This document shows, in pieces, positions 1 to 64,000 of a DNA stretch of 64,000 nt. The notes below the pieces were generated by a model. That model searched no databases, was not told the DNA's origin, and was given only the letters and a program-made list of their open reading frames with translations. Within the stretch, counting starts at the first letter, position 1; each line of letters opens with the position of its first letter. The DNA comes from Marchantia polymorpha subsp. ruderalis (Eukaryota > Streptophyta > Marchantiopsida > Marchantiales > Marchantiaceae). The position numbers and the translations under genes are program-made. The stretch covers positions 4,982,501 to 5,046,500 of the forward strand of contig AP031356.1 in assembly GCA_037833965.1 (NCBI GenBank), read 5' to 3'.

Positions 1-174
1 TCAAAATGCCTACCTCATGATGGTGCCCAAGACAGTGCAGAGCTGTGCTTTCAGCTTTTGGAAGAAGTTTCTTCTATCACCGCCCATGGAGCAGTGTCAC
101 TCGTTTCCGACCAAGATGCCCCGATAATTCCTGTCTCTGTCGAGCTTTTCACTTGTAAAGACTCTGATTGCTGA
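1..174 (+). CDS. 3' end of an unidentified gene, cut by the window edge
   Basis: Reading frame 1 is open from the first base to a TGA at 172-174 and gives 57 residues of ordinary composition, with an acidic stretch (AELCFQLLEEVSS) and a cysteine-containing tail (ELFTCKDSDC). No domain is recognised. The other two forward frames give less protein-like sequence. It could be the last exon of a gene lying to the left or a chance frame. Nothing else in the window indicates its function. Confidence 0.4.
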   Translation, partial: SKCLPHDGAQDSAELCFQLLEEVSSITAHGAVSLVSDQDAPIIPVSVELFTCKDSDC

Positions 175-1461
175 AAGTTGAGTTTCTTCTGGACGTTTGT
201 GTGTAGAGTTATCCTGTGCATCGGCTATTTATATGCCCAGAGGATAACTGTACGCGGTTATCCTTAAGGTGCTACTAGGCATGCTCCTGAATTGTGAACG
301 TCCTATGTACAAGGTAATACAAGTTTTTGAAGTGAATATTATGGAAATGCAGGGATATTCACTAACTGCTCTCTATAACTGATGTACTTTCTTTTCGGTC
401 GTATTTAACATGTTTTTCCTCTGCAACATCTTGCAATGTCCAGCGTAACTCAAGTACAATTCCATCACATAACATTTGCATCATACGAAGCATGCATTGA
501 GGGTAAAACAGTCAGAAGCTAGATTGATGTGTATAATGGCTTGTTCACGAGAAGCCTGCCTGCTGGGATGAGGACCAGGTTTTCGTATGCAAGAAAACAG
601 CTACGTATCGTTCTGCGCACGATTTAGCTCAGACTTACGTGCAAGGAATGCAAAAAATATTGTGGTTAGATCAGGAATGGTTCCAGACAAAGAACTGAAA
701 TGATGAATATGATTTTGTGACACATGAATATGTAGCTTAGAAAGAGTTACTTCCGAATATTTTTTAGTGCTAGTAACATTGAAGGAAACCTCAGAAATGT
801 GACGAATGATGGTCAAAACTATCTAATACATTGTTTCAACACTGGAAAAGACTTGGGAGTATGTTTGGTGAACTATTTTTATTGACAACGGCCTGCCCAG
901 AGACAGCGTCTGTGTTTGTAGTGTCTATACAGAATTGATCATTCAGGGGTAGGGTCTATTTGCTAGAGGATCACATAGTGTAGTTGATACCTGTCTATTC
1001 ATTCAGCTTCTTCGTTTGCAGACTGGAAGATACTGGAGACAATTATCTGATCTATGTAATAAACCTGCTTAGCTAGTTCAGGGCCGTCAGCTAGATTGTT
1101 CGTCTAAGACTGGTAAAGGTTTGGAAGCTCTCGACATGATTACTGCTGACCAAGCTCTCCATCTGCTTAGTGATCCTGTAGCCACATAAGTGTCGTGACG
1201 ATGATTTCCCTATCCCACAAATATGGTGCAAACGAGATTTTGCAGATATCCTAAAGATTCAGCTCAGCTCATTCAAAGCCCTGAAAACTACGGTTTACCT
1301 AGCTAATGTGTAGAAACTTGGGGCACGTCTGGTAAATTGGCAGATATATTTTGTTTCGGAGAGGCTGAGATTCCACCTCGGAGACGCAGTACCAGATGCA
1401 GAGTCGATTCCTTTTGGATGTTGGATGTTGTAGCCATGTTCCTTCCTCAAAGGGGGAATAT
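175..1461. other. Intergenic; includes polyubiquitin 3' flank
   Basis: No convincing gene is seen. The part next to 1461 must hold the 3' untranslated region of the minus-strand polyubiquitin gene. The short frames present have no recognisable domain. Confidence 0.5.
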
Positions 1462-2631
<1,170 letters not shown>

Positions 2632-2758
2632 TCACCAACAACAATCTTCGATCTCGAATCTCTCGAAATCTCTCGTTACAACACTAGCCGAGATCACTCG
2701 TTTGTGTGAGCACCGGTGCTCTCAGAACTGAATGCTGTATAAGGTCGAGCACGGGCAG

Positions 2759-2765
2759 TTATATA
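2759..2765 (-). promoter_or_regulatory. TATA box of the polyubiquitin gene
   Basis: Read on the minus strand this is TATATAA, about 152 bases upstream of the start codon. Initiation would then fall near 2730 and give a leader of roughly 120 bases. The position fits a class II promoter, but the start site itself cannot be seen. Confidence 0.55.
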
Positions 2766-3240
2766 CAACTCGCAAGCTTACAGGACACGCCAGCGCGACG
2801 CGATGCCCAAATTCAAAGACTAGACCGTGAGCAGCTGCACGAATTTGCAACGTCCTTCCGCTGAGTGGGCGCTCGCTCGACTGTGTTGCCGTGCGTCGTC
2901 AGCCGAAGCGGAAGGAGTGAAAAAATGACGGCGCCTGACAGCTGGCAGACCTTCGCTTGTGCCCTTCAGAAAAGATCCAGAGCGGCCAGGTCAGCAGTGC
3001 CAGTTCGTCACTTGGACTCTCGTCGTGAGTCATTCTGACACAGAGTTTGTCCAATGATCGACGGACACGTGTCTTTTGATCCCGGAGTGATACATTCTGG
3101 AGTAAGACGAGAAGGCACGAGATAGAGGCGAACGGTGGCGTCAAAACGTTAGGGACTGTGGCAAGTTTTGCAACTGACGAATCTCGTCGGTTACAATACT
3201 TGGATTATGCCTCTACAGTTTCCGTTTCTAGATTACGATC

Positions 3241-3300
3241 AAGTGGTTTGATCAAGTGATCAAGTGGTCAAGTGGTTTAATCAACTGATCAAGTGGTTTT
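3241..3300. repeat. Short direct repeats of ATCAAGTGGT type
   Basis: The words GATCAAGTG, GTCAAGTGG and GATCAAGTGG recur within 60 bases about 650 bases upstream of the polyubiquitin start. It may be a simple tandem expansion or a cluster of protein-binding sites. Confidence 0.55.
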
Positions 3301-4750
3301 AATCGTGGCAAAGGGTAGAGGAATTTTCTTTCTGAAGTTTGAATACTCGCCAACTGACTGCAATCTCTTCTCTTCACCTCAGCTACATCAGTCCTCGGGT
3401 GAGATTCGCGTGGAGAGTGGCCTTTTTTAGTGTTTCGTGCGCGTGCTGAAGGCTGACCCCAAAAACAAGAAAGAAAAGAAAGATTGCTGACCCATTCGTT
3501 AAGTCATGAAGTCAGTCATGAAGAAGGCTTGGGATGTTCCAAAAAACTCTCCCTTATCTTTTCCGGTGGGACTGAAATGAAGATTAGGGCCTACGGCAGG
3601 CGATAAGACGAAGTCGATAAAAAGAAACATGCGCCCTTCGGGCGTTGAAATATTTGGCACGTTGACGTTTGTCACAGGTGTGCATAAAATTAATAATTTA
3701 TTCATCTATATGATGTTTTTCAAAACCTGAGACGTAGTAATACTAGTCAGTTGAATATCATCGTATATCATAACAACTCAAGAAGGCAATGACAACGCAT
3801 CAATAACAATGTCACTGATGTTACTTATGTGTCATTTTATTTCTATTAAACAAGAAATTTTATTCGTCTAGAGCCACACCTATCGATGTCACCGAGGTGA
3901 CACCGACCGTATTTCTCCGGGGTGACGGTCGGGGTCTTCATACGTACATCGTTCGTGTGAATCAAGCAAACTCAACTGCTGGGAGTTTGTGATAAGCTTT
4001 ACTCTTATCATTGCTTCTGGTCAGATTTGCCGCTACACATTTGCATCGATTCCAGAGGAACTTCGTCTCCGAACGATAACGCTCCATAGCGAAAACCGAA
4101 ACCATTGCGTCGAGGTTGTGACCGTGGTGGCTGAGATCTTCTTCTCTCGAATCCGCAATTTGTCACGCACGATTCGATCTAGACCCTAAACCCTCCATCA
4201 ACCATGACGGTGCGAGAGTTGTTCTCTAGTTTCTTCATTTTCTTCTAGTTTAATTAAGCCTTTAGATCGGGCAGCAACGACCACTTACACCGGCTACATA
4301 GATTAGAGCATGCTCGAGACGATGCGTGCGCATGTTTGTATACGCATATGAACCCTGTCCAGGGCGAAGCAGCTTTCACCGCGGTCCGTTTTTCTGTGGA
4401 TATGGCGCCTGTAGCGTTGTGGAATATGCCGGCTGGTGGAGCGGAGTTTTTTTCTGCTTGCATTTGATTGGCTCACTCGTCGATTTTGTCAGGCCAGTGT
4501 CCCGTTTCGGAGCAGTCATTGCATGCCCAGCTTGTTTATCGATCTCTAGTTTCACCCTCTCGTCCTCGGGGCCTGCTCAATCCTTTTTGGACTCCCAGTT
4601 AGTCCAATTCTTGAACATTGCATCTAAAAGCCTGAGTGGCATCCGCTCTAGTCGTAGATCGAACGGTGATGAACTCCCAATAACTCCTTTGCGAGTGTTG
4701 GATGCCAGATGTAGCTAGATGTCAATGGGCTCCTGGCCTTCGGTGTTTCA

Positions 4751-4782
4751 CCTAGGCGACGAGGCGGAAGGCGTCGTCTAGG
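4751..4782. repeat. Inverted repeat / small hairpin
   Basis: CCTAGGCGACG (4751-4761) pairs with CGTCGTCTAGG (4772-4782) across a 10-base loop, with ten Watson-Crick pairs and one mismatch or wobble. The role is unknown. Confidence 0.6.
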
Positions 4783-5488
4783 AGTTCATAGGTGTTCGTA
4801 GTTCAATGTGTGTAAGTGGCGTTATCGGGATGGAGTGTATTTGAACAGTAAGTTTTTTGCCGACTTCGAGGTCGGATTGCAAGCTAGCTCGTCAAAACCG
4901 GCAGTGCTGGACTGAAACGCAAGTCTTTCAATCGATAAACATAGAAGTCGTTCATGTACTTTCATCCGCTCTTTTCTTCTCTACCTTCCATCCCGTGGTT
5001 CGCGAGAAGCTGCGAGTACTAGGATTGGCAGTGATGTTTGAATCCTTGGATCCCTAGCTTCTTCCAAGCATGTCCAGATCCAGGGACCGTGAGGAGCAAG
5101 TATTTGTGTGTAATCGGATCAATTGTAGACAAAATAAGGAGAGAGGTAATCTATGGCTCCGGACGTTTGAAGATCGCACCGCGTTTGATTGATCACGTGC
5201 TGGCGGCTCGAAACGGGTTATAAGCAGCAAGAAGTAGCTTGTATGTGAGTCGCGATCAACAATATATGAGTAGCGAAAGTAACTGAGAAGATGGAAAATT
5301 ATCCAAATCGGTCCCAACTTCATAGGTTCCACATGTCCAGAACGGAACACGAGGACGCATCGTGGCCTACAAGAAATCACAAGAGCGATAGAAGCACAAG
5401 GGAAGGGAAGGGAATCATGTAGAGAGAAATTGCGATCTCGAAGAAATGAGAGGTCCGAGCGGGGTCGATGTCGCCGTACAAAGATGCT

Positions 5489-5516
5489 TTCGGTACTGAC
5501 AAAAGACAGTACCGAA
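5489..5516. repeat. Perfect 10-bp inverted repeat
   Basis: TTCGGTACTG (5489-5498) and CAGTACCGAA (5507-5516) are perfect reverse complements separated by eight A-rich bases. The role is unknown. Confidence 0.65.
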
Positions 5517-5619
5517 TCGCTAAGATCAGCCAGTGACTAACCGGTCCCACAACACTCAGGCTTCAATTTGTGTGAGATGACATTTGTCACCAGAATTATT
5601 CTTCGTGATTGAGGAAACG

Positions 5620-5690
5620 GCAACGCATATAGAATAGACTCTGCATTCAAAGTGTGCGATTCACTCACTGAAGTCTATTCTATTCGTTGC
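5620..5690. repeat. Inverted repeat with long loop
   Basis: ATAGAATAGACT (5629-5640) and AGTCTATTCTAT (5672-5683) are perfect complements. Pairing resumes outside a small bulge (GCAACG against CGTTGC), giving about 18 paired bases around a 31-base loop. It could be a small non-autonomous transposon end pair or an RNA stem-loop. Confidence 0.55.
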
Positions 5691-5740
5691 AATTTGCTCA
5701 ATCACAGAGTTTCGCGCTAGGGGAATTTACGATGAATCCC

Positions 5741-5859
5741 TGGGAGAATGGGAACATGGAAGGCAAATGTGACGAAGTTTGGAAAGTCGATGATTTGTTG
5801 GGAGAATGGGAACATTTTTGGTAGCAAATGTGACGAGGTTTGGTGAGTCGATGATTTGT
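5741..5859. repeat. Two-copy tandem duplication, about 60-bp unit
   Basis: The segment beginning TGGGAGAATGGGAAC at 5741 is repeated from 5799 with a few substitutions and small length changes. Both copies end in GTCGATGATTTGT. Confidence 0.8.
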
Positions 5860-6662
5860 TTCGGCAAGAGCATACACGTGGAGGCAGGTATCTCCCTGAC
5901 CACAAGCTTGAAGAGTTTTCACAGAGTTTTGCACTTGCTAAATCTAGTAACAATCGCCGGGATAAGTAACTGTAAGTGGAGATCAGGATATTTTGTCGGA
6001 CAATATACTGCAAGAAACGCCAAGGCAATGGATGGTAATTAGATAAGTTGCTGACACCTCAGAAGAACCAGGAAGTGCTGCCTCTTCTATTCTGCTTGAC
6101 TTCGCGTACAGCCAGCCACGGTCAGAACCTCCAGGCAGTGGGGTGGGTTTCCGCTTTGGATCGCTCTCTCTTTCGCACTCGAGTTTCCTGTTATGGCGTA
6201 AGATTTAACTCTCCACATTTGGATCGCTTTTAAATGTGGGGCGGCTTATATGACGTGCCATGAAACAATGACACGAATACAGTTTATCACAGAACGTAAC
6301 TAATCAACAACGGTGTACGTATGAAGGGCCCGGCCGTCAGCCCGGAGGCATATGGTCGGGGTGGCTCTAGTCTGCAATTTAACCAGCCAGTAGATTGGTC
6401 TTCCATGAGACATTCAAGAAGAAAATGAGCGCACTTGACAGACAGCAGTTTTGTTTTCAAGCAATATTCGTTAAGTGAGGTTACAAATCTGGATTTCTTC
6501 CGTCTGTACGGTAAAGGGAATCCTGACAAGCAGCAACAGAAAAGCATGACTTTTTCTGAATAAGGAAACTCATTTGACGTTCTACCTTCTGACCTCAATT
6601 TTATATTATACGTCTTCATTCTTGGTTTCGATCATGTGATCAATTCATGCATTTTGGAATAA

Positions 6663-6688
6663 GGGGTTTAGGGTTTTAGGGTTTAGGG
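6663..6688 (+). repeat. Short interstitial telomere-like patch
   Basis: About three units of the plant telomere word TTTAGGG occur in tandem, one with an extra T. It could be an interstitial telomeric trace or telo-box promoter elements. Confidence 0.6.
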
Positions 6689-7479
6689 TCCAGTCTGGCA
6701 AAATATGTCGCTACGACCAACCCTAGGATTTACAACTAAGAATTTACACAGAGCTTGATGCCCACCCGTCGCTAGACCTTCTCCACATCTGAACAATCGA
6801 TAGCATACAATCGAACAGATCGATCGGTGGATGGCGTTTCCTGGGCAAGCGCTTCCTCCTTTTCAGCCATTATGAAGGTAACCATGATTTAAGGGTCATA
6901 CATTGATACGAACATTAAGATGACCACGACATATTTTATTTCTCAACATTTAGAGAAGCACGGGCATTCGTAAGAAGGAGTTAACCATTAGTTGCATTGT
7001 AATAGTAAACAATAGCTTTGACATCCTGGCTTCAATCTCATTTACATTCAGGACGCAAATAATGATGACGCCAAATGATAATCATGATGTTTCAGACGTC
7101 GCTCCATCTAGCTGCCTACTTGATAACAAGACTGAAAGAGGCAATTTGCTCACCGTCCTTTCGTTCCAACTATTTTTAATCCTATATGACAACTGGCGAT
7201 GCTTCCTCGCTACTCTCGTTGCTCTTACCAGAGAGAGAACTCGAGTACAGAATGGTATTTCTACATTTTCTATGGAAACTGTCAGTTGCTAACTGCAGTA
7301 ATTCGAGTATTAGCGGATGAATCAGATATACAACTGGAGCAAGCTCGCGACAGCCGTGTCTTGAATTTTATTAAGTTCAAGATTGCTATTATGTGTCTGT
7401 AAACTTGTACCCAAGTATATGACTGATAACTTGACACATCTTCTATCTACGGACCTGAGAACGACCGAGCTGCTTCCAA

Positions 7480-7655
7480 GTTCCGGTATTGACATATTCT
7501 ACACTTTGAATGAGAGATTAGTGACAGAGAAGGAGTTGATAGATCGAACGCAGTTGTACTTTTGCATCGGTATTTACCTGTTTATTCTACACTCTAAATG
7601 GGAAGGTTAGTGACAGACAAAATATTGAAAAATTAAGCGCAGTTATCCTTCTGTT
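7480..7655. repeat. Two-copy imperfect tandem repeat, 88-bp period
   Basis: TATTCTACACTTTGAATG at 7495 recurs at 7583 as TATTCTACACTCTAAATG, followed in both copies by TTAGTGACAGA and later GCAGTT. The second copy runs into the last exon of the minus-strand D27-like gene, so part of that exon (AACTGCGC) may come from the duplicated sequence. Confidence 0.65.
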
Positions 7656-9780
7656 TTGCTGTTTTACCTGCAACAGCGCACAATAAGAAAATTGTAGTCA
7701 AAACACGGAGTATGCCGAATGATGAAATGCACCCAACATTCCTAAATGATGGCAGAAGCTGTCCAGATAAAAATTGGAGAAAGCCACTCACATAATGAAT
7801 AACATGGTTGTTTGTAGGCATCATCTTCCTCAATAGGAGGCGGTTTAAGTCCATAAATCATATCACAACTCATATCTTCAAAATCTGTTGATTTTCGTGA
7901 CACAATGCCAAAGTAAGTCAGCCTTTAACAATTGCGAAAGGGTTCTCACAATCCTACCATCACTTCAGTCACAACACGGAAGTCTATCAGTCAAGAGATT
8001 TGAAGGCTGAATGCGTACTTGGATTCATCGTCAGCGGCATGCCGAACTGCTTGCCGATGAATTCTTGCGTCGGATTTTTGCAGAGGTTGACGCATAAACC
8101 GACACATTGACTATTTTCTAAATACCTGAGAAAATAGCTTAATCAGCGTCAAGATTAGACATGAAAATACTAAAGACTTGTTATGGAGAAAAATATTTGG
8201 CAGTAGATCGCCGCATAGAGAATAGGGTGGCTGTCTCAGAAGTACCTGCACTTTTTTATATGTACCGTACTTCTCATCATCACTCCATTCACTTCCGCCT
8301 CCCTGATCTACAAATAATGAAACAAAGGGTCAATAATCCTATATGGAACGATCTCCTTAAGGCAGGTTCAGCGTGCATGAATTCAGGTTTTGTATAGAAC
8401 GAAAATTTCTTACCTCGGTATCACCAATGAGCCATCTAAAAAACAACTTTGTGAAAACCGCGTAGTACTCGTTCAAAAATGTTGCTTTTGGAACAAGTCG
8501 GAACTGCGCAGAAGAAAATTCAAGAGAATAAGGGTGCAACTTTCCGGTACCCATTAATCTATCCGCAGTGATAGATAGCTATAGCGAAATCCGATCCAGA
8601 CTCCGAGAAACTACAACTTACTAACAAGAAGCAGTGCATTCAGCGGTCCTTTATGTACTTCACTTTCAGAAACCGCAGTTTTTACTATTTGTGTTGAATT
8701 CGACGCGAGTAGTAGGAAAGACTTTCAAGCTAGTTTAAGAACAAGCCATTTCGACTCCGGGAAAACCTCGAAAACGTACTGTGAAGAGGAGCCAGCTGGG
8801 CAAAACCATGTGAAGCAACTTGTGAACTGTATCACGCTGCGAAGAGGCAGGAAGACCATGAACCAATTTCCTGGTCATGTCTACGAAACCATCGTAACCT
8901 TCGAGCTCTGTAGTCTTACCTGAGTTCACACGAATGCAATCCAATATTAACCAAAAGTACGTCCCGCCGAGGGACCAACATTCGATTGGCACAATCACTT
9001 GTAGACAGTGGACCCAAGAGTGTATGAATACAGGTTGGAGGTCTTTGCCTCACCGCTCTCTCCATTATACAAACAACAAAGTCAAGAAGGAAGAGAGTCA
9101 CTATCCAGTCGTTACTCGGAAAGATACCCGTCTTCCATGTAGAACATAACTACAGCGACAAAAGACTGCCACAGAGGAACCAAGCCAATCTTGTCACCTT
9201 GATACCTAATATGCCCTTTAGCAGTTAATATTCAATTCATTGCATGCAATCACAGTAGTGAAGGTTCAGTCTCAGTGGGCACGAAAATCGGCTCCAGTGC
9301 CACGAAAGACTGAACGATTGCGAAATTGTCCCAAATCTGCTAGAATTCGTAATTCAGGTTGGACAAGATCACCAATCTTGTAATAAACAGTTAAACTGTA
9401 CAGTTAAGTAGGGGAAAATTATATAAAAAAGTGATTCAAGTATGAGCAGAAACGAAAACAGAAACCAACAGTATAGAGAGAAAGACAGTACCCGACAGTC
9501 GCTCAAGCCGATTCGTGAGAAACTGGATGGATTTTTTCTCAAGCCAAGAGTCCTCGTACTGAGTAGGTACATTCAAATGTGGCGCAGGTGCAGGAACCAA
9601 CTCTTCCTGCAATACGCAATATACCTTGCCCCTTCTCACGAATGCATTCCTCGTGTTCTGGGAGCGAACGAGAGGAGAAGGAAGAAATGTTGCTGATCCT
9701 AGGCCCTTCACTCCAAGGCCTGAGGTTGACACCAACGGCCCAGAACAAAGAGAATTCATCGTCCTCTGCACAGCTGCCAT
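7633..9780 (-). CDS. D27: DWARF27-like beta-carotene isomerase, seven exons
   Basis: Splicing 9492-9780, 8780-8919, 8414-8503, 8246-8307, 8019-8125, 7792-7884 and 7633-7667 gives 271 residues. Every join has GT/AG and matching phase. D27 proteins are plastid iron-containing enzymes that isomerise the C9 double bond of beta-carotene, the first step towards carlactone and strigolactones. Family marks include [19 protein letters not shown] (about 78-96), [43 protein letters not shown], the cysteine cluster CVGLCVNLC (201-209), FEDMSC (ending at 236), KQPC (257) and a [11 protein letters not shown] tail. The first 50-60 residues are rich in S, R and A without acidic residues, like a chloroplast transit peptide. 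The length is close to that of known D27 proteins (about 260-280). Whether it is D27 itself or a D27-like paralogue cannot be settled here. The start is the first ATG of exon 1. Confidence 0.93.
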
Positions 9781-10242
9781 ATTATGGTATGACTGATCTC
9801 GTACTGTATTTTTCAGTTTATACTATGTAAATGTTGAATTGATTGGGTTCTCGTCGAGTTGCACAAACCGTCCACTAAAAATGTGTCAGCTCATAATTTA
9901 ATTTCCAGTCTCCGTGACGGGTTTTTCCGAGAGACAAGACAGAGCAGGAAGTAGGAGCAATTGTCCAAACACTCGAGATTCACCTGCTTTTTCAGCAGAA
10001 CGCCTTCAGATTATATAGAGGACTCGGAAGCGCTTGCTTCCCGAATCTTGGAACCTGGAAACATGATTCCCTGTAATTCTACAGCTCAAACCGGAACTGT
10101 ATAATCCTGAAGCTTCAACCGTCATTCTTACTTCCACGGCACCTGCCTCGACAAGGACGATTCTTGAGTCCACGCATTGAATCTCAGATTGGGGCAGTCT
10201 TGACTTCGGGAAGTTCACTCGGGCTCCATTTGGAATGAAACA

Positions 10243-10260
10243 CAGCAGCAGCAGCAGCAG
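10243..10260 (+). repeat. CAG trinucleotide microsatellite
   Basis: Six CAG units occur in a row, just upstream of the decayed coding-like patch. Confidence 0.85.
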
Positions 10261-10313
10261 TCAAGCGAGCATTCGAATTCAGTGTTCCGGCGTTCTAGCG
10301 TTCTGGTCCTGGC

Positions 10314-10899
10314 ATGGCATCCTCTTCCGCAACCATGTCTTCGTCTCTGGTTGCCAACTTGGTGTCGTGGCCAATTCTCCATTCGCGTGGGGCCCAGTTG
10401 CCATAGGAACCGGAAAAGATCCCCCTCCTCCACAACTCAGCGTCTGTCCTCCACGGGCTCCCCCAATGGCCACCCGTTTACTTATCTCCCCAACTATTCT
10501 AGTAGCCTTCTTGTTGCACGGACGTCGATGGGACCTTGGCGGAGCCTGGAGGCCCCCTGGAGCTGACAGCCGCCTCTCTCCCGAGCTCTTGTGGGCAATC
10601 CTCCTCTCAGAACGGCCCTTGTTTCAAGTGCTCCCCGGCTTGCTGGCAGATTTCAAGGGCAGCGCCGAAAGCATTTGCTCGTTGTGCGTCTTCCCAAGAG
10701 CGTACGGCAGCGTCCACAACACGCCAAAATCCGACTGTACACAAAGAATGAGTCGCGGGGGGCGGATTTCGCCATGGAATCGAACTCCGTGCTCTTCACA
10801 TCAAAGAGGAGCACACGGAACTCCGATTCCCTCTCGATGCATGAGAAGCTCGCTCGCCTACCGAAGTCCAGGACGATGACTCTCAATCCGCCAGCCTGA
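10314..10899 (+). pseudogene. Possible decayed coding sequence with transit-peptide-like start
   Basis: The ATG at 10314 opens a frame beginning MASSSATMSSSLVANLVS, which looks like a chloroplast transit peptide, but it stops after about 30 residues. A second forward frame reads through most of 10282-10899 with a single TGA near 10565 and is rich in S, R, P and basic residues. The two frames do not join without an intron or shift, and no good splice sites are seen between them. It may be a broken host gene, a captured fragment or chance coding in GC-rich DNA. No family is recognised. Confidence 0.25.
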
Positions 10900-13700
10900 C
10901 GTGACAAGCGGCCATTTCTTACAATCCTTTTGTTCGTGTGCCGCTTCTCTTGTGAGATTACTTTTGGCTAATTCCAACCACGTGCAAGTCGCGGCGGTCT
11001 TCGAGGTTGATAACGGATCGCTGATCGCTCCACCCACAGAACACTCCGCCTCGCCTCGCGCAGACGCAGATGACAAATTCGATGAATCGGCGAGGCGAAG
11101 ACCATCGCCCACATTGGGCGAGTTGCAATGTTCGGGATGCTGACGAGCCTGACTCTAACTCTAACTCTAACTCACCTCGGCGGTATACGATGGACCGTGC
11201 TGGTTCCCCAGATTAGACTGTCACCAATCTGTTGGGCAGGGAAGGCGTCAAACAAAGCAACCATCCACGTCATCGTCGAAGGTGCGCGGACTCGACACCC
11301 ATCCACGTCATCATCTACGTCCCCGGACACGATTGAACAGGAAGGCAAACGTCTCTATGTTGGAAACGGCCGTACAGGCATGAAGCTTAAATACTGTAGT
11401 ACACTCCCATCTAAACGTTCGAAAAGCTCCCTGGTAAAATTCTTAGATATGGTCTTTGAAATGATATTACTTCCATCGAATTCAGCGTCACTCATATGCT
11501 AGCGTCACTCATATGCTGGCTGGCATACCGCTAATGTTGAATTCGAACCTTGGGCCTCCTCCATTCGTCAGCTGAGTTGAGGACCAAACCTTGTGACGCA
11601 AAGATTATCCATTGCTGGAACTAGAGTTTCCTCGCGAGGGTTCGGTTCCAAATACCAAGTTTTGAGCCCAATGAAAGCCCGAGGGTTTTCAAAACCTTTA
11701 AAAAGAAAATGGAGAAGGGACAAACCAGAACGAAAGTGGTTGATGTTGTCATAACAGAACTCTTGATAGGGAGATCTTAAAGGGAGATTAGGTTTTAGAC
11801 AAGACTCTTAAAAAGAGAAACTTTCTAGATTTTTCCGTACGGTACCCATTTATGTGTTATGTACTATGGATTCAACAATTTTGGTTAATATCTACTTTTA
11901 GACCAAAGAGGAAATTTTTTTCTCTCATTTTTACGATATAAGACGAAGAAATTCACCCAGAAAGTTTGCTATGGACCAGTTCAAGCTATAAAGAAGTTAT
12001 CTGAACGGGACAAGGCTGTATGTCAGATATTCATTTATCCTCCAATATGTTACTGGTATATATTCTAAAGATTATCATATGATCAATTCAGACTCCACTA
12101 GATCGTTTGTGCATATTATGCTGGCGTAGATTCAGTAGGTATTTCGTTTACGACACATTAACACTCCTTTTTCTATAGCTACTAGGGAATTCTCCCTATT
12201 TATCATCATACAATTCCCGTTGCTGCTTATGAATGCACCGTGAGAGTATTTCTCGTTTCCAATATCTTACAACTGACTTTTCTGTTTGTAGAATTGCGAT
12301 ATAATCTTATGCATTAATATAATTGCGATATAATATTATGCAGAATATTATGCATTGCTTGCGGCAGGTTAGTTCGTACTTGTTGAGATAAGTAGTAACT
12401 TCTCCCCTTATATCTTCAGAGACTCAGAGCTCACAAAGCAGAAAACACATTCCGACGTAATCTTATGCCCTCTTTACCGGGGTCAATTGAGAATCAACAA
12501 AATGCATCAGGTGACTTCTCAATAACAAAAGTCTTATCGTAAGTGTTCAATCATTTCGAACCCGGTTTCTTTTTTAAAATCTTTGACTTCAATTTTAAAC
12601 AATTTTTACCGGGTTTAGAAAATCAGATCCACACGCAGTCAACACAAAAGATTAACAATCCTCAATTATTTGTCCTATTGCTTGATTATTTTCTCAATAT
12701 CTCATGAAACATCAACCTCATTCACAAGTCTCGGAAACTGTTTCTTGTTCCCCATTTGTTCATGATCTCTAAGGGTGGGACTACCAACTCTATTGACATC
12801 ATTATGCTTTTTACGGAGAAAAAATAATTTAATGCGTGACTGTATTCGACTTGTGAAGTCTACATTGATGCTAAAGTGATCAACCTTGCCTTTATCTGGA
12901 AAAATGATACACTTTTTTCCATTGTAAATCTAAACATAATTTTTCCAAAGTGGGAGGATACATTTTCAACTATCATATTTTACACCAATTATGGAACATA
13001 TAATTGGTATCTAAAACTCAAATACATTTTCAAATTTTCATGGTTGAAATTCTTGCCATACTTTCTGTGGTGGGGTGAGAAAATTCATCAAATTGAATAT
13101 AAGTATTAGACATCTAAACTTATTACTATTCTAGAAGAGCATTTGCATTGGAGGAACTAAAGAAATTGAGAGAGAAGGAGATTTTGTGGTACCTCTCCTC
13201 TAAGCAAGAAGAGTATTCATGAGAACAAATTCTTCTTGTTTGAGGACAGGGACGAAAGATGGAGAGTAGTCCGCACCTCCATAAATTTCATCCAAAAAAA
13301 ATTCACGCCGGGCAATATTGAAGTAAATAATATGTATGCATTGTCCTGTACCCGAAGACCACACTTGATTGACCAAAACACACTAAGTCAGTCGTGTAAA
13401 AAAGTCAGAAATCAGATCAACTACCCTTCAGCACTTAACAAGAATCAACGTACCCAATCCTTTTGCCATGGCGGCTCAAATCTCAAAGTGGCAAATTCCT
13501 TTTCCAATTGAACTTATTAAATTTAGTTCATGAAGATATTTGAAGCAAGCTTTTTGCCATGTCGGCTCCAATCACAATACATCAACATCGTTCAATTAGC
13601 CTCGTGATGATGATGGTGCGACTTTTTAAGATCGAAGATATTGGGATCATTCTGATCGTCAATTAAAAAGATTGTTGTAGAATATTACCGTGTAATTTTA

Positions 13701-14119
13701 AAAGTGTACTCACTGTAGAGGAGAAACATTCAGGAGAAATTGCTACACGGGAATGGCACAAGATACATTGCGGGTGGGCATAGTATGGATGAGTAAATCT
13801 ATCACTTTGTATTATAGGATTATGTGGATTAGATCATTTAAAGTAAATGTAATGTTAGCTCCAATAGCAATAGAATAGTATTTTTAATATTGAAAAACGG
13901 TATTCCAACTAGGAGATTATTTGCCAAAGAGCACACTCATCATTAGTGCATACCGTTTGCTTCGAGCATGATATCCACTTGTAAGTATTGAGTAAAACAC
14001 TGAAAGTAAATATGCAAAGGGTATCGTTGAAAAGATCGTAAAGAGTAGCTTTACTCAACTTGGATATTGACTTTTGGGCCTTATTGTGAGAGTAATATCT
14101 CCTTCTACACGAGACGTTG
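13701..14119. other. AT-rich intergenic stretch
   Basis: No gene or clear element is seen. It leads into the inverted-repeat arm that begins the transposon relic. Confidence 0.4.
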
Positions 14120-15013
14120 GAGTTAAACCTCCCGATAGTGTCACCTCTTGTGAGTGGCATACTCCCATTAGTGACATGAAAATGAAGAACCATTAGTTTC
14201 TAACGGGTAATTTTATCCAATAATAACAGTACGTCATTATTGTTAATAGTGTCATTAGATTTTTCAAGAGTGACTATGTCGACCTTTAATAACTATCATA
14301 ATTACCAAAAGTCTTTGTTCAGAGTTAAAAGTCTACATTCGGAGCTTGTTGATTGGTCTATCCCAAGTCTTCTCAGTGGTTACAATATTCTCAGACCTTG
14401 AATCCGTGTCACTGATCAAATGATGTGAGCGAAGAAGTCTACGTCTGTCTCTGCTCACTCGTTGCAATCTGGTTGTGCGATGTTTAAACCCTTGTGGGAA
14501 GAGTGCTGGAAGGAAATTGAGACAAATCGAGTGGAAAGAAGAACAGGTCGGTTCTGCCCGTGGGATATTTTCACGCCTTTTCAAGTTGTTCAGGATGGAG
14601 CCAAATTCATGAGGAGTAAAACAAGTCGAAAGATTTCAATTTTCATGGGTGGCTCCGGGTTGATTTAGAAAATCCAAAATTTCCAACTTCGTCTTCACGT
14701 CCAAACAAAGCTTGCGTTTAGACATGTGTGAATAAAAACGGGTGTAGATTAAGAGAGAAAAAAAACTCACTCCAAACAAGTACAGATTGCGTTGAGAGAG
14801 AACGACTACCAAATGCATAACAACTGTGACAGATTGTAGCGAGAGAGAAAGAAACTCCCCCAAGGCACTATTACAAATTTGTTGAGAAAGAAAGAAGCGC
14901 CCACCGAACGCAAATAACGCGAAAAAGATTAGATATACTCTTGTGAGTGACACCTCCGAATAGTGACATAAAACCCTATAACGGTTATGTGTCACTATTG
15001 GGAAGTTTAACTC
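14120..15013 (-). mobile_element. Relic of a CENP-B/Tigger-like (pogo group) DNA transposon
   Basis: Inverted arms lie at 14120-14144 (starting GAGTTAAACC) and 14989-15013 and match at 22 of 25 bases. On the minus strand between them, 14636-14725 encodes MSKRKLCLDVKTKLEILDFL, which resembles the start of the DNA-binding helix-turn-helix of CENP-B, Jerky and Tigger transposases. After an in-frame stop at 14636-14638 the same frame continues with SILNNLKRRENI, like the end of that domain. No catalytic DDE region is recognisable. The element is short (about 0.9 kb) and decayed. The right arm itself contains a smaller palindrome around TAGTGACATA. Confidence 0.45.
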
Positions 15014-15238
15014 TGTAGTATGATTCTGACTTGATAACCGCCCAATCATGAGGAAAAATTTCATTATTTTATTGGGTTGTTCACGCACTGTGTTCACTAC
15101 AGTATATAGTAGTGTTTGACTCTTCCTTCACTGCAAAGTTTTTCCCTTGCACATTCTTCTCATTTCTATAATCGTCATTATTTTGCCTGTAGATAAACAG
15201 TGTATTGTTCACTTTTGATTTTTAAATTAAAATATCAT

Positions 15239-15350
15239 CATTCTGCAAAGTGATACACAGCAAAGAAGATAATAGTTGGAAAACAGTGTAGTGTTGATGA
15301 AACTATCACAATGCTGCAAAGTGATTCACTGCAAAGTAGATAATAATTTT
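15239..15350. repeat. Two-copy imperfect tandem repeat
   Basis: CTGCAAAGTGATACACAGC followed by AAAGAAGATAATA recurs about 68 bases later as CTGCAAAGTGATTCACTGC followed by AAAGTAGATAATA. Shorter pieces of the same word also occur near 15130. Confidence 0.65.
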
Positions 15351-15462
15351 GTCCTTCAGTTCGTGAGCTACAGGCTCTGTGTGATTAGTACAGGTTTTAT
15401 GAGATATTCCCATCAACATTTTGTATTATCTACTTTCCTTCATCTCTTACAATTGAGTCTCG

Positions 15463-16052
15463 TTAGGGTGTTTCAAGACAGATACATAAATAAATTAACT
15501 GTAAACAGAGAACAGTTCTCATAAAGATTACACTCGGCTCCCAACGATCACTTCTCTTCAGAATTCTTCTCACGGTCTCGAAATGGAAGCAATTGCCAAT
15601 GTCAGCAAGAAAAGGAGTGTGAAACCGAAGCAAAGCTTCGCTTAAAACAATATCGTTCATGAGACCACCCACAAGACAGATGGTATCTCCAAAGGCAGTC
15701 GTGACTCCACTTGTAACTCCAAACTGCTCAAGTTTAAATTATTATCCGACTTCAAAACAACTGCTCGAGTGTAATTTAAAATCAAACTTCTATTTTCCCG
15801 TATCTTCCCTGTGTCGTCTTCGAACAGGTCTCAGAGCAAAGGCCAATTCAGATTGTCTTCAAAGTGAGCCAGCCACTCCACCAATCCGATTATGTCCCCA
15901 CTTTCTTCACTGGAGACTACCAACTAATGATTGACATCCAGTAACCTCTCACCGATGGCAACTCCCTGGAGAGCAATTTCCTTCTGCCTTTCAAAAAATC
16001 CCAAGGCAGAACCATCTTGTTGTCGTTGCCGAGCTCGATCCGATGAGTGTTC
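15463..16052 (-). other. Coding-like segments of an unidentified minus-strand gene
   Basis: Three minus-strand stretches look like exons. Segment 15924-16052 follows a good acceptor (TTTCCTCTCTGTAG) and encodes 42 residues ending ERQKEIALQGVAIGERLL-DVNH before TAG. Segment 15831-15917 reads EESGDIIGLVEWLAHFEDNL and then ends at TGA. Segment 15463-15723 contains TSGVTTAFGDTICLVGG and LRFHTPFLADIGNC. No family is recognised and I cannot link them with confident splice sites, so they may belong to one or more genes or to alternative 3' ends. They lie directly downstream, on the same strand, of the micropeptide cluster and hairpin, so they could be the 3' part of the same transcript. Confidence 0.3.
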
Positions 16053-16113
16053 CTACAGAGAGGAAAACACCGCGAGCACTGAGCAAAACCTTGAGACAAA
16101 ATATGCTCCATCA

Positions 16114-16158
16114 TCCACGCAGACTGCACCGATGGTCAATCGGTGCAATCTGCGTGGA
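16114..16158 (-). repeat. 20-bp stem, 5-base loop hairpin downstream of micropeptide ORFs
   Basis: Arms 16114-16133 and 16139-16158 are reverse complements with one mismatch, around a five-base loop. In minus-strand RNA the odd pair becomes G-U, so the whole stem can pair. It lies just 3' of the last micropeptide-like ORF on the same strand. It could stabilise or end a transcript, act as a small-RNA precursor, or be the trace of a small inverted-repeat element. Confidence 0.7.
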
Positions 16159-16182
16159 CAAATTACGTCCTCATCCCGTAGA

Positions 16183-16245
16183 TCAGACAGTCCAGAAGTC
16201 CACAATGACGAATTCGAGCACAGCAGCATGAATCATCACCAGCAT
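16183..16245 (-). CDS. Diverged fifth micropeptide-like ORF (20 residues)
   Basis: Reads MLVMIHAAVL, then EFVIVDFWTV and TGA. Aligned codon by codon with the last 18 codons of the upstream copies it matches at about 60% of bases and keeps the central isoleucine-histidine pair and the final phenylalanine codon. The family's usual stop codon is TGG here, so the frame runs three codons further. The glutamate inside the hydrophobic stretch makes it a poorer membrane span. It is either a decayed copy or one with a changed role. Confidence 0.35.
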   Translation of the reverse strand: MLVMIHAAVLEFVIVDFWTV

Positions 16246-16281
16246 GGCTCCTGATGATCCCAACTTTGCAGTCTTCGAGAT

Positions 16282-16350
16282 CTAGAAGTACGCCATGAGG
16301 CAGATGAGAACCACGACGTGAATTATGGCTAGTACAGTGAGCTGACTCAT
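16282..16350 (-). CDS. Micropeptide 1 of the tandem cluster (22 residues)
   Basis: The ORF starts MSQLTVLAII, has the conserved histidine at position 11 followed by VVVLIC, and ends LMAYF. Apart from Ser2, Gln3, Thr5 and His11 it is entirely hydrophobic, so it could form one short membrane span. The start codon has A at -3, a favourable plant context. The next copy lies 73 bases upstream. I know no named family with this sequence. The case for it being real is the conservation of start, stop, length and pattern across the neighbouring copies, not similarity to known proteins. Confidence 0.6.
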   Translation of the reverse strand: MSQLTVLAIIHVVVLICLMAYF

Positions 16351-16423
16351 AATGAATCTCCCCCGCTCGCTCGCACACGCGCTTATCTGATATGGGATCT
16401 TTGAATTTCTCTCTGATTACAAG

Positions 16424-16492
16424 TTAGAAAAAAGCCATGAGGAGCAAGAGACCCAAGACGTGAATGATGGCTACAACAGTAAGTTGGCTCAT
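16424..16492 (-). CDS. Micropeptide 2 of the tandem cluster (22 residues)
   Basis: Starts MSQLTVVAIIH and continues VLGLLLLMAFF before TAA. It has the same length as copies 1 and 3, with A at -3 of the start. Differences from its neighbours are conservative (V/L, G/A, F/Y), as expected under selection for a hydrophobic span with a polar N-terminal cap and a central histidine. It begins only 44 bases downstream of the stop of copy 3, too close for a conventional separate promoter. Confidence 0.6.
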   Translation of the reverse strand: MSQLTVVAIIHVLGLLLLMAFF

Positions 16493-16536
16493 GATATATC
16501 TTCAAGTCTCACTGGGCTACAGTTGGTATTCTCCGA

Positions 16537-16605
16537 CTAGAAGTAAGCCATGAGCAGAAGGAGAGCAACGACGTGAATGATTCCTAGCACCGTGAGCTGA
16601 CTCAT
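16537..16605 (-). CDS. Micropeptide 3 of the tandem cluster (22 residues)
   Basis: Starts MSQLTVLGIIH and continues VVALLLLMAYF before TAG, with A at -3 of the start. DNA similarity to copy 1 is high at the start (ATGAGTCAGCTCAC is identical) and the end (TACTTCTAG), so these copies arose by local duplication. It is separated from copy 4 by 147 bases with no recognisable further copy. Confidence 0.6.
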   Translation of the reverse strand: MSQLTVLGIIHVVALLLLMAYF

Positions 16606-16752
16606 GATGAGCTCGGTGGCACTAGAACCAATTGCTAGACGTAGTACCCAATTCAACTACTAGGTCACCAGATTGCGATCAGTGACGAGCAATTCAAAGA
16701 TCTGAAGAACTAGGAATCGCCGCGGCAGACTTATAGCAACCTCCCTGAGGAT

Positions 16753-16824
16753 TTAGAAGTATGCCATCAGTAGAACGAGTCCGATGAAATGGACAATGGC
16801 AACGATTGTCAGCATCCGCATCAT
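16753..16824 (-). CDS. Micropeptide 4 of the tandem cluster (23 residues)
   Basis: This is the 5'-most and most divergent intact copy. It starts MMRMLTIVAIVH and continues FIGLVLLMAYF before TAA. The second and fourth codons are also ATG, so a 20-residue product starting MLTIV is possible. It keeps the L-T-x-V core, histidine at the family position and the LMAYF end, but has arginine in place of the Ser-Gln cap. G is at -3 of the first ATG. Confidence 0.55.
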   Translation of the reverse strand: MMRMLTIVAIVHFIGLVLLMAYF

Positions 16825-19515
16825 GTCTACCGAACGAAGAAACTCCGAATATACTGGACCTAAACCTTCACGACAGCAGCGGAGGATAGAACGGGTTCAA
16901 ACTATACGATGCTCGACGGCTGAAAATCACCTTTCGATGTGAATTTCTATCCTGCTGCCCGAGAGGCACGCTTTATGGGAAGGCTCGTCGAACATGTCAA
17001 GTTCTTTATCTAGTCAACACCGGAAGGTGAGGCCACGAGCCTCTGTAGGAAGCCGTGAAAACTCAGGTCGCTGTGGTCGAGCCAAGTGGACGTTTGCATG
17101 GCCGGCAGACCGTCCAGACATGGCAGACAACACTCGTGCATTGGCCCTGCGCTTGACAAATATGCAGACGATCGATAAAAGCCGAGGATTCCGCGATCTT
17201 TCGCTGAATTTTATCCTCGCAGTTTAATATTTGGAACACGATCCAGCACAAGACTATCTATTGCTCACGCGTGTGCATCCACAAAAGGAGGCCCGTAGTC
17301 TAGACCTGAAGAACAAACATGCTTTTCGGAATTATATTTTCACTTTGAATTCTGAGAAAGCCACCAATCCGTCTAAATTTCATGCAGTTCTTTGTTTTTG
17401 AGGTTCCGATCGGGTTGAACGAAGGAAATCATTAAACCCTAAATTCTTTGAATTTAAGCGTGGTGGCAAAACAATCGAAATAAATATCTGCAAAGCCGAA
17501 GAAGGTTAGTCTGGAGACAGTGAATGGATAGCGGTTGTCCCGCCACCTTAAAACACTAAGTTCACTTCCAATGCTCCGAGCCAAGATATGTACGTACAAA
17601 ACAAAATTTGATCAACAAGATCGTTTTGCTATGTGAAATATATATTGGACAACTTCACATTCCTTTTTCTTTATTCACAAACATCAGTAATCAGAAGATT
17701 TCTTCAATCCGTTTCATATTGAGGATACCATGTACACTTGTCTCATGAAGACAAAGATGGGATTTCTGATAGCGTACTTGTGGAATGAAGAGAAAGATAC
17801 AAAGGTTTAGAGATGTTCTTGAGTTTCACTTCATTATTTCTAAACTTGCACAAACTCAACTTGGAATGTATGGGGTGAACTTGTTTTTTACAATAATCTT
17901 AAATTTCTGCCGGTTTGTCAAAATGTCAAGTAAGATGTAACCAAAAGCAATCATTTTGCTGTCATCTACTGAATGCTCGATAAGCTCGAAAATTAACGCT
18001 AATCGTGTTGCCTTGTGTAATCATACGAGATCGTTCACAATGGGTATAATCAACAATAACTGCAAAATATAACTATCACTTCAATTTTGTACTAGAGATA
18101 GCATCAACACCATACTTTTGCACCAAAAATGAAATCAAATTATTTTTCATTCTAAATTACAGCTCATCTGATTATAAAAAACATAAATATGAATACAAAC
18201 AATCTTTTAAATTATATTCTTGCTTTATGAATTCCAAAATTATTATTTTGATCACCACTTCCTTGATGATTTGATTGAAATGCGTAAAATAACAACTTAG
18301 ATCTATTATATTGGTTAACAAACAAAATTGAAAACTCCTTTGATCTTACATGCGTAAAATCACTAATAAGATTGATCATTTTTTATATATAACAATAATT
18401 TGTAATTCACTGAAGTAAAAACATTTTACTGGGATAAGATATTCTAATTTCGAAATTTATTTAAAATGAATTATAGTATTATTGTTACTATTTTAATTAA
18501 GGTAATTAATTATAAAAACTTATTTTAACAGCAACAAACAACTCAAAAATTGTCAACTGTTTTATCGACATTAAGTACAGACACTATTAGTGTAATCAAA
18601 ATTGTATCAAACATTACTATTCATCACGTTTTATTTTTAATTATGACATAATAACTTACTATAATATGATACTGATGGTTCAAGATTTTTTCACTACCAT
18701 CAAAAGTATAGTAAGATATTATTGTGATAAAAAATCAATATTAGGTTATATATCTGTAATCTGTTTTCTAAGAAAAATCATATGTAAATTATAATACATT
18801 CAACACTTTTCACAAGAATCATCAATTATTCTAGTTTTTTTAAACATCTAACATCAACATGAATTGTCTGTATAATTCATGTTGGAGACTTGTAACAAAT
18901 ATAGTCTTAAAATAATACAAGCCTAATTTTTGATTTTATTTTCTTTCATGATTCATAATCTTAATTTGAATCTTTGATAAATGCATTATTTTATTTTTTT
19001 CCATACAAACCAGCGATACATGTAAAATATCATAATTAACAGTATGCCTCTAAAGAAAAATCAAAATAATTTCAAATGAATATCCGAATAAATTAAATTT
19101 ATCAAATTTTCTAAGAATAAACTATTAATAATGTATTTTTGAATTATTTATAAAAAATATAATCACAATACGTGAAAAGTGAATAAAGAATTTATAATGA
19201 ATGTAACAAATATAAGCGCTCAAATTTTAAATTATAAAAATAAGAATAAGAGTATCAACTAAAATATTTTTATTCCATTTTCTTACTAAGATAATCATAA
19301 ATACTTTATATAGTGTATAATATCCAAAGCAATCACAAACTGAAGTTATAATAATTTATTATAAATGTAATACTATATTGTATCAAATTTTTTCAACATA
19401 AACTCATTACTTTATCAAAATTTCCAACTTCAAAACTGAAAGTTTATGTGCTTATACCATAATTCTCTAAATTTAAAAAAACAACATATCAACTTGGAAT
19501 ATTTTTTTTCAAGTG
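16825..19515. other. Upstream flank of the cluster, then AT-rich spacer
   Basis: 16.83-17.3 kb should hold the leader and promoter of the minus-strand micropeptide transcript. A 77-residue plus-strand frame at 16994-17227 has no recognisable domain and I do not call it. From 17.5 kb to the copia LTR the sequence is strongly AT-rich with no gene or intact element that I can recognise. Confidence 0.4.
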
Positions 19516-19776
19516 TGTTAATGTTAAAATTCAGAACCGACACCAGAGACACGAGTCACAAAGACACCTAAGACAATAGAGTATAACGTGATTCACCATC
19601 AAGGGCTACGTCCACGAAGAGAAGAGCATTAGAGAATTATTGCTTGAATGCTTGAAAAAATAATCTTCTTCAGATCACCCTCGGGGTATATATACCTGAG
19701 GTAGTCAACTACTCTAAGCTATAAATAGCTGCATATGCGGTTAACTTTAGTTAATTAACCTCAGTTAACTTCAACA
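19516..19776 (-). repeat. 3' LTR of the copia element
   Basis: 261 bases beginning TGTTAATG and ending TTCAACA on the plus strand. The matching LTR is at 31285-31546. The outer flank is AAGTG, the target-site duplication. Confidence 0.92.
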
Positions 19777-19923
19777 ATCTTCCCCTTAATTCATGTTAAG
19801 GAGTCTCAGTAACCTCTCTAACCTATATTAGTACTCAGCGGAAAGTTCTAGACAGAATCCTCAGTGAAGTTCTTTCTTTAAGCGAGAGTTAACTAGAACT
19901 AAGCCGTAGTCATTATAGTATAG

Positions 19924-20320
19924 AGTAATAATATACAGAGGTAACTCAACAATTTCACCTTAACTCATGTCAAGGAATTTAAGTCAGCTCTCTTACCTAT
20001 ATTATTACTCTCATATCAAGATAAAGTAATAATATACAGAGGTAACTCAACAATCTCACCTTAACTCACGTCAAAAAATTTTAGTCACCTCTCTAACTCA
20101 ATTATTACTCTCTTATCAAGATAAAGTAATAATATACAGAGGTAACTCAACAATCTCACCTTAACTCATGTCAAGGAATTTAAATCAACTCTCTAACCTA
20201 TATTACTACTCTTATACCAAGATAGAATAATAATATACAGAGATAACTCAACAATCTCACCTTAACTCATGTTAAGAAATTTTAATCACCTCTCTAACCT
20301 ATATTATTACTCCACGGGGA
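19924..20320. repeat. Four-copy tandem repeat, about 100-bp unit, inside copia 3' region
   Basis: AGTAATAATATACAGAGGTAA and the following sequence recur at 19924, 20025, 20125 and 20224 with moderate divergence. The array lies between the RNase H region and the 3' LTR of the copia element. Confidence 0.85.
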
Positions 20321-23032
20321 GTTCTAGACAGAAGCCTATCACAAGGTACTTCTTTAAACGAGAGTTAACTAAAACTAAGCCATAGCCATAAAAGGATAGA
20401 GTAACAATATATAGAGGTAACTAAGAACCATATCTCTCATGCTCCCTATGCACAACTTGCATAGTAGCACAATGTCGGCTGAAACTCTCAAAAGGAATAA
20501 CTTTGGTCAATGCATCAGCTGGATTGAATTTACCGTCAATCTTGACTAGCTCAATTGTTTTATCAGACACTATTTGTCTAATAAAGTGATACCTAATGTA
20601 GATTTGCATCACTCCGCTATCCATGACTTGATTCGCAGCCAAATGTAAAGCACTCTGGCTATCACAATGAAGATTGACCACGCCTTGTGTTAGTACCATC
20701 TCCATGATAAGCTTATTTAGCCAAATAGCTTCCTTTGCCGCTTCTGCTGCTGCCACATACTCAGCTTCTGTTGTTGACTGAGCTACGCACTTCTGCAAGG
20801 TAGATTTCCAACTGATGTTTCCGCCGCCAAGTGTAAACACATATCCAGTTGTAGATCTACTCTTGTCTAAATCTTGTCCGTAGTCAACATCAACGTAGCC
20901 AAACAAGTACATGGCATTGGGTAATAGGCCATCAAACAATAAGCCATAATCCATAGTACTCTTCAAATATCTCATAATCCATTTCACTGCTTCCCAGTGA
21001 ACTTTTTCTGGATTTGACATGTACTTGCTCACCTTTCCCATTGCCAGAGCAATATCAGGCCTAGTGCACACCATTAAATACATGAGGCTGCCTTTAGCTT
21101 GTTCATAGGGAACACATGACGATCTTCCCTTTTCCACAGCATATGTAGGACATTGGGCTGCAAAGAGTTTAAAATGTGCCGGCAAAGGAGTCCAAACCCC
21201 TTTCGAATCGGCCATGTTGAACCTGTCAAGTATACGGCGAACATACTTGCCCTGACATAGCCATAGCTTGTTCTGTTCAAAATATCTATAAATATCCATG
21301 CCTAGTATCCTTCTTGACTCCCCCATATCCTTCATCTTAAATGTAGACTTCAGCTGGCTCTTGCATTCATCGACATCGGATTGGTTTTTTGCCAAGATAA
21401 ACATGTCGTCAACGTAGAGTACTAAAATGATGAGATTGAAAGTCTCATCATTCACTTTCTTCATATAGACACAAGGATCATACACGCTTTGTAGAAAACC
21501 TTGTGCCTTCATAAACTCATCAAAACGTGTATTCCACTACCTAGGAGCTTGCTTCAGTCCATATAATGATTTCAGTAATCTACAGATCCACCTTTCCTGG
21601 CCTTTGACCTCAAAGCCAATTGGTTGTCTCATGTAGATCTCCTCCTCTAAATATCCATAAAGAAAAGCTGTAACCACATCCATCTGATACATAACAAGAC
21701 TGAATGTTGCGGCCAGTGCACATACCAAATGAATTGTAACGTATTTTGCTACAGGCGAAAAACTTCGTTGTAATCCACACCCTTTTCCTGTGTGAAACCT
21801 CTAGCCATCAATCTAGCTTTGAAGATTCTTGCATCATCTCCTGCTGGATTATCTTTCAGCTTGTACAACCACTTGGAGTCAATCACCGTATGATCTTTAG
21901 GGAGCTCAACCAACTCCCAAGTCTTGTTGTCAATCAGTGACTGCATCTCCCGCTTCATAGCAACATTCCATTCAAGCTTGTTGACCGAAGCTTGAGCTTC
22001 TTTGTATGGAGAGTGTTCACCTTCTTCCAAGATCAACGCCATACCATCTTCATCTTCAAAATTAAGGTCACGATCTTTGAGAATAGATGAGTTGGCCCAT
22101 ACACCAAATCTCTCAAGCGCTCTACTAGATCGTTGTGATCTCATAGTAGAAGTTTACGTTGATCTATCTCGTTTGGTATTGTTGCAATATGCTCATCAAC
22201 AATAGCCTGCTCTTGTGGTTCTTGTTCCTCAAGGACTTGCTCCACATGTATCGGTGTTTCTTCATGTGACGGATCATTAGTGATAGAATGATCAAACTCC
22301 CCCACAACAATATCAGTGAGTAAAGATTTTCTCTTGTTAGCCTCCACATTCTCCCCCTCTTTCAATAAGCCAGGCTCATTGAAAGAAACATCTCTACTAA
22401 GAACCACCTTCCTAGCAACTGGAACCCATAGCCTGTAACCTTTCACGCCGCTAGCATATCCAAGAAAATGACATTTCTTGGATGTAGTATCTTATTTTGT
22501 CCTCTGTTCCTTAGGCATAAGGGGATAAGCAGTACAACCAAAAATTCTCAAGAAACTATAATCTGCCATCCGTTTATGTCTCAGTTCAAACGGGGTGGAG
22601 AAATTGATTGCACTAGAAGGAGAAAGGTTTACCAAATAAATTATTGTGTTGACAGCTTCGGCCGAAAATTCCCCTGGTAAACCGGATTCGCTTAGCATAC
22701 TCCGCACCTTCTTCAACACTCTGGCATCATAGGCCATCCGTGTACAAGTCGTTCGCCTCAGTATCAAGATGTTCAGCAACGTTCGCCACTGAAGGGGAGG
22801 TTGTACTTGTCATTCGGCAAAACTTCATGATGTGACCTTTCTTATCACAACTCCAACAAACAACATTCTTCTTGTCATAAACTTGGTTGAGCCATAAACT
22901 GTACTTTCCTTCGATCATGAGATTTTGATCTCTGTCTCTTCAAGCCTGGACGCCGTGAATCATGGATGTCTCTCGGTTGTGACTGACCTCATGCCATAAT
23001 AAGTGTTGTCCCAGAAGTGGATGGAACGTAAG

Positions 23033-23452
23033 TGTAACCATCTTTAGTTAGTTAGAACTAAAGTAGAGGTTACTCTGAATATTGATGTAGATACTTTAGT
23101 GTGCACTAGTCATAGCTGCCACGTCAGCGATCCGCGCACTTGGTAGGTACAGAGTGGATGTGTTAGTTGACAGTGCCACGTCAGCAATCCGTGTGCTTGT
23201 AGGTAAGGATTGAGTGTGTTAGTTAGTGTGTTAGTTGGGTGCGCCACGTCAGCGATCCGTGTGCTTGTTAGGGTTATCCGCCACGTCATCCATCCACTAG
23301 GAGTGGTATGGATGGTGGGGATTAGATCTTATCACCTTGTACTTGTTGGTGAGAGCTATATAAGGGAGAGGAGAACCATTGTTGGTATCTCTCATCTTCA
23401 GAGTTTACGTTTCTATCTTCGAGTGAAATTCTCTCTAAACCCTAGTGTTACA
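23033..23452 (+). repeat. 5' LTR of the gypsy element
   Basis: 420 bases, TGTAACC to GTTACA. Four copies of GCCACGTCA lie at 23118, 23175, 23243 and 23280, and a TATATAA box at 23357-23363 fits the element's own promoter. Confidence 0.95.
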
Positions 23453-24066
23453 ATGGTATCAGAGCGACCTTGCTCTTTCCTTGAGTGTGGATTACCCCTC
23501 ATGGAATAGCAAGTGAGTGATGATGGAGTGTAGTCTTGAGAGTGTATAGAGGTTGGCAGAGGTCATTCATCTGCATGTAGAGAGAGGTGGAAGGGGGACA
23601 TTGTGTTTTTGCAGATATGGACGGGATTGACAGGAATCCAGTACCGCACTGGCCAATTCCTAACCTATTCGATATTCACCTTCGTTGCATGGAGAAACAT
23701 CATTTTCGGATGTACCTTGTGGCTTGTTGGGGTGCAGATTTTATGACTAGAGTGATGGAGTCAAGAGTGCCACTGATTCTTCCAATAGTTACTTATGGAG
23801 AGACTTGGGATTGTACTATATACATTCTATACTAATTGTTTCATGGATTTGAACCGCGAACCACCTGTCCTGGTTCGATTCAGCACTTATGTAGAGATTA
23901 GAACAGTATATAGACAGAAGAGGATATGGAGAGATTTTCTTGTGAGGAATTATGGAGAGGAGTACTATAGAGCTGTGATAGAGTCACCTGCACCTTTTGT
24001 GACTCCTTTGTTGAGAGGTCACATAATGATTATACTCACTTTGTATTAGAGGGAGTGTGAAAAAGC

Positions 24067-25230
24067 ATGGGAACATCAATTGATATGGGTGAGGTTCTCA
24101 ATGCAATCATGGCGGAGATGAAGGAGTTGAGAAAAGCGATAGTAGATGGGCATACCAAGCAGCAAGCCATGGAAGATAAAATCTTTGCATTAGAGAGTGA
24201 GAAAGTAGATAGAGAGAGAGTTGGAGAGATGGAAGTTGAACCTCAAGTTCAAGCTTCCCAAGTTCAGCCAGAACCAACTCCTATTGATGCAGCAGAGGCA
24301 AATAGGAGACGTCTTCAAGAGATTGAAGATCAAGCAAATCTTTTGCTTCGAATGGGAAAATCCTGTAAGGTGGAAGCTTACAAAGGGAGTAGAGCAATGG
24401 GAGTGTTAGAGGGATGGATTATGAGGATGAATATTCATTTATCCCATTTTCATGTTTCTGATTATATTGCAGGAATGTTCATGAGATCTTATCTTACGGA
24501 TAAGGCTCTCACATGGTACACAACATGGGAGAGAATGCTTTCAGAACGAGGTGCTACCATTTCGTGGAGTGGAATGCAGGAAGGACTTCTGCAAAATTTT
24601 CAAGCGGTGGATTCTCTTCAAACTGCAAGAATGAAGTTGTGGGATCTGAAGCAGAAAGGAGGTATTCATGAGTACATTGAAGAATTTCGTGATCTTCAAG
24701 TATCTATCATGGATATGAGTGGAGCTGAAGCCTTGGACGTGTTCAAACGAGGCTTGAAAGATCGAATTCGAAAGGAGGTGATGGTAAGCAATCCATCTAC
24801 TGTGAATGAAGCAATCGCAATTGCTCAACGAATTTCAGGTGCTTTTGGTGTCACACACGGTGAGCCAGTGAGCAATTTTAGAGATCCATCTGGTCCAACA
24901 CCGATGAAGTTGGGAAACCTTCGACGTAGAGAAGGTTTTGCACCAACAAGAGGACCACCACCAAGATTTGGAGGTGAGATTAGGCGACCAGGAGTTCCAA
25001 ATTTGCAAGAAGGTTATGCAAATAATGGAATGGTTCGAGGAGGAGCTGGAGTTCGTGACAATCGCCAATGCTATGCATGTGGACGAATGGGTCACATAGC
25101 CAAGTTTTGTCGAGTTCGGCCGACACAACAAGGAGGACGGCCCATGCAGCGACGACCGTTCAACAATATGGAGGGGATAGAGTATGAAGAGGTGGAGGAA
25201 GCAGTTTCGGGAAACGAAGATCACCAGTAA
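24067..25230 (+). CDS. gag region of the gypsy element
   Basis: 387 residues of the element's capsid/nucleocapsid region. An N-terminal coiled-coil-like stretch ([11 protein letters not shown]) is followed by the retrotransposon gag domain ([13 protein letters not shown]) and a CCHC zinc knuckle ([14 protein letters not shown]) near residue 340. The gene lies downstream of the 5' LTR and primer-binding site. About 600 bases of leader separate it from the LTR, with short frames of no evident function. Confidence 0.9.
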
Positions 25231-25232
25231 TC

Positions 25233-28200
25233 TTGCCTCGCGGCCTTACTGGTTCTACAAAGCGAAGAAAAGGCGAGGTTGGAAGAAAGCAATGGTTGGG
25301 AGCTCATGGAAGGAGTAAGAAGCAAGCTCAACTCATTGTCACTGATGGTTTCATGGAAGGACACAAGGTGAGAGTTTTAATTGATCCTGGAGCAACTGAG
25401 AATTTTCTATCAAGGAGTGTTGCTATGAAGTTAGGTTTGATGTTGATGAAGGACGTGAGTGAAGAAGTTGAATTGCCAAACGGGCAAACTGAAGTGATAG
25501 AAACACTACCACGGAGTGTAGAATTATCCATAGGTAGATACAAGGAGAGCATTGAATGGAGAGTAATTCGTTTAGCTCGGTATGATGTCATCCTTGGAAT
25601 GCCATGGATGGAACAATATAATCCGAAGGTAGATTGGAGAAGAAAAGTGATTACAAGTAGCGGATGGAAGATCTATGGAGATAGAATTAGATCTCAGAAT
25701 AGGAATTTACCCCTCTTTGTGATGGGTACAGCATCCATTTCTAGAGATGATGTATGTTTCCTTGGACTTATAAGAGATATTGGGTCCACGGACAAACCTT
25801 ACATCCCGGAGTCCTTGAACGACATTTTTATGGAGTATAAAGATGTTTTTCCAGATGATCTACCTGCAGGATTACCACCAAAGAGGCGAGTTGATCACAA
25901 GATTGAGGTGATACCTGGAAGTACACCAACTTGCAAAGCTCCATATCGTTTGGCTCCAAACGAATTGGAAGAATGCAAAGCTCAAGTGGAGGAGATGTTG
26001 AGCAAGGGATTCATTCAGCCAAGTGTTTCACCTTATGGAGCTCCAGTACTCTTTGTGAAGAAGAAGGATGGATCCATGAGACTATGTATCGATTATCGCG
26101 GGTTGAATCAGCAAACGGTGAAAAACAAATATCCATTACCTCGTATGGATGATTTGTTTGATCAACTTCAAGGAGCGAAGTACTTCACCAAGCTAGATTT
26201 GAGAAGCGGCTACAATCAAATTCGAATTGCAGATGAAGATGTTCACAAGACAGCTTTTCGTACTAGGTATGGACACTTTGAGTATCTGGTGATGCCTTTT
26301 GGTCTCACTAATGCACCAGCTACATTCATGGGATTGATGAACGATATCTTTCGCCCTTATCTAGATAAATCTGTCATTGTTTTTCTAGATGATATATTGG
26401 TGTATAGCAAAACTTTGAGTGATCATAGAAGTCATTTACGAGAGGTACTTCAAGTTTTAAGAGACAATCAATTGTATGCCAAAGCTTCAAAATGTGAATT
26501 TGGCAAGTCAGAAGTAGATTACTTGGGTCATAGAGTTACAGCTACAGGAATCCAAGTGATGAGTGAGAAGATAGAGGCCATTCAGAAATGGATAGCACCT
26601 GAGGATCAAACTCAATTGAAGAGTTTTCTAGGGCTCACTGGATTCTATCGTAGATTTGTGAAAGGTTTTGCTCGACTAGCTCAGGCCTTGACTTCCATGT
26701 TAGGGAAAGGTCAGAAGTGGAGATGGGGAACAGCTCAAGAGTTAGCTTTTCAAGCATTGAAAGATGCTTTGTTACACGCACCTATTCTCAAGTGGTATGA
26801 TCCTAACCGTTCTATCAAGTTGGCCACTGACGCATCAGGTACAACAGTAGGTGGCATACTTCAACAAGAATGGGAGGATGGATGGCATCCAGTTGCTTTC
26901 TATTCTCGAAAGTTGGTGGCGGCGGAACAAAATTATCACACGACAGAACGGGAGGAGTTAGCTATCGTGTTGGCAACCAAACATTGGAAGCATTATCTGG
27001 GTGATAAGGAGTTTGTGGTGGAGACTGATCATAAACCCTTGGTTTATTTGGAAACTCAGAAGGATCTGTCCAAACGACAAATTCGATGGGCAGAGTGGCG
27101 TCAACGCTTCAACATGAAGATTGTGTACGTGGAGGGAAAGAAGCAACTTGCAGATGCTCTCACACGCATGCCTTGTTTGAATCATGTTGCAGAAGTGAAA
27201 ATTCAGGCGGATTGGTGGAGCAAGATGTCACAAGCCACAAAGGAGGATGAAGAGATCACTCGAGCACTACAAACTGGAAAGGCAGAGAAATCTCGAGGTT
27301 TGGCGTTTTACAATCAGCGTATATGGATTCCACAAGATCACGATTTGCGCACAATGATTTTGGCAGAAAGTCATGATACAGCCATTGCAGGTCATGTGGG
27401 AGTGGAGAAAACCGTGGAGAGTATACAACGAGTGTACTTTTGGCCCAAAATACGTGAGGATGTGGAGTCTTACGTTCGAAGTTGTGTTGCTTGTCAACAA
27501 AACAAGGCAAGTAATCAAAAACCAGCGGGTTTATTACAACCTCTTCCTATTCCCGAACAGCGGTGGGAACATGTCACCATGGATCTTGTATGTGAGTTAC
27601 CAAGGACTTCGTTAGGACATGATTCAGTGGTGGTTTTTGTGGACAAATTGAGCAAGATGATTCACATCAGGCCAACCACAAAAACAGTAACAGCTCCACA
27701 ACTAGCTCAATTGTATCTAGACGCAGTTTTTGTGAATCATGGCTTAAGCAAAGTGTTAATCACGGATAGAGGTACTCACTTCACTAGTTTATTTTGGAAA
27801 ACTTTGTTTAGTTTTTTCAAAACAAAACTAGCAATGTCAACGGCCTATCACCCTCAAACTGATGGACAAACTGAGAGGGCAAATAGAACCATAGAGGATA
27901 TGCTACGAGCATTCACATTAGAAGAGCAAGAAGAGTGGGACAACCTTTTGCCACTTGTGGAATTTGCATATAACAATTCTGTTAATGCATCCACAAAAGT
28001 GTCTCCATTTTTTCTTATGTATGGAGCTCATCCGATAACTCCTTCAAGTTTGATGAGACTTCCGAAAGGAGAGGAGTTTTCGACCAAAGTTGCAGCAGTC
28101 AACGAATTCATGGAGCATATTCACCGAGGACTACATCAGGCCAAGGAGAAGTTGGTGATAGCTCAAAATCGGCAAAAGCAGCATGCCGATGCTCATCGTA

Positions 28201-28661
28201 GAGAAGTGATTTTTGAGGTTGGAGATCATGTTTGGTTATCTACAACGAATTTGTCTCTTGTAGGAACACCAAAGTTAAACCCTAGGTACATTGGTCCATT
28301 TTTGGTTTTGAAGCGTGTTGGTGAAGTGTCATACAAGTTGGAACTTCCGTCACATATGAAAATACATCCAGTATTTCATGTGTCACGATTGCGAAAACAT
28401 GTACCACGACCAAAACAATTCACCAATCAACCAGCACCACCTCCTCTTCCAACCTTGATAGCAGATCATGAGGAGTTTGAGGTAGAAAAGATACTCAAGA
28501 AACGTATTCGAGGTCATAAATATCCCAAAGTAGAGTATTTGATTCAATGGAAAGGCTATCCATCGTATGAATCAACTTGGGAACCAGCTAAAAATTTAGC
28601 AAATGCACCTTTGATAGTTCAGGAGTTTGAACGTATGTGCAACGAGGACGTTGCATCTTAA
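25233..28661 (+). CDS. pol region of the gypsy element with chromodomain
   Basis: 1,142 residues in a different frame from gag, beginning right after it, an arrangement known in this family. Domains in order: aspartic protease ([10 protein letters not shown], about 49-58), reverse transcriptase ([12 protein letters not shown], about 380), RNase H ([12 protein letters not shown], about 530), integrase with HHCC zinc region and core (TDRGTHFTS, about 845) and a chromodomain ([17 protein letters not shown], about 1100). Chromodomains of this type steer insertion to particular chromatin. Confidence 0.94.
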
Positions 28662-28674
28662 AAGGAGGGAGGTT

Positions 28675-29094
28675 TGTAACCATCTTTAGTTAGTTAGAAC
28701 TAAAGTAGAGGTTACTCTGAATATTGATGTAGATACTTTAGTGTGCACTAGTCATAGCTGCCACGTCAGCGATCCGCGCACTTGGTAGGTACAGAGTGGA
28801 TGTGTTAGTTGACAGTGCCACGTCAGCAATCCGTGTGCTTGTAGGTAAGGATTGAGTGTGTTAGTTAGTGTGTTAGTTGGGTGCGCCACGTCAGCGATCC
28901 GTGTGCTTGTTAGGGTTATCCGCCACGTCATCCATCCACTAGGAGTGGTATGGATGGTGGGGATTAGATCTTATCACCTTGTACTTGTTGGTGAGAGCTA
29001 TATAAGGGAGAGGAGAACCATTGTTGGTATCTCTCATCTTCAGAGTTTACGTTTCTATCTTCGAGTGAAATTCTCTCTAAACCCTAGTGTTACA
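28675..29094 (+). repeat. 3' LTR of the gypsy element
   Basis: 420 bases that I could not distinguish from the 5' LTR at 23033-23452 by reading, followed by the target duplication GTAAG. Confidence 0.95.
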
Positions 29095-29879
29095 GTAAGG
29101 GGATAACAAATCATCCTCAACTCCATCCGTTAGAAGGGCACTTACAACCTCGTTGTAAGTGACTGTTGTGTTCTAACGATGAAGAAGAATCTTCGATAGT
29201 GTTTGATAGGTAGATGGCAATGAGTGGAGAAGATGCATTGACTTCTGTGTGTCAGTAAGCTCCTCCCTCATATTCCAAAGATCCACCAATAGATTTCCAT
29301 AGGCGTGAATGTGGTCTTGTATGCGCGTGCCGGGCTTCATAGTAAACCTTAACAATCGCATGTAAGTGTTCATCACAATCCTTGGATTCTTCTGATAGAA
29401 CTGTTGGTGAAGCACATCAAACAACTTGGAAACTTCAGAGTACTCATCAACCTGCTTGAGTATAGTATGGTCTAGATATGTCAACACAGTGCAAACTGCC
29501 TGGTCTTGAGCAGAAGCCTATTCAATGTCATTTATGCTAGAAGGCTTTTCTCCCAAGCAGATAGTGAGACCCATGGATTGTAATTTTAGTGTTACTTGCT
29601 TTTCCCAAAGCAAATAATCACCGTGGCCATCGAAATGTATGATGTTATATCCAAAATTGCCACCAACTTGTCGATCTACAGACTTTGCACGTCAAAAATG
29701 AGAGACAATAGCAGCTTCCGAGTCAATTTCCTCCTTTTGAGTCATTGTTCAGGTCCTGAAAAGAGTCCAGATGCTCTAGTTGTGTCGAGAGCTTTCCAAC
29801 GATACCCAATTTGACTAGTTTCTGATGAAAAATTTTTCTGAGAAAAAATTTTTCTGATAAATATTTATGGCAGAATATT

Positions 29880-30130
29880 CATGCACCGTTGGTCCGACCG
29901 TAACCGTTGATATCACCGTCACCGTTACCGTCGTTCGACCATTGATTGCGTTGCCCCTCCGACCACGTTTGACCTCAGACCACGACTGTAACCACGTTCA
30001 GATCAACTACGTCAATTGTAACCACGGTCAGCCCAACCACGTCGACCGTAACCACGATAGGTCCAACCACGAATTCAACTGTGACTGTAATTGCGACTGA
30101 CCACGTTCAGCCCTAACCATGTCGGATCTT
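29880..30130. repeat. Degenerate GTAACCACG-type minisatellite
   Basis: Variants of GTAACCACG, CCAACCACG and ACCGT recur every 25-30 bases in the untranslated leader of the copia element. There is no coding evidence. Confidence 0.55.
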
Positions 30131-30199
30131 GATCACGTTAGAAACCAAGCTGTGCTCTCCACCACATTGCCCTCAACCACACTTCCTCGGGCAGGGTAG

Positions 30200-31060
30200 T
30201 TTGCACTTTTGCACTAGTTCCTAACGCTAGGGGGGAGGGGGAAGACTCCTGCGGGGAGAGGGTTAGGGAAGGTGTGCTCTGCCGTCCTCCGGCCCTAACC
30301 AACCTCCTACTCCTCCGTCCTGCCTGCGCAAACTCTGCTCACCGCGCGGGGTAGAAAAAAAAAACAAAGTTAACCCTAACCGCGCGGGAGGGGAAGGGGA
30401 AGAGGGGCTCTCTCTCCTCCTGTCGCGATCTCTTCGCGGAAGGAGAAACGGTGGCTCCTGCGGGGAGAGGGTGGAGAAGGGGTGCTCCTACCGTGCTCCG
30501 GCCCTAACCAACCTTCTCCTCCGGCCTGCGCAAACCTTGCCTATGCCTACGTGCGCCCGCTCCGCTGCCCTGATCTTCGCCTTGACCCGCCCTTCCTGCA
30601 CGACTTGGAGGCACCGCTGCGGGAGATGCCGCTCTTGCGCGGGATTGCTCCCCCCTCGGATCCAGCCTTGCCACGCGTGCGAAGTTAACCCTAACCGCGC
30701 GGGAGCGGGAGGGGGAAGGGAAGAGAGGCTTCTGCCCTCCTTCTACTTGCCTCCGAATGATCCACTCTGCAAACCCTTCCCGATCGCGCGGGGTAGGGAA
30801 GAACAAAAAAATGGGTGCGCGGCGGCCTGCCCTCCTCCTGCTTGCCTCCGAACGACCTCCTCCGTTCCACTGACTCTGCTGTGAATTTTCTTCTTCTGCT
30901 GCCACCACTTTCTGTTACGTTTCCTCGACACAAGTAGAACAAAGTCCACCAGCAGTCGCACTTAGAGAACCAAGACCTCACACTGCCAAACTCCGACGCC
31001 TCACAACGCCTGCCCGACCTCAGCTCTCTTTCACCTCTCGACAAATTCTTCAACTCTCAA
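30200..31060. other. GC-rich island in the copia leader with internal duplications
   Basis: The sequence becomes strongly GC-rich (CTCCTGCGGGGAGAGGG, CCGCGCGGGAGGGG) inside otherwise AT-rich element DNA. Blocks around 30240-30330 and 30450-30535 are imperfect duplicates, and the word AGTTAACCCTAACCGCGCGG occurs near 30366 and 30683. The 120-137-residue frames here look like chance frames in GC-rich DNA. It may be captured host sequence or an expanded leader. Confidence 0.5.
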
Positions 31061-31269
31061 ACTTCAACAACTTAATTGAACTTCTCTGATTTTTACCTCG
31101 TGACAAATCTGTCTACAACTTGTAGACACATACACTTTCGAAAAAACTGTCATCAAAATCTGTCACTGAAAATAAACATAAAACATTGTGGCTTCTATTA
31201 GAAAAAACCTTCACCGTGAGAAATTGCAACCCGACAAAAAATCCTCTAACACTAAGTCCGAACCGAATC

Positions 31270-31282
31270 GGCTCTGATACCA
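31270..31282 (-). other. Primer-binding site of the copia element
   Basis: Minus strand TGGTATCAGAGCC, two bases inside the 5' LTR, matches the 3' end of plant initiator-methionine tRNA. Confidence 0.88.
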
Positions 31283-31284
31283 AG

Positions 31285-31546
31285 TGTTAACGTTAAAATT
31301 CAGTTCCGACATCAGAGACACGAGTCACACAGACACCTGAGACAAGAGAGTATAACGTGATTCACCCTCAAGGGCTACGTCCACGGAGAGAAGAGCACTA
31401 TAGAATTTACTGCTTGAATGCTTGAAGAAGTAATCTTCTTCTGATCACCCTCAGGGTATATATACCCGAGGTAATCAACTACTCTAAGCTATAAATAGCT
31501 GCATATGCGGTTAACTTTAGTTAACTAACCTCAGTTAACTTCAACA
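31285..31546 (-). repeat. 5' LTR of the copia element
   Basis: 262 bases, partner of the LTR at 19516-19776. The outer flank AAGTG (31547-31551) is the second copy of the target duplication. Confidence 0.92.
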
Positions 31547-34121
31547 AAGTGATCTAATGAAATTTATAATTCTTTGTTTTAATAATAATATACTTGAGTC
31601 AATCAACGAGTTTTCAAGGTTATGTCAAATTGATTTTATTCATATTTGAAAATCAATGACATTATTTAGACGTGAAATGATTTTATTCTTCAATTTGACT
31701 TTGAAATATATGTACTTTATCAACTACGTATTTTAAAACATACCATAAACATTTTATTATACATATTTTGGAACCATCATTTATAGTTTTTTGTGCAATT
31801 TTGAATTGTAATGTGATGATTGCATAGTCGGAAGTAATAATAAATTCTCAAACATCTGAATAAAAAATACTCTCATAATTTTGATGAAAGGTTTTTAATA
31901 ATATCTTTAAACTAATTATTTTTTGATAGTGTAAAATTGCAAATATTCATTTTAAAATATTCAAAAAAGGTTGATAAATATAATCTAGAGATGTTGAAAT
32001 TTTTTAAATAGTTATCTTTCATGATATCATATATGAAATTGGATGCGTTTACAACATCAATGAAGTTTGATTGTTCTTTTGAATAGTTTCACAATATACT
32101 ATGTTCATGATTAATGAAGAAATGATTATTGTTTGGGAAAAAATATAAGATGAGATTAGTGCTGTGTTGCAACACTAGTGGAACATAACAATTATCGATC
32201 ATAATGATTAGAAAGGCGAAGCAGTACATTTGTATTGCAAAAAATACTTAATCCATTTCTTATATTCGCTTGTATCAATGTCATGACATTCAATAAATGA
32301 TTTGATGATATCTTTGAGACTTATGTTCATAAACGGAAAGAACACAAAGTATGTTGCTTCATGACAACTCTCATAATCATGACTATGCTTTTGAGCACAA
32401 TGACATTCATGTAGATTTTGTTGGTCTACTGTCACTTTATAAAAAGATCCGATGGATGTGAGTATGATTGCAGTAGTAAAAAAACGAAACAAGTATCTTC
32501 AGTTTAAGAATATTGTTGCATTTTATGATAATCCACAATCATTTAAAGATCAACTTGTTACTTTGAAATTCAAACAATACGTCTTTGCATTGCTTATGGA
32601 AAGTCTTCATATTTGATTGATGCTACAATTTTTACAAATGCTATTTGGGAACAAAGTTATATAAATATATTGAAAGATTGATTTGAAGCGATATTATTCA
32701 TGAATGTTGTTATCTATAATACAGAATGCAACAATGATGCCACTGATATTGATGAACTATTAATCTGCTGTAAACTTCTTGATGGGTCAAGTGAAATCCA
32801 TGTTAAAAGCAAGACTAAGAATTGTTTGAATGATGACAACAAAGATTTGCAAATGTTTTTGTAAAAATATCTTAACGATATTGAAATGCTATTGTTTTGA
32901 ATCTGATTATCAAATTAAATGAAGATTATTTGAATTTGGTCATAATGACCCTGATATGGATCAACACATATACGTGATTTCTCACACAATGATGAGTGTT
33001 ATGAAGCTTGAGACATAAATGAACGAGTTAAGAAGTTACTATTTCTCTATCATTGAAACAGATTAATTAGACGAATGATATGTTTTTATCCTTGATCGTG
33101 TTATACAGCACAATATGTATGTCATCGTCCGCAACTAGTTGAAAACAATCGCCAATTAACTATGTTTGAAATCTATCGATAATAATCCTAAAAAACTTTG
33201 ATATTTGTAATTTCATTTGAAAAGATGCAAACTTATAAGTGTGCAAACTTAAACTAATGTATATTGTTTCATATAAGGTTAAAATGTGAAAAAAAACATG
33301 AATTCGTTGAAGACTACAAATGTTTAATGATATATATGTATGCAAATTTTATTTCATATTGTTTCAATTTTACATTGTAACTAATCATTATACATTGACA
33401 ATATTCAATTATCGAATGATCTACGTATGAATATTATCCCTATGCAAGCTTCATATCTTACATACACAATTTCAAGTTCATGTAATTTTTTAACACATTT
33501 GAATAACTTCGATTGGAGTCCAAAATGATTGTTAAGCAGATGTGTAACTTTACAAACTTGTTAAGATAATTCAAGGTTTGAAATAAAATATTTGATATTT
33601 TTTCAAAAAGTAAGTTTATTAGTAATTCAGGAGATGATAATTTTTGCTAGTTGTACATTCACAACATATGTAACTATAAATAGTTTATTATATTGAAGAT
33701 GAATCTAAGGTCTGCTAAAAGTATCATTTAAATTCACTCATAGAATATAGATGTAATCACAATACAATTTTATTATTGTGGTTAATAATTTTTATATAAT
33801 TAGAGTAAGCAAGTAAAAATCTAGTTTTTTATAAATTTGTTTTTGTTTTTTTAAAGCTATGATTTTTTCGTTTCAAAGTGTATATGATTATCAACTACTA
33901 ACAATACAATGGATGAAGAGTGAGTAATGATCCATTACTCATGATTAAGTATGGTTATAATAATCACTTTTCCTAATTTACCTAAATACGATTAATTTAG
34001 TCTCTTGAAGAAAAATTAATTTAAGTTAATTCAGTCTACTCAAAAATGTTAATTTAGTTTACTCAAATTTTTTAATTTAGGCTAATTTAATCTACTTAAA
34101 AAGTTAATTCAAGCTAACATA
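31547..34121. other. AT-rich spacer between two LTR elements
   Basis: No gene is recognised. Several short frames (for example 32208-32492 minus) have no domain that I can name. The composition suggests old decayed repeat sequence. Confidence 0.4.
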
Positions 34122-34359
34122 TGTAGAAGTAAAAACTAGAAAATATTGAAAACACCAACAATCAATTCACAACCAAGACGATATAACGTGGTTCACCCTG
34201 GAACCAGGGCTACGTCCACCGAGAACACGATGCAGTTTTACTCACAAGACAGAACTCATGTACAGCAGGAGCCTGGTATTTAATCATTGTGTAGATGACC
34301 GTTCTAGCTAAATATAGTTAGAACCTGATGTTACTTCTTAACATGAGTTATACTCAACA
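34122..34359 (-). repeat. 3' LTR of the non-autonomous element
   Basis: 238 bases, TGTAGAAG to CTCAACA, preceded by the target duplication ACATA. Confidence 0.85.
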
Positions 34360-34799
34360 ATCTCCCCCCTTAACCCATGTTAAAAAGAAACTCAGTAACC
34401 TCTTTAACCTATATTATTACTCCGCGAGAACTTTTAGACGAAAACCTACCACAAGATTATTCTTTAAACGAGAGTTCACTAGAACTTAGTCATAACAGGA
34501 AAGAGTTATAATATACAGAGGTAACTAACAATCTTCCCTTTAACATGTGTTAAGAAATCTTAGTCACCAGTGCACTCTTAAACTCTCATATCAAGTTAAG
34601 TATAGTTCTTCTTAACTTAGGTTAAGTTACTATTACACTTTTAAACTCTCAGATTTTTACCTGTCAATATGAAGATCATGTACAATCTTCCACTATTTCA
34701 ACGAGCTATGCACATTAAAATGATAAGATTACTCTCCCCCTCTTTCAATGAGCTAGACACATTGAAAGATAATCTTTTTGACAAGAATTCTTTTGACAC

Positions 34800-35410
34800 T
34801 CACCACTCACCGACACTCCGACTTACTGCATCTACGATTAACTATTACTATTGTTCAAAACTTACCGCGTCCACGCCTTACTGTCGTCCGCGAATTACTG
34901 CGTCTATGCTTTACCGGATTCATGTTTTACTATGCCCGCAACTCATCGTCGCCCGCAACTTATTGCATCCACTCTTTACAGCGTTCACGCCTTACTGCGC
35001 TTGCGACTCACAGTCGCCCGTGACTTACTACGTCCTTGTCTTACTGCATCTGCGACTCACAATCACCCGCGCCTTACTGCACCCGCGACTCACAGTTGTC
35101 CGCGCCTTCCTACGCTTATGCTTTACCGCATCCATGCCTTACTGAGCCCGCAACTCATCGTCGCCCGCGACTTACTGCATCCACGTTTTACTGCGGTCAC
35201 ATCTTACTGCGCTTGCGACTCACTGTCGTCCGCGACTTACTGCGTCCACGCCTTATTGCACCCGCGACTCACAGTCGCCTGTGACTTACTGCGCCCGCAA
35301 CTCACAATCGCTCGCGATTTACGGCGTTCACGCCTTACTGCGCCCGCGACTCATCCTTGCCTTAGATTTACTGCGTCCATGCCTTACTGCGTCCGAGACT
35401 CATCCTAGCA
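34800..35410. repeat. Minisatellite array inside the non-autonomous element
   Basis: Short related words (GCGACTTACTGCGTCC, ACGCCTTACTGCGC, GCGACTCACAGTCGCC) alternate over about 600 bases, with a basic unit of 15-18 bases and a looser 45-50-base higher order. It is much more GC-rich than its surroundings. The arrangement leaves two overlapping plus-strand frames open (34669-35145 and 34851-35408), which are therefore probably not genes. Confidence 0.8.
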
Positions 35411-36398
35411 TGCAGTCTAAATAGCTGAATAAGAGCTAGTACCCCTCGTCATGAGTAATTCTATAATACTTACAAAGTAGTCAGGGCACAAAACATATGA
35501 CATCAACCTTCTTGGTAGTCAAATTTTGCATTGTCGAAACATAGACTTTAAGCTGCCCCTTGATTTAAAATGACCAACCCATGATCTGTCCAAGGATGAA
35601 TCGTCAATTCTGCCTCTCAAAGAAACACAAATTACTCCCTACGATCATTATGAAAAGGCTGAAACCCACTTGCACACGTCATGTTGAGCTAATTCCACAA
35701 TCAGCGAGCAGTATCTTCAACAAGACTCAAGAAAAAGACTAAACATCTTCCGAGAAGTAATCAAAATTGACAACGTCGGACAAAGATCTTAAATTCAGCA
35801 GAACTTACAGGTTGATAGATCCTGATTCGACCCACGTCTACATGCTTAATGCTTTCCGACGATGATGAAAGACGAATCCAAAAAAAATAAGGTGAAAAAT
35901 CATGACATAAATCCTCTTCAAGTGCACGAGGCTTGAAACAATCACCGTAAAAAGGAATCCGAGCGGTAGACACATGCTCTAACATGCTAGATGACAAACT
36001 GTTGCACAACAAAATTTTGTTGTTGAAGCGTTAATCTCGAGAGTACATAGAGCATGAGCAATCAAGTTTGATATCAAATCGATGTGTTAGTGAAATGCAC
36101 ATAACTACACATATTTGAAGGTGCCAAAGTGAGTACAGCAACTAGTAATTTCATTGATAGACGGAATTACGTATCTCTAGCAAACTTGGGGCATTGGAGA
36201 AGAGGAAGGGGCTACAAACTGAAGTGATTCCATTTAAAAACTGTTACTCTTCAAAAATTCGTTAGAAAAAATGTCTCCTGTCTAAAGTTAGATTCCGAAC
36301 CAAAACCTGTTCGTCTCAGAAAACCGTCAGTAAATTCAACTTCAACTCTAACGAGACCTTTCATCAATTCCGAATCGAAATCCGGCTCTGATACCAAT

Positions 36399-36627
36399 TG
36401 TAGAAGTAAAACCTAGAAAATATTAACAATCAAGTTACAACCAAGACGATATAACGTGGTTCACTCTGGAACCAGGGCTACGTCCACCGAGAACACATTG
36501 CACTTTTACTCACAATACTGAACTCATGTAGAACAGAAGCCGGGTATATAATCCTTGTGTAGATGACCGTACTAGCTAAATATAGTTCAGACCTGATTTT
36601 ACTTCTTAACATGAGTTAACCTCAACA
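36399..36627 (-). repeat. 5' LTR of the non-autonomous element
   Basis: 229 bases. The primer-binding site lies just inside, and the target duplication ACATA follows at 36628-36632. Confidence 0.85.
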
Positions 36628-38306
36628 ACATAATATGCTAAAAGTTAATTTAGGCCAATTTAGCTTTAACAAAATTTTAAATTTTTTAAAAGATTACATT
36701 AATTTAGTAAAAATTAATAAATATTTGTCGATTTTGCATAGGTGTACCTGCCCATTGGTTGCAACATGTAGCACCAAATCACACCAACATTAATTTAGTC
36801 ACATAATCACAAGACAATTTATGTATTTTAGGCGTCTCCGTATACAGTAACCTAATACAACAATGCATGCTCATGATATATACATTGTATTTCTCATGGT
36901 ACATGAGAAATTTCATTCACACTGTGCCAACTTATAACTCATAAATCTTATCTACTTGGTCACGGTATAGTTTCATTATCAAACTATGAAATTACAAATT
37001 ATTCTTACAAATATTCAATTTCTACAGTAGAAAATCAGAATCTTTCAAACCACAATTATTGTGATCACATGAGCATACGAAAATCATTGACCTGCATTCA
37101 GCGAATTGCAAATAACGTGATGCAGGTTGTGCGATATTTGTCAAGAATCCACGAATTGGATAAATATCCAAAATAAGGCCCCAGATGAACACATCTTAGT
37201 AAGTTTTCACACTGAATACCACCGAGGTAATGCTTGTGACAAGCATGGGTAAGTTTTGCAATTATTGAGATGGAAATTCAAGGTTGAGGTTAGTTTGACC
37301 AAGGTGAATTTAGAATAAACTGGTGTCAACATTCTTTGGAGAATTTCCGACAAGAATTTCAAGTTGCCGAAATGTACCGAGAGCTTTTACTTTCCTTTGA
37401 TTTTTTGACTTTCTGAAGATTGAATCCTCGAATTTTTGAATAAGATTTCCCAATCATCACAAGATATATATAAGCCAAAAATGTGCGATGGCTGTGGACA
37501 TGATCTAGAACTTTTATCAAGACCTCACACCGTCTTTCAATCATCCATGTTTTTCACTTACTTGTATTTTCTCTACTTGTTGGAGTCATGGTTACGATCA
37601 AATTTTTTCATCTATATGAAAGATATGTATGTGTGTATACGATTTAATACTATATGCTAAAACATTACGTAATATTTTTGAATCCGGTGTATTGCCCTGA
37701 TACGTGAGTTGATGCGTAGACGCTATAGTCGTACGCTCGAACTCGTTTTCAGGGTTTCATTTCCTTAGTATCCTCAAAATGTTTTTATTTCCTTAGTATC
37801 CTCAAAATGTTTTTATTTCCTTAGTCATCCTGTCGTTCTACTTGTTGTGTCGTAGGTTTCGGGCTGAATCACTTGAAAGAGTTGATAAAAAAAACCATTT
37901 ATTAGTGTATGCGGGTCACAGTGAAATATCTCAAAATTGCTAATGGTACATAAGATAGAAATTTTCATTTTTGTTCCATCGTACATAGATGTGAAGATTA
38001 CTCATTTATCCAGAACGTGAGACATGGCATGCGTGATCTTTTATTTGGATCATTCACAACAATTTCAGCCATGGAGATGCATTATTGACCGACCGTTAAG
38101 GGTAACGGCAAGTTCGATCCGGCGACATCGTGGGCAACTGATTTCGAATTTTGTATTTTACGTACAGGAAAACCATCGCTTTGTACTTATACGAGACCGT
38201 ACTTCTGGGACCTGGTTTGAAATGGAGAAAACGCGGGAGTCCACGGATCAGAAGGCTTGAAACCGCAGTGGCGGATGGTGAGTTGCTGATTCGTCGTTAG
38301 AAGCTG
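36628..38306. other. Spacer between retroelement and the kinesin neighbourhood
   Basis: AT-rich at the left, more balanced towards 38 kb. It holds a short perfect tandem repeat at 37759-37825. No gene is recognised. Confidence 0.4.
37759..37825 (+). repeat. 28-bp tandem repeat, 2.4 copies
   Basis: The unit ATTTCCTTAGTATCC plus TCAAAATGTTTTT occurs twice without change (37759-37786, 37787-37814), followed by a partial third copy. Confidence 0.9.
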
Positions 38307-38669
38307 ATGTGGCGGCCAGCCGTTGGCGGCACCCTGCTTCGATTTCGGGTCCGCTGGAGACTGGGGGCTGTGCGGGCACTCGATGCGCGAAGCTCCGGGA
38401 GGCCGATTGTGTCTGGAGCGAAATTGGAGCGAGTTGTGTCACTGACGGTCTCGGCGTCCCGATCCGGAATGAATGTTTGCGAAGCATTGTCTCTATTTCG
38501 AATCCCGCCTCCGGTTATCTCTCTGATCAGCTCTTTCCTTGACAGCCGTGCCCTTTGCCTCCTTGCACGCATCGCGTTGCGCTTCTGGAGGGCTGAAGAT
38601 CTTCTGCTCGACTCCTCCGTAGGACCTTTGGATCAGTGTGCAGCAATCTGGTCTGCCGTCTCGAGCTGA
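38307..38669 (+). CDS. Possible F-box-like fragment upstream of the kinesin gene
   Basis: An open 120-residue plus-strand frame contains IPPPVISLISSFLDSRALCL followed by LARIALRFW (roughly residues 70-98), close to the F-box pattern LPxEVLxxIxSFLxxxDLxxLAxVCRxW. F-box proteins bind SKP1 in SCF ubiquitin ligases. No C-terminal substrate domain follows. The frame ends about 440 bases before the kinesin start, and overlapping frames on both strands are also open because the DNA is GC-rich. It may be a small gene, a fragment, an exon of a longer gene or part of the kinesin 5' region. The likeness could be chance. Confidence 0.28.
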   Translation: MWRPAVGGTLLRFRVRWRLGAVRALDARSSGRPIVSGAKLERVVSLTVSASRSGMNVCEALSLFRIPPPVISLISSFLDSRALCLLARIALRFWRAEDLLLDSSVGPLDQCAAIWSAVSS

Positions 38670-39106
38670 TCGCGATTCCACGCTTCCGGAACCGGGAGTC
38701 TCATGGGGAGTTTTACATTGGCGAGTTTCTGTGCTGGACGAAATGTGGCAACGTGATCCGTCGGTGAAGAAGCCGTCGTCCCACCGGAGGCGTTTCCCGC
38801 CTTGTTTGATGTGCCTTCCGCAAGCAAATGTCTGCCTCCTCGTCATCAGCCATCCCGCCGAAGGCTTATTCACCGTTCTTGCTACTGTTTTGCTTATGGT
38901 TATATCTTCTCCGTTGAATCTTGCTGCCTGCATGTGAGCGCTGCGTGACTCGGTATCATGGGCACTCTGAGCCTCGTTGACACTCGCGCGGTGGAGTATT
39001 TTGCCCGACCATGAAGCAGCGCCGTGGACCGAGGACGAGGAGAGAGAACCTTGCTGCATGACAATTGATTGGACGCGCGATTAGATCTCAGCTGTATGTA
39101 GAAAGG

Positions 39107-42100
39107 ATGGAGAAGATTTGTGTAGCTATCCGAGTTCGCCCGCCCACCAAGCCAGAGTCTCAGTCTGCCAAAGGTCACAAGTGGCGAGTTGGACCGCACA
39201 ATGTCGCTCTATACAGCACACTGGGCACCCCTGTCAATGGCCAGTCTTATTCATTTGGTACAAGCCAAACCCTTCAAGCTTTCAAAAAACTGAACATCAG
39301 CTTCTATTTTTCTGAATGTTATTAGTGAATGATCGGAATGTGGACCTCGAGTAGCTGCCATTTCGTATTGTCGTGCTTGGAAATGCGTTAACTCCAGAAT
39401 CATGTATCCAAGCTTCAAAAACCTCCGCGTGGACTCTGTCCTGTGCTGAAAGCGGTTGTCGTCTGTCTCTGTTAACATACATGTGAGTGATCAACTGATA
39501 AGTGGGAGGAGGTTTGCGATCCTCCAGTACAGATGGTTCAAATTCAACAGAGCACCGATGAATTGTTTGACATCTGAAGAATTACATTTTGATTTTTTCA
39601 ATCTGAATCCTGTTATTTTTGGTAACGCAGATCATGTTTACGGCACAGAATCGAAGAATGCAGACATTTACCGTGGACTCACCAAGGATGTCATCATGTC
39701 TGCTCTTAGCGGATTTAATGGTAACTCAGTTTCTAGTCATGTTGATTTGAAAGCTGTCGAGACGGGAAACTTTGTTCAGATTTTAGTATCTCGCTCACGC
39801 ACAGAAGAGCATTCGTTCTAAAGTGATTTTGACCAACAATAAACTTACAAGAGTGGAACAACTATCTACACAAGACTTGGATTCTCACCCAATTATGTAT
39901 TTTAACTCGTTAACCCAATCGATGGAGCCTAAGGCATCCTGTGTAATCGTCGTTAAAATCGTCGTGAAGTGCAACGAGAAGTTACTTGTGGATACTTGGA
40001 TAGATAATATCACACCAAGGGGGCATTGAAATTTGGGCTGAGGATAAGTCTGTCAAATATCATGGAGCAGGACAACATTAAGTTTCTCTAGTAAGATCTC
40101 AATAGTTCTGCATATGACAGTAAAGATCTGCTTCTATTGCACTGGTGTAACTTCTTGGAGTCATGCAATACTAATTGCCGAACTGAATTTAGCTGAATGT
40201 GTCATTGGTCCTATCTTTGACGTGCAATCTTAACCAAGGAAATTTTCAGTTTTCTGCCTTGATGAGAGGTAGAAGGACTTGTTCATGATCCTGATAAGAT
40301 CTGTGTCCATGACCAGGAACCGTCTTTGCCTATGGACAAACCAGCAGTGGAAAAACTTACACTATGAAGGGTACACCTGCGGATCCTGGAATTATACGTC
40401 TGGCCGTCCACGACGTGTTCAGTAAAATCCAGGAGGTAAAAAATTCTGTGATTTCGTGCTCTGTTTAAGACATCAAAGACGTAGAAATAAACTAGGAGTA
40501 GCTTATTAATTGTACGAACCTAGTCTGAGTTGCTGTATTACATGAATGGTAGCCTACCAGAGTATCATGAGTTCCCGTTAGAGAATTCCCTGTGGAAAGT
40601 CAAAGATATTTAGTGTTTGGTAATATGGCGGAGAATGATGGATTCATCGCGTAGTAAACAGGTAGCAAGCAGGGAGTTCCTCATTCGAGTGTCCTACATG
40701 GAGATATACAACGAGGAAATCAACGATTTGTTTGCTCCTGAAAATCGCAGGCTTCAGATCCATGAAAACCTGGAGGTAAGATCATCTTGTCTTCTTTTGT
40801 GTAACTTGATTCCTGAATAGTTATAGGCTCTGCAAGCATTGGTTTTGTTTTCACCTGTATGCTCTAAATACGTTCTTTTGCTTGTGGCAATTTGAATTTC
40901 TTTTGCTGCGAGTTTACGTTATTCTAATTGACAGAAAGGGATATTCGTCGCTGGTCTGAGGGAAGAGATTGTGGACAGTCCTGAACAAGTTTTTAATCTT
41001 CTGGAGTTTGGCGAGAGTAAGTAAATTTCAATTTCATGCGTAATATGTGTAATACAATCTTGATGAGGCAGAATTAAAATTTCTATCTGTAGCTGTAAAG
41101 CATGTTATGAAATCAGATATGATATTCTGATAAATTGGTCTATTTTGACGCACTCGTTTCGCTCTAACAGGTCATCGGCATTTTGGAGAGACTAACATGA
41201 ACTTGTACAGCAGTCGTTCACACACCATATTTCGAATGGTACGATCCATTTGCGTCTGCATCATGTAGAAGTCGACAACTCGCAACTAAAAGTAGAATGA
41301 GGAACGAACTCAGTACCTAGAATATTTTTCCATTATTCGTTTGCTATTTACTTTTGTGTCTCTTAGTTTGTTGATGTACATTGATTTCATGATTAAACAT
41401 GCCAGGTGATCGAGAGCAGAGACATGACTCAAGATGGACTTGAAGTTGACAGCAATTCGGATGCCGTGCGTGTGTCAGCGTTGGTAGGTTTCGCTCGTCG
41501 TTTCCCCGCCTCCACACCTGGCCGGCATTTGGTCCACCCAATGACGTTCTTCTTTATGCTCAGATGTGCCTTAAAGGAGTAGGAATGAATCTTATTCCAA
41601 TTCGTGCTATGTGTGAACGCAGAACTTGGTAGATTTAGCAGGGTCAGAGCGAATCGCGAAGACCGGGGCCGGAGGAGTTCGTCTGAAAGAAGGAACACAT
41701 ATCAACAAAAGTCTCATGACTCTAGGAACTGTCATCAATAAACTGAGCGAAGGACCTGGGAAACAAGGGTACTTTCTCTTAGGCAACACGTTCTTCGTTT
41801 CTCAAGCATCCTCATCTGATGCCTCATCCCTCTCCTCCTTAATGTTCGCATCAAATGGTTTTTGATTGGAACAAGTCATGCGAGGACATTCTTCCTCGTT
41901 ACAGAAATTAAGATTTCTGTTATCTTGTTCGTCTCTTGTTCCGATGACACTCACTCCTCATTTATGCCTTTCGGGTGAGTGAAAATTATATATGTCTTCC
42001 TCGTATGTACAGACAACACCAAACTGTGATTGTTATTCGCTGAATAAGATTGTGTACTGGTTATGTTTGTAATTGCAGTGGACACATACCATATCGAGAC

Positions 42101-45100
42101 AGTAAACTAACACGCATACTTCAACCCGCTTTGGGTGGCAATGCCAAAACGGCTATGATATGTACAGTAACACCAGACGAGGTAAGCCTCATATCGTGAC
42201 CAAACGGTTAACGCTTGTTGTCTGCAGCTCAATAGAGCCTTATGACTTAGATCAGTAAAAAATTCAAGCGAAGAATTTCCCTATGATGGCTAGGTTTTCA
42301 TTCTAATGGTCTCAGATGTCTCTAATGAATGACTGCAGATACACATAGATGAGACAAGAGGAACTCTGCAGTTCGCAAGTAGGGCGAAGAAAGTCACCAA
42401 TTGTGCCCAAGTCAATGAAGTAAGTCTTCATGGCCGGAAGAGAAGTATTGTTCTCGATTCATTCCTTCACTATGGTTCAAAGGTTCCGATTTTTTTGTTA
42501 ATGAGAAGATGGATCTTTTAAGCATGTTGACAAATCGTGCGCTTTGCACTTGTCCTTAGATCCTGACAGATGCTGCATTACTCAAACGGCAAACCAGAGA
42601 GATCGAGGATTTAAGATCGAAGCTGCAGGTATTTATGGTTGCCGTTTCTTTCAACTTGGGATGTAATTTGGACTTAGAAAACCAGTGTTTTTAATAAAAA
42701 ATATGTCCCGATTTTATCTTCTTGCTCATGTTCATATGGAACAACCTGTGCTGTCTATCTAAACGAAACAGTTGTTTCTTTAGTTGTGGCGGTGTTATGT
42801 TGAACGTCCTTGACATTGACATATACTTATCTTCAGCACATGTCTTGTGAATAGTGATCTAAGTTGTTGGTCTTCACATGCATCAGGGTTTGCCGCAATC
42901 AGAGCATCTGGAGAAGGAGATTTTGAATCTTCGGAACGAGTTATTAAAGGTCGACGTCTATGCACATTGATTTCTCTCTGATCGACATGCATGTTCTGAG
43001 TGAAGGATACGCCATGCACGATGAAGGTTGTAGTATTCAATCTCTTTGAGAATGGCTCGTTTGTATTGTTTCAGTATGAATTGGAAAAAGAGAGGCTCTT
43101 CTTAGAACTACAAGAAGAGAAGAAAGCACAAATAGATCGCGAACGTCGCATCAAGGAGCAAGAGCAGAAGATCGAAAATTTAAGCACCTTGTTTATGAGC
43201 TCCAATGTTGACGATCGCGACAATGAAAAACAAGCCAAGAAGGTATCAAAAGTTGGCAGGGTTTATTGATCGAAGAGAAGCTGTTTTCATAATTCTTGGA
43301 ACGTTTGTTTCTCAAAAAATCAGACCTATCGGTGATTTCATTGGAGGAAAGTAGTTTTATCTTGCGATTGATAATCTTTCTTGGTCTCAGGTCAATCGAC
43401 GGGAGACTTGGTGCCCTCGTCAGCTTAACTCGGATCTCTCTGCGCAGGTAATTTTCCATCTGAGATGTCATGTTTTCAGTCTTCATATATATTAAAAGTT
43501 AAATGCTCAAAGTAGACTAACTTGCAAAACATGAACATTTTGTTCGCCGATTATCCTTTGTACTGTACATTAATGAGGAGCGATCAGTTTTAGGGCCACT
43601 ATGGATCTCTACGAATACACTGACGGCTGGTCAAGGTTTTCTTTCTCTCCGGAAAGCAAAATCTCCGGTGTCCATCAATAGCCAAACGTTTTTTGTTATA
43701 TAACAGGTAGCCTTTACGTCTGTGGAGATTCTCACCGAGGCATCCTGCCCTTAAGTAAGCAAGGTTCAAGGTTTATCTCGTGTTTCTCCAGGACTTCAGC
43801 TGGAAGCTAGCAGGCAAACACATAGAGGATGAAGCCATGGACAATATTCTCTATTCAATGCGAAGGGACCGACACTTCGATCTCCCGCCAGCGTTCGATA
43901 CTTTAGTGGATGACGAAGCATGGAATGATTCCAATGCTATCGAGGAGCCTCCGCCACCTACAGATTTCGAGAATATAGCTGATGAAGACACCTGGATGAG
44001 TTTGAACAAGGGCCACACGACCTCCAGCACTGTGTTTACTTCTAGCTTTTTTGAACGAAGCAGATCATCTGGAGGAAACTCCGAAGCAGAAAAACTCGCG
44101 TCTGTAAGTTAAAAATACAAATACCGTCTATTCAGATTTTTCAAGATAAGCTCGCTCACCTGTACATATCAGTCGATTGTCTGCACATGAACTGAATACA
44201 TCGTCATTGTTTCTTCCTCCATGGCATCCTGATGTACTTGCTCAATATACATTTGCTCTGTCCTTGGTTTTCAGCTTGAGGCCGATTTAAAGAACCTTCA
44301 AGAGAAATACGAGGACCTAAGAAGAAATTTTGACTTGAAAGTGAGTAAATTTCCTTGTCCGATGTTACCGCTGACCCATATTTGACCCAACACATGTTTC
44401 TTATCACACATAAATTGCATGTCTCTATTAAAACATAACCCGGGGTAATTTTCTGTTTGAAATGTTTTTTTTATGATTTGTGCTACAGTATGATCTGGAC
44501 GTTAAAAATGTACCTTCGTCTAGAACTCAATACATATGCAGCTTTAAGTACAGAACAAAGGTTATTTCATGCATGATCTCCAATATATCATGTTCTTTCC
44601 TGTGGTAAATTCTAGTCGTGTTTCCACGTAGAATGTCTGATGGTTTGTCCGGATACAGCTCCAGGAATCAACGACTGAACTTGTACTCGACGTTGAAAAC
44701 TCAAAGAAACGACTCGAGAAGGTGCTGGAAGAAAACGGCAGTCTCAGATCGGACCTTAGAAAGATGCGAAGTGAAAATGCAGCCTTGACGGTAAGAAACT
44801 TGATATTCTCCTCTCTTGATTTGGGGGACTTCGGTCAGAAAAATTCGTCATGTGAATACTTGCTAACTCAATACGGTATCTGCACCTCCAAAAACTTAGC
44901 AATCCACCACTTCTCCCTCTGCTATTTGTCTGCCCCTCTGTAAAAATATCTTACTCATTACTGTCTTGGTCGTGCAGCACGAATTGAATGCCCAGCTAGA
45001 GTCTCAAAGACGTCTAAGATCTGCGGTAGAGGATGTGGAGTGTGAAATGGACGCGGCTCGTCTTCTCACTTCCTCCTTACAAGGAATTCTCGTGGATTCC

Positions 45101-48100
45101 CTTCATGTTCAAGCTGTCGTGGTGCAGAACATTCAAGTATGTCTATACGACCCTTGGGCACATTATGCGTTTTGCTTTAGGTGTTACCCACATGGTGCTG
45201 CGGAAGTCGAGGATCCTCAGTTTCAATGTCATAGTTTTGACGGTCGTATTCGTGAATCGTTATGCACATCATAGATTGAGAATTATCTACGCTTCTGAAC
45301 GACGGCTAGTTCTCAACGTTGTTAACTATGCTACGTTTAACGGTGGTCGCAACGCCAATATTTGGTGAATGAAGGCTATTACGCAAGGTCTGCGAGCTTA
45401 GCCCGTATTTTTCTTCTTTGCAGGAATGTTTTGCGACATCACCTCCAAAGGGACGAGTTGGAAACAGTGCTATTGATTACAAAGCCAAGAAAGTTCGGGA
45501 GAGAAGAGCATTAGTAGAAAATTCAGTTCAGAAATGTCGAGATATATGTGCAGATGTGGATGTTGCCGTCCAAAATCGCTTGGCTCAGCTGAATATTGGG
45601 TCCGAGAGGAGTCTGGAAGCTCATGCGTATGATTCTGGACGCCAAGTAATGGAGAAAAACCCCACACACAGTGTTCCAGACACGAGAGATGCCCAGACGC
45701 AGGCTATGTTCGGGCCTAGAAACAATGGGTCTGATGCCCAATCAAGTTCACCATGTGAACTTACTTACTGTGGTGGTTGTGTATCATCGGCTCTCTCAGC
45801 TGGTAACATGCATGACTTTGAGCAGGGTTCTTTGTCCAAGGAACAGAACTTGAAATGTGAATGTGATCTTATTGCTGAGACACATTCTAGGGTGATGAAG
45901 TTGCTCAGAGGATCAGTGGGTGGCAACGATTATCTATCTCATGTTGGAAGGGACCGTCTCACATCTGTTAAGTGTGCAGTAGATATGGGTTTTGCATCGT
46001 TCTCTCCAGATTGTACCGAAGTCGATGCGAAGAGTTCCCTGCATATCAGTACGCACAAGCATTCTACTCCCAGTGTACACCAAGCAGGATTGGACGGCGA
46101 AGAACCTGAAAGTATCTGGAGGGATTTTATATCCTGTCCGCATATTGGGTGTTCTTTTGGTACATTGGGTAGAAATTGTGACAGGTGTGGGCATCAAGAA
46201 AGAGCTTTTATAGGTGAGAACCAGATCCCTTTAGCCATGAGTAACTTATGTCGTCACATACTAAAGCTCTTAAACCCCTCTTTGAAACTTGAAGATGTGC
46301 GTTCGGAAGGTGGAGTGCGTGACGTTCCAGTTATTGAGGACATCAATCTGAAGGCACGATTGGCCAGTGCGAAGGTCTTGACTTCATGGTTATTCGAAGA
46401 GTTGCGCAGTATCCTTGCACATGATGTGCATTGCTTAAAGTCACACGTCAAAGAGAGAGGTAGTGTGGGGCTGCTAATGGAAGGACTACAGGTGATGCTG
46501 CTCGAGAACGCAAGTTTAGCCATCGGTCTAATGCAAGCTACTTGCCAAGATGAGAATTCGATGAATGATCTCATTTTAAGACTCCAAGGCTTGAAAGACG
46601 TCTTCAACACCGTGCCAACCGTAGAAGCCGAGTTGACCAAGGCGGGAATGGAAACGGAGAAGCACGAGCAGGTAAGGAGTAGTCGTGTTTTACCTCAGCT
46701 GGATGATACTAAAGTGCTCGACTGCTTCTCTGATCCCTTGTTTTGTCAGGTTGGGGTTGAGGGAACCCCAAGCAATGTTACAAAGTTAACTGCCGCTGGA
46801 CCAGCTCCTGGGAAACATAGTAGAAGCCTAGAATCTAGACAGCTGCAGGATAGAGGCATGGCCACCAAATATATAGGTCCCGGTGGGGCTCTGGAAAACG
46901 AGTCGACTCGAGCATTGTTTCTTGAGCAGGGTATCATGGGAGTAGAATCTTTGAATGTTAACTCGTGTTCTATGGATTTACTGGGCAAAGACAAATCTTC
47001 CACACAGGCAACACCTGGATCATCGCTTGACCAGGCGAGTCCAGTTTCCGTAGAAGCGTGTCAAGAGGATGGTTCTCTCTTCACTAAATTGCGAGATCCT
47101 GGATCAGATGAACAATCTAGTCTGATTGAGAGATTGAAGATGTCAAGAGAACACATAGCCACTTTAGATCGACAACTTGCTGTACTATACATCGAGAAGG
47201 ACAGGATCATGAAGGCTTTGGTAGAGGAGCTCAATGGGAAGGAAGAAATTGTGACAACGACGAAGCTGGAGAAGATCAGGCTAGCCCAAAGTTTAAAAAC
47301 TTTTATTGGTGAAGTGGCCCTTCACGACGAAGTGCTTTCGGCTGTATGCCTTGGTATTCATAATTTCGAGAAGGAGTTGGAGCAGAGGAGACCAAATCAC
47401 GGAGAAAGCCTTAGTCAAGTTAGTGTATATTCATAGCAGTCATTAGTCAAGAAGATTCATCGGTGAGATGAATGTTCTCAGGTTTGAAGTGGAGTGGTCC
47501 AAAGCAGAGAGGAGCTCGTGGTCGGTAGCAAGAGTCTATCCAAAGTGAATTGTTGGTTAGACTTTCTCCTTGAAAGTCGAAAAAAATTTCACTCATGGTT
47601 TTCTCCTCATATAGTTAGTTCATAAATCAAGTAAGAATTGTTATGTGGACGCAATAAAGGAATGGGTTTCCCTTGTCAAGGATGAAAGTGCGCTTGTTGC
47701 AGGGCCGATCCTTCATAACATGAGCCCCTGGATCCTTTCAGTCTCTGAACGTTAGCCTCCCTTACATGTCTTCTTTGATTTCAGACTTTCATCTCTCAGG
47801 ACAAATGACTCTTGTCTACCTGTTGGCTGATGCCTCATACAACTTTTGTGATTCAGTGTCGGGGTATTTTGGCACCACTTAGTTTTGCGACTTTAGAAGT
47901 TGGGGTATATAATCCGCAATAAATGTTCTGTCAAGGGCTGACTCAGAATTTGTATCTTCAGACAGAAACCCCGATCCAAATTACTCAAGTGGCAGCACCG
48001 AAAGAACAAACCTTCTCAACGGTAAAGTTTTTTGTATTGTTGAAAGTAGATCATCCACTTACCTGTTATCTGTATTCCATTACTGATACACCTTCGGGTG

Positions 48101-51100
48101 AGTTTTAGTGAAGTCTGCATACTTGTGTTATCTCTTACGTAGAGTGTTTTGATAGAGTGACAAAACTTAGCACTATTAAGTTTCCTGTCGTTTGGTGAAT
48201 AATGAGTTTCCTACCTTTCGAGGATAGAGTTTGCAATTATCCAACGCTTCAGCAGTTTTGTAAGTTTTATTTATTCTGTTTCGAATCTTTGCAACTAATA
48301 TTGGCAGTGACTTTCCAGATCTCAAGCATGGATGCGTCAACGAAGATCTCCCCCGGTGCAGTTCCGGCCAGGTGTGTTGAACTGGAGTTTACATGAACTT
48401 CGTAGCCTTCTTGTTCTGTTTGTTTATCTCGATCCTAGTTTTCTCCGCTACGTCTGACGGGACTCGTAATATATAATAGAACTTGTCCAGAAACAAGTTG
48501 TTCCCAAAGGAATCTTTGACAACGATTGAGTTCTCCCGTCGTCGTAACCTTCAATAGAGACTTCAAGTCCGAGTTCATCCGAATTTCCTGTTCCGTTGCA
48601 ATATGGTAGTTAGATTGCACTCGCGTATAGACAGTGCATAACAAACTAAAGAAGGAATAGGGATGACTCACTCTGGCGTAAGCGTAGAGGGTGCATTGCG
48701 ACTAAAGATTATCCTGTCCAAATTCAATTTTGCAGAGTCTTGAAGCTTGAAGGTGTAGAAGAAATGCTGGGGGAACTGTTGCAATATAGCATGCTTCGAC
48801 TTCTAAATAGAGAACAGCAAATGGTGAAAGTGAGTCTTAACGTGTGCCTAGACTTTGGTTTCAAAGGAGTGTTCAGAAAATAAATTAAAAGATAATTAAA
48901 TATATCTTGTCGCGTCGCCCTCGCTTTTCCTACTAATATTAGGCGAAAAGCATTGGAAATCTCTGGTGCGACTTGGCTGAACCCAGAGACATAGGGCTTA
49001 AGAAGTCGTGCGACATGTCAGGATTCTGTCGCTAGCAGTAATGTCTTCATATTTAACAAGTACTAATTTGCACTTTGGTCGTGTACAGGGGAGCACGCTG
49101 TTTATTGTTTTAACCGTCGGACTGCAACCCACTTCTATATTCTCAGATGGACCGCTGCAGTTGCAGCTGTGCGTGGAGAACATAAAAGAAATAGGTTCAG
49201 CAGGTAGATCAGATCATCAATCTGATTCTTTGAAACCAGGGGAAATGTTTCGTCAGCAGCCGAGTCCAGGGCTGCAATCGGGAACTTGTGTCGCAATGAC
49301 AGGAGCGGTGAGACGGGTTCGAACGAAGAAACATGAAGTCACTGCAGCCGACATGCAAACTTGGAACATTGGTGGGAACTGTGACCAAAAGCAGTTAGAA
49401 GTTTCTAATTGTGATCAGTACCCGAAGGCCAAAACTATACAGCAATTCACGTGGAGAACAATTGACTCGGAGGAAAAATTGAGAGACCAGCTTCTGATCG
49501 AGGTGAGCAATAATTCTTTTTGCAGAGCTTAAATTATATATTTTCGCTCTTTTAAAGTACAAACTATACGGTTCCGGCACTTTCCTGCATGAGAAGGCTC
49601 CGGGTGTCCAACGTTTTGAGAGATTTATACTGGTCGTGCAGGTGGAGAGAGTGAAGGAGCTCGAGCGCTCACTTGCATCTTCGGAAATGGAGGTAGTAGA
49701 GCTCAAAATCGAGTTGGAAGACCTGCGGTAAGTGAAGAGTTTTTTCTACACTTCCATCGGATGTTTCTTATTAGCGATATGTATGTTAATGGATAGCTTT
49801 ACTGGCTGACATAATTCCTCGGCAAGACAGTAACAGGGTTCTCTTTTCATGTTCTTGAAAGATATTGGATTTTATCTAGGAATTTAGCAATACGTATAGA
49901 TGAGAAAAATTGAAAGTAAAATAGGGAGGTACTGTGATTATATCTTAATCAGCAATTATCGAGGTATGTGCTCATTCTGCACTGTCGACAGTTCCAGGAT
50001 GCAGATGTGCGAGGTTACTACTCAACATGGAACGGAGTTCCAGTTTGAGCTGGAGCTGGAGGCGCTAAAGATTCAGTGTGAGAATTATGAAGAGGAAATT
50101 CGACTGATTTTGGAGCAAGTTCCAACTGTAGATGACGACCTTAGGAGAGAGCGTAAGCTCATTGAGGTCACGGAGGAGAATGTGTTCTTGAGAAATTGTC
50201 TTACAAAAGCTGAAAAGCGCCTTTCGCGTCGAAAGGTAAGCTGTTTTGATTCGGTTTGATTGCAATATGTAATGCAATTTGTTCGTCAACGGAAATATCT
50301 GATAATGATGACTAGCAAGTCTAACCTTGATTATTAAATTTTCATGAAGGCCCGGCGAACGACATCTACGACAACAACACACACTCGCGTATCGGAGGAG
50401 AATTTGAAGGTTTGGACTAATATTCCCGTCCCTTGGATTATATTTCCAAATTCAGTAATTGAAAATCAGCTTCCTGAAGTTGTGTGTTTCGCTACTTTCG
50501 TTAAGAAGACGTCTGACCTCTGGAATGATATGTGTGTTTCATTTAACACTAGCACGGCCAGTATGCTGTGTCATTATGAAGTGACACTCCTGGCTTATTC
50601 TGTAACATGTCCTTGTATCCTTAAATATCCTTGCTTTACGTTTATTGGGCAGTTTCGATGGATCTGAACTTGACACTGATCCATATTTTTTGCCTTCACT
50701 TCCCAGGATGAAGACGTAGCAGTTTCATTCAGCCGGGTTCACCATGCTGGTTCGCCTGTAAAGGTTGATGGTCAAACTATATTGTCTCCTGTAGTGAACT
50801 CCGTTGACCGTCCAAGACATGGAGAAATATGTGATCAGGATCTTAAAGTTTCTGGCCTTCTGCGCGAGGTCGAAATGTTGAGAGAACAAGTAAGTCAGCA
50901 GTATGACTTTTGATTTCGAGATAATATGTTTGTTGTGATGTTCGACTTCTTGATACAGGACTTCGTCAATATATCGTTCCTAGGAAGTAACGGGTTTCTG
51001 TTGTACGACACATAATTCATAGTTCCAACATACAAGGAATATATCCCAAGCTCTATGCCGCTTGTACTGTTAGAGACTTCGGTGAAACGTTTTGTCAAGG

Positions 51101-51559
51101 TTTGGGCCTAATCAAGTGGTTTCTGCTCTGCAGTTGGCGACGCAGGACATTAAGCCGACACCTCAAAAGCCTTCTTATTCTGTGGTGCGTATTGTTTGAG
51201 ATTTTTTTTGGTTATATTTCAAATCGCGTCCTAACTGGATAGGATATGAAATATTGTTGGCATGTTTACTGCATTCTTCCAGCTTATTATATGACGTTTT
51301 GTTTGACGTCCTTGTTATTTCATCTCAGGTTGATGCGCAGGCCAGGGAGTATGATGGCGCTTCGAAACCCGATATTTGTAAAACCGACAAAGGTAATATA
51401 ACACCACATGACTTCCCAAGGTCAGTGAGATCTGCATTAGGAGAACTGGAGTTGAATGGCAGGAATGCAAATGCAGCTTGTAGGAATCCCAAGAGGAGGA
51501 GGCAACAGTCCGTGAATGAGTACTCTTCGAACAAGGAAAATTTGGTCAATTACCGATAA
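39107..51559 (+). CDS. KIN7O: KIN-7O-type (CENP-E-like) kinesin, about 30 exons
   Basis: Plus-end microtubule motor of the kinesin-7 family, expected to act on spindle or division arrays. Exons: 39107-39257, 39631-39720, 40317-40435, 40662-40775, 40935-41016, 41171-41238, 41406-41483, 41623-41768, 42079-42181, 42339-42419, 42560-42628, 42887-42949, 43075-43242, 43391-43447, 43792-44103, 44275-44340, 44659-44790, 44978-45136, 45424-47418 (possible in-frame intron 46672-46749), 47962-48021, 48319-48371, 48736-48829, 49089-49502, 49642-49727, 49998-50235, 50350-50409, 50707-50889, 51134-51184, 51329-51559. Phases agree throughout. Motor residues 1-344: P-loop GQTSSGKT (87-94), switch I SSRSH (199-203), switch II DLAGSE (238-243), YRDSKLT. 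A coiled-coil stalk follows ([20 protein letters not shown]), and basic NPKRRRQQ near the end may direct nuclear entry. About 1,814 residues. Motor and neck match my memory of Arabidopsis At3g10180 closely. The exon at 47962 and the 3' end of the long exon are least sure. An in-frame ATG at 39065 is a weaker start. Confidence 0.92.
46672..46749 (+). other. Putative 78-base in-frame intron (exitron) in the long kinesin exon
   Basis: GTAAGGAG follows GAGCAG, a strong donor. TACTAAA, a good branch point, lies 37-43 bases downstream, then a pyrimidine-rich tract ends in TTTTGTCAG. Length 78 is a multiple of three and the frame is open throughout, so both spliced and retained forms encode protein, differing by 26 residues. 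Confidence 0.55.
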
Positions 51560-54429
51560 ACGAGCTGATATTCTCTGACAGTCATGCATTCACGAGAAAT
51601 GTAAATTGACCGGTGTCTCAGAACCAAAAGACGTGCAGCTATTATAGCCATCAACTCCGGGCCACAATTTCCACTTGTACATCACTGTAATTTTAACGGG
51701 CCCCTGGGAGTCCTAATTCAGTGGCCTAATATAGCGCACCATGTCAACAATCTGTATAACAGGATTAGGCCATTATGAATGCATCTGTCTACGGCCCTTC
51801 ACGCTGATTCCTATTGAGGTTAATGATCGTGTGATCCAAACTAAAATATAAAGTGAAGCAATGCTCGCGATATGGATTCGAAAAATATTACAAAGCAGAC
51901 ATTTTGAAACTCACGCGTTGGTACACTGCAATATGAAATTGTGCACGAAATTACCACTCGCATCATGTCTATGGGATTGTGCACAATATTACCACTTGCA
52001 TCATGTCTTTACCCTCACACAATTCGTTCGTGTGAGAGAGAAAATTGGATTCGAAGTATTACTTTGAAGAAGTTATTCTTGCTTGTACGGTATCTCGATC
52101 TCTTTTGGAGCCAACGAGTGTTTTATCCTTGGCAGCATAGAGCATCTGTAGAACATGAGGGAGTTTTGTGACGGATGGAGAAAAAATATCCTGTAAGGGA
52201 AATAAGAAGTTGAAGTAAAGGAATCGTAATTATCAGCAGTCGAGGGAGACCCGACTTACCCAGCGTCGGACTTCACCAGTGAACCACAGTGGTATACCAC
52301 AGCGAGTTTAACTCGCGTGAAACTTCCTCGGTGAAAAGAGTCTTCAGAAGGACCATAGAGATAAAATGTTAGGCCATCTGCGGGAAAGCAGGCGTCTTCA
52401 CTTCTGGACTCGTCAGATGCCGCAGTTGTAGTGTACTTGTGGAGTAGATGCGCGTGTAGGTGTTGAGGTAAAAGCCACTTGAGGCACATGGTGTCTCTCG
52501 CTTTGGTGTACTCATCATCGGAGGTCTGTGATCTTCGGAGTGACGAAAGATGGTATCTTGAGCCGATCTATCTATCTATTGACAATATCACACCGAATCA
52601 CTAACCAACTTCGATCCGAGAAATGGAAGATATCACACGATAATTCATCCATTATTCTGGCCGAGGCTTCTCTTCTCTTTTTGGTTCCATCATCACATGG
52701 ACTTCCGCCGGACGCCGGCCTTTCGAATGAGTCTGATCTTCACTTCCAATCTCCATCCTCTCTCGGAAAGATAACGTTTCCATTTTATGTCGAGCAATCC
52801 TGTAAAGCTTTCGTGACTTTTTAAAACTGCAAGAGCACCGCAGCAAATCCTCATGCCATACTTTTCACACTACGGCTCGAGGAAAGCTTGCCATACTTTC
52901 GCAAGGTTTTCCAAAGATGTTCATCCGACCTCAAGTTCTGATTTTTATCTGTATCGATACCGGAAAATCGTGGAATCAACCGATGGCTCACGATTCTGGA
53001 AGCTCTTCCTCTCGCCTGATCCAGGTTAGCTGGCTTGCAAGCGAAAGCATTGTTGCATGATGGGCATGTTCGTATGGTGGATAGAAAAAGAGCGCTCAGC
53101 TTAGACGAGGAAGAGGAGAGCGCTTCTAAGAGCTGCCCATCGGCTCAGCTGGATTCTGCTGGACTTCGTCGTCCTCTCTCGTTCTTTCTTTCTTTCAGGG
53201 ATTTTGCCCTTGGGCTCTATTTAATGCGCTGCTCCCCCTTCGTACAGCAGAATGTTTGTATATATTTGCGGCCTGAGGTTGGTGGCTCTTTTCACCTGTT
53301 GACATAAAACTAGACCATAAGAAATAAAGAAAGAAGATTCAGGCAAGAGTTGTTTCGGTATATGCCAGTTACCCATTATATCTTCTGGGCTCTACCAATT
53401 AGCTGGTCTCCTTGTATGACGTCGATCTTTTGCCAATGTTGTTAATCGGATCCGATAGCTCAGCTCTACGATAAGCACAAGGCGCAAAGCGGAAAAAACC
53501 AGTCACGACCAACGAGGTGACGTCTTTGGTCTTGTGCTTATTTTCGTCTCTTGATTTGTGCTCCTAGATCCAGTACCAGTCACTCCAAACCAACGACAGC
53601 CAACATGTTCAACTTGATTACTTTTGAACCTCATGCGAGAGACACAACACCTAACGGAAATATTATCTAAAAAATCATTGATAATTTAAATCTTCATAGA
53701 TACGCCAAGCTTTACTTCTAAGCCAACTTAACTGTACAAAGGAGACTCTGTACTATGGCATGAGATCTGACAGGCGGAACAAACAAAATCTTCGCAGGAC
53801 AAACTGATTGCGAGGCTGATTGAGACTTGGGAAAACTCGTGATCTGTGAATTCACGAGTTCAATGATTACTGCCTCTAAATTTCAACTCATTGGAGCTCC
53901 AAACACCTGTTTTCATTTCGTCCTACTTCTGGCAATATATACCTTACTAAACTTAGAGATGCTGGAGAAAATAAATTCTGAAGATATTTTAGCCACTAGG
54001 TTTAAGAAGGTTAGTGAGGATTTCTACTTAGATTGTGAATATAAAATAACTCTTGTTTCTTAACTATTTTACATGTGATGGAACCTCTATCATATATATA
54101 ATAGAAAATTATACTTCATCCCAATCAAGCAAATGAAGGTTGATTATTCCATCTCTTTCATGTTGAACAGCTAGTGCTGCAGCAACAAGTGAGATCTCTA
54201 ATAAGAGGGTAACCTAATCCACGTATGGTAGAGTTTATGAGATGATAGTTATTCATAATACTTCATAGGTGGCAACAACTGAAATCTCTCAAGTATAGAA
54301 GTATGAAGCGTTTCATCTTTTTGCTCCATTAAATTTGAAGTCATTCGCAGCTAAGGATGCTAATTTTGAAATGTTTGCAAGGGAGTGCTGATGAATCATA
54401 ATATTTGATTGTGAACATCACACTTTCAA
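51560..54429. other. Kinesin 3' flank and unassigned sequence
   Basis: The kinesin 3' untranslated region must begin here. Frames at 52256-52489 (minus) and 53035-53307 (plus, containing RMVDRKRALSLDEEEESA) are mildly protein-like and could be exons of an unrecognised gene, but no domain or splicing supports them. Confidence 0.35.
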
Positions 54430-57400
54430 TTCATTATTGATAGTGATAAACCAAAAAAGAAGAAATAAAGAAGAAACTCAAGTGACAGTAGATTCACACC
54501 AAGAATAAACATGAGACACGAGATGTAACTTGTTTAACCCTCAAGGGCCACGTCCATGGCATAGAATTCATGTACGCGTTTGATTAACCTGTGAAATGTT
54601 GTTTCAATCAAGAATCTATGGGGTTAAAAACCCTCACTTCAGGCGGAGAGCTAGCTAAACTTAACTCAAGGTTATTTCTAAACAGAAATTAATCTCAACA
54701 ATATTCCCCTTAACTGTAATCTCTGTATACTATATTAATACTCTGTGGAAAGTTTAGAAAGAAATCTTACACAAGATCCTTTTGTTAATCAGAGTTAACT
54801 GGAACTAAACCGTAACCATACAGGATAGGAAAGTATATCCATTTAAGAAAGTAACTAAAAAGGTTGCTAGCATAGAGTAAACAGTAACCTCCGTACCTTG
54901 TATCATTCTCCGCAAAAACTTCGAGAATAAAAATCCAACACAATGTTAATCTTGTTAATCGGAGTTAACTAGAACTAAATCATAATCATAACATGATAGA
55001 GTAATTATATAAAGAATCAACTAAAAATACTATGCTAGCAAACTCTATCTGTGCTTCACATGCATAACATCCATAGTAGCAATTTGTCGCTTAGAACTCT
55101 TCAAAGAAATAACTTTGATCAATGCATCAATTTGATTGAGTTTTTAGTTTATCTTGACTAACTTGATAGTTTTATCAAATGTTGCTTGTCTGATAAAATA
55201 ATGTTGATGTGCTTCATTCTACTCTTCATGATCTAGTTTGCAGCCAAATGTAGAGCACTCTAATTATCACAATGAAAATTTATTGTGCCATGTGTGTCAA
55301 TCCAATTTCCATGATAAGACTGTCTAATCAAATAGCTTCATTTGCCGCTTTGGCTCACACCACATATTCAACTTGAGTTGTAGATTGAACTATGCAACTG
55401 TGCAAGATAAATATCCAATTAGTGCTTCCATCATGAAATATAAACACACACCAATGATAGATTTACTCTTGTTCAGATCTTGTCCATAGTTAGATCTAAC
55501 GTAACTTAACAAGAATTTGGCTTTGTCAATAAGCCATAATTTAGGATACTCTTGAAATATCTTAGAATTCATTTCACTGAATGTACTCACCTTGTCCATC
55601 GCTAGAGCAATATCAAATGCACATCATCAAATACATGAAACTCACAACAGCTTGTTCACACTCAACACAAGGCATTTTTTCCTTTATGTCATCGATAGAA
55701 CATTTAGTTGCGGAAAGTTTGAAATGTGATATCAAGACAATCCACATTCATTTGAATTTGATCATGTTGAAACTTTTAAGTATATTAAAAACATACTTGC
55801 CCTAACACAACCATAGCCTTTTCTTTTCAAAATTTCTATAAATAATGTTGTCTAATATACTCTTCAAATACTACATATCCTTAATCTTAAACTAAGACTT
55901 CAATTGACTCTTGCATTTATTAACATCTGGTTAGTTCCTTCCCAAGATGAACATGTCATAAACATAAAGTATTAGTATAATGAAATTGAAAGTTTCATCA
56001 TTCATCTTCTTCATGTAGACACAAAAATCATATACACTCTATAAAAAACCTTATGCCTTCATGAACTCATCAAATTGCGTGTTTCATTGCCTAGAAGCTT
56101 GTTTCAGTCCATAAAGTGATTTTAGCAATTTACTAACTAACCTCTCCTGGCCTTCAACCTCAAAGTCATCTGATTGTCTCATGTAAATATCCATAGATAA
56201 AAGTTGTACCCACATTCATCTGATGCATAACAATATTAAATATTGCAGCTAGTGCACATATCCAACAAATTATAACATACTTTGATACATGTGAAAAAGA
56301 CTTTGTTGTAGTCCACATCCTTATCATGTGTGAAACCTTTAGCCACCAACTTGATTTTGAAGACTTTGCCTCGTCATTTGTTAGATTTTTCTTTAGTTGT
56401 ACATCCACTTAGAATCAATAAACGATTGATATCTAGAAAGCTCAACCAACTCTTAAATCTTGTTATCAATCAACAACATGCGTTATAACAACACCTCACT
56501 CAAGCTTATTGATCGAAGCTTGAACAACCTTGAACAAAGAAGTTTTGACTTCTTCCAATATTAGTTCAATATCATTCCCATATTCTATATGAATGTCACA
56601 ATTTTTGAGAATGAATGAGTTGATACTACTACATAGTTATTTAATCCTGTTCTACACCATACCTTTTAGATGCCAAATTATCACAACTTGATGATATACT
56701 AATAAAGATTTCCAATTCTAGTGAATGATATATATCGTATGGTGCAAATACAAGAATTTCATAAACAATAATTTGTTACTCTAGTTCCAATTTCTGAAGA
56801 ACTTGCTCCATGTATGCGTGTTATAACCATATTTAGTTAGTTAGAATTAAAATAGAGGTTATTCAAGATTGAATAGAGTAGGTAATAGTGGAATATTTAT
56901 AGTGCCATGTCAGCAATACGTGTGCTAGTTGAATGTGTTAGCTGGAAGCAACACGTCATCAATCCGTGTGCTTGTTAGGTAAATATTGAATATGCTAGTT
57001 AGAAGCAACATGTTATCAATCCATGTGCTCTTTATGTATATCCACCATGTCATTAATCCAATAGAAGGTTATTGTATGATGGGAAAAAGATGTTATTTTT
57101 GTGTATGTGTCTGAATTATCTATATAAAATCTGGTAAAATGAACTTCTTCATAGATAGTATTGTACTCTATCAAGTACAGATAATTTTACTTATATCCGC
57201 AAAGAATAATCCTATTATATGATCTAACACGTCTTTTTTAAAGCTCCACTCTACATTGTGTGAGTCTAACATTCAAAGAGTTTTAGATTCATATGAAGTA
57301 GAGTGGAGATTCATATAAGATATCATATTAAATAGAATCCTATTGTGAATCATTGTACGTTGGACCACATTAAATATGCGGATCTTCACAAATCCAACAT

Positions 57401-58560
57401 CCTCAATCTACGAGGCTGATTGGTTCCCATAAAAATTGAGTACTTAAATCTTGAAAAATACAAAAAAATTCTCTAATATAATAAATGTGATAAGAAAAAA
57501 TATTAACCAAAATTCATTTGTCATCAACAACCTTTGGTGAACTACAAAGATCATACCTTTAGCATCATAGGCCATCCTCAATTACATCTCCTTCTCGAGA
57601 TCAAAAGGTCATGTAACGTTCACATCTTTGATCTTCATCTGATAGTCGTTCTTGATGTGACAATTTTTGCCATATCTCGAGTTGATCGACATCTTGCTTT
57701 GAGGAACTTATTTCTAGACTAAGTACTCTTTCTCTTAGGGTTGCACCCTTTGATCTGAATCTCGTACTCTTGGATCCGACACTAAGCAAATCGTCAACAT
57801 TCTTAGAACGTGATTAATGTCAAATCACAATCAATGTCGTCCCAGAAGTGGAATTTTCACATCCAGGACCTCCACCTCGTTTGCCAATAAATCACTTACA
57901 AGCTTGTTGCACATTATAGTGTTTGTATCACGATGAAGAAAAATATTTGATAGTATCTACTAGTATGATGAGAGCGAGCTAAGAAGATGTAAAATCTTCT
58001 TCGCGTTGGAAATATCCTCCTCCATAGAGATCTATCACCAGATCACCGAAGTCATGTATGTGATTTTGGATTCTAAATTTGGCCCTCATCTTGAACTTCA
58101 ATAACTTTAGTATGTATATAATATGTTTGACCATTCTTTCTTATGGAACTGTAGATGAAGAGTGTGAAAAAGCATACTGTTATTTGAGCATACTCTTTGA
58201 CCTGCTTCATAATCAAAGGATCAAAATGCCCCATCATCTTGTACAAGACCATCTCTCATTTTGAAATTGATAATGTTAACATATTTCTTACTGCAAAGTC
58301 TTTTAACTTCTCTCTTACCTACTTTTTTCAAAGCAAGTAAATAGTTCGTTCATCAAATAAGACAATATTATAGCCTATTTAAATGCTCCATCTCTATTAT
58401 ACAAAAACTAAAGATAATGGCATTTTCAGCGGCAATTTTTTCCTTGTCCGTCATCTATTAGCTCTCTAAAGTTATTTAAATCCACCAATCACGTTAAGAG
58501 TTTTTCAATGATACCCAATTGTCTATTTTTGGAGAAAAATTCTGTCATATAAAATATTTG
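54430..58560 (-). mobile_element. Decayed copia element relic, related to the one at 19.5-31.5 kb
   Basis: An LTR-like stretch ending TCTCAACA at 54700 is followed by a purine tract (minus strand) and then by sequence parallel to the first copia element: RNase H and reverse transcriptase likeness (about 55.0-56.4 kb) and, beyond an inserted LTR, words such as CATAGGCCATCC and GTCGTCCCAGAAGTGG also found in that element (57.5-57.9 kb). It is broken in many places and looks much older than the 19.5 kb copy. The far LTR is not seen. Confidence 0.75.
56819..57229 (+). repeat. Solo gypsy LTR relic inside the copia relic
   Basis: Begins TGTTATAACCATATTTAGTT, matching the start of the gypsy LTR at 23033 (TGTAACCATCTTTAGTT), and keeps degraded forms of its internal repeats (GCCATGTCAGCAATACGTG, AACACGTCATCAATCCGTG). 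No internal gypsy region follows, so it is a solo LTR or fragment. The right border is approximate. Confidence 0.7.
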
Positions 58561-58779
58561 GATGAAATATTTCACAAAATGTGTCCAAAATTTGTAAAAA
58601 ATCCATAAAATTTACTCTTTTGATATCAATTCTAGTTTTAGATACTTTGAAAAATAAAGTATAATTTATGTAGGTATTTTGAATCTTACTACTCGAGTAA
58701 CTATGTTCATTGTGATAGTTCATGATTTTTTTTTCAAGTGGATAGAGGCTAGATCATTGAAATCTACTTATGAAAAGTA

Positions 58780-59200
58780 TTCATGAAATTATCATAACTA
58801 GATTTGATTGTTCCTTAGAATTTGTATCGGATAGAGGCGAAGAGTTTGTGAAAAATGCTATTCAAGCCATGTAAGAGCATTATTCCATCAAGATTTGAGT
58901 GACCAATTCCTATAAATCCAATGTTAATGGTTTGGCGGAAAGTAACAACTACACACTTTGTATGATGTTCGTCAAAGATGCAAACATGGACAGAAGCAAG
59001 TAAAATTAGGACAAGATGCTACATGCTATCTTGTGAGAATATCAAATGACATGGAAGACATCCATTGAATATTCGCCTTTTTAAATGATGTATGGAAATG
59101 AGTCAAAACTTTCCATACAATTTGATTTGACTATCTTTAAAACAATCAGAAGTTGAAAAAAACAAGTGAAATAAAACCCATCAATTCTTGCTAGCAACAA
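58780..59200 (+). mobile_element. Decayed gypsy-type integrase fragment
   Basis: The plus strand shows traces of an integrase core (RGEEFVKNAIQ, VNGLAESNN, MMYGNESK). It is broken in many places and has no LTR that I can assign. It differs from the intact gypsy element, so it comes from another, older family. Confidence 0.55.
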
Positions 59201-62200
59201 TTGAAAGAATTAAAGTAAGTTTGAACTATGGTCATTTACAAATGAAACAATCTCAATAGTTCCAAAAAAAATACCATGATAGCCAAATCAGAATTCAAAA
59301 CATTTTTTCTCTTACAAAAGTCTAGTTTTTTAAAAGAAAAATATGATTTTGATTACATGATTAGTTTTGATTGGTTTGATTAAATAATAGAAATTTCATT
59401 GATTAGACTAAGCGAGATTTGACCTATTGGCAAGTGGAGGTTCTAGAATTTTGAGACTTTCAAATGCTATGAAACCACCTCAAATTAATTATTAGAAAGT
59501 TTTTAAAACCTATAGGTAGGCCAATGACATGTTGCAACGTATTGAGATTTAGTCAAATATACCATGTTTTATCCTAGTAAAAGTAAATTAAGATGTAATT
59601 ATTATGTGTTATTATGGTAATTTTCAAGTAGCATATATAGAGAGTTAAAGAATAGACTTTCAAGCAAGTTTGGAGAGTTCATTATGTGAAAAATTGTATC
59701 ATCAATATTAGTTTGAATTATACTATCATTTTTAATATCGATGAGTGATGAAATTTGAATGATGAATGAAAAATTTATGTATGACGGTGTTTGAAACACA
59801 AACAAATTGATAATTCTTTATCTTCTAGAACCATGATGAACTACCGCAAAGCTTTTGAAGTAATCTTATTGGGAGTCAATATGTAGATCACATTTTTGGT
59901 TCCTTTACTGAGACCTCAATCTAGAAGGAAAATGTTTTGGATTCAATTTCTTGCCCAAGAAAAGTTTACAATGACTATACATATGAGGCTGACATTTGGA
60001 AACGAAAAAGCGAAAGACATGCTTGAGAGTAAAATATACTTTGTGTATCTAATAGTTTCTACTAATACACTGGAGATAATGTTATACATTTTGTTCACCT
60101 AAATACGTCATTTTGAAAAAAGTTAGTGGATTTGGAGACTTAAAATTTTGTTTTTCAAGTATTTTTCAAGAATTTTAATGCTTGTATAGTGAAAGATGAA
60201 ATGTGTTTTTGTTTTATTTTAGGTCGAGATTTTATGTGTAACCAAAATTATGAGTATCATAACTTCATGAAGTTTTGACGAGTATCCAAGATAAAATCTC
60301 ACGAAATTGTGTACAGAGTTGATAATTTTGTTTATGATTTTTGAAATTTTTTGTAACTTTGCAAAATTGTAGACTAGAAGCTAACCTACGTGGTAAAATT
60401 TCATTGAAATATTACTTTCGATAAAAAAGATATGATCTTTTAAAGTCAAAGGGGTACAAAATAAGAATTGAGTCCAAAATTTTCTATTTTAGTCACATGT
60501 GGTTTTTGATCACTGAGAGAATATTTTGGAACAAATCTTTTGTGTTTTACACCTTACAAAAAAATTATTAAACAATTGAATTAGAAGCTTAAAAGTATTT
60601 CAAACTTGAATGTTATACTCTCTCTAGACTATTTTGAGCATATTACATCACGGGCAAATCCAAATACTAATTTTGATGATACTCAACCAAAACTAATAAT
60701 ATCAAAAAAATCACAATAGCAAATGATTCTTCTTATGATACCTGATAGATAATTGCTTACTTAGTTACTAAGATCTTTGATCCAATTCGTTAAACTATAT
60801 ACACACTAATTGATACAATAAATACTTGTACAAGACCTATGTTCACTGCTAGCAACATAAATTAAAAATCATATGAAATATCATTTAATTTTGACCATAT
60901 ATATATATATATATATATCAATGAGATGTTTATTGTTAAACATATCTAAAAATAATCATATTATGTATTGTAAAATGAGAAAAAATATGTGTTGATCTAT
61001 TTAATGGAATTTCTAGTTAATTAAATAAAATTATCCAAGATAATTATCACTAATTAAATTCAACTATCTAATTAAACTAAATCAAATTTTTATTTATTTT
61101 TTGGTAAAAAGTAACCAAAATCAAAACATTTACTTTCAAAAAGCAACTTTAAAAATAATTATTGACTATGATTCAACTTTTTTATGAGATTTAAAAATTT
61201 TGTGTAGCTCAAAATGCTATAATTCATTTTAAATATATTTGTGTTTGATATGATTCTAAATGCAATATCATGTTTGAAACAAAATAAGAAAATTTAGACT
61301 TCTGATATTTTTTATAAAAATCTATACATTTTGGTTTTATATTTATAGATTATTTGACATACTTCAATGAAAATTGACAATGTTGAAATATTGATAAGAA
61401 AACGTAAATTGAATGTGTTGATGGTGAATTTGAATATAAATTCACTATTATAATTCATGTGTGAATCAAATGTACTTATTATCATGTTATTTGTTGAAAA
61501 GATTAGAATGATAGATAATTGTTTCAGTACGTGATGCAAGATATATGTTCATGAAGATTTGAAACTCTATGGACAATATGTAATAATTTTTCATAAATAC
61601 CTTAAAACAAATATTTCTCTACATTTTAGTAAGTAAGTATCAAGTCAAATGAGATTCATATCATACAGAAGCAATAAGTTGAAATATTATGAAAATAATT
61701 TTTGCAATTCATTGCAGATTTTTTAACTTTAAATCTAAACATTAATTTGTGATCATTCACATTCCATGTTTGTATAAAACAGGTAACAATTTTTTCTTAA
61801 AGATAGATGAGTTCAAATTAAATTTTACGGTAAATTTCATTCATCCCTTGGGTTCAATATTTATTTTAGAAAAATATATTTGTCCATTTTATATACCGGA
61901 ACATTAGATGTTCTGAACGTTTCACCCATATTTTTTACATTTCAAACTCTAATTCCATCTTATATTCTTAATCAATTCACATGAATTCAAAAAAAATAAA
62001 TGTACATTTGCCAATTACAATATATACAATTGTTTTTTAAATTGTAGAGATTCAGTTGAAGAAATGACTAAAAAATTGCACTAAATATTATGATTGATAA
62101 TCTACTATCTTTTCTCGTCTCAACAGTTCAGAATCATTTTATAAATTTGTAGATAATAAAATCTAATCTAGACATTTAAATACTGTCAATGCATTTTTTA

Positions 62201-63397
62201 TTTATTTCTTCCTCTAAGTTTGATTCTTGAATTTCCTCGGTAAAAGCAATTCTTTCAGAATCATCTTAAATATATTATAGTAGAATACCTACAGATATCG
62301 TGTGATTGTGTGAATCTTTCACTAGATTCGATTTTGGGTTGTAATACTTCTTTAAGAATTAAATTATAAATACTATTGTAGAATCTATGCCCATATGTAA
62401 TATAACTATGTAGGGTTTTTTCCAAATATCGTTAAGATATTCCTCGCTGGTAGGTAGATTTTATATGCTGTTCCAAATTGTTTATTTCAAACGAAGGAAC
62501 CTGATACAGCCAACATGAAAGAGGTTTGAATTTTACGTCTGCATTCGTCTGCACAATAATGAATGTCAGATTCCATGTATCACTACATTAGTTTGCTTAT
62601 AGATAATATTCACATCCATTTTTACGAGGACAATCAACGAGAAGACTGTATTTATATAATCAGTTCTAATCAATCCGACAATAATATTTTCAATCATTAT
62701 TATTATGTTGGGAAGAATAAAACATCGTTGAATCATCTCGATGCTCGCATATGCATTATACACAGAATTCTAATCTATATAATGAAATAATGATTTTGAA
62801 AAGATTCTACAGATACTAAAAGTTTCCAACAAATCTGAATCAAAAGTCTGCTCTCAATCAAACATTCTACAAATGCGACAAGTTGAGACGTAAATTATCC
62901 TTCATGGTTTCAAATCTAATTTAAACAATTACTTGTCACAACCTACACTGACCCAACAGTCCCGAAGACTCAAGGTGTTCTCAGTTAAGACTGCTCGGTA
63001 AACTTCATAGAAGCAATCGTATCCAATATAGCTGTCCACCACAATGTAATGAATGTGGGGAAAGAAAAGTATTCACGTGGCTGCGTTAGTGTTATCTATG
63101 AACAAACCGTTTAGTGCAATATATGCTAGATCTTACAGACAATCCACTACGCAGCATTGAGCCTGTAGCAGACATCAACACAAGAATGCAAACCATGATT
63201 AAACAGACCTTGTCTAATGTGGTAACACTGATGCGTTCACCTTTGTGCTGAAGAGATGTCACTTTGCGTCTCCTCCAGCTGACAAAGCAGGCTTCTTAAC
63301 GGTTCACAACAAAAAGTACGACCTCCATCACAGCTAACGACGTTTATTAAACGTGAGCAGATCTGACTACACAATCTCAGGTGGTACAAATAGAAAC
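59201..63397. other. AT-rich region without recognisable genes
   Basis: Strongly AT-rich with only short frames. It includes an (AT)11 microsatellite at 60897-60918. Decayed repeat DNA is the likely content. No intact element, tRNA or rRNA gene is seen. Confidence 0.45.
60897..60918. repeat. (AT)11 microsatellite
   Basis: Eleven uninterrupted AT units. Confidence 0.95.
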
Positions 63398-64000
63398 TTA
63401 TTTCGCCCACTCGTTCTCCTTGATCTCCAAGCAACGATCATACTGGATAGATGCATGCTGAAAGGCCGGCCAACGTCGATCATTCACAATTAGAGCAATA
63501 CAAGCTGATATCATATTTGTCTGGTGCTTGATACATAATCCAGCAGAGCAAAAGATGCTATACCGGGCCTCGGTGAACAATCGATTCAAATATGAGGGCA
63601 AAGTCCGCTTCAACAGGGCATGGAGTTATGTTAACATAAACGTAAACATATATATAACCTTGAAACCTTACTCGTCTAAGTTAAGCACAACCTACAACGT
63701 TCAGATCTTTTCTCTAAATACTGTATCACTAATTGTAAATATTTATAACTAGCAAAACTGATTCTCAGTAAATGTAGTCTTATCTCTCAAGGGGTTGAAA
63801 GTCTAGAAGAATATGAAAATCACTAACTACAAACAGAAGCAGATGGAAATGAGTTCCAAATTTCTGGCAGCCTCTTATAAACAGTTGACAAGCGTGAACA
63901 GTTCATAAACTTGGAGGAAATTGACTCACCTTTGATTTTCTTTTGATGTTGATATTGGTGAGAAATTCAAGTAAGGAGCCGAGTCAATGCAATCAAGTCA
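63398..64000 (-). other. Coding-like segments of a minus-strand gene at the window edge
   Basis: Segment 63398-63457 follows a good acceptor (CCGGCCTTTCAG) and encodes HASIQYDRCLEIKENEWAK before TAA, like a final exon. Near the right edge the minus strand reads DSAPYLNFSPISTSKENQ and meets a GTGAGT donor near 63930. The sequence just past it (RLPEIWNSFPSAS) could be a further exon. I cannot connect the pieces or name a family. Confidence 0.28.

What the first reader, a model, noticed from the sequence alone, without database searches (positions are those of the whole stretch)
16282..16824. Tandem cluster of four ORFs for 22-23-residue membrane micropeptides
On the minus strand, four ORFs at 16753-16824, 16537-16605, 16424-16492 and 16282-16350 encode almost the same hydrophobic peptide: M-S-Q-L-T-V at the start, a histidine after A/G-I-I/V, and L-M-A-Y/F-F at the end. 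Start, stop and length are kept and all four starts have a purine at -3, while the spacers do not align. Spacing is 44-147 bases, too small for ordinary separate plant genes, so a multi-ORF (polycistronic-like) mRNA, a set of upstream ORFs, or a tandem duplication read from one promoter are the options. Few eukaryotic cases of clustered peptide ORFs on one transcript are known (Drosophila tarsal-less is the classic one). I know no plant family with this sequence.
Basis: partly seen in the sequence, partly recalled or inferred. Interest (0 to 1): 0.9.

Follow-up and report, generated by a model that had tools for sequence, protein, structure and literature searches.

The report
Tandem membrane micropeptide genes, probably one mRNA
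A plant-like nuclear genome carries four neighbouring tiny genes for almost the same 22-residue membrane peptide, kept by selection and laid out as if read one after another from a single message, which would be unusual for a land plant if experiments confirm it.

Summary
The four minus-strand ORFs are real and exactly placed. They encode 22, 22, 22 and 23 residues, and they are the only matches found in the 241 Mb genome. The peptide rather than the DNA is conserved. Third codon positions carry most differences, dN/dS among the three close copies is 0.12-0.25, and 12 of 12 ordered comparisons show fewer residue changes than shuffled differences (P 5e-5 to 0.016). Two other repeat pairs of the window do not show this.

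New here: the three spacers contain no ATG, nor do the 170 bases before ORF 1, and every ATG inside the ORFs is in frame. ATGs return 37 bases after ORF 4. This fits ribosomes scanning one mRNA through all four ORFs. Five ATGs lie further upstream, so this holds only if transcription starts below 16995 or they are bypassed. No main ORF was recognised downstream, so a uORF set is less likely.

Best reading: an old tandem, probably polycistronic gene for a single-helix membrane micropeptide with an invariant histidine, like tarsal-less in layout but not in sequence. Transcript, translation, location, function and sister-species conservation are untested; no plant collection was at hand.

The parts
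16753..16824 (-). ORF 1, 23 aa, MMRMLTIVAIVHFIGLVLLMAYF, most diverged copy; start context GACATGA
16537..16605 (-). ORF 2, 22 aa, MSQLTVLGIIHVVALLLLMAYF; start context ATCATGA
16424..16492 (-). ORF 3, 22 aa, MSQLTVVAIIHVLGLLLLMAFF; start context ATCATGA
16282..16350 (-). ORF 4, 22 aa, MSQLTVLAIIHVVVLICLMAYF; start context ATTATGA
16825..16994 (-). 170-base stretch upstream of ORF 1 without any ATG (presumed end of the 5' leader; its upstream limit is simply the next ATG at 16995, and four more lie between there and 17300)
16606..16752 (-). spacer ORF 1 to ORF 2, 147 bases, no ATG
16493..16536 (-). spacer ORF 2 to ORF 3, 44 bases, no ATG
16351..16423 (-). spacer ORF 3 to ORF 4, 73 bases, no ATG
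16192..16260 (-). possible decayed fifth copy: the triplet aligned to the ATG reads AGG, then a gap of 8 bases, and the triplet aligned to the stop reads TGG
   Evidence: weak: profile E 4.3 for the 64-kb window (best non-member, but the next chance hits are 5.8 and 6.7); alignment P 0.006 to ORF 4, 0.011 to ORF 2, 0.084 to ORF 3, while the best ORF 1 alignment lies in another register. Orientation and place beside the array are right
16110..16164 (-). unbroken 23-bp hairpin (three pairs are G-U) with a 5-base loop, -40.5 kcal/mol, about 120 bases after the ORF 4 stop; relation to the ORFs unknown

Best explanation
An old tandem array of a micropeptide gene, most probably read as one multi-ORF mRNA from the minus strand, starting somewhere upstream of 16.83 kb and ending downstream of 16.28 kb. 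Scanning ribosomes meet ORF 1, 2, 3 and 4 as successive start codons with no other ATG between. They translate them by leaky scanning and/or reinitiation, which short ORFs allow. Each product is a 22-23 residue hydrophobic peptide, just long enough for one membrane helix. It is too short to leave the ribosome tunnel before release (recalled), so it would enter a membrane after synthesis. There it would act by packing one conserved helix face (Leu4, Ala/Gly8, His11, Leu15, Leu18, Phe22) against a partner membrane protein, as regulin-type micropeptides do. Four copies would raise the dose. Shown: the ORFs, the peptide-level constraint, one locus in the searches, the ATG-free spacers and near leader. 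Inferred: the shared mRNA, translation, the membrane site, partner binding.
For: Peptide constraint: NG86 dN/dS 0.177/0.704, 0.111/0.793 and 0.143/1.176 for the three close pairs; silent change not computable (saturated) against ORF 1. 12 of 12 ordered comparisons have fewer residue changes than shuffled differences (P 5e-5 to 0.016; BLOSUM P 5e-5 to 0.0044). Controls: two other repeat pairs show no such excess (P 0.59-0.65), while an antisense polyubiquitin pair whose third positions coincide with ubiquitin's own does (P 0.004-0.006). One locus: 4 of 4 hits in each of four genome searches. Scanning layout: 0 ATG in 264 spacer bases against about 5 expected (P 0.0012 of 20,000 dinucleotide shuffles, 0.0077 with mononucleotide shuffles; 233 of 18,030 placements of the same layout in the window, 70 of 6685 when GC-matched). 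With 150 leader bases added: P 0.0003; 68 of 18,030; 4 of 6685. All ATGs inside the ORFs are in frame. Hydropathy of the best 19 residues is 2.46-2.69. GC is raised between about 15.5 and 17.3 kb.
Against: No transcript or ribosome data; no plant relatives could be sought. The ATG test was thought of after reading the spacers, the leader length was set after seeing the ATG at 16995, and the placements overlap one another. If transcription starts as far up as the GC-rich block reaches (17.3 kb), five ATGs (17278, 17141, 17121, 17099, 16995; ORFs of 6-43 aa) precede ORF 1. Periodicity of conserved positions along a helix is only suggestive (P 0.10-0.16). Four separate promoters, spliced isoforms or a spliced main ORF are not excluded.
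Confidence: 0.55

Rival explanations
1. A series of upstream ORFs with conserved peptides that arrest ribosomes in the exit tunnel and so control a main ORF further downstream, perhaps joined by splicing. The 22-residue length and the conserved C-terminus before the stop fit in-tunnel arrest at termination.
For: Short ORFs with conserved C-terminal LMA-Y/F-F directly before the stop. Conserved uORFs are an established plant mechanism, and some cDNAs carry several (PMC2527020, passages). ATG-free spacers would fit as well. A 163-residue open frame at 14636-15127, minus strand, has a weak Bap31 match (E 0.0058, 17 bits, under the cut-off of 22.7), so a downstream ORF is not ruled out.
Against: No main ORF recognised: of the minus-strand frames listed between the array and the D27-like gene, five were scanned with Pfam and none passes a cut-off; the others were only looked at. 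The D27-like start is about 6.5 kb away with DNA of 35-39% GC at 12-15 kb between. ATGs return 37 bases after ORF 4. Four near-identical arrest peptides in series would be redundant.
Confidence: 0.15
2. Four independent small genes, each with its own promoter, formed by tandem duplication.
For: Tandem duplication is evident. Plants have many small genes (recalled).
Against: Spacers of 44, 73 and 147 bases leave little room for promoter, leader and 3' end, and the repeat finder sees only 5 shared bases upstream of the starts. Absence of ATG from the spacers is not required by this model.
Confidence: 0.1
3. A structural subunit rather than a regulator: the peptide is a minor one-helix subunit of a membrane complex, with the central histidine as ligand of a cofactor or a packing residue.
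For: Invariant His in the middle of the hydrophobic stretch and conserved length. Very small one-helix subunits are common in organelle complexes (recalled).
Against: No useful match in solved structures (best E 2.2) or Pfam. Known subunits of this type are mostly 29-40 aa (recalled). No room for a targeting sequence.
Confidence: 0.12
4. No function at the peptide level: a DNA tandem repeat, or an RNA element such as repeated small-RNA sites, that happens to hold ORFs.
For: Other repeats in the window also yield similar short ORFs, some with higher scores.
Against: Silent positions diverge far more than residues; codon-position counts such as 3, 3, 10 and 7, 2, 16. No unusual fold in the four ORF segments (z -0.83 to 1.60). 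No Rfam match in the window.
Confidence: 0.03

Closest known systems
tarsal-less / polished rice / mille-pattes (insects)
   Same: Four short ORFs for related peptides close together (1.5-kb mRNA, 11-32 aa, four ORFs in Drosophila: PMC11475943, passages).
   Different: Those peptides share LDPTGQY and have no predicted structure; here they are hydrophobic with a central His. The motif is absent here. Here the single mRNA is inferred, not shown.
Bicistronic nuclear genes of green algae
   Same: Same signature: few AUGs before the last ORF, read there mainly as leaky scanning, with reinitiation discussed (PMC11892635, 12 of 54 passages).
   Different: There two ORFs, not tandem copies of one peptide, and weak context at ORF 1; here four tandem copies, all with a purine at -3.
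ENOD40 (plants)
   Same: A supposed non-coding plant RNA said to encode two small polycistronic peptides (PMC10638237, passages).
   Different: Two ORFs, not a tandem series of four copies of one hydrophobic peptide.
Single-helix membrane micropeptides (phospholamban/sarcolipin type)
   Same: Length for one membrane helix, no soluble domain (family features recalled).
   Different: No sequence relation seen in Pfam; partner unknown; each known one is a single ORF (recalled).
Conserved-peptide uORFs of plants
   Same: Short ORFs with conserved peptides.
   Different: No main ORF recognised downstream; four copies of one peptide.

Membership tests
Polycistronic small-ORF gene (tarsal-less layout) | Several short ORFs encoding related peptides, close together on one strand | tested here: met
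Polycistronic small-ORF gene (tarsal-less layout) | Peptides under purifying selection | tested here: met
   between paralogues only; across species not testable here
Polycistronic small-ORF gene (tarsal-less layout) | All ORFs on one mature mRNA and translated | not testable with these tools
   only indirect: ATG-free spacers and near leader
tarsal-less peptide family proper | LDPTGQY motif in the peptides | tested here: not met
   motif as given in PMC11475943; absent from all four peptides
Conserved-peptide uORF | A main ORF downstream on the same transcript | tested here: inconclusive
   none recognised (one weak Bap31 match under cut-off at 14636-15127); a distant spliced exon is not excluded
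Single-helix membrane micropeptide | One hydrophobic stretch long enough to span a membrane | tested here: met
   19-residue hydropathy 2.46-2.69
Single-helix membrane micropeptide | Conserved helix face for partner or self packing | tested here: inconclusive
   positions 4, 8, 11, 15, 18, 22 are the most conserved of seven heptad phases (mean 0.92 against 0.56 for the rest), but periodicity P is 0.10-0.16
Single-helix membrane micropeptide | Membrane location and binding partner | not testable with these tools
   needs experiment

The most novel reading that the evidence does not exclude
A land-plant nuclear gene that works as a four-ORF mRNA: four tandem copies of one membrane micropeptide translated in series by scanning ribosomes, with selection clearing stray ATGs from the near leader and the spacers.
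Probability: 0.5. Interest if true: 0.85.

Novelty: new variant of a known kind. Interest (0 to 1): 0.66.

Why it matters
Nuclear genes of land plants are described as monocistronic with few exceptions (PMC8166872, passages). A tandem array with the AUG-depletion signature described for green algal bicistrons (PMC11892635, passages) would give a compact, testable land-plant case. The peptide matches no family in Pfam or NCBIfam over cut-off. Short genes are often judged noise by gene prediction (PMC9901580, passages), so similar clusters may have been missed elsewhere.

Tried and rejected
Homologues elsewhere: none found. Protein collection with the 44-residue stop-to-stop frame around ORF 4 (no candidate shares three 5-residue words). 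Phage records by tblastn with ORF 4 (no match). Virus and prokaryote contigs with the four-peptide alignment (126 and 21 pattern stretches, none confirmed). Pfam and NCBIfam (nothing over cut-off; ORF 1 matches the leucine operon leader at E 0.022 and 0.024, under the cut-offs of 25 and 59 bits, taken as chance between Leu-rich peptides; ORF 3 matches an importin repeat at E 0.074 and ORF 4 a ryanodine-receptor model at E 1.9, also under cut-off). Solved structures (best E 2.2). These results say nothing about sister species.

RNA element: no Rfam match over gathering scores, no tRNA by a bacterial-type search, no unusual fold in the four ORF segments. The hairpin at 16110-16164 is strong (z -10.5), but its 161-base segment matches only itself in the genome search and I could not tie it to the ORFs.

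Fifth copy: less firm than it first looked. The best-of-four P of 0.025 rests on an ORF 1 alignment in another register; only the ORF 2, 3 and 4 alignments (P 0.011, 0.084, 0.006) are in the register.

Literature: 10 full-text searches. Among the papers listed (part of the matching ones, seen as titles and starts of abstracts) none reports this peptide or cluster. One search searched peptide letters and listed four papers of other fields, judged unrelated from their titles. Figures and most subscription papers are not held. A Marchantia peptide survey (PMC9901580, passages) selected annotated proteins under 200 aa by similarity to Arabidopsis sORFs; the words tandem and polycistronic do not occur in its main text.

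Structure prediction was not used: the peptides are shorter than its 30-residue minimum.

Species: nine contigs, 241 Mb and a D27-like gene suggest a Marchantia-type liverwort; that is recall and inference, not tested. A protein search with the 686-residue frame at 45376-47433 gave one unnamed hit and did not name the organism.

Full report
Check of the observation. MSQLTV begins three of the four; ORF 1 begins MMRMLTIV. Ten positions are invariant: M1, L4, T5, I9, H11, L15, L18, M19, A20, F22; identity to ORF 4 is 73, 82 and 55% for ORFs 3, 2 and 1. The -3 base is a purine in 4 of 4. The ungapped DNA repeat finder sees four copies of 74 bases at 61-81% identity to one copy, reaching 5 bases upstream of the starts.

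Single locus, as far as searched. In the window's own 241 Mb genome, protein searches with an ORF 2-like query and with ORF 1 each give four candidates, all here. A degenerate pattern drawn from the N-terminal halves hits 4 times, all here, with 0 in the reversed control. A pattern for the C-terminal end (CTN leucine and TAR stop codons only) hits 4 times, all here, with 3 in the control. The patterns were built from these copies, and the protein search scores only candidates of a first look, so distant relatives could be missed. The flanks match only themselves at the limits used.

Constraint on the peptide. Differences fall at third positions: for 21 codons, 2/3/8, 4/3/8 and 3/3/10 at positions 1/2/3 between the three close copies, and 7-9/2-3/14-16 against ORF 1. 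NG86 gives dN/dS of 0.12-0.25 for the close pairs (0.111/0.793, 0.177/0.704, 0.143/1.176); the silent distance to ORF 1 is not computable (saturated). Of six YN00 runs one gave a value (0.209/0.565 for ORFs 4 and 3) and five failed. Moving the observed differences to random sites of the same sequence gives more residue changes in 12 of 12 ordered comparisons (P 5e-5 to 0.016). These comparisons share sequences and are not independent. As controls I ran five other similar ORF pairs of the window. Pairs at 19967/20168 and 35135/34923 (repeats; coding status not tested) show no excess (P 0.59-0.65). The antisense polyubiquitin pair 2114/2342 gives P 0.004-0.006; by coordinates its third positions are ubiquitin's own. 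The two other polyubiquitin pairs are in a shifted frame and show the opposite (5 of 5 differences at position 2, P 1.0). So the test sees selection where it exists. The duplications are old, since silent sites carry about 0.7-1.2 changes each or are saturated, yet start, stop and length stayed.

One message. Reading the minus strand, no ATG lies between the one at 16995 and ORF 1, nor in the spacers of 147, 44 and 73 bases. Within the ORFs every ATG is in frame. After ORF 4 the next ATG comes at 16245 and others follow. For the spacers alone, 5.1 ATGs are expected by dinucleotide shuffles and none occurs (P 0.0012 of 20,000). With mononucleotide shuffles P is 0.0077. Laying the same pattern elsewhere in the window gives no ATG in 233 of 18,030 overlapping placements, or 70 of 6,685 with matching GC. 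Adding a 150-base leader gives 0.0003, 68 of 18,030 and 4 of 6,685. An earlier run gave 0 of 5000 both ways. The idea came after looking at the sequence, and the leader length was chosen knowing where the ATG at 16995 lies, so the spacer figures are the fairer ones. Further up, ATGs at 17099, 17121, 17141 and 17278 open ORFs of 6-43 residues and the one at 16995 an ORF of 22. If the mRNA begins above them they must be bypassed or spliced out. In green algae the same depletion marks bicistronic nuclear mRNAs and is read as leaky scanning, with reinitiation discussed as alternative (PMC11892635, passages).

Surroundings. No convincing main ORF was recognised on the minus strand from 16282 down to the D27-like gene. 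Frames of 55 residues or more are listed; five of those between 13.9 and 16.2 kb were scanned with Pfam and none passes a cut-off. The longest, 163 residues at 14636-15127, has a weak Bap31 match (E 0.0058, 17 bits against 22.7). The D27-like gene's first coding exon is near 9.4-9.8 kb by my reading of the translation. Its Pfam domain has a weak match and one over cut-off at window 8017-8127. GC is 0.395-0.545 in 200-base windows between about 15.5 and 17.3 kb and 0.20-0.43 beyond on both sides, a soft boundary that fits one transcription unit but proves nothing. Upstream lie AT-rich DNA and a Ty1/copia-type fragment.

A possible fifth copy. At 16260-16192 the DNA aligns to the ORFs with AGG in place of the start, a gap of 8 bases and TGG in place of the stop. 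The profile E-value is 4.3 for the whole window, the best of the non-members but close to the next chance hits (5.8, 6.7). Shuffle P is 0.006 against ORF 4, 0.011 against ORF 2 and 0.084 against ORF 3; the best ORF 1 alignment lies in another register. Place and orientation favour a decayed copy; the evidence is weak. If true, it shows what an unselected copy looks like beside four selected ones.

How it probably works. The peptide is a hydrophobic stretch of about 19 residues behind a short N-terminus, with the last residue Phe at the stop. At 22-23 residues it is released before it leaves the ribosome (recalled tunnel length of 30-40 residues), so insertion would follow synthesis. Conservation is highest at 4, 8, 11, 15, 18, 22, a heptad face with His in the middle, but the periodicity test is not significant (P 0.10-0.16). 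I favour a helix that docks on a membrane protein partner. Structural subunit and tunnel-arrest uORF remain rivals.

Comparison with known systems. In layout it is closest to tarsal-less (four ORFs on a 1.5-kb mRNA, peptides sharing LDPTGQY; PMC11475943, passages), but that motif is absent here. ENOD40 is said to encode two peptides from one plant transcript (PMC10638237, passages). Plant nuclear polycistronic messages are said to be few (PMC8166872, passages). So it works like a known kind, if the mRNA is single, with a peptide that matches neither Pfam nor NCBIfam over cut-off.

Limits. No transcriptome, no ribosome data, no plant sequence collection. 

Noticed in passing
16110-16164, minus strand: Unbroken 23-bp hairpin (three G-U pairs) with a 5-base loop, -40.5 kcal/mol, z -10.5; its 161-base segment matches only itself in the genome search.
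   Followed up: partly
16192-16260, minus strand: Possible decayed fifth micropeptide copy beside the array; weak evidence.
   Followed up: partly
about 7700-9822, minus strand: D27-like (beta-carotene isomerase type) gene; the genome search gives six matches at four loci for this domain.
   Followed up: partly
14636-15127, minus strand: 163-residue open frame with a Bap31 match under the cut-off (E 0.0058), the longest minus-strand frame between the array and the D27-like gene.
   Followed up: no
1462-2631, minus strand: Polyubiquitin gene with five ubiquitin stretches.
   Followed up: no
20424-21536 minus; 24061-28661 plus: Ty1/copia-type reverse transcriptase piece, and a Ty3-type element with gag, protease, reverse transcriptase, integrase and chromodomain matches in long open frames. 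Described only.
   Followed up: no
45376-47433, plus strand: 686-residue open frame; the frame has no Pfam match at E 0.01, and one unnamed relative at 35% identity over 67%.
   Followed up: partly
34645-35408, plus strand: Two long overlapping open frames of imperfectly repeated units.
   Followed up: no
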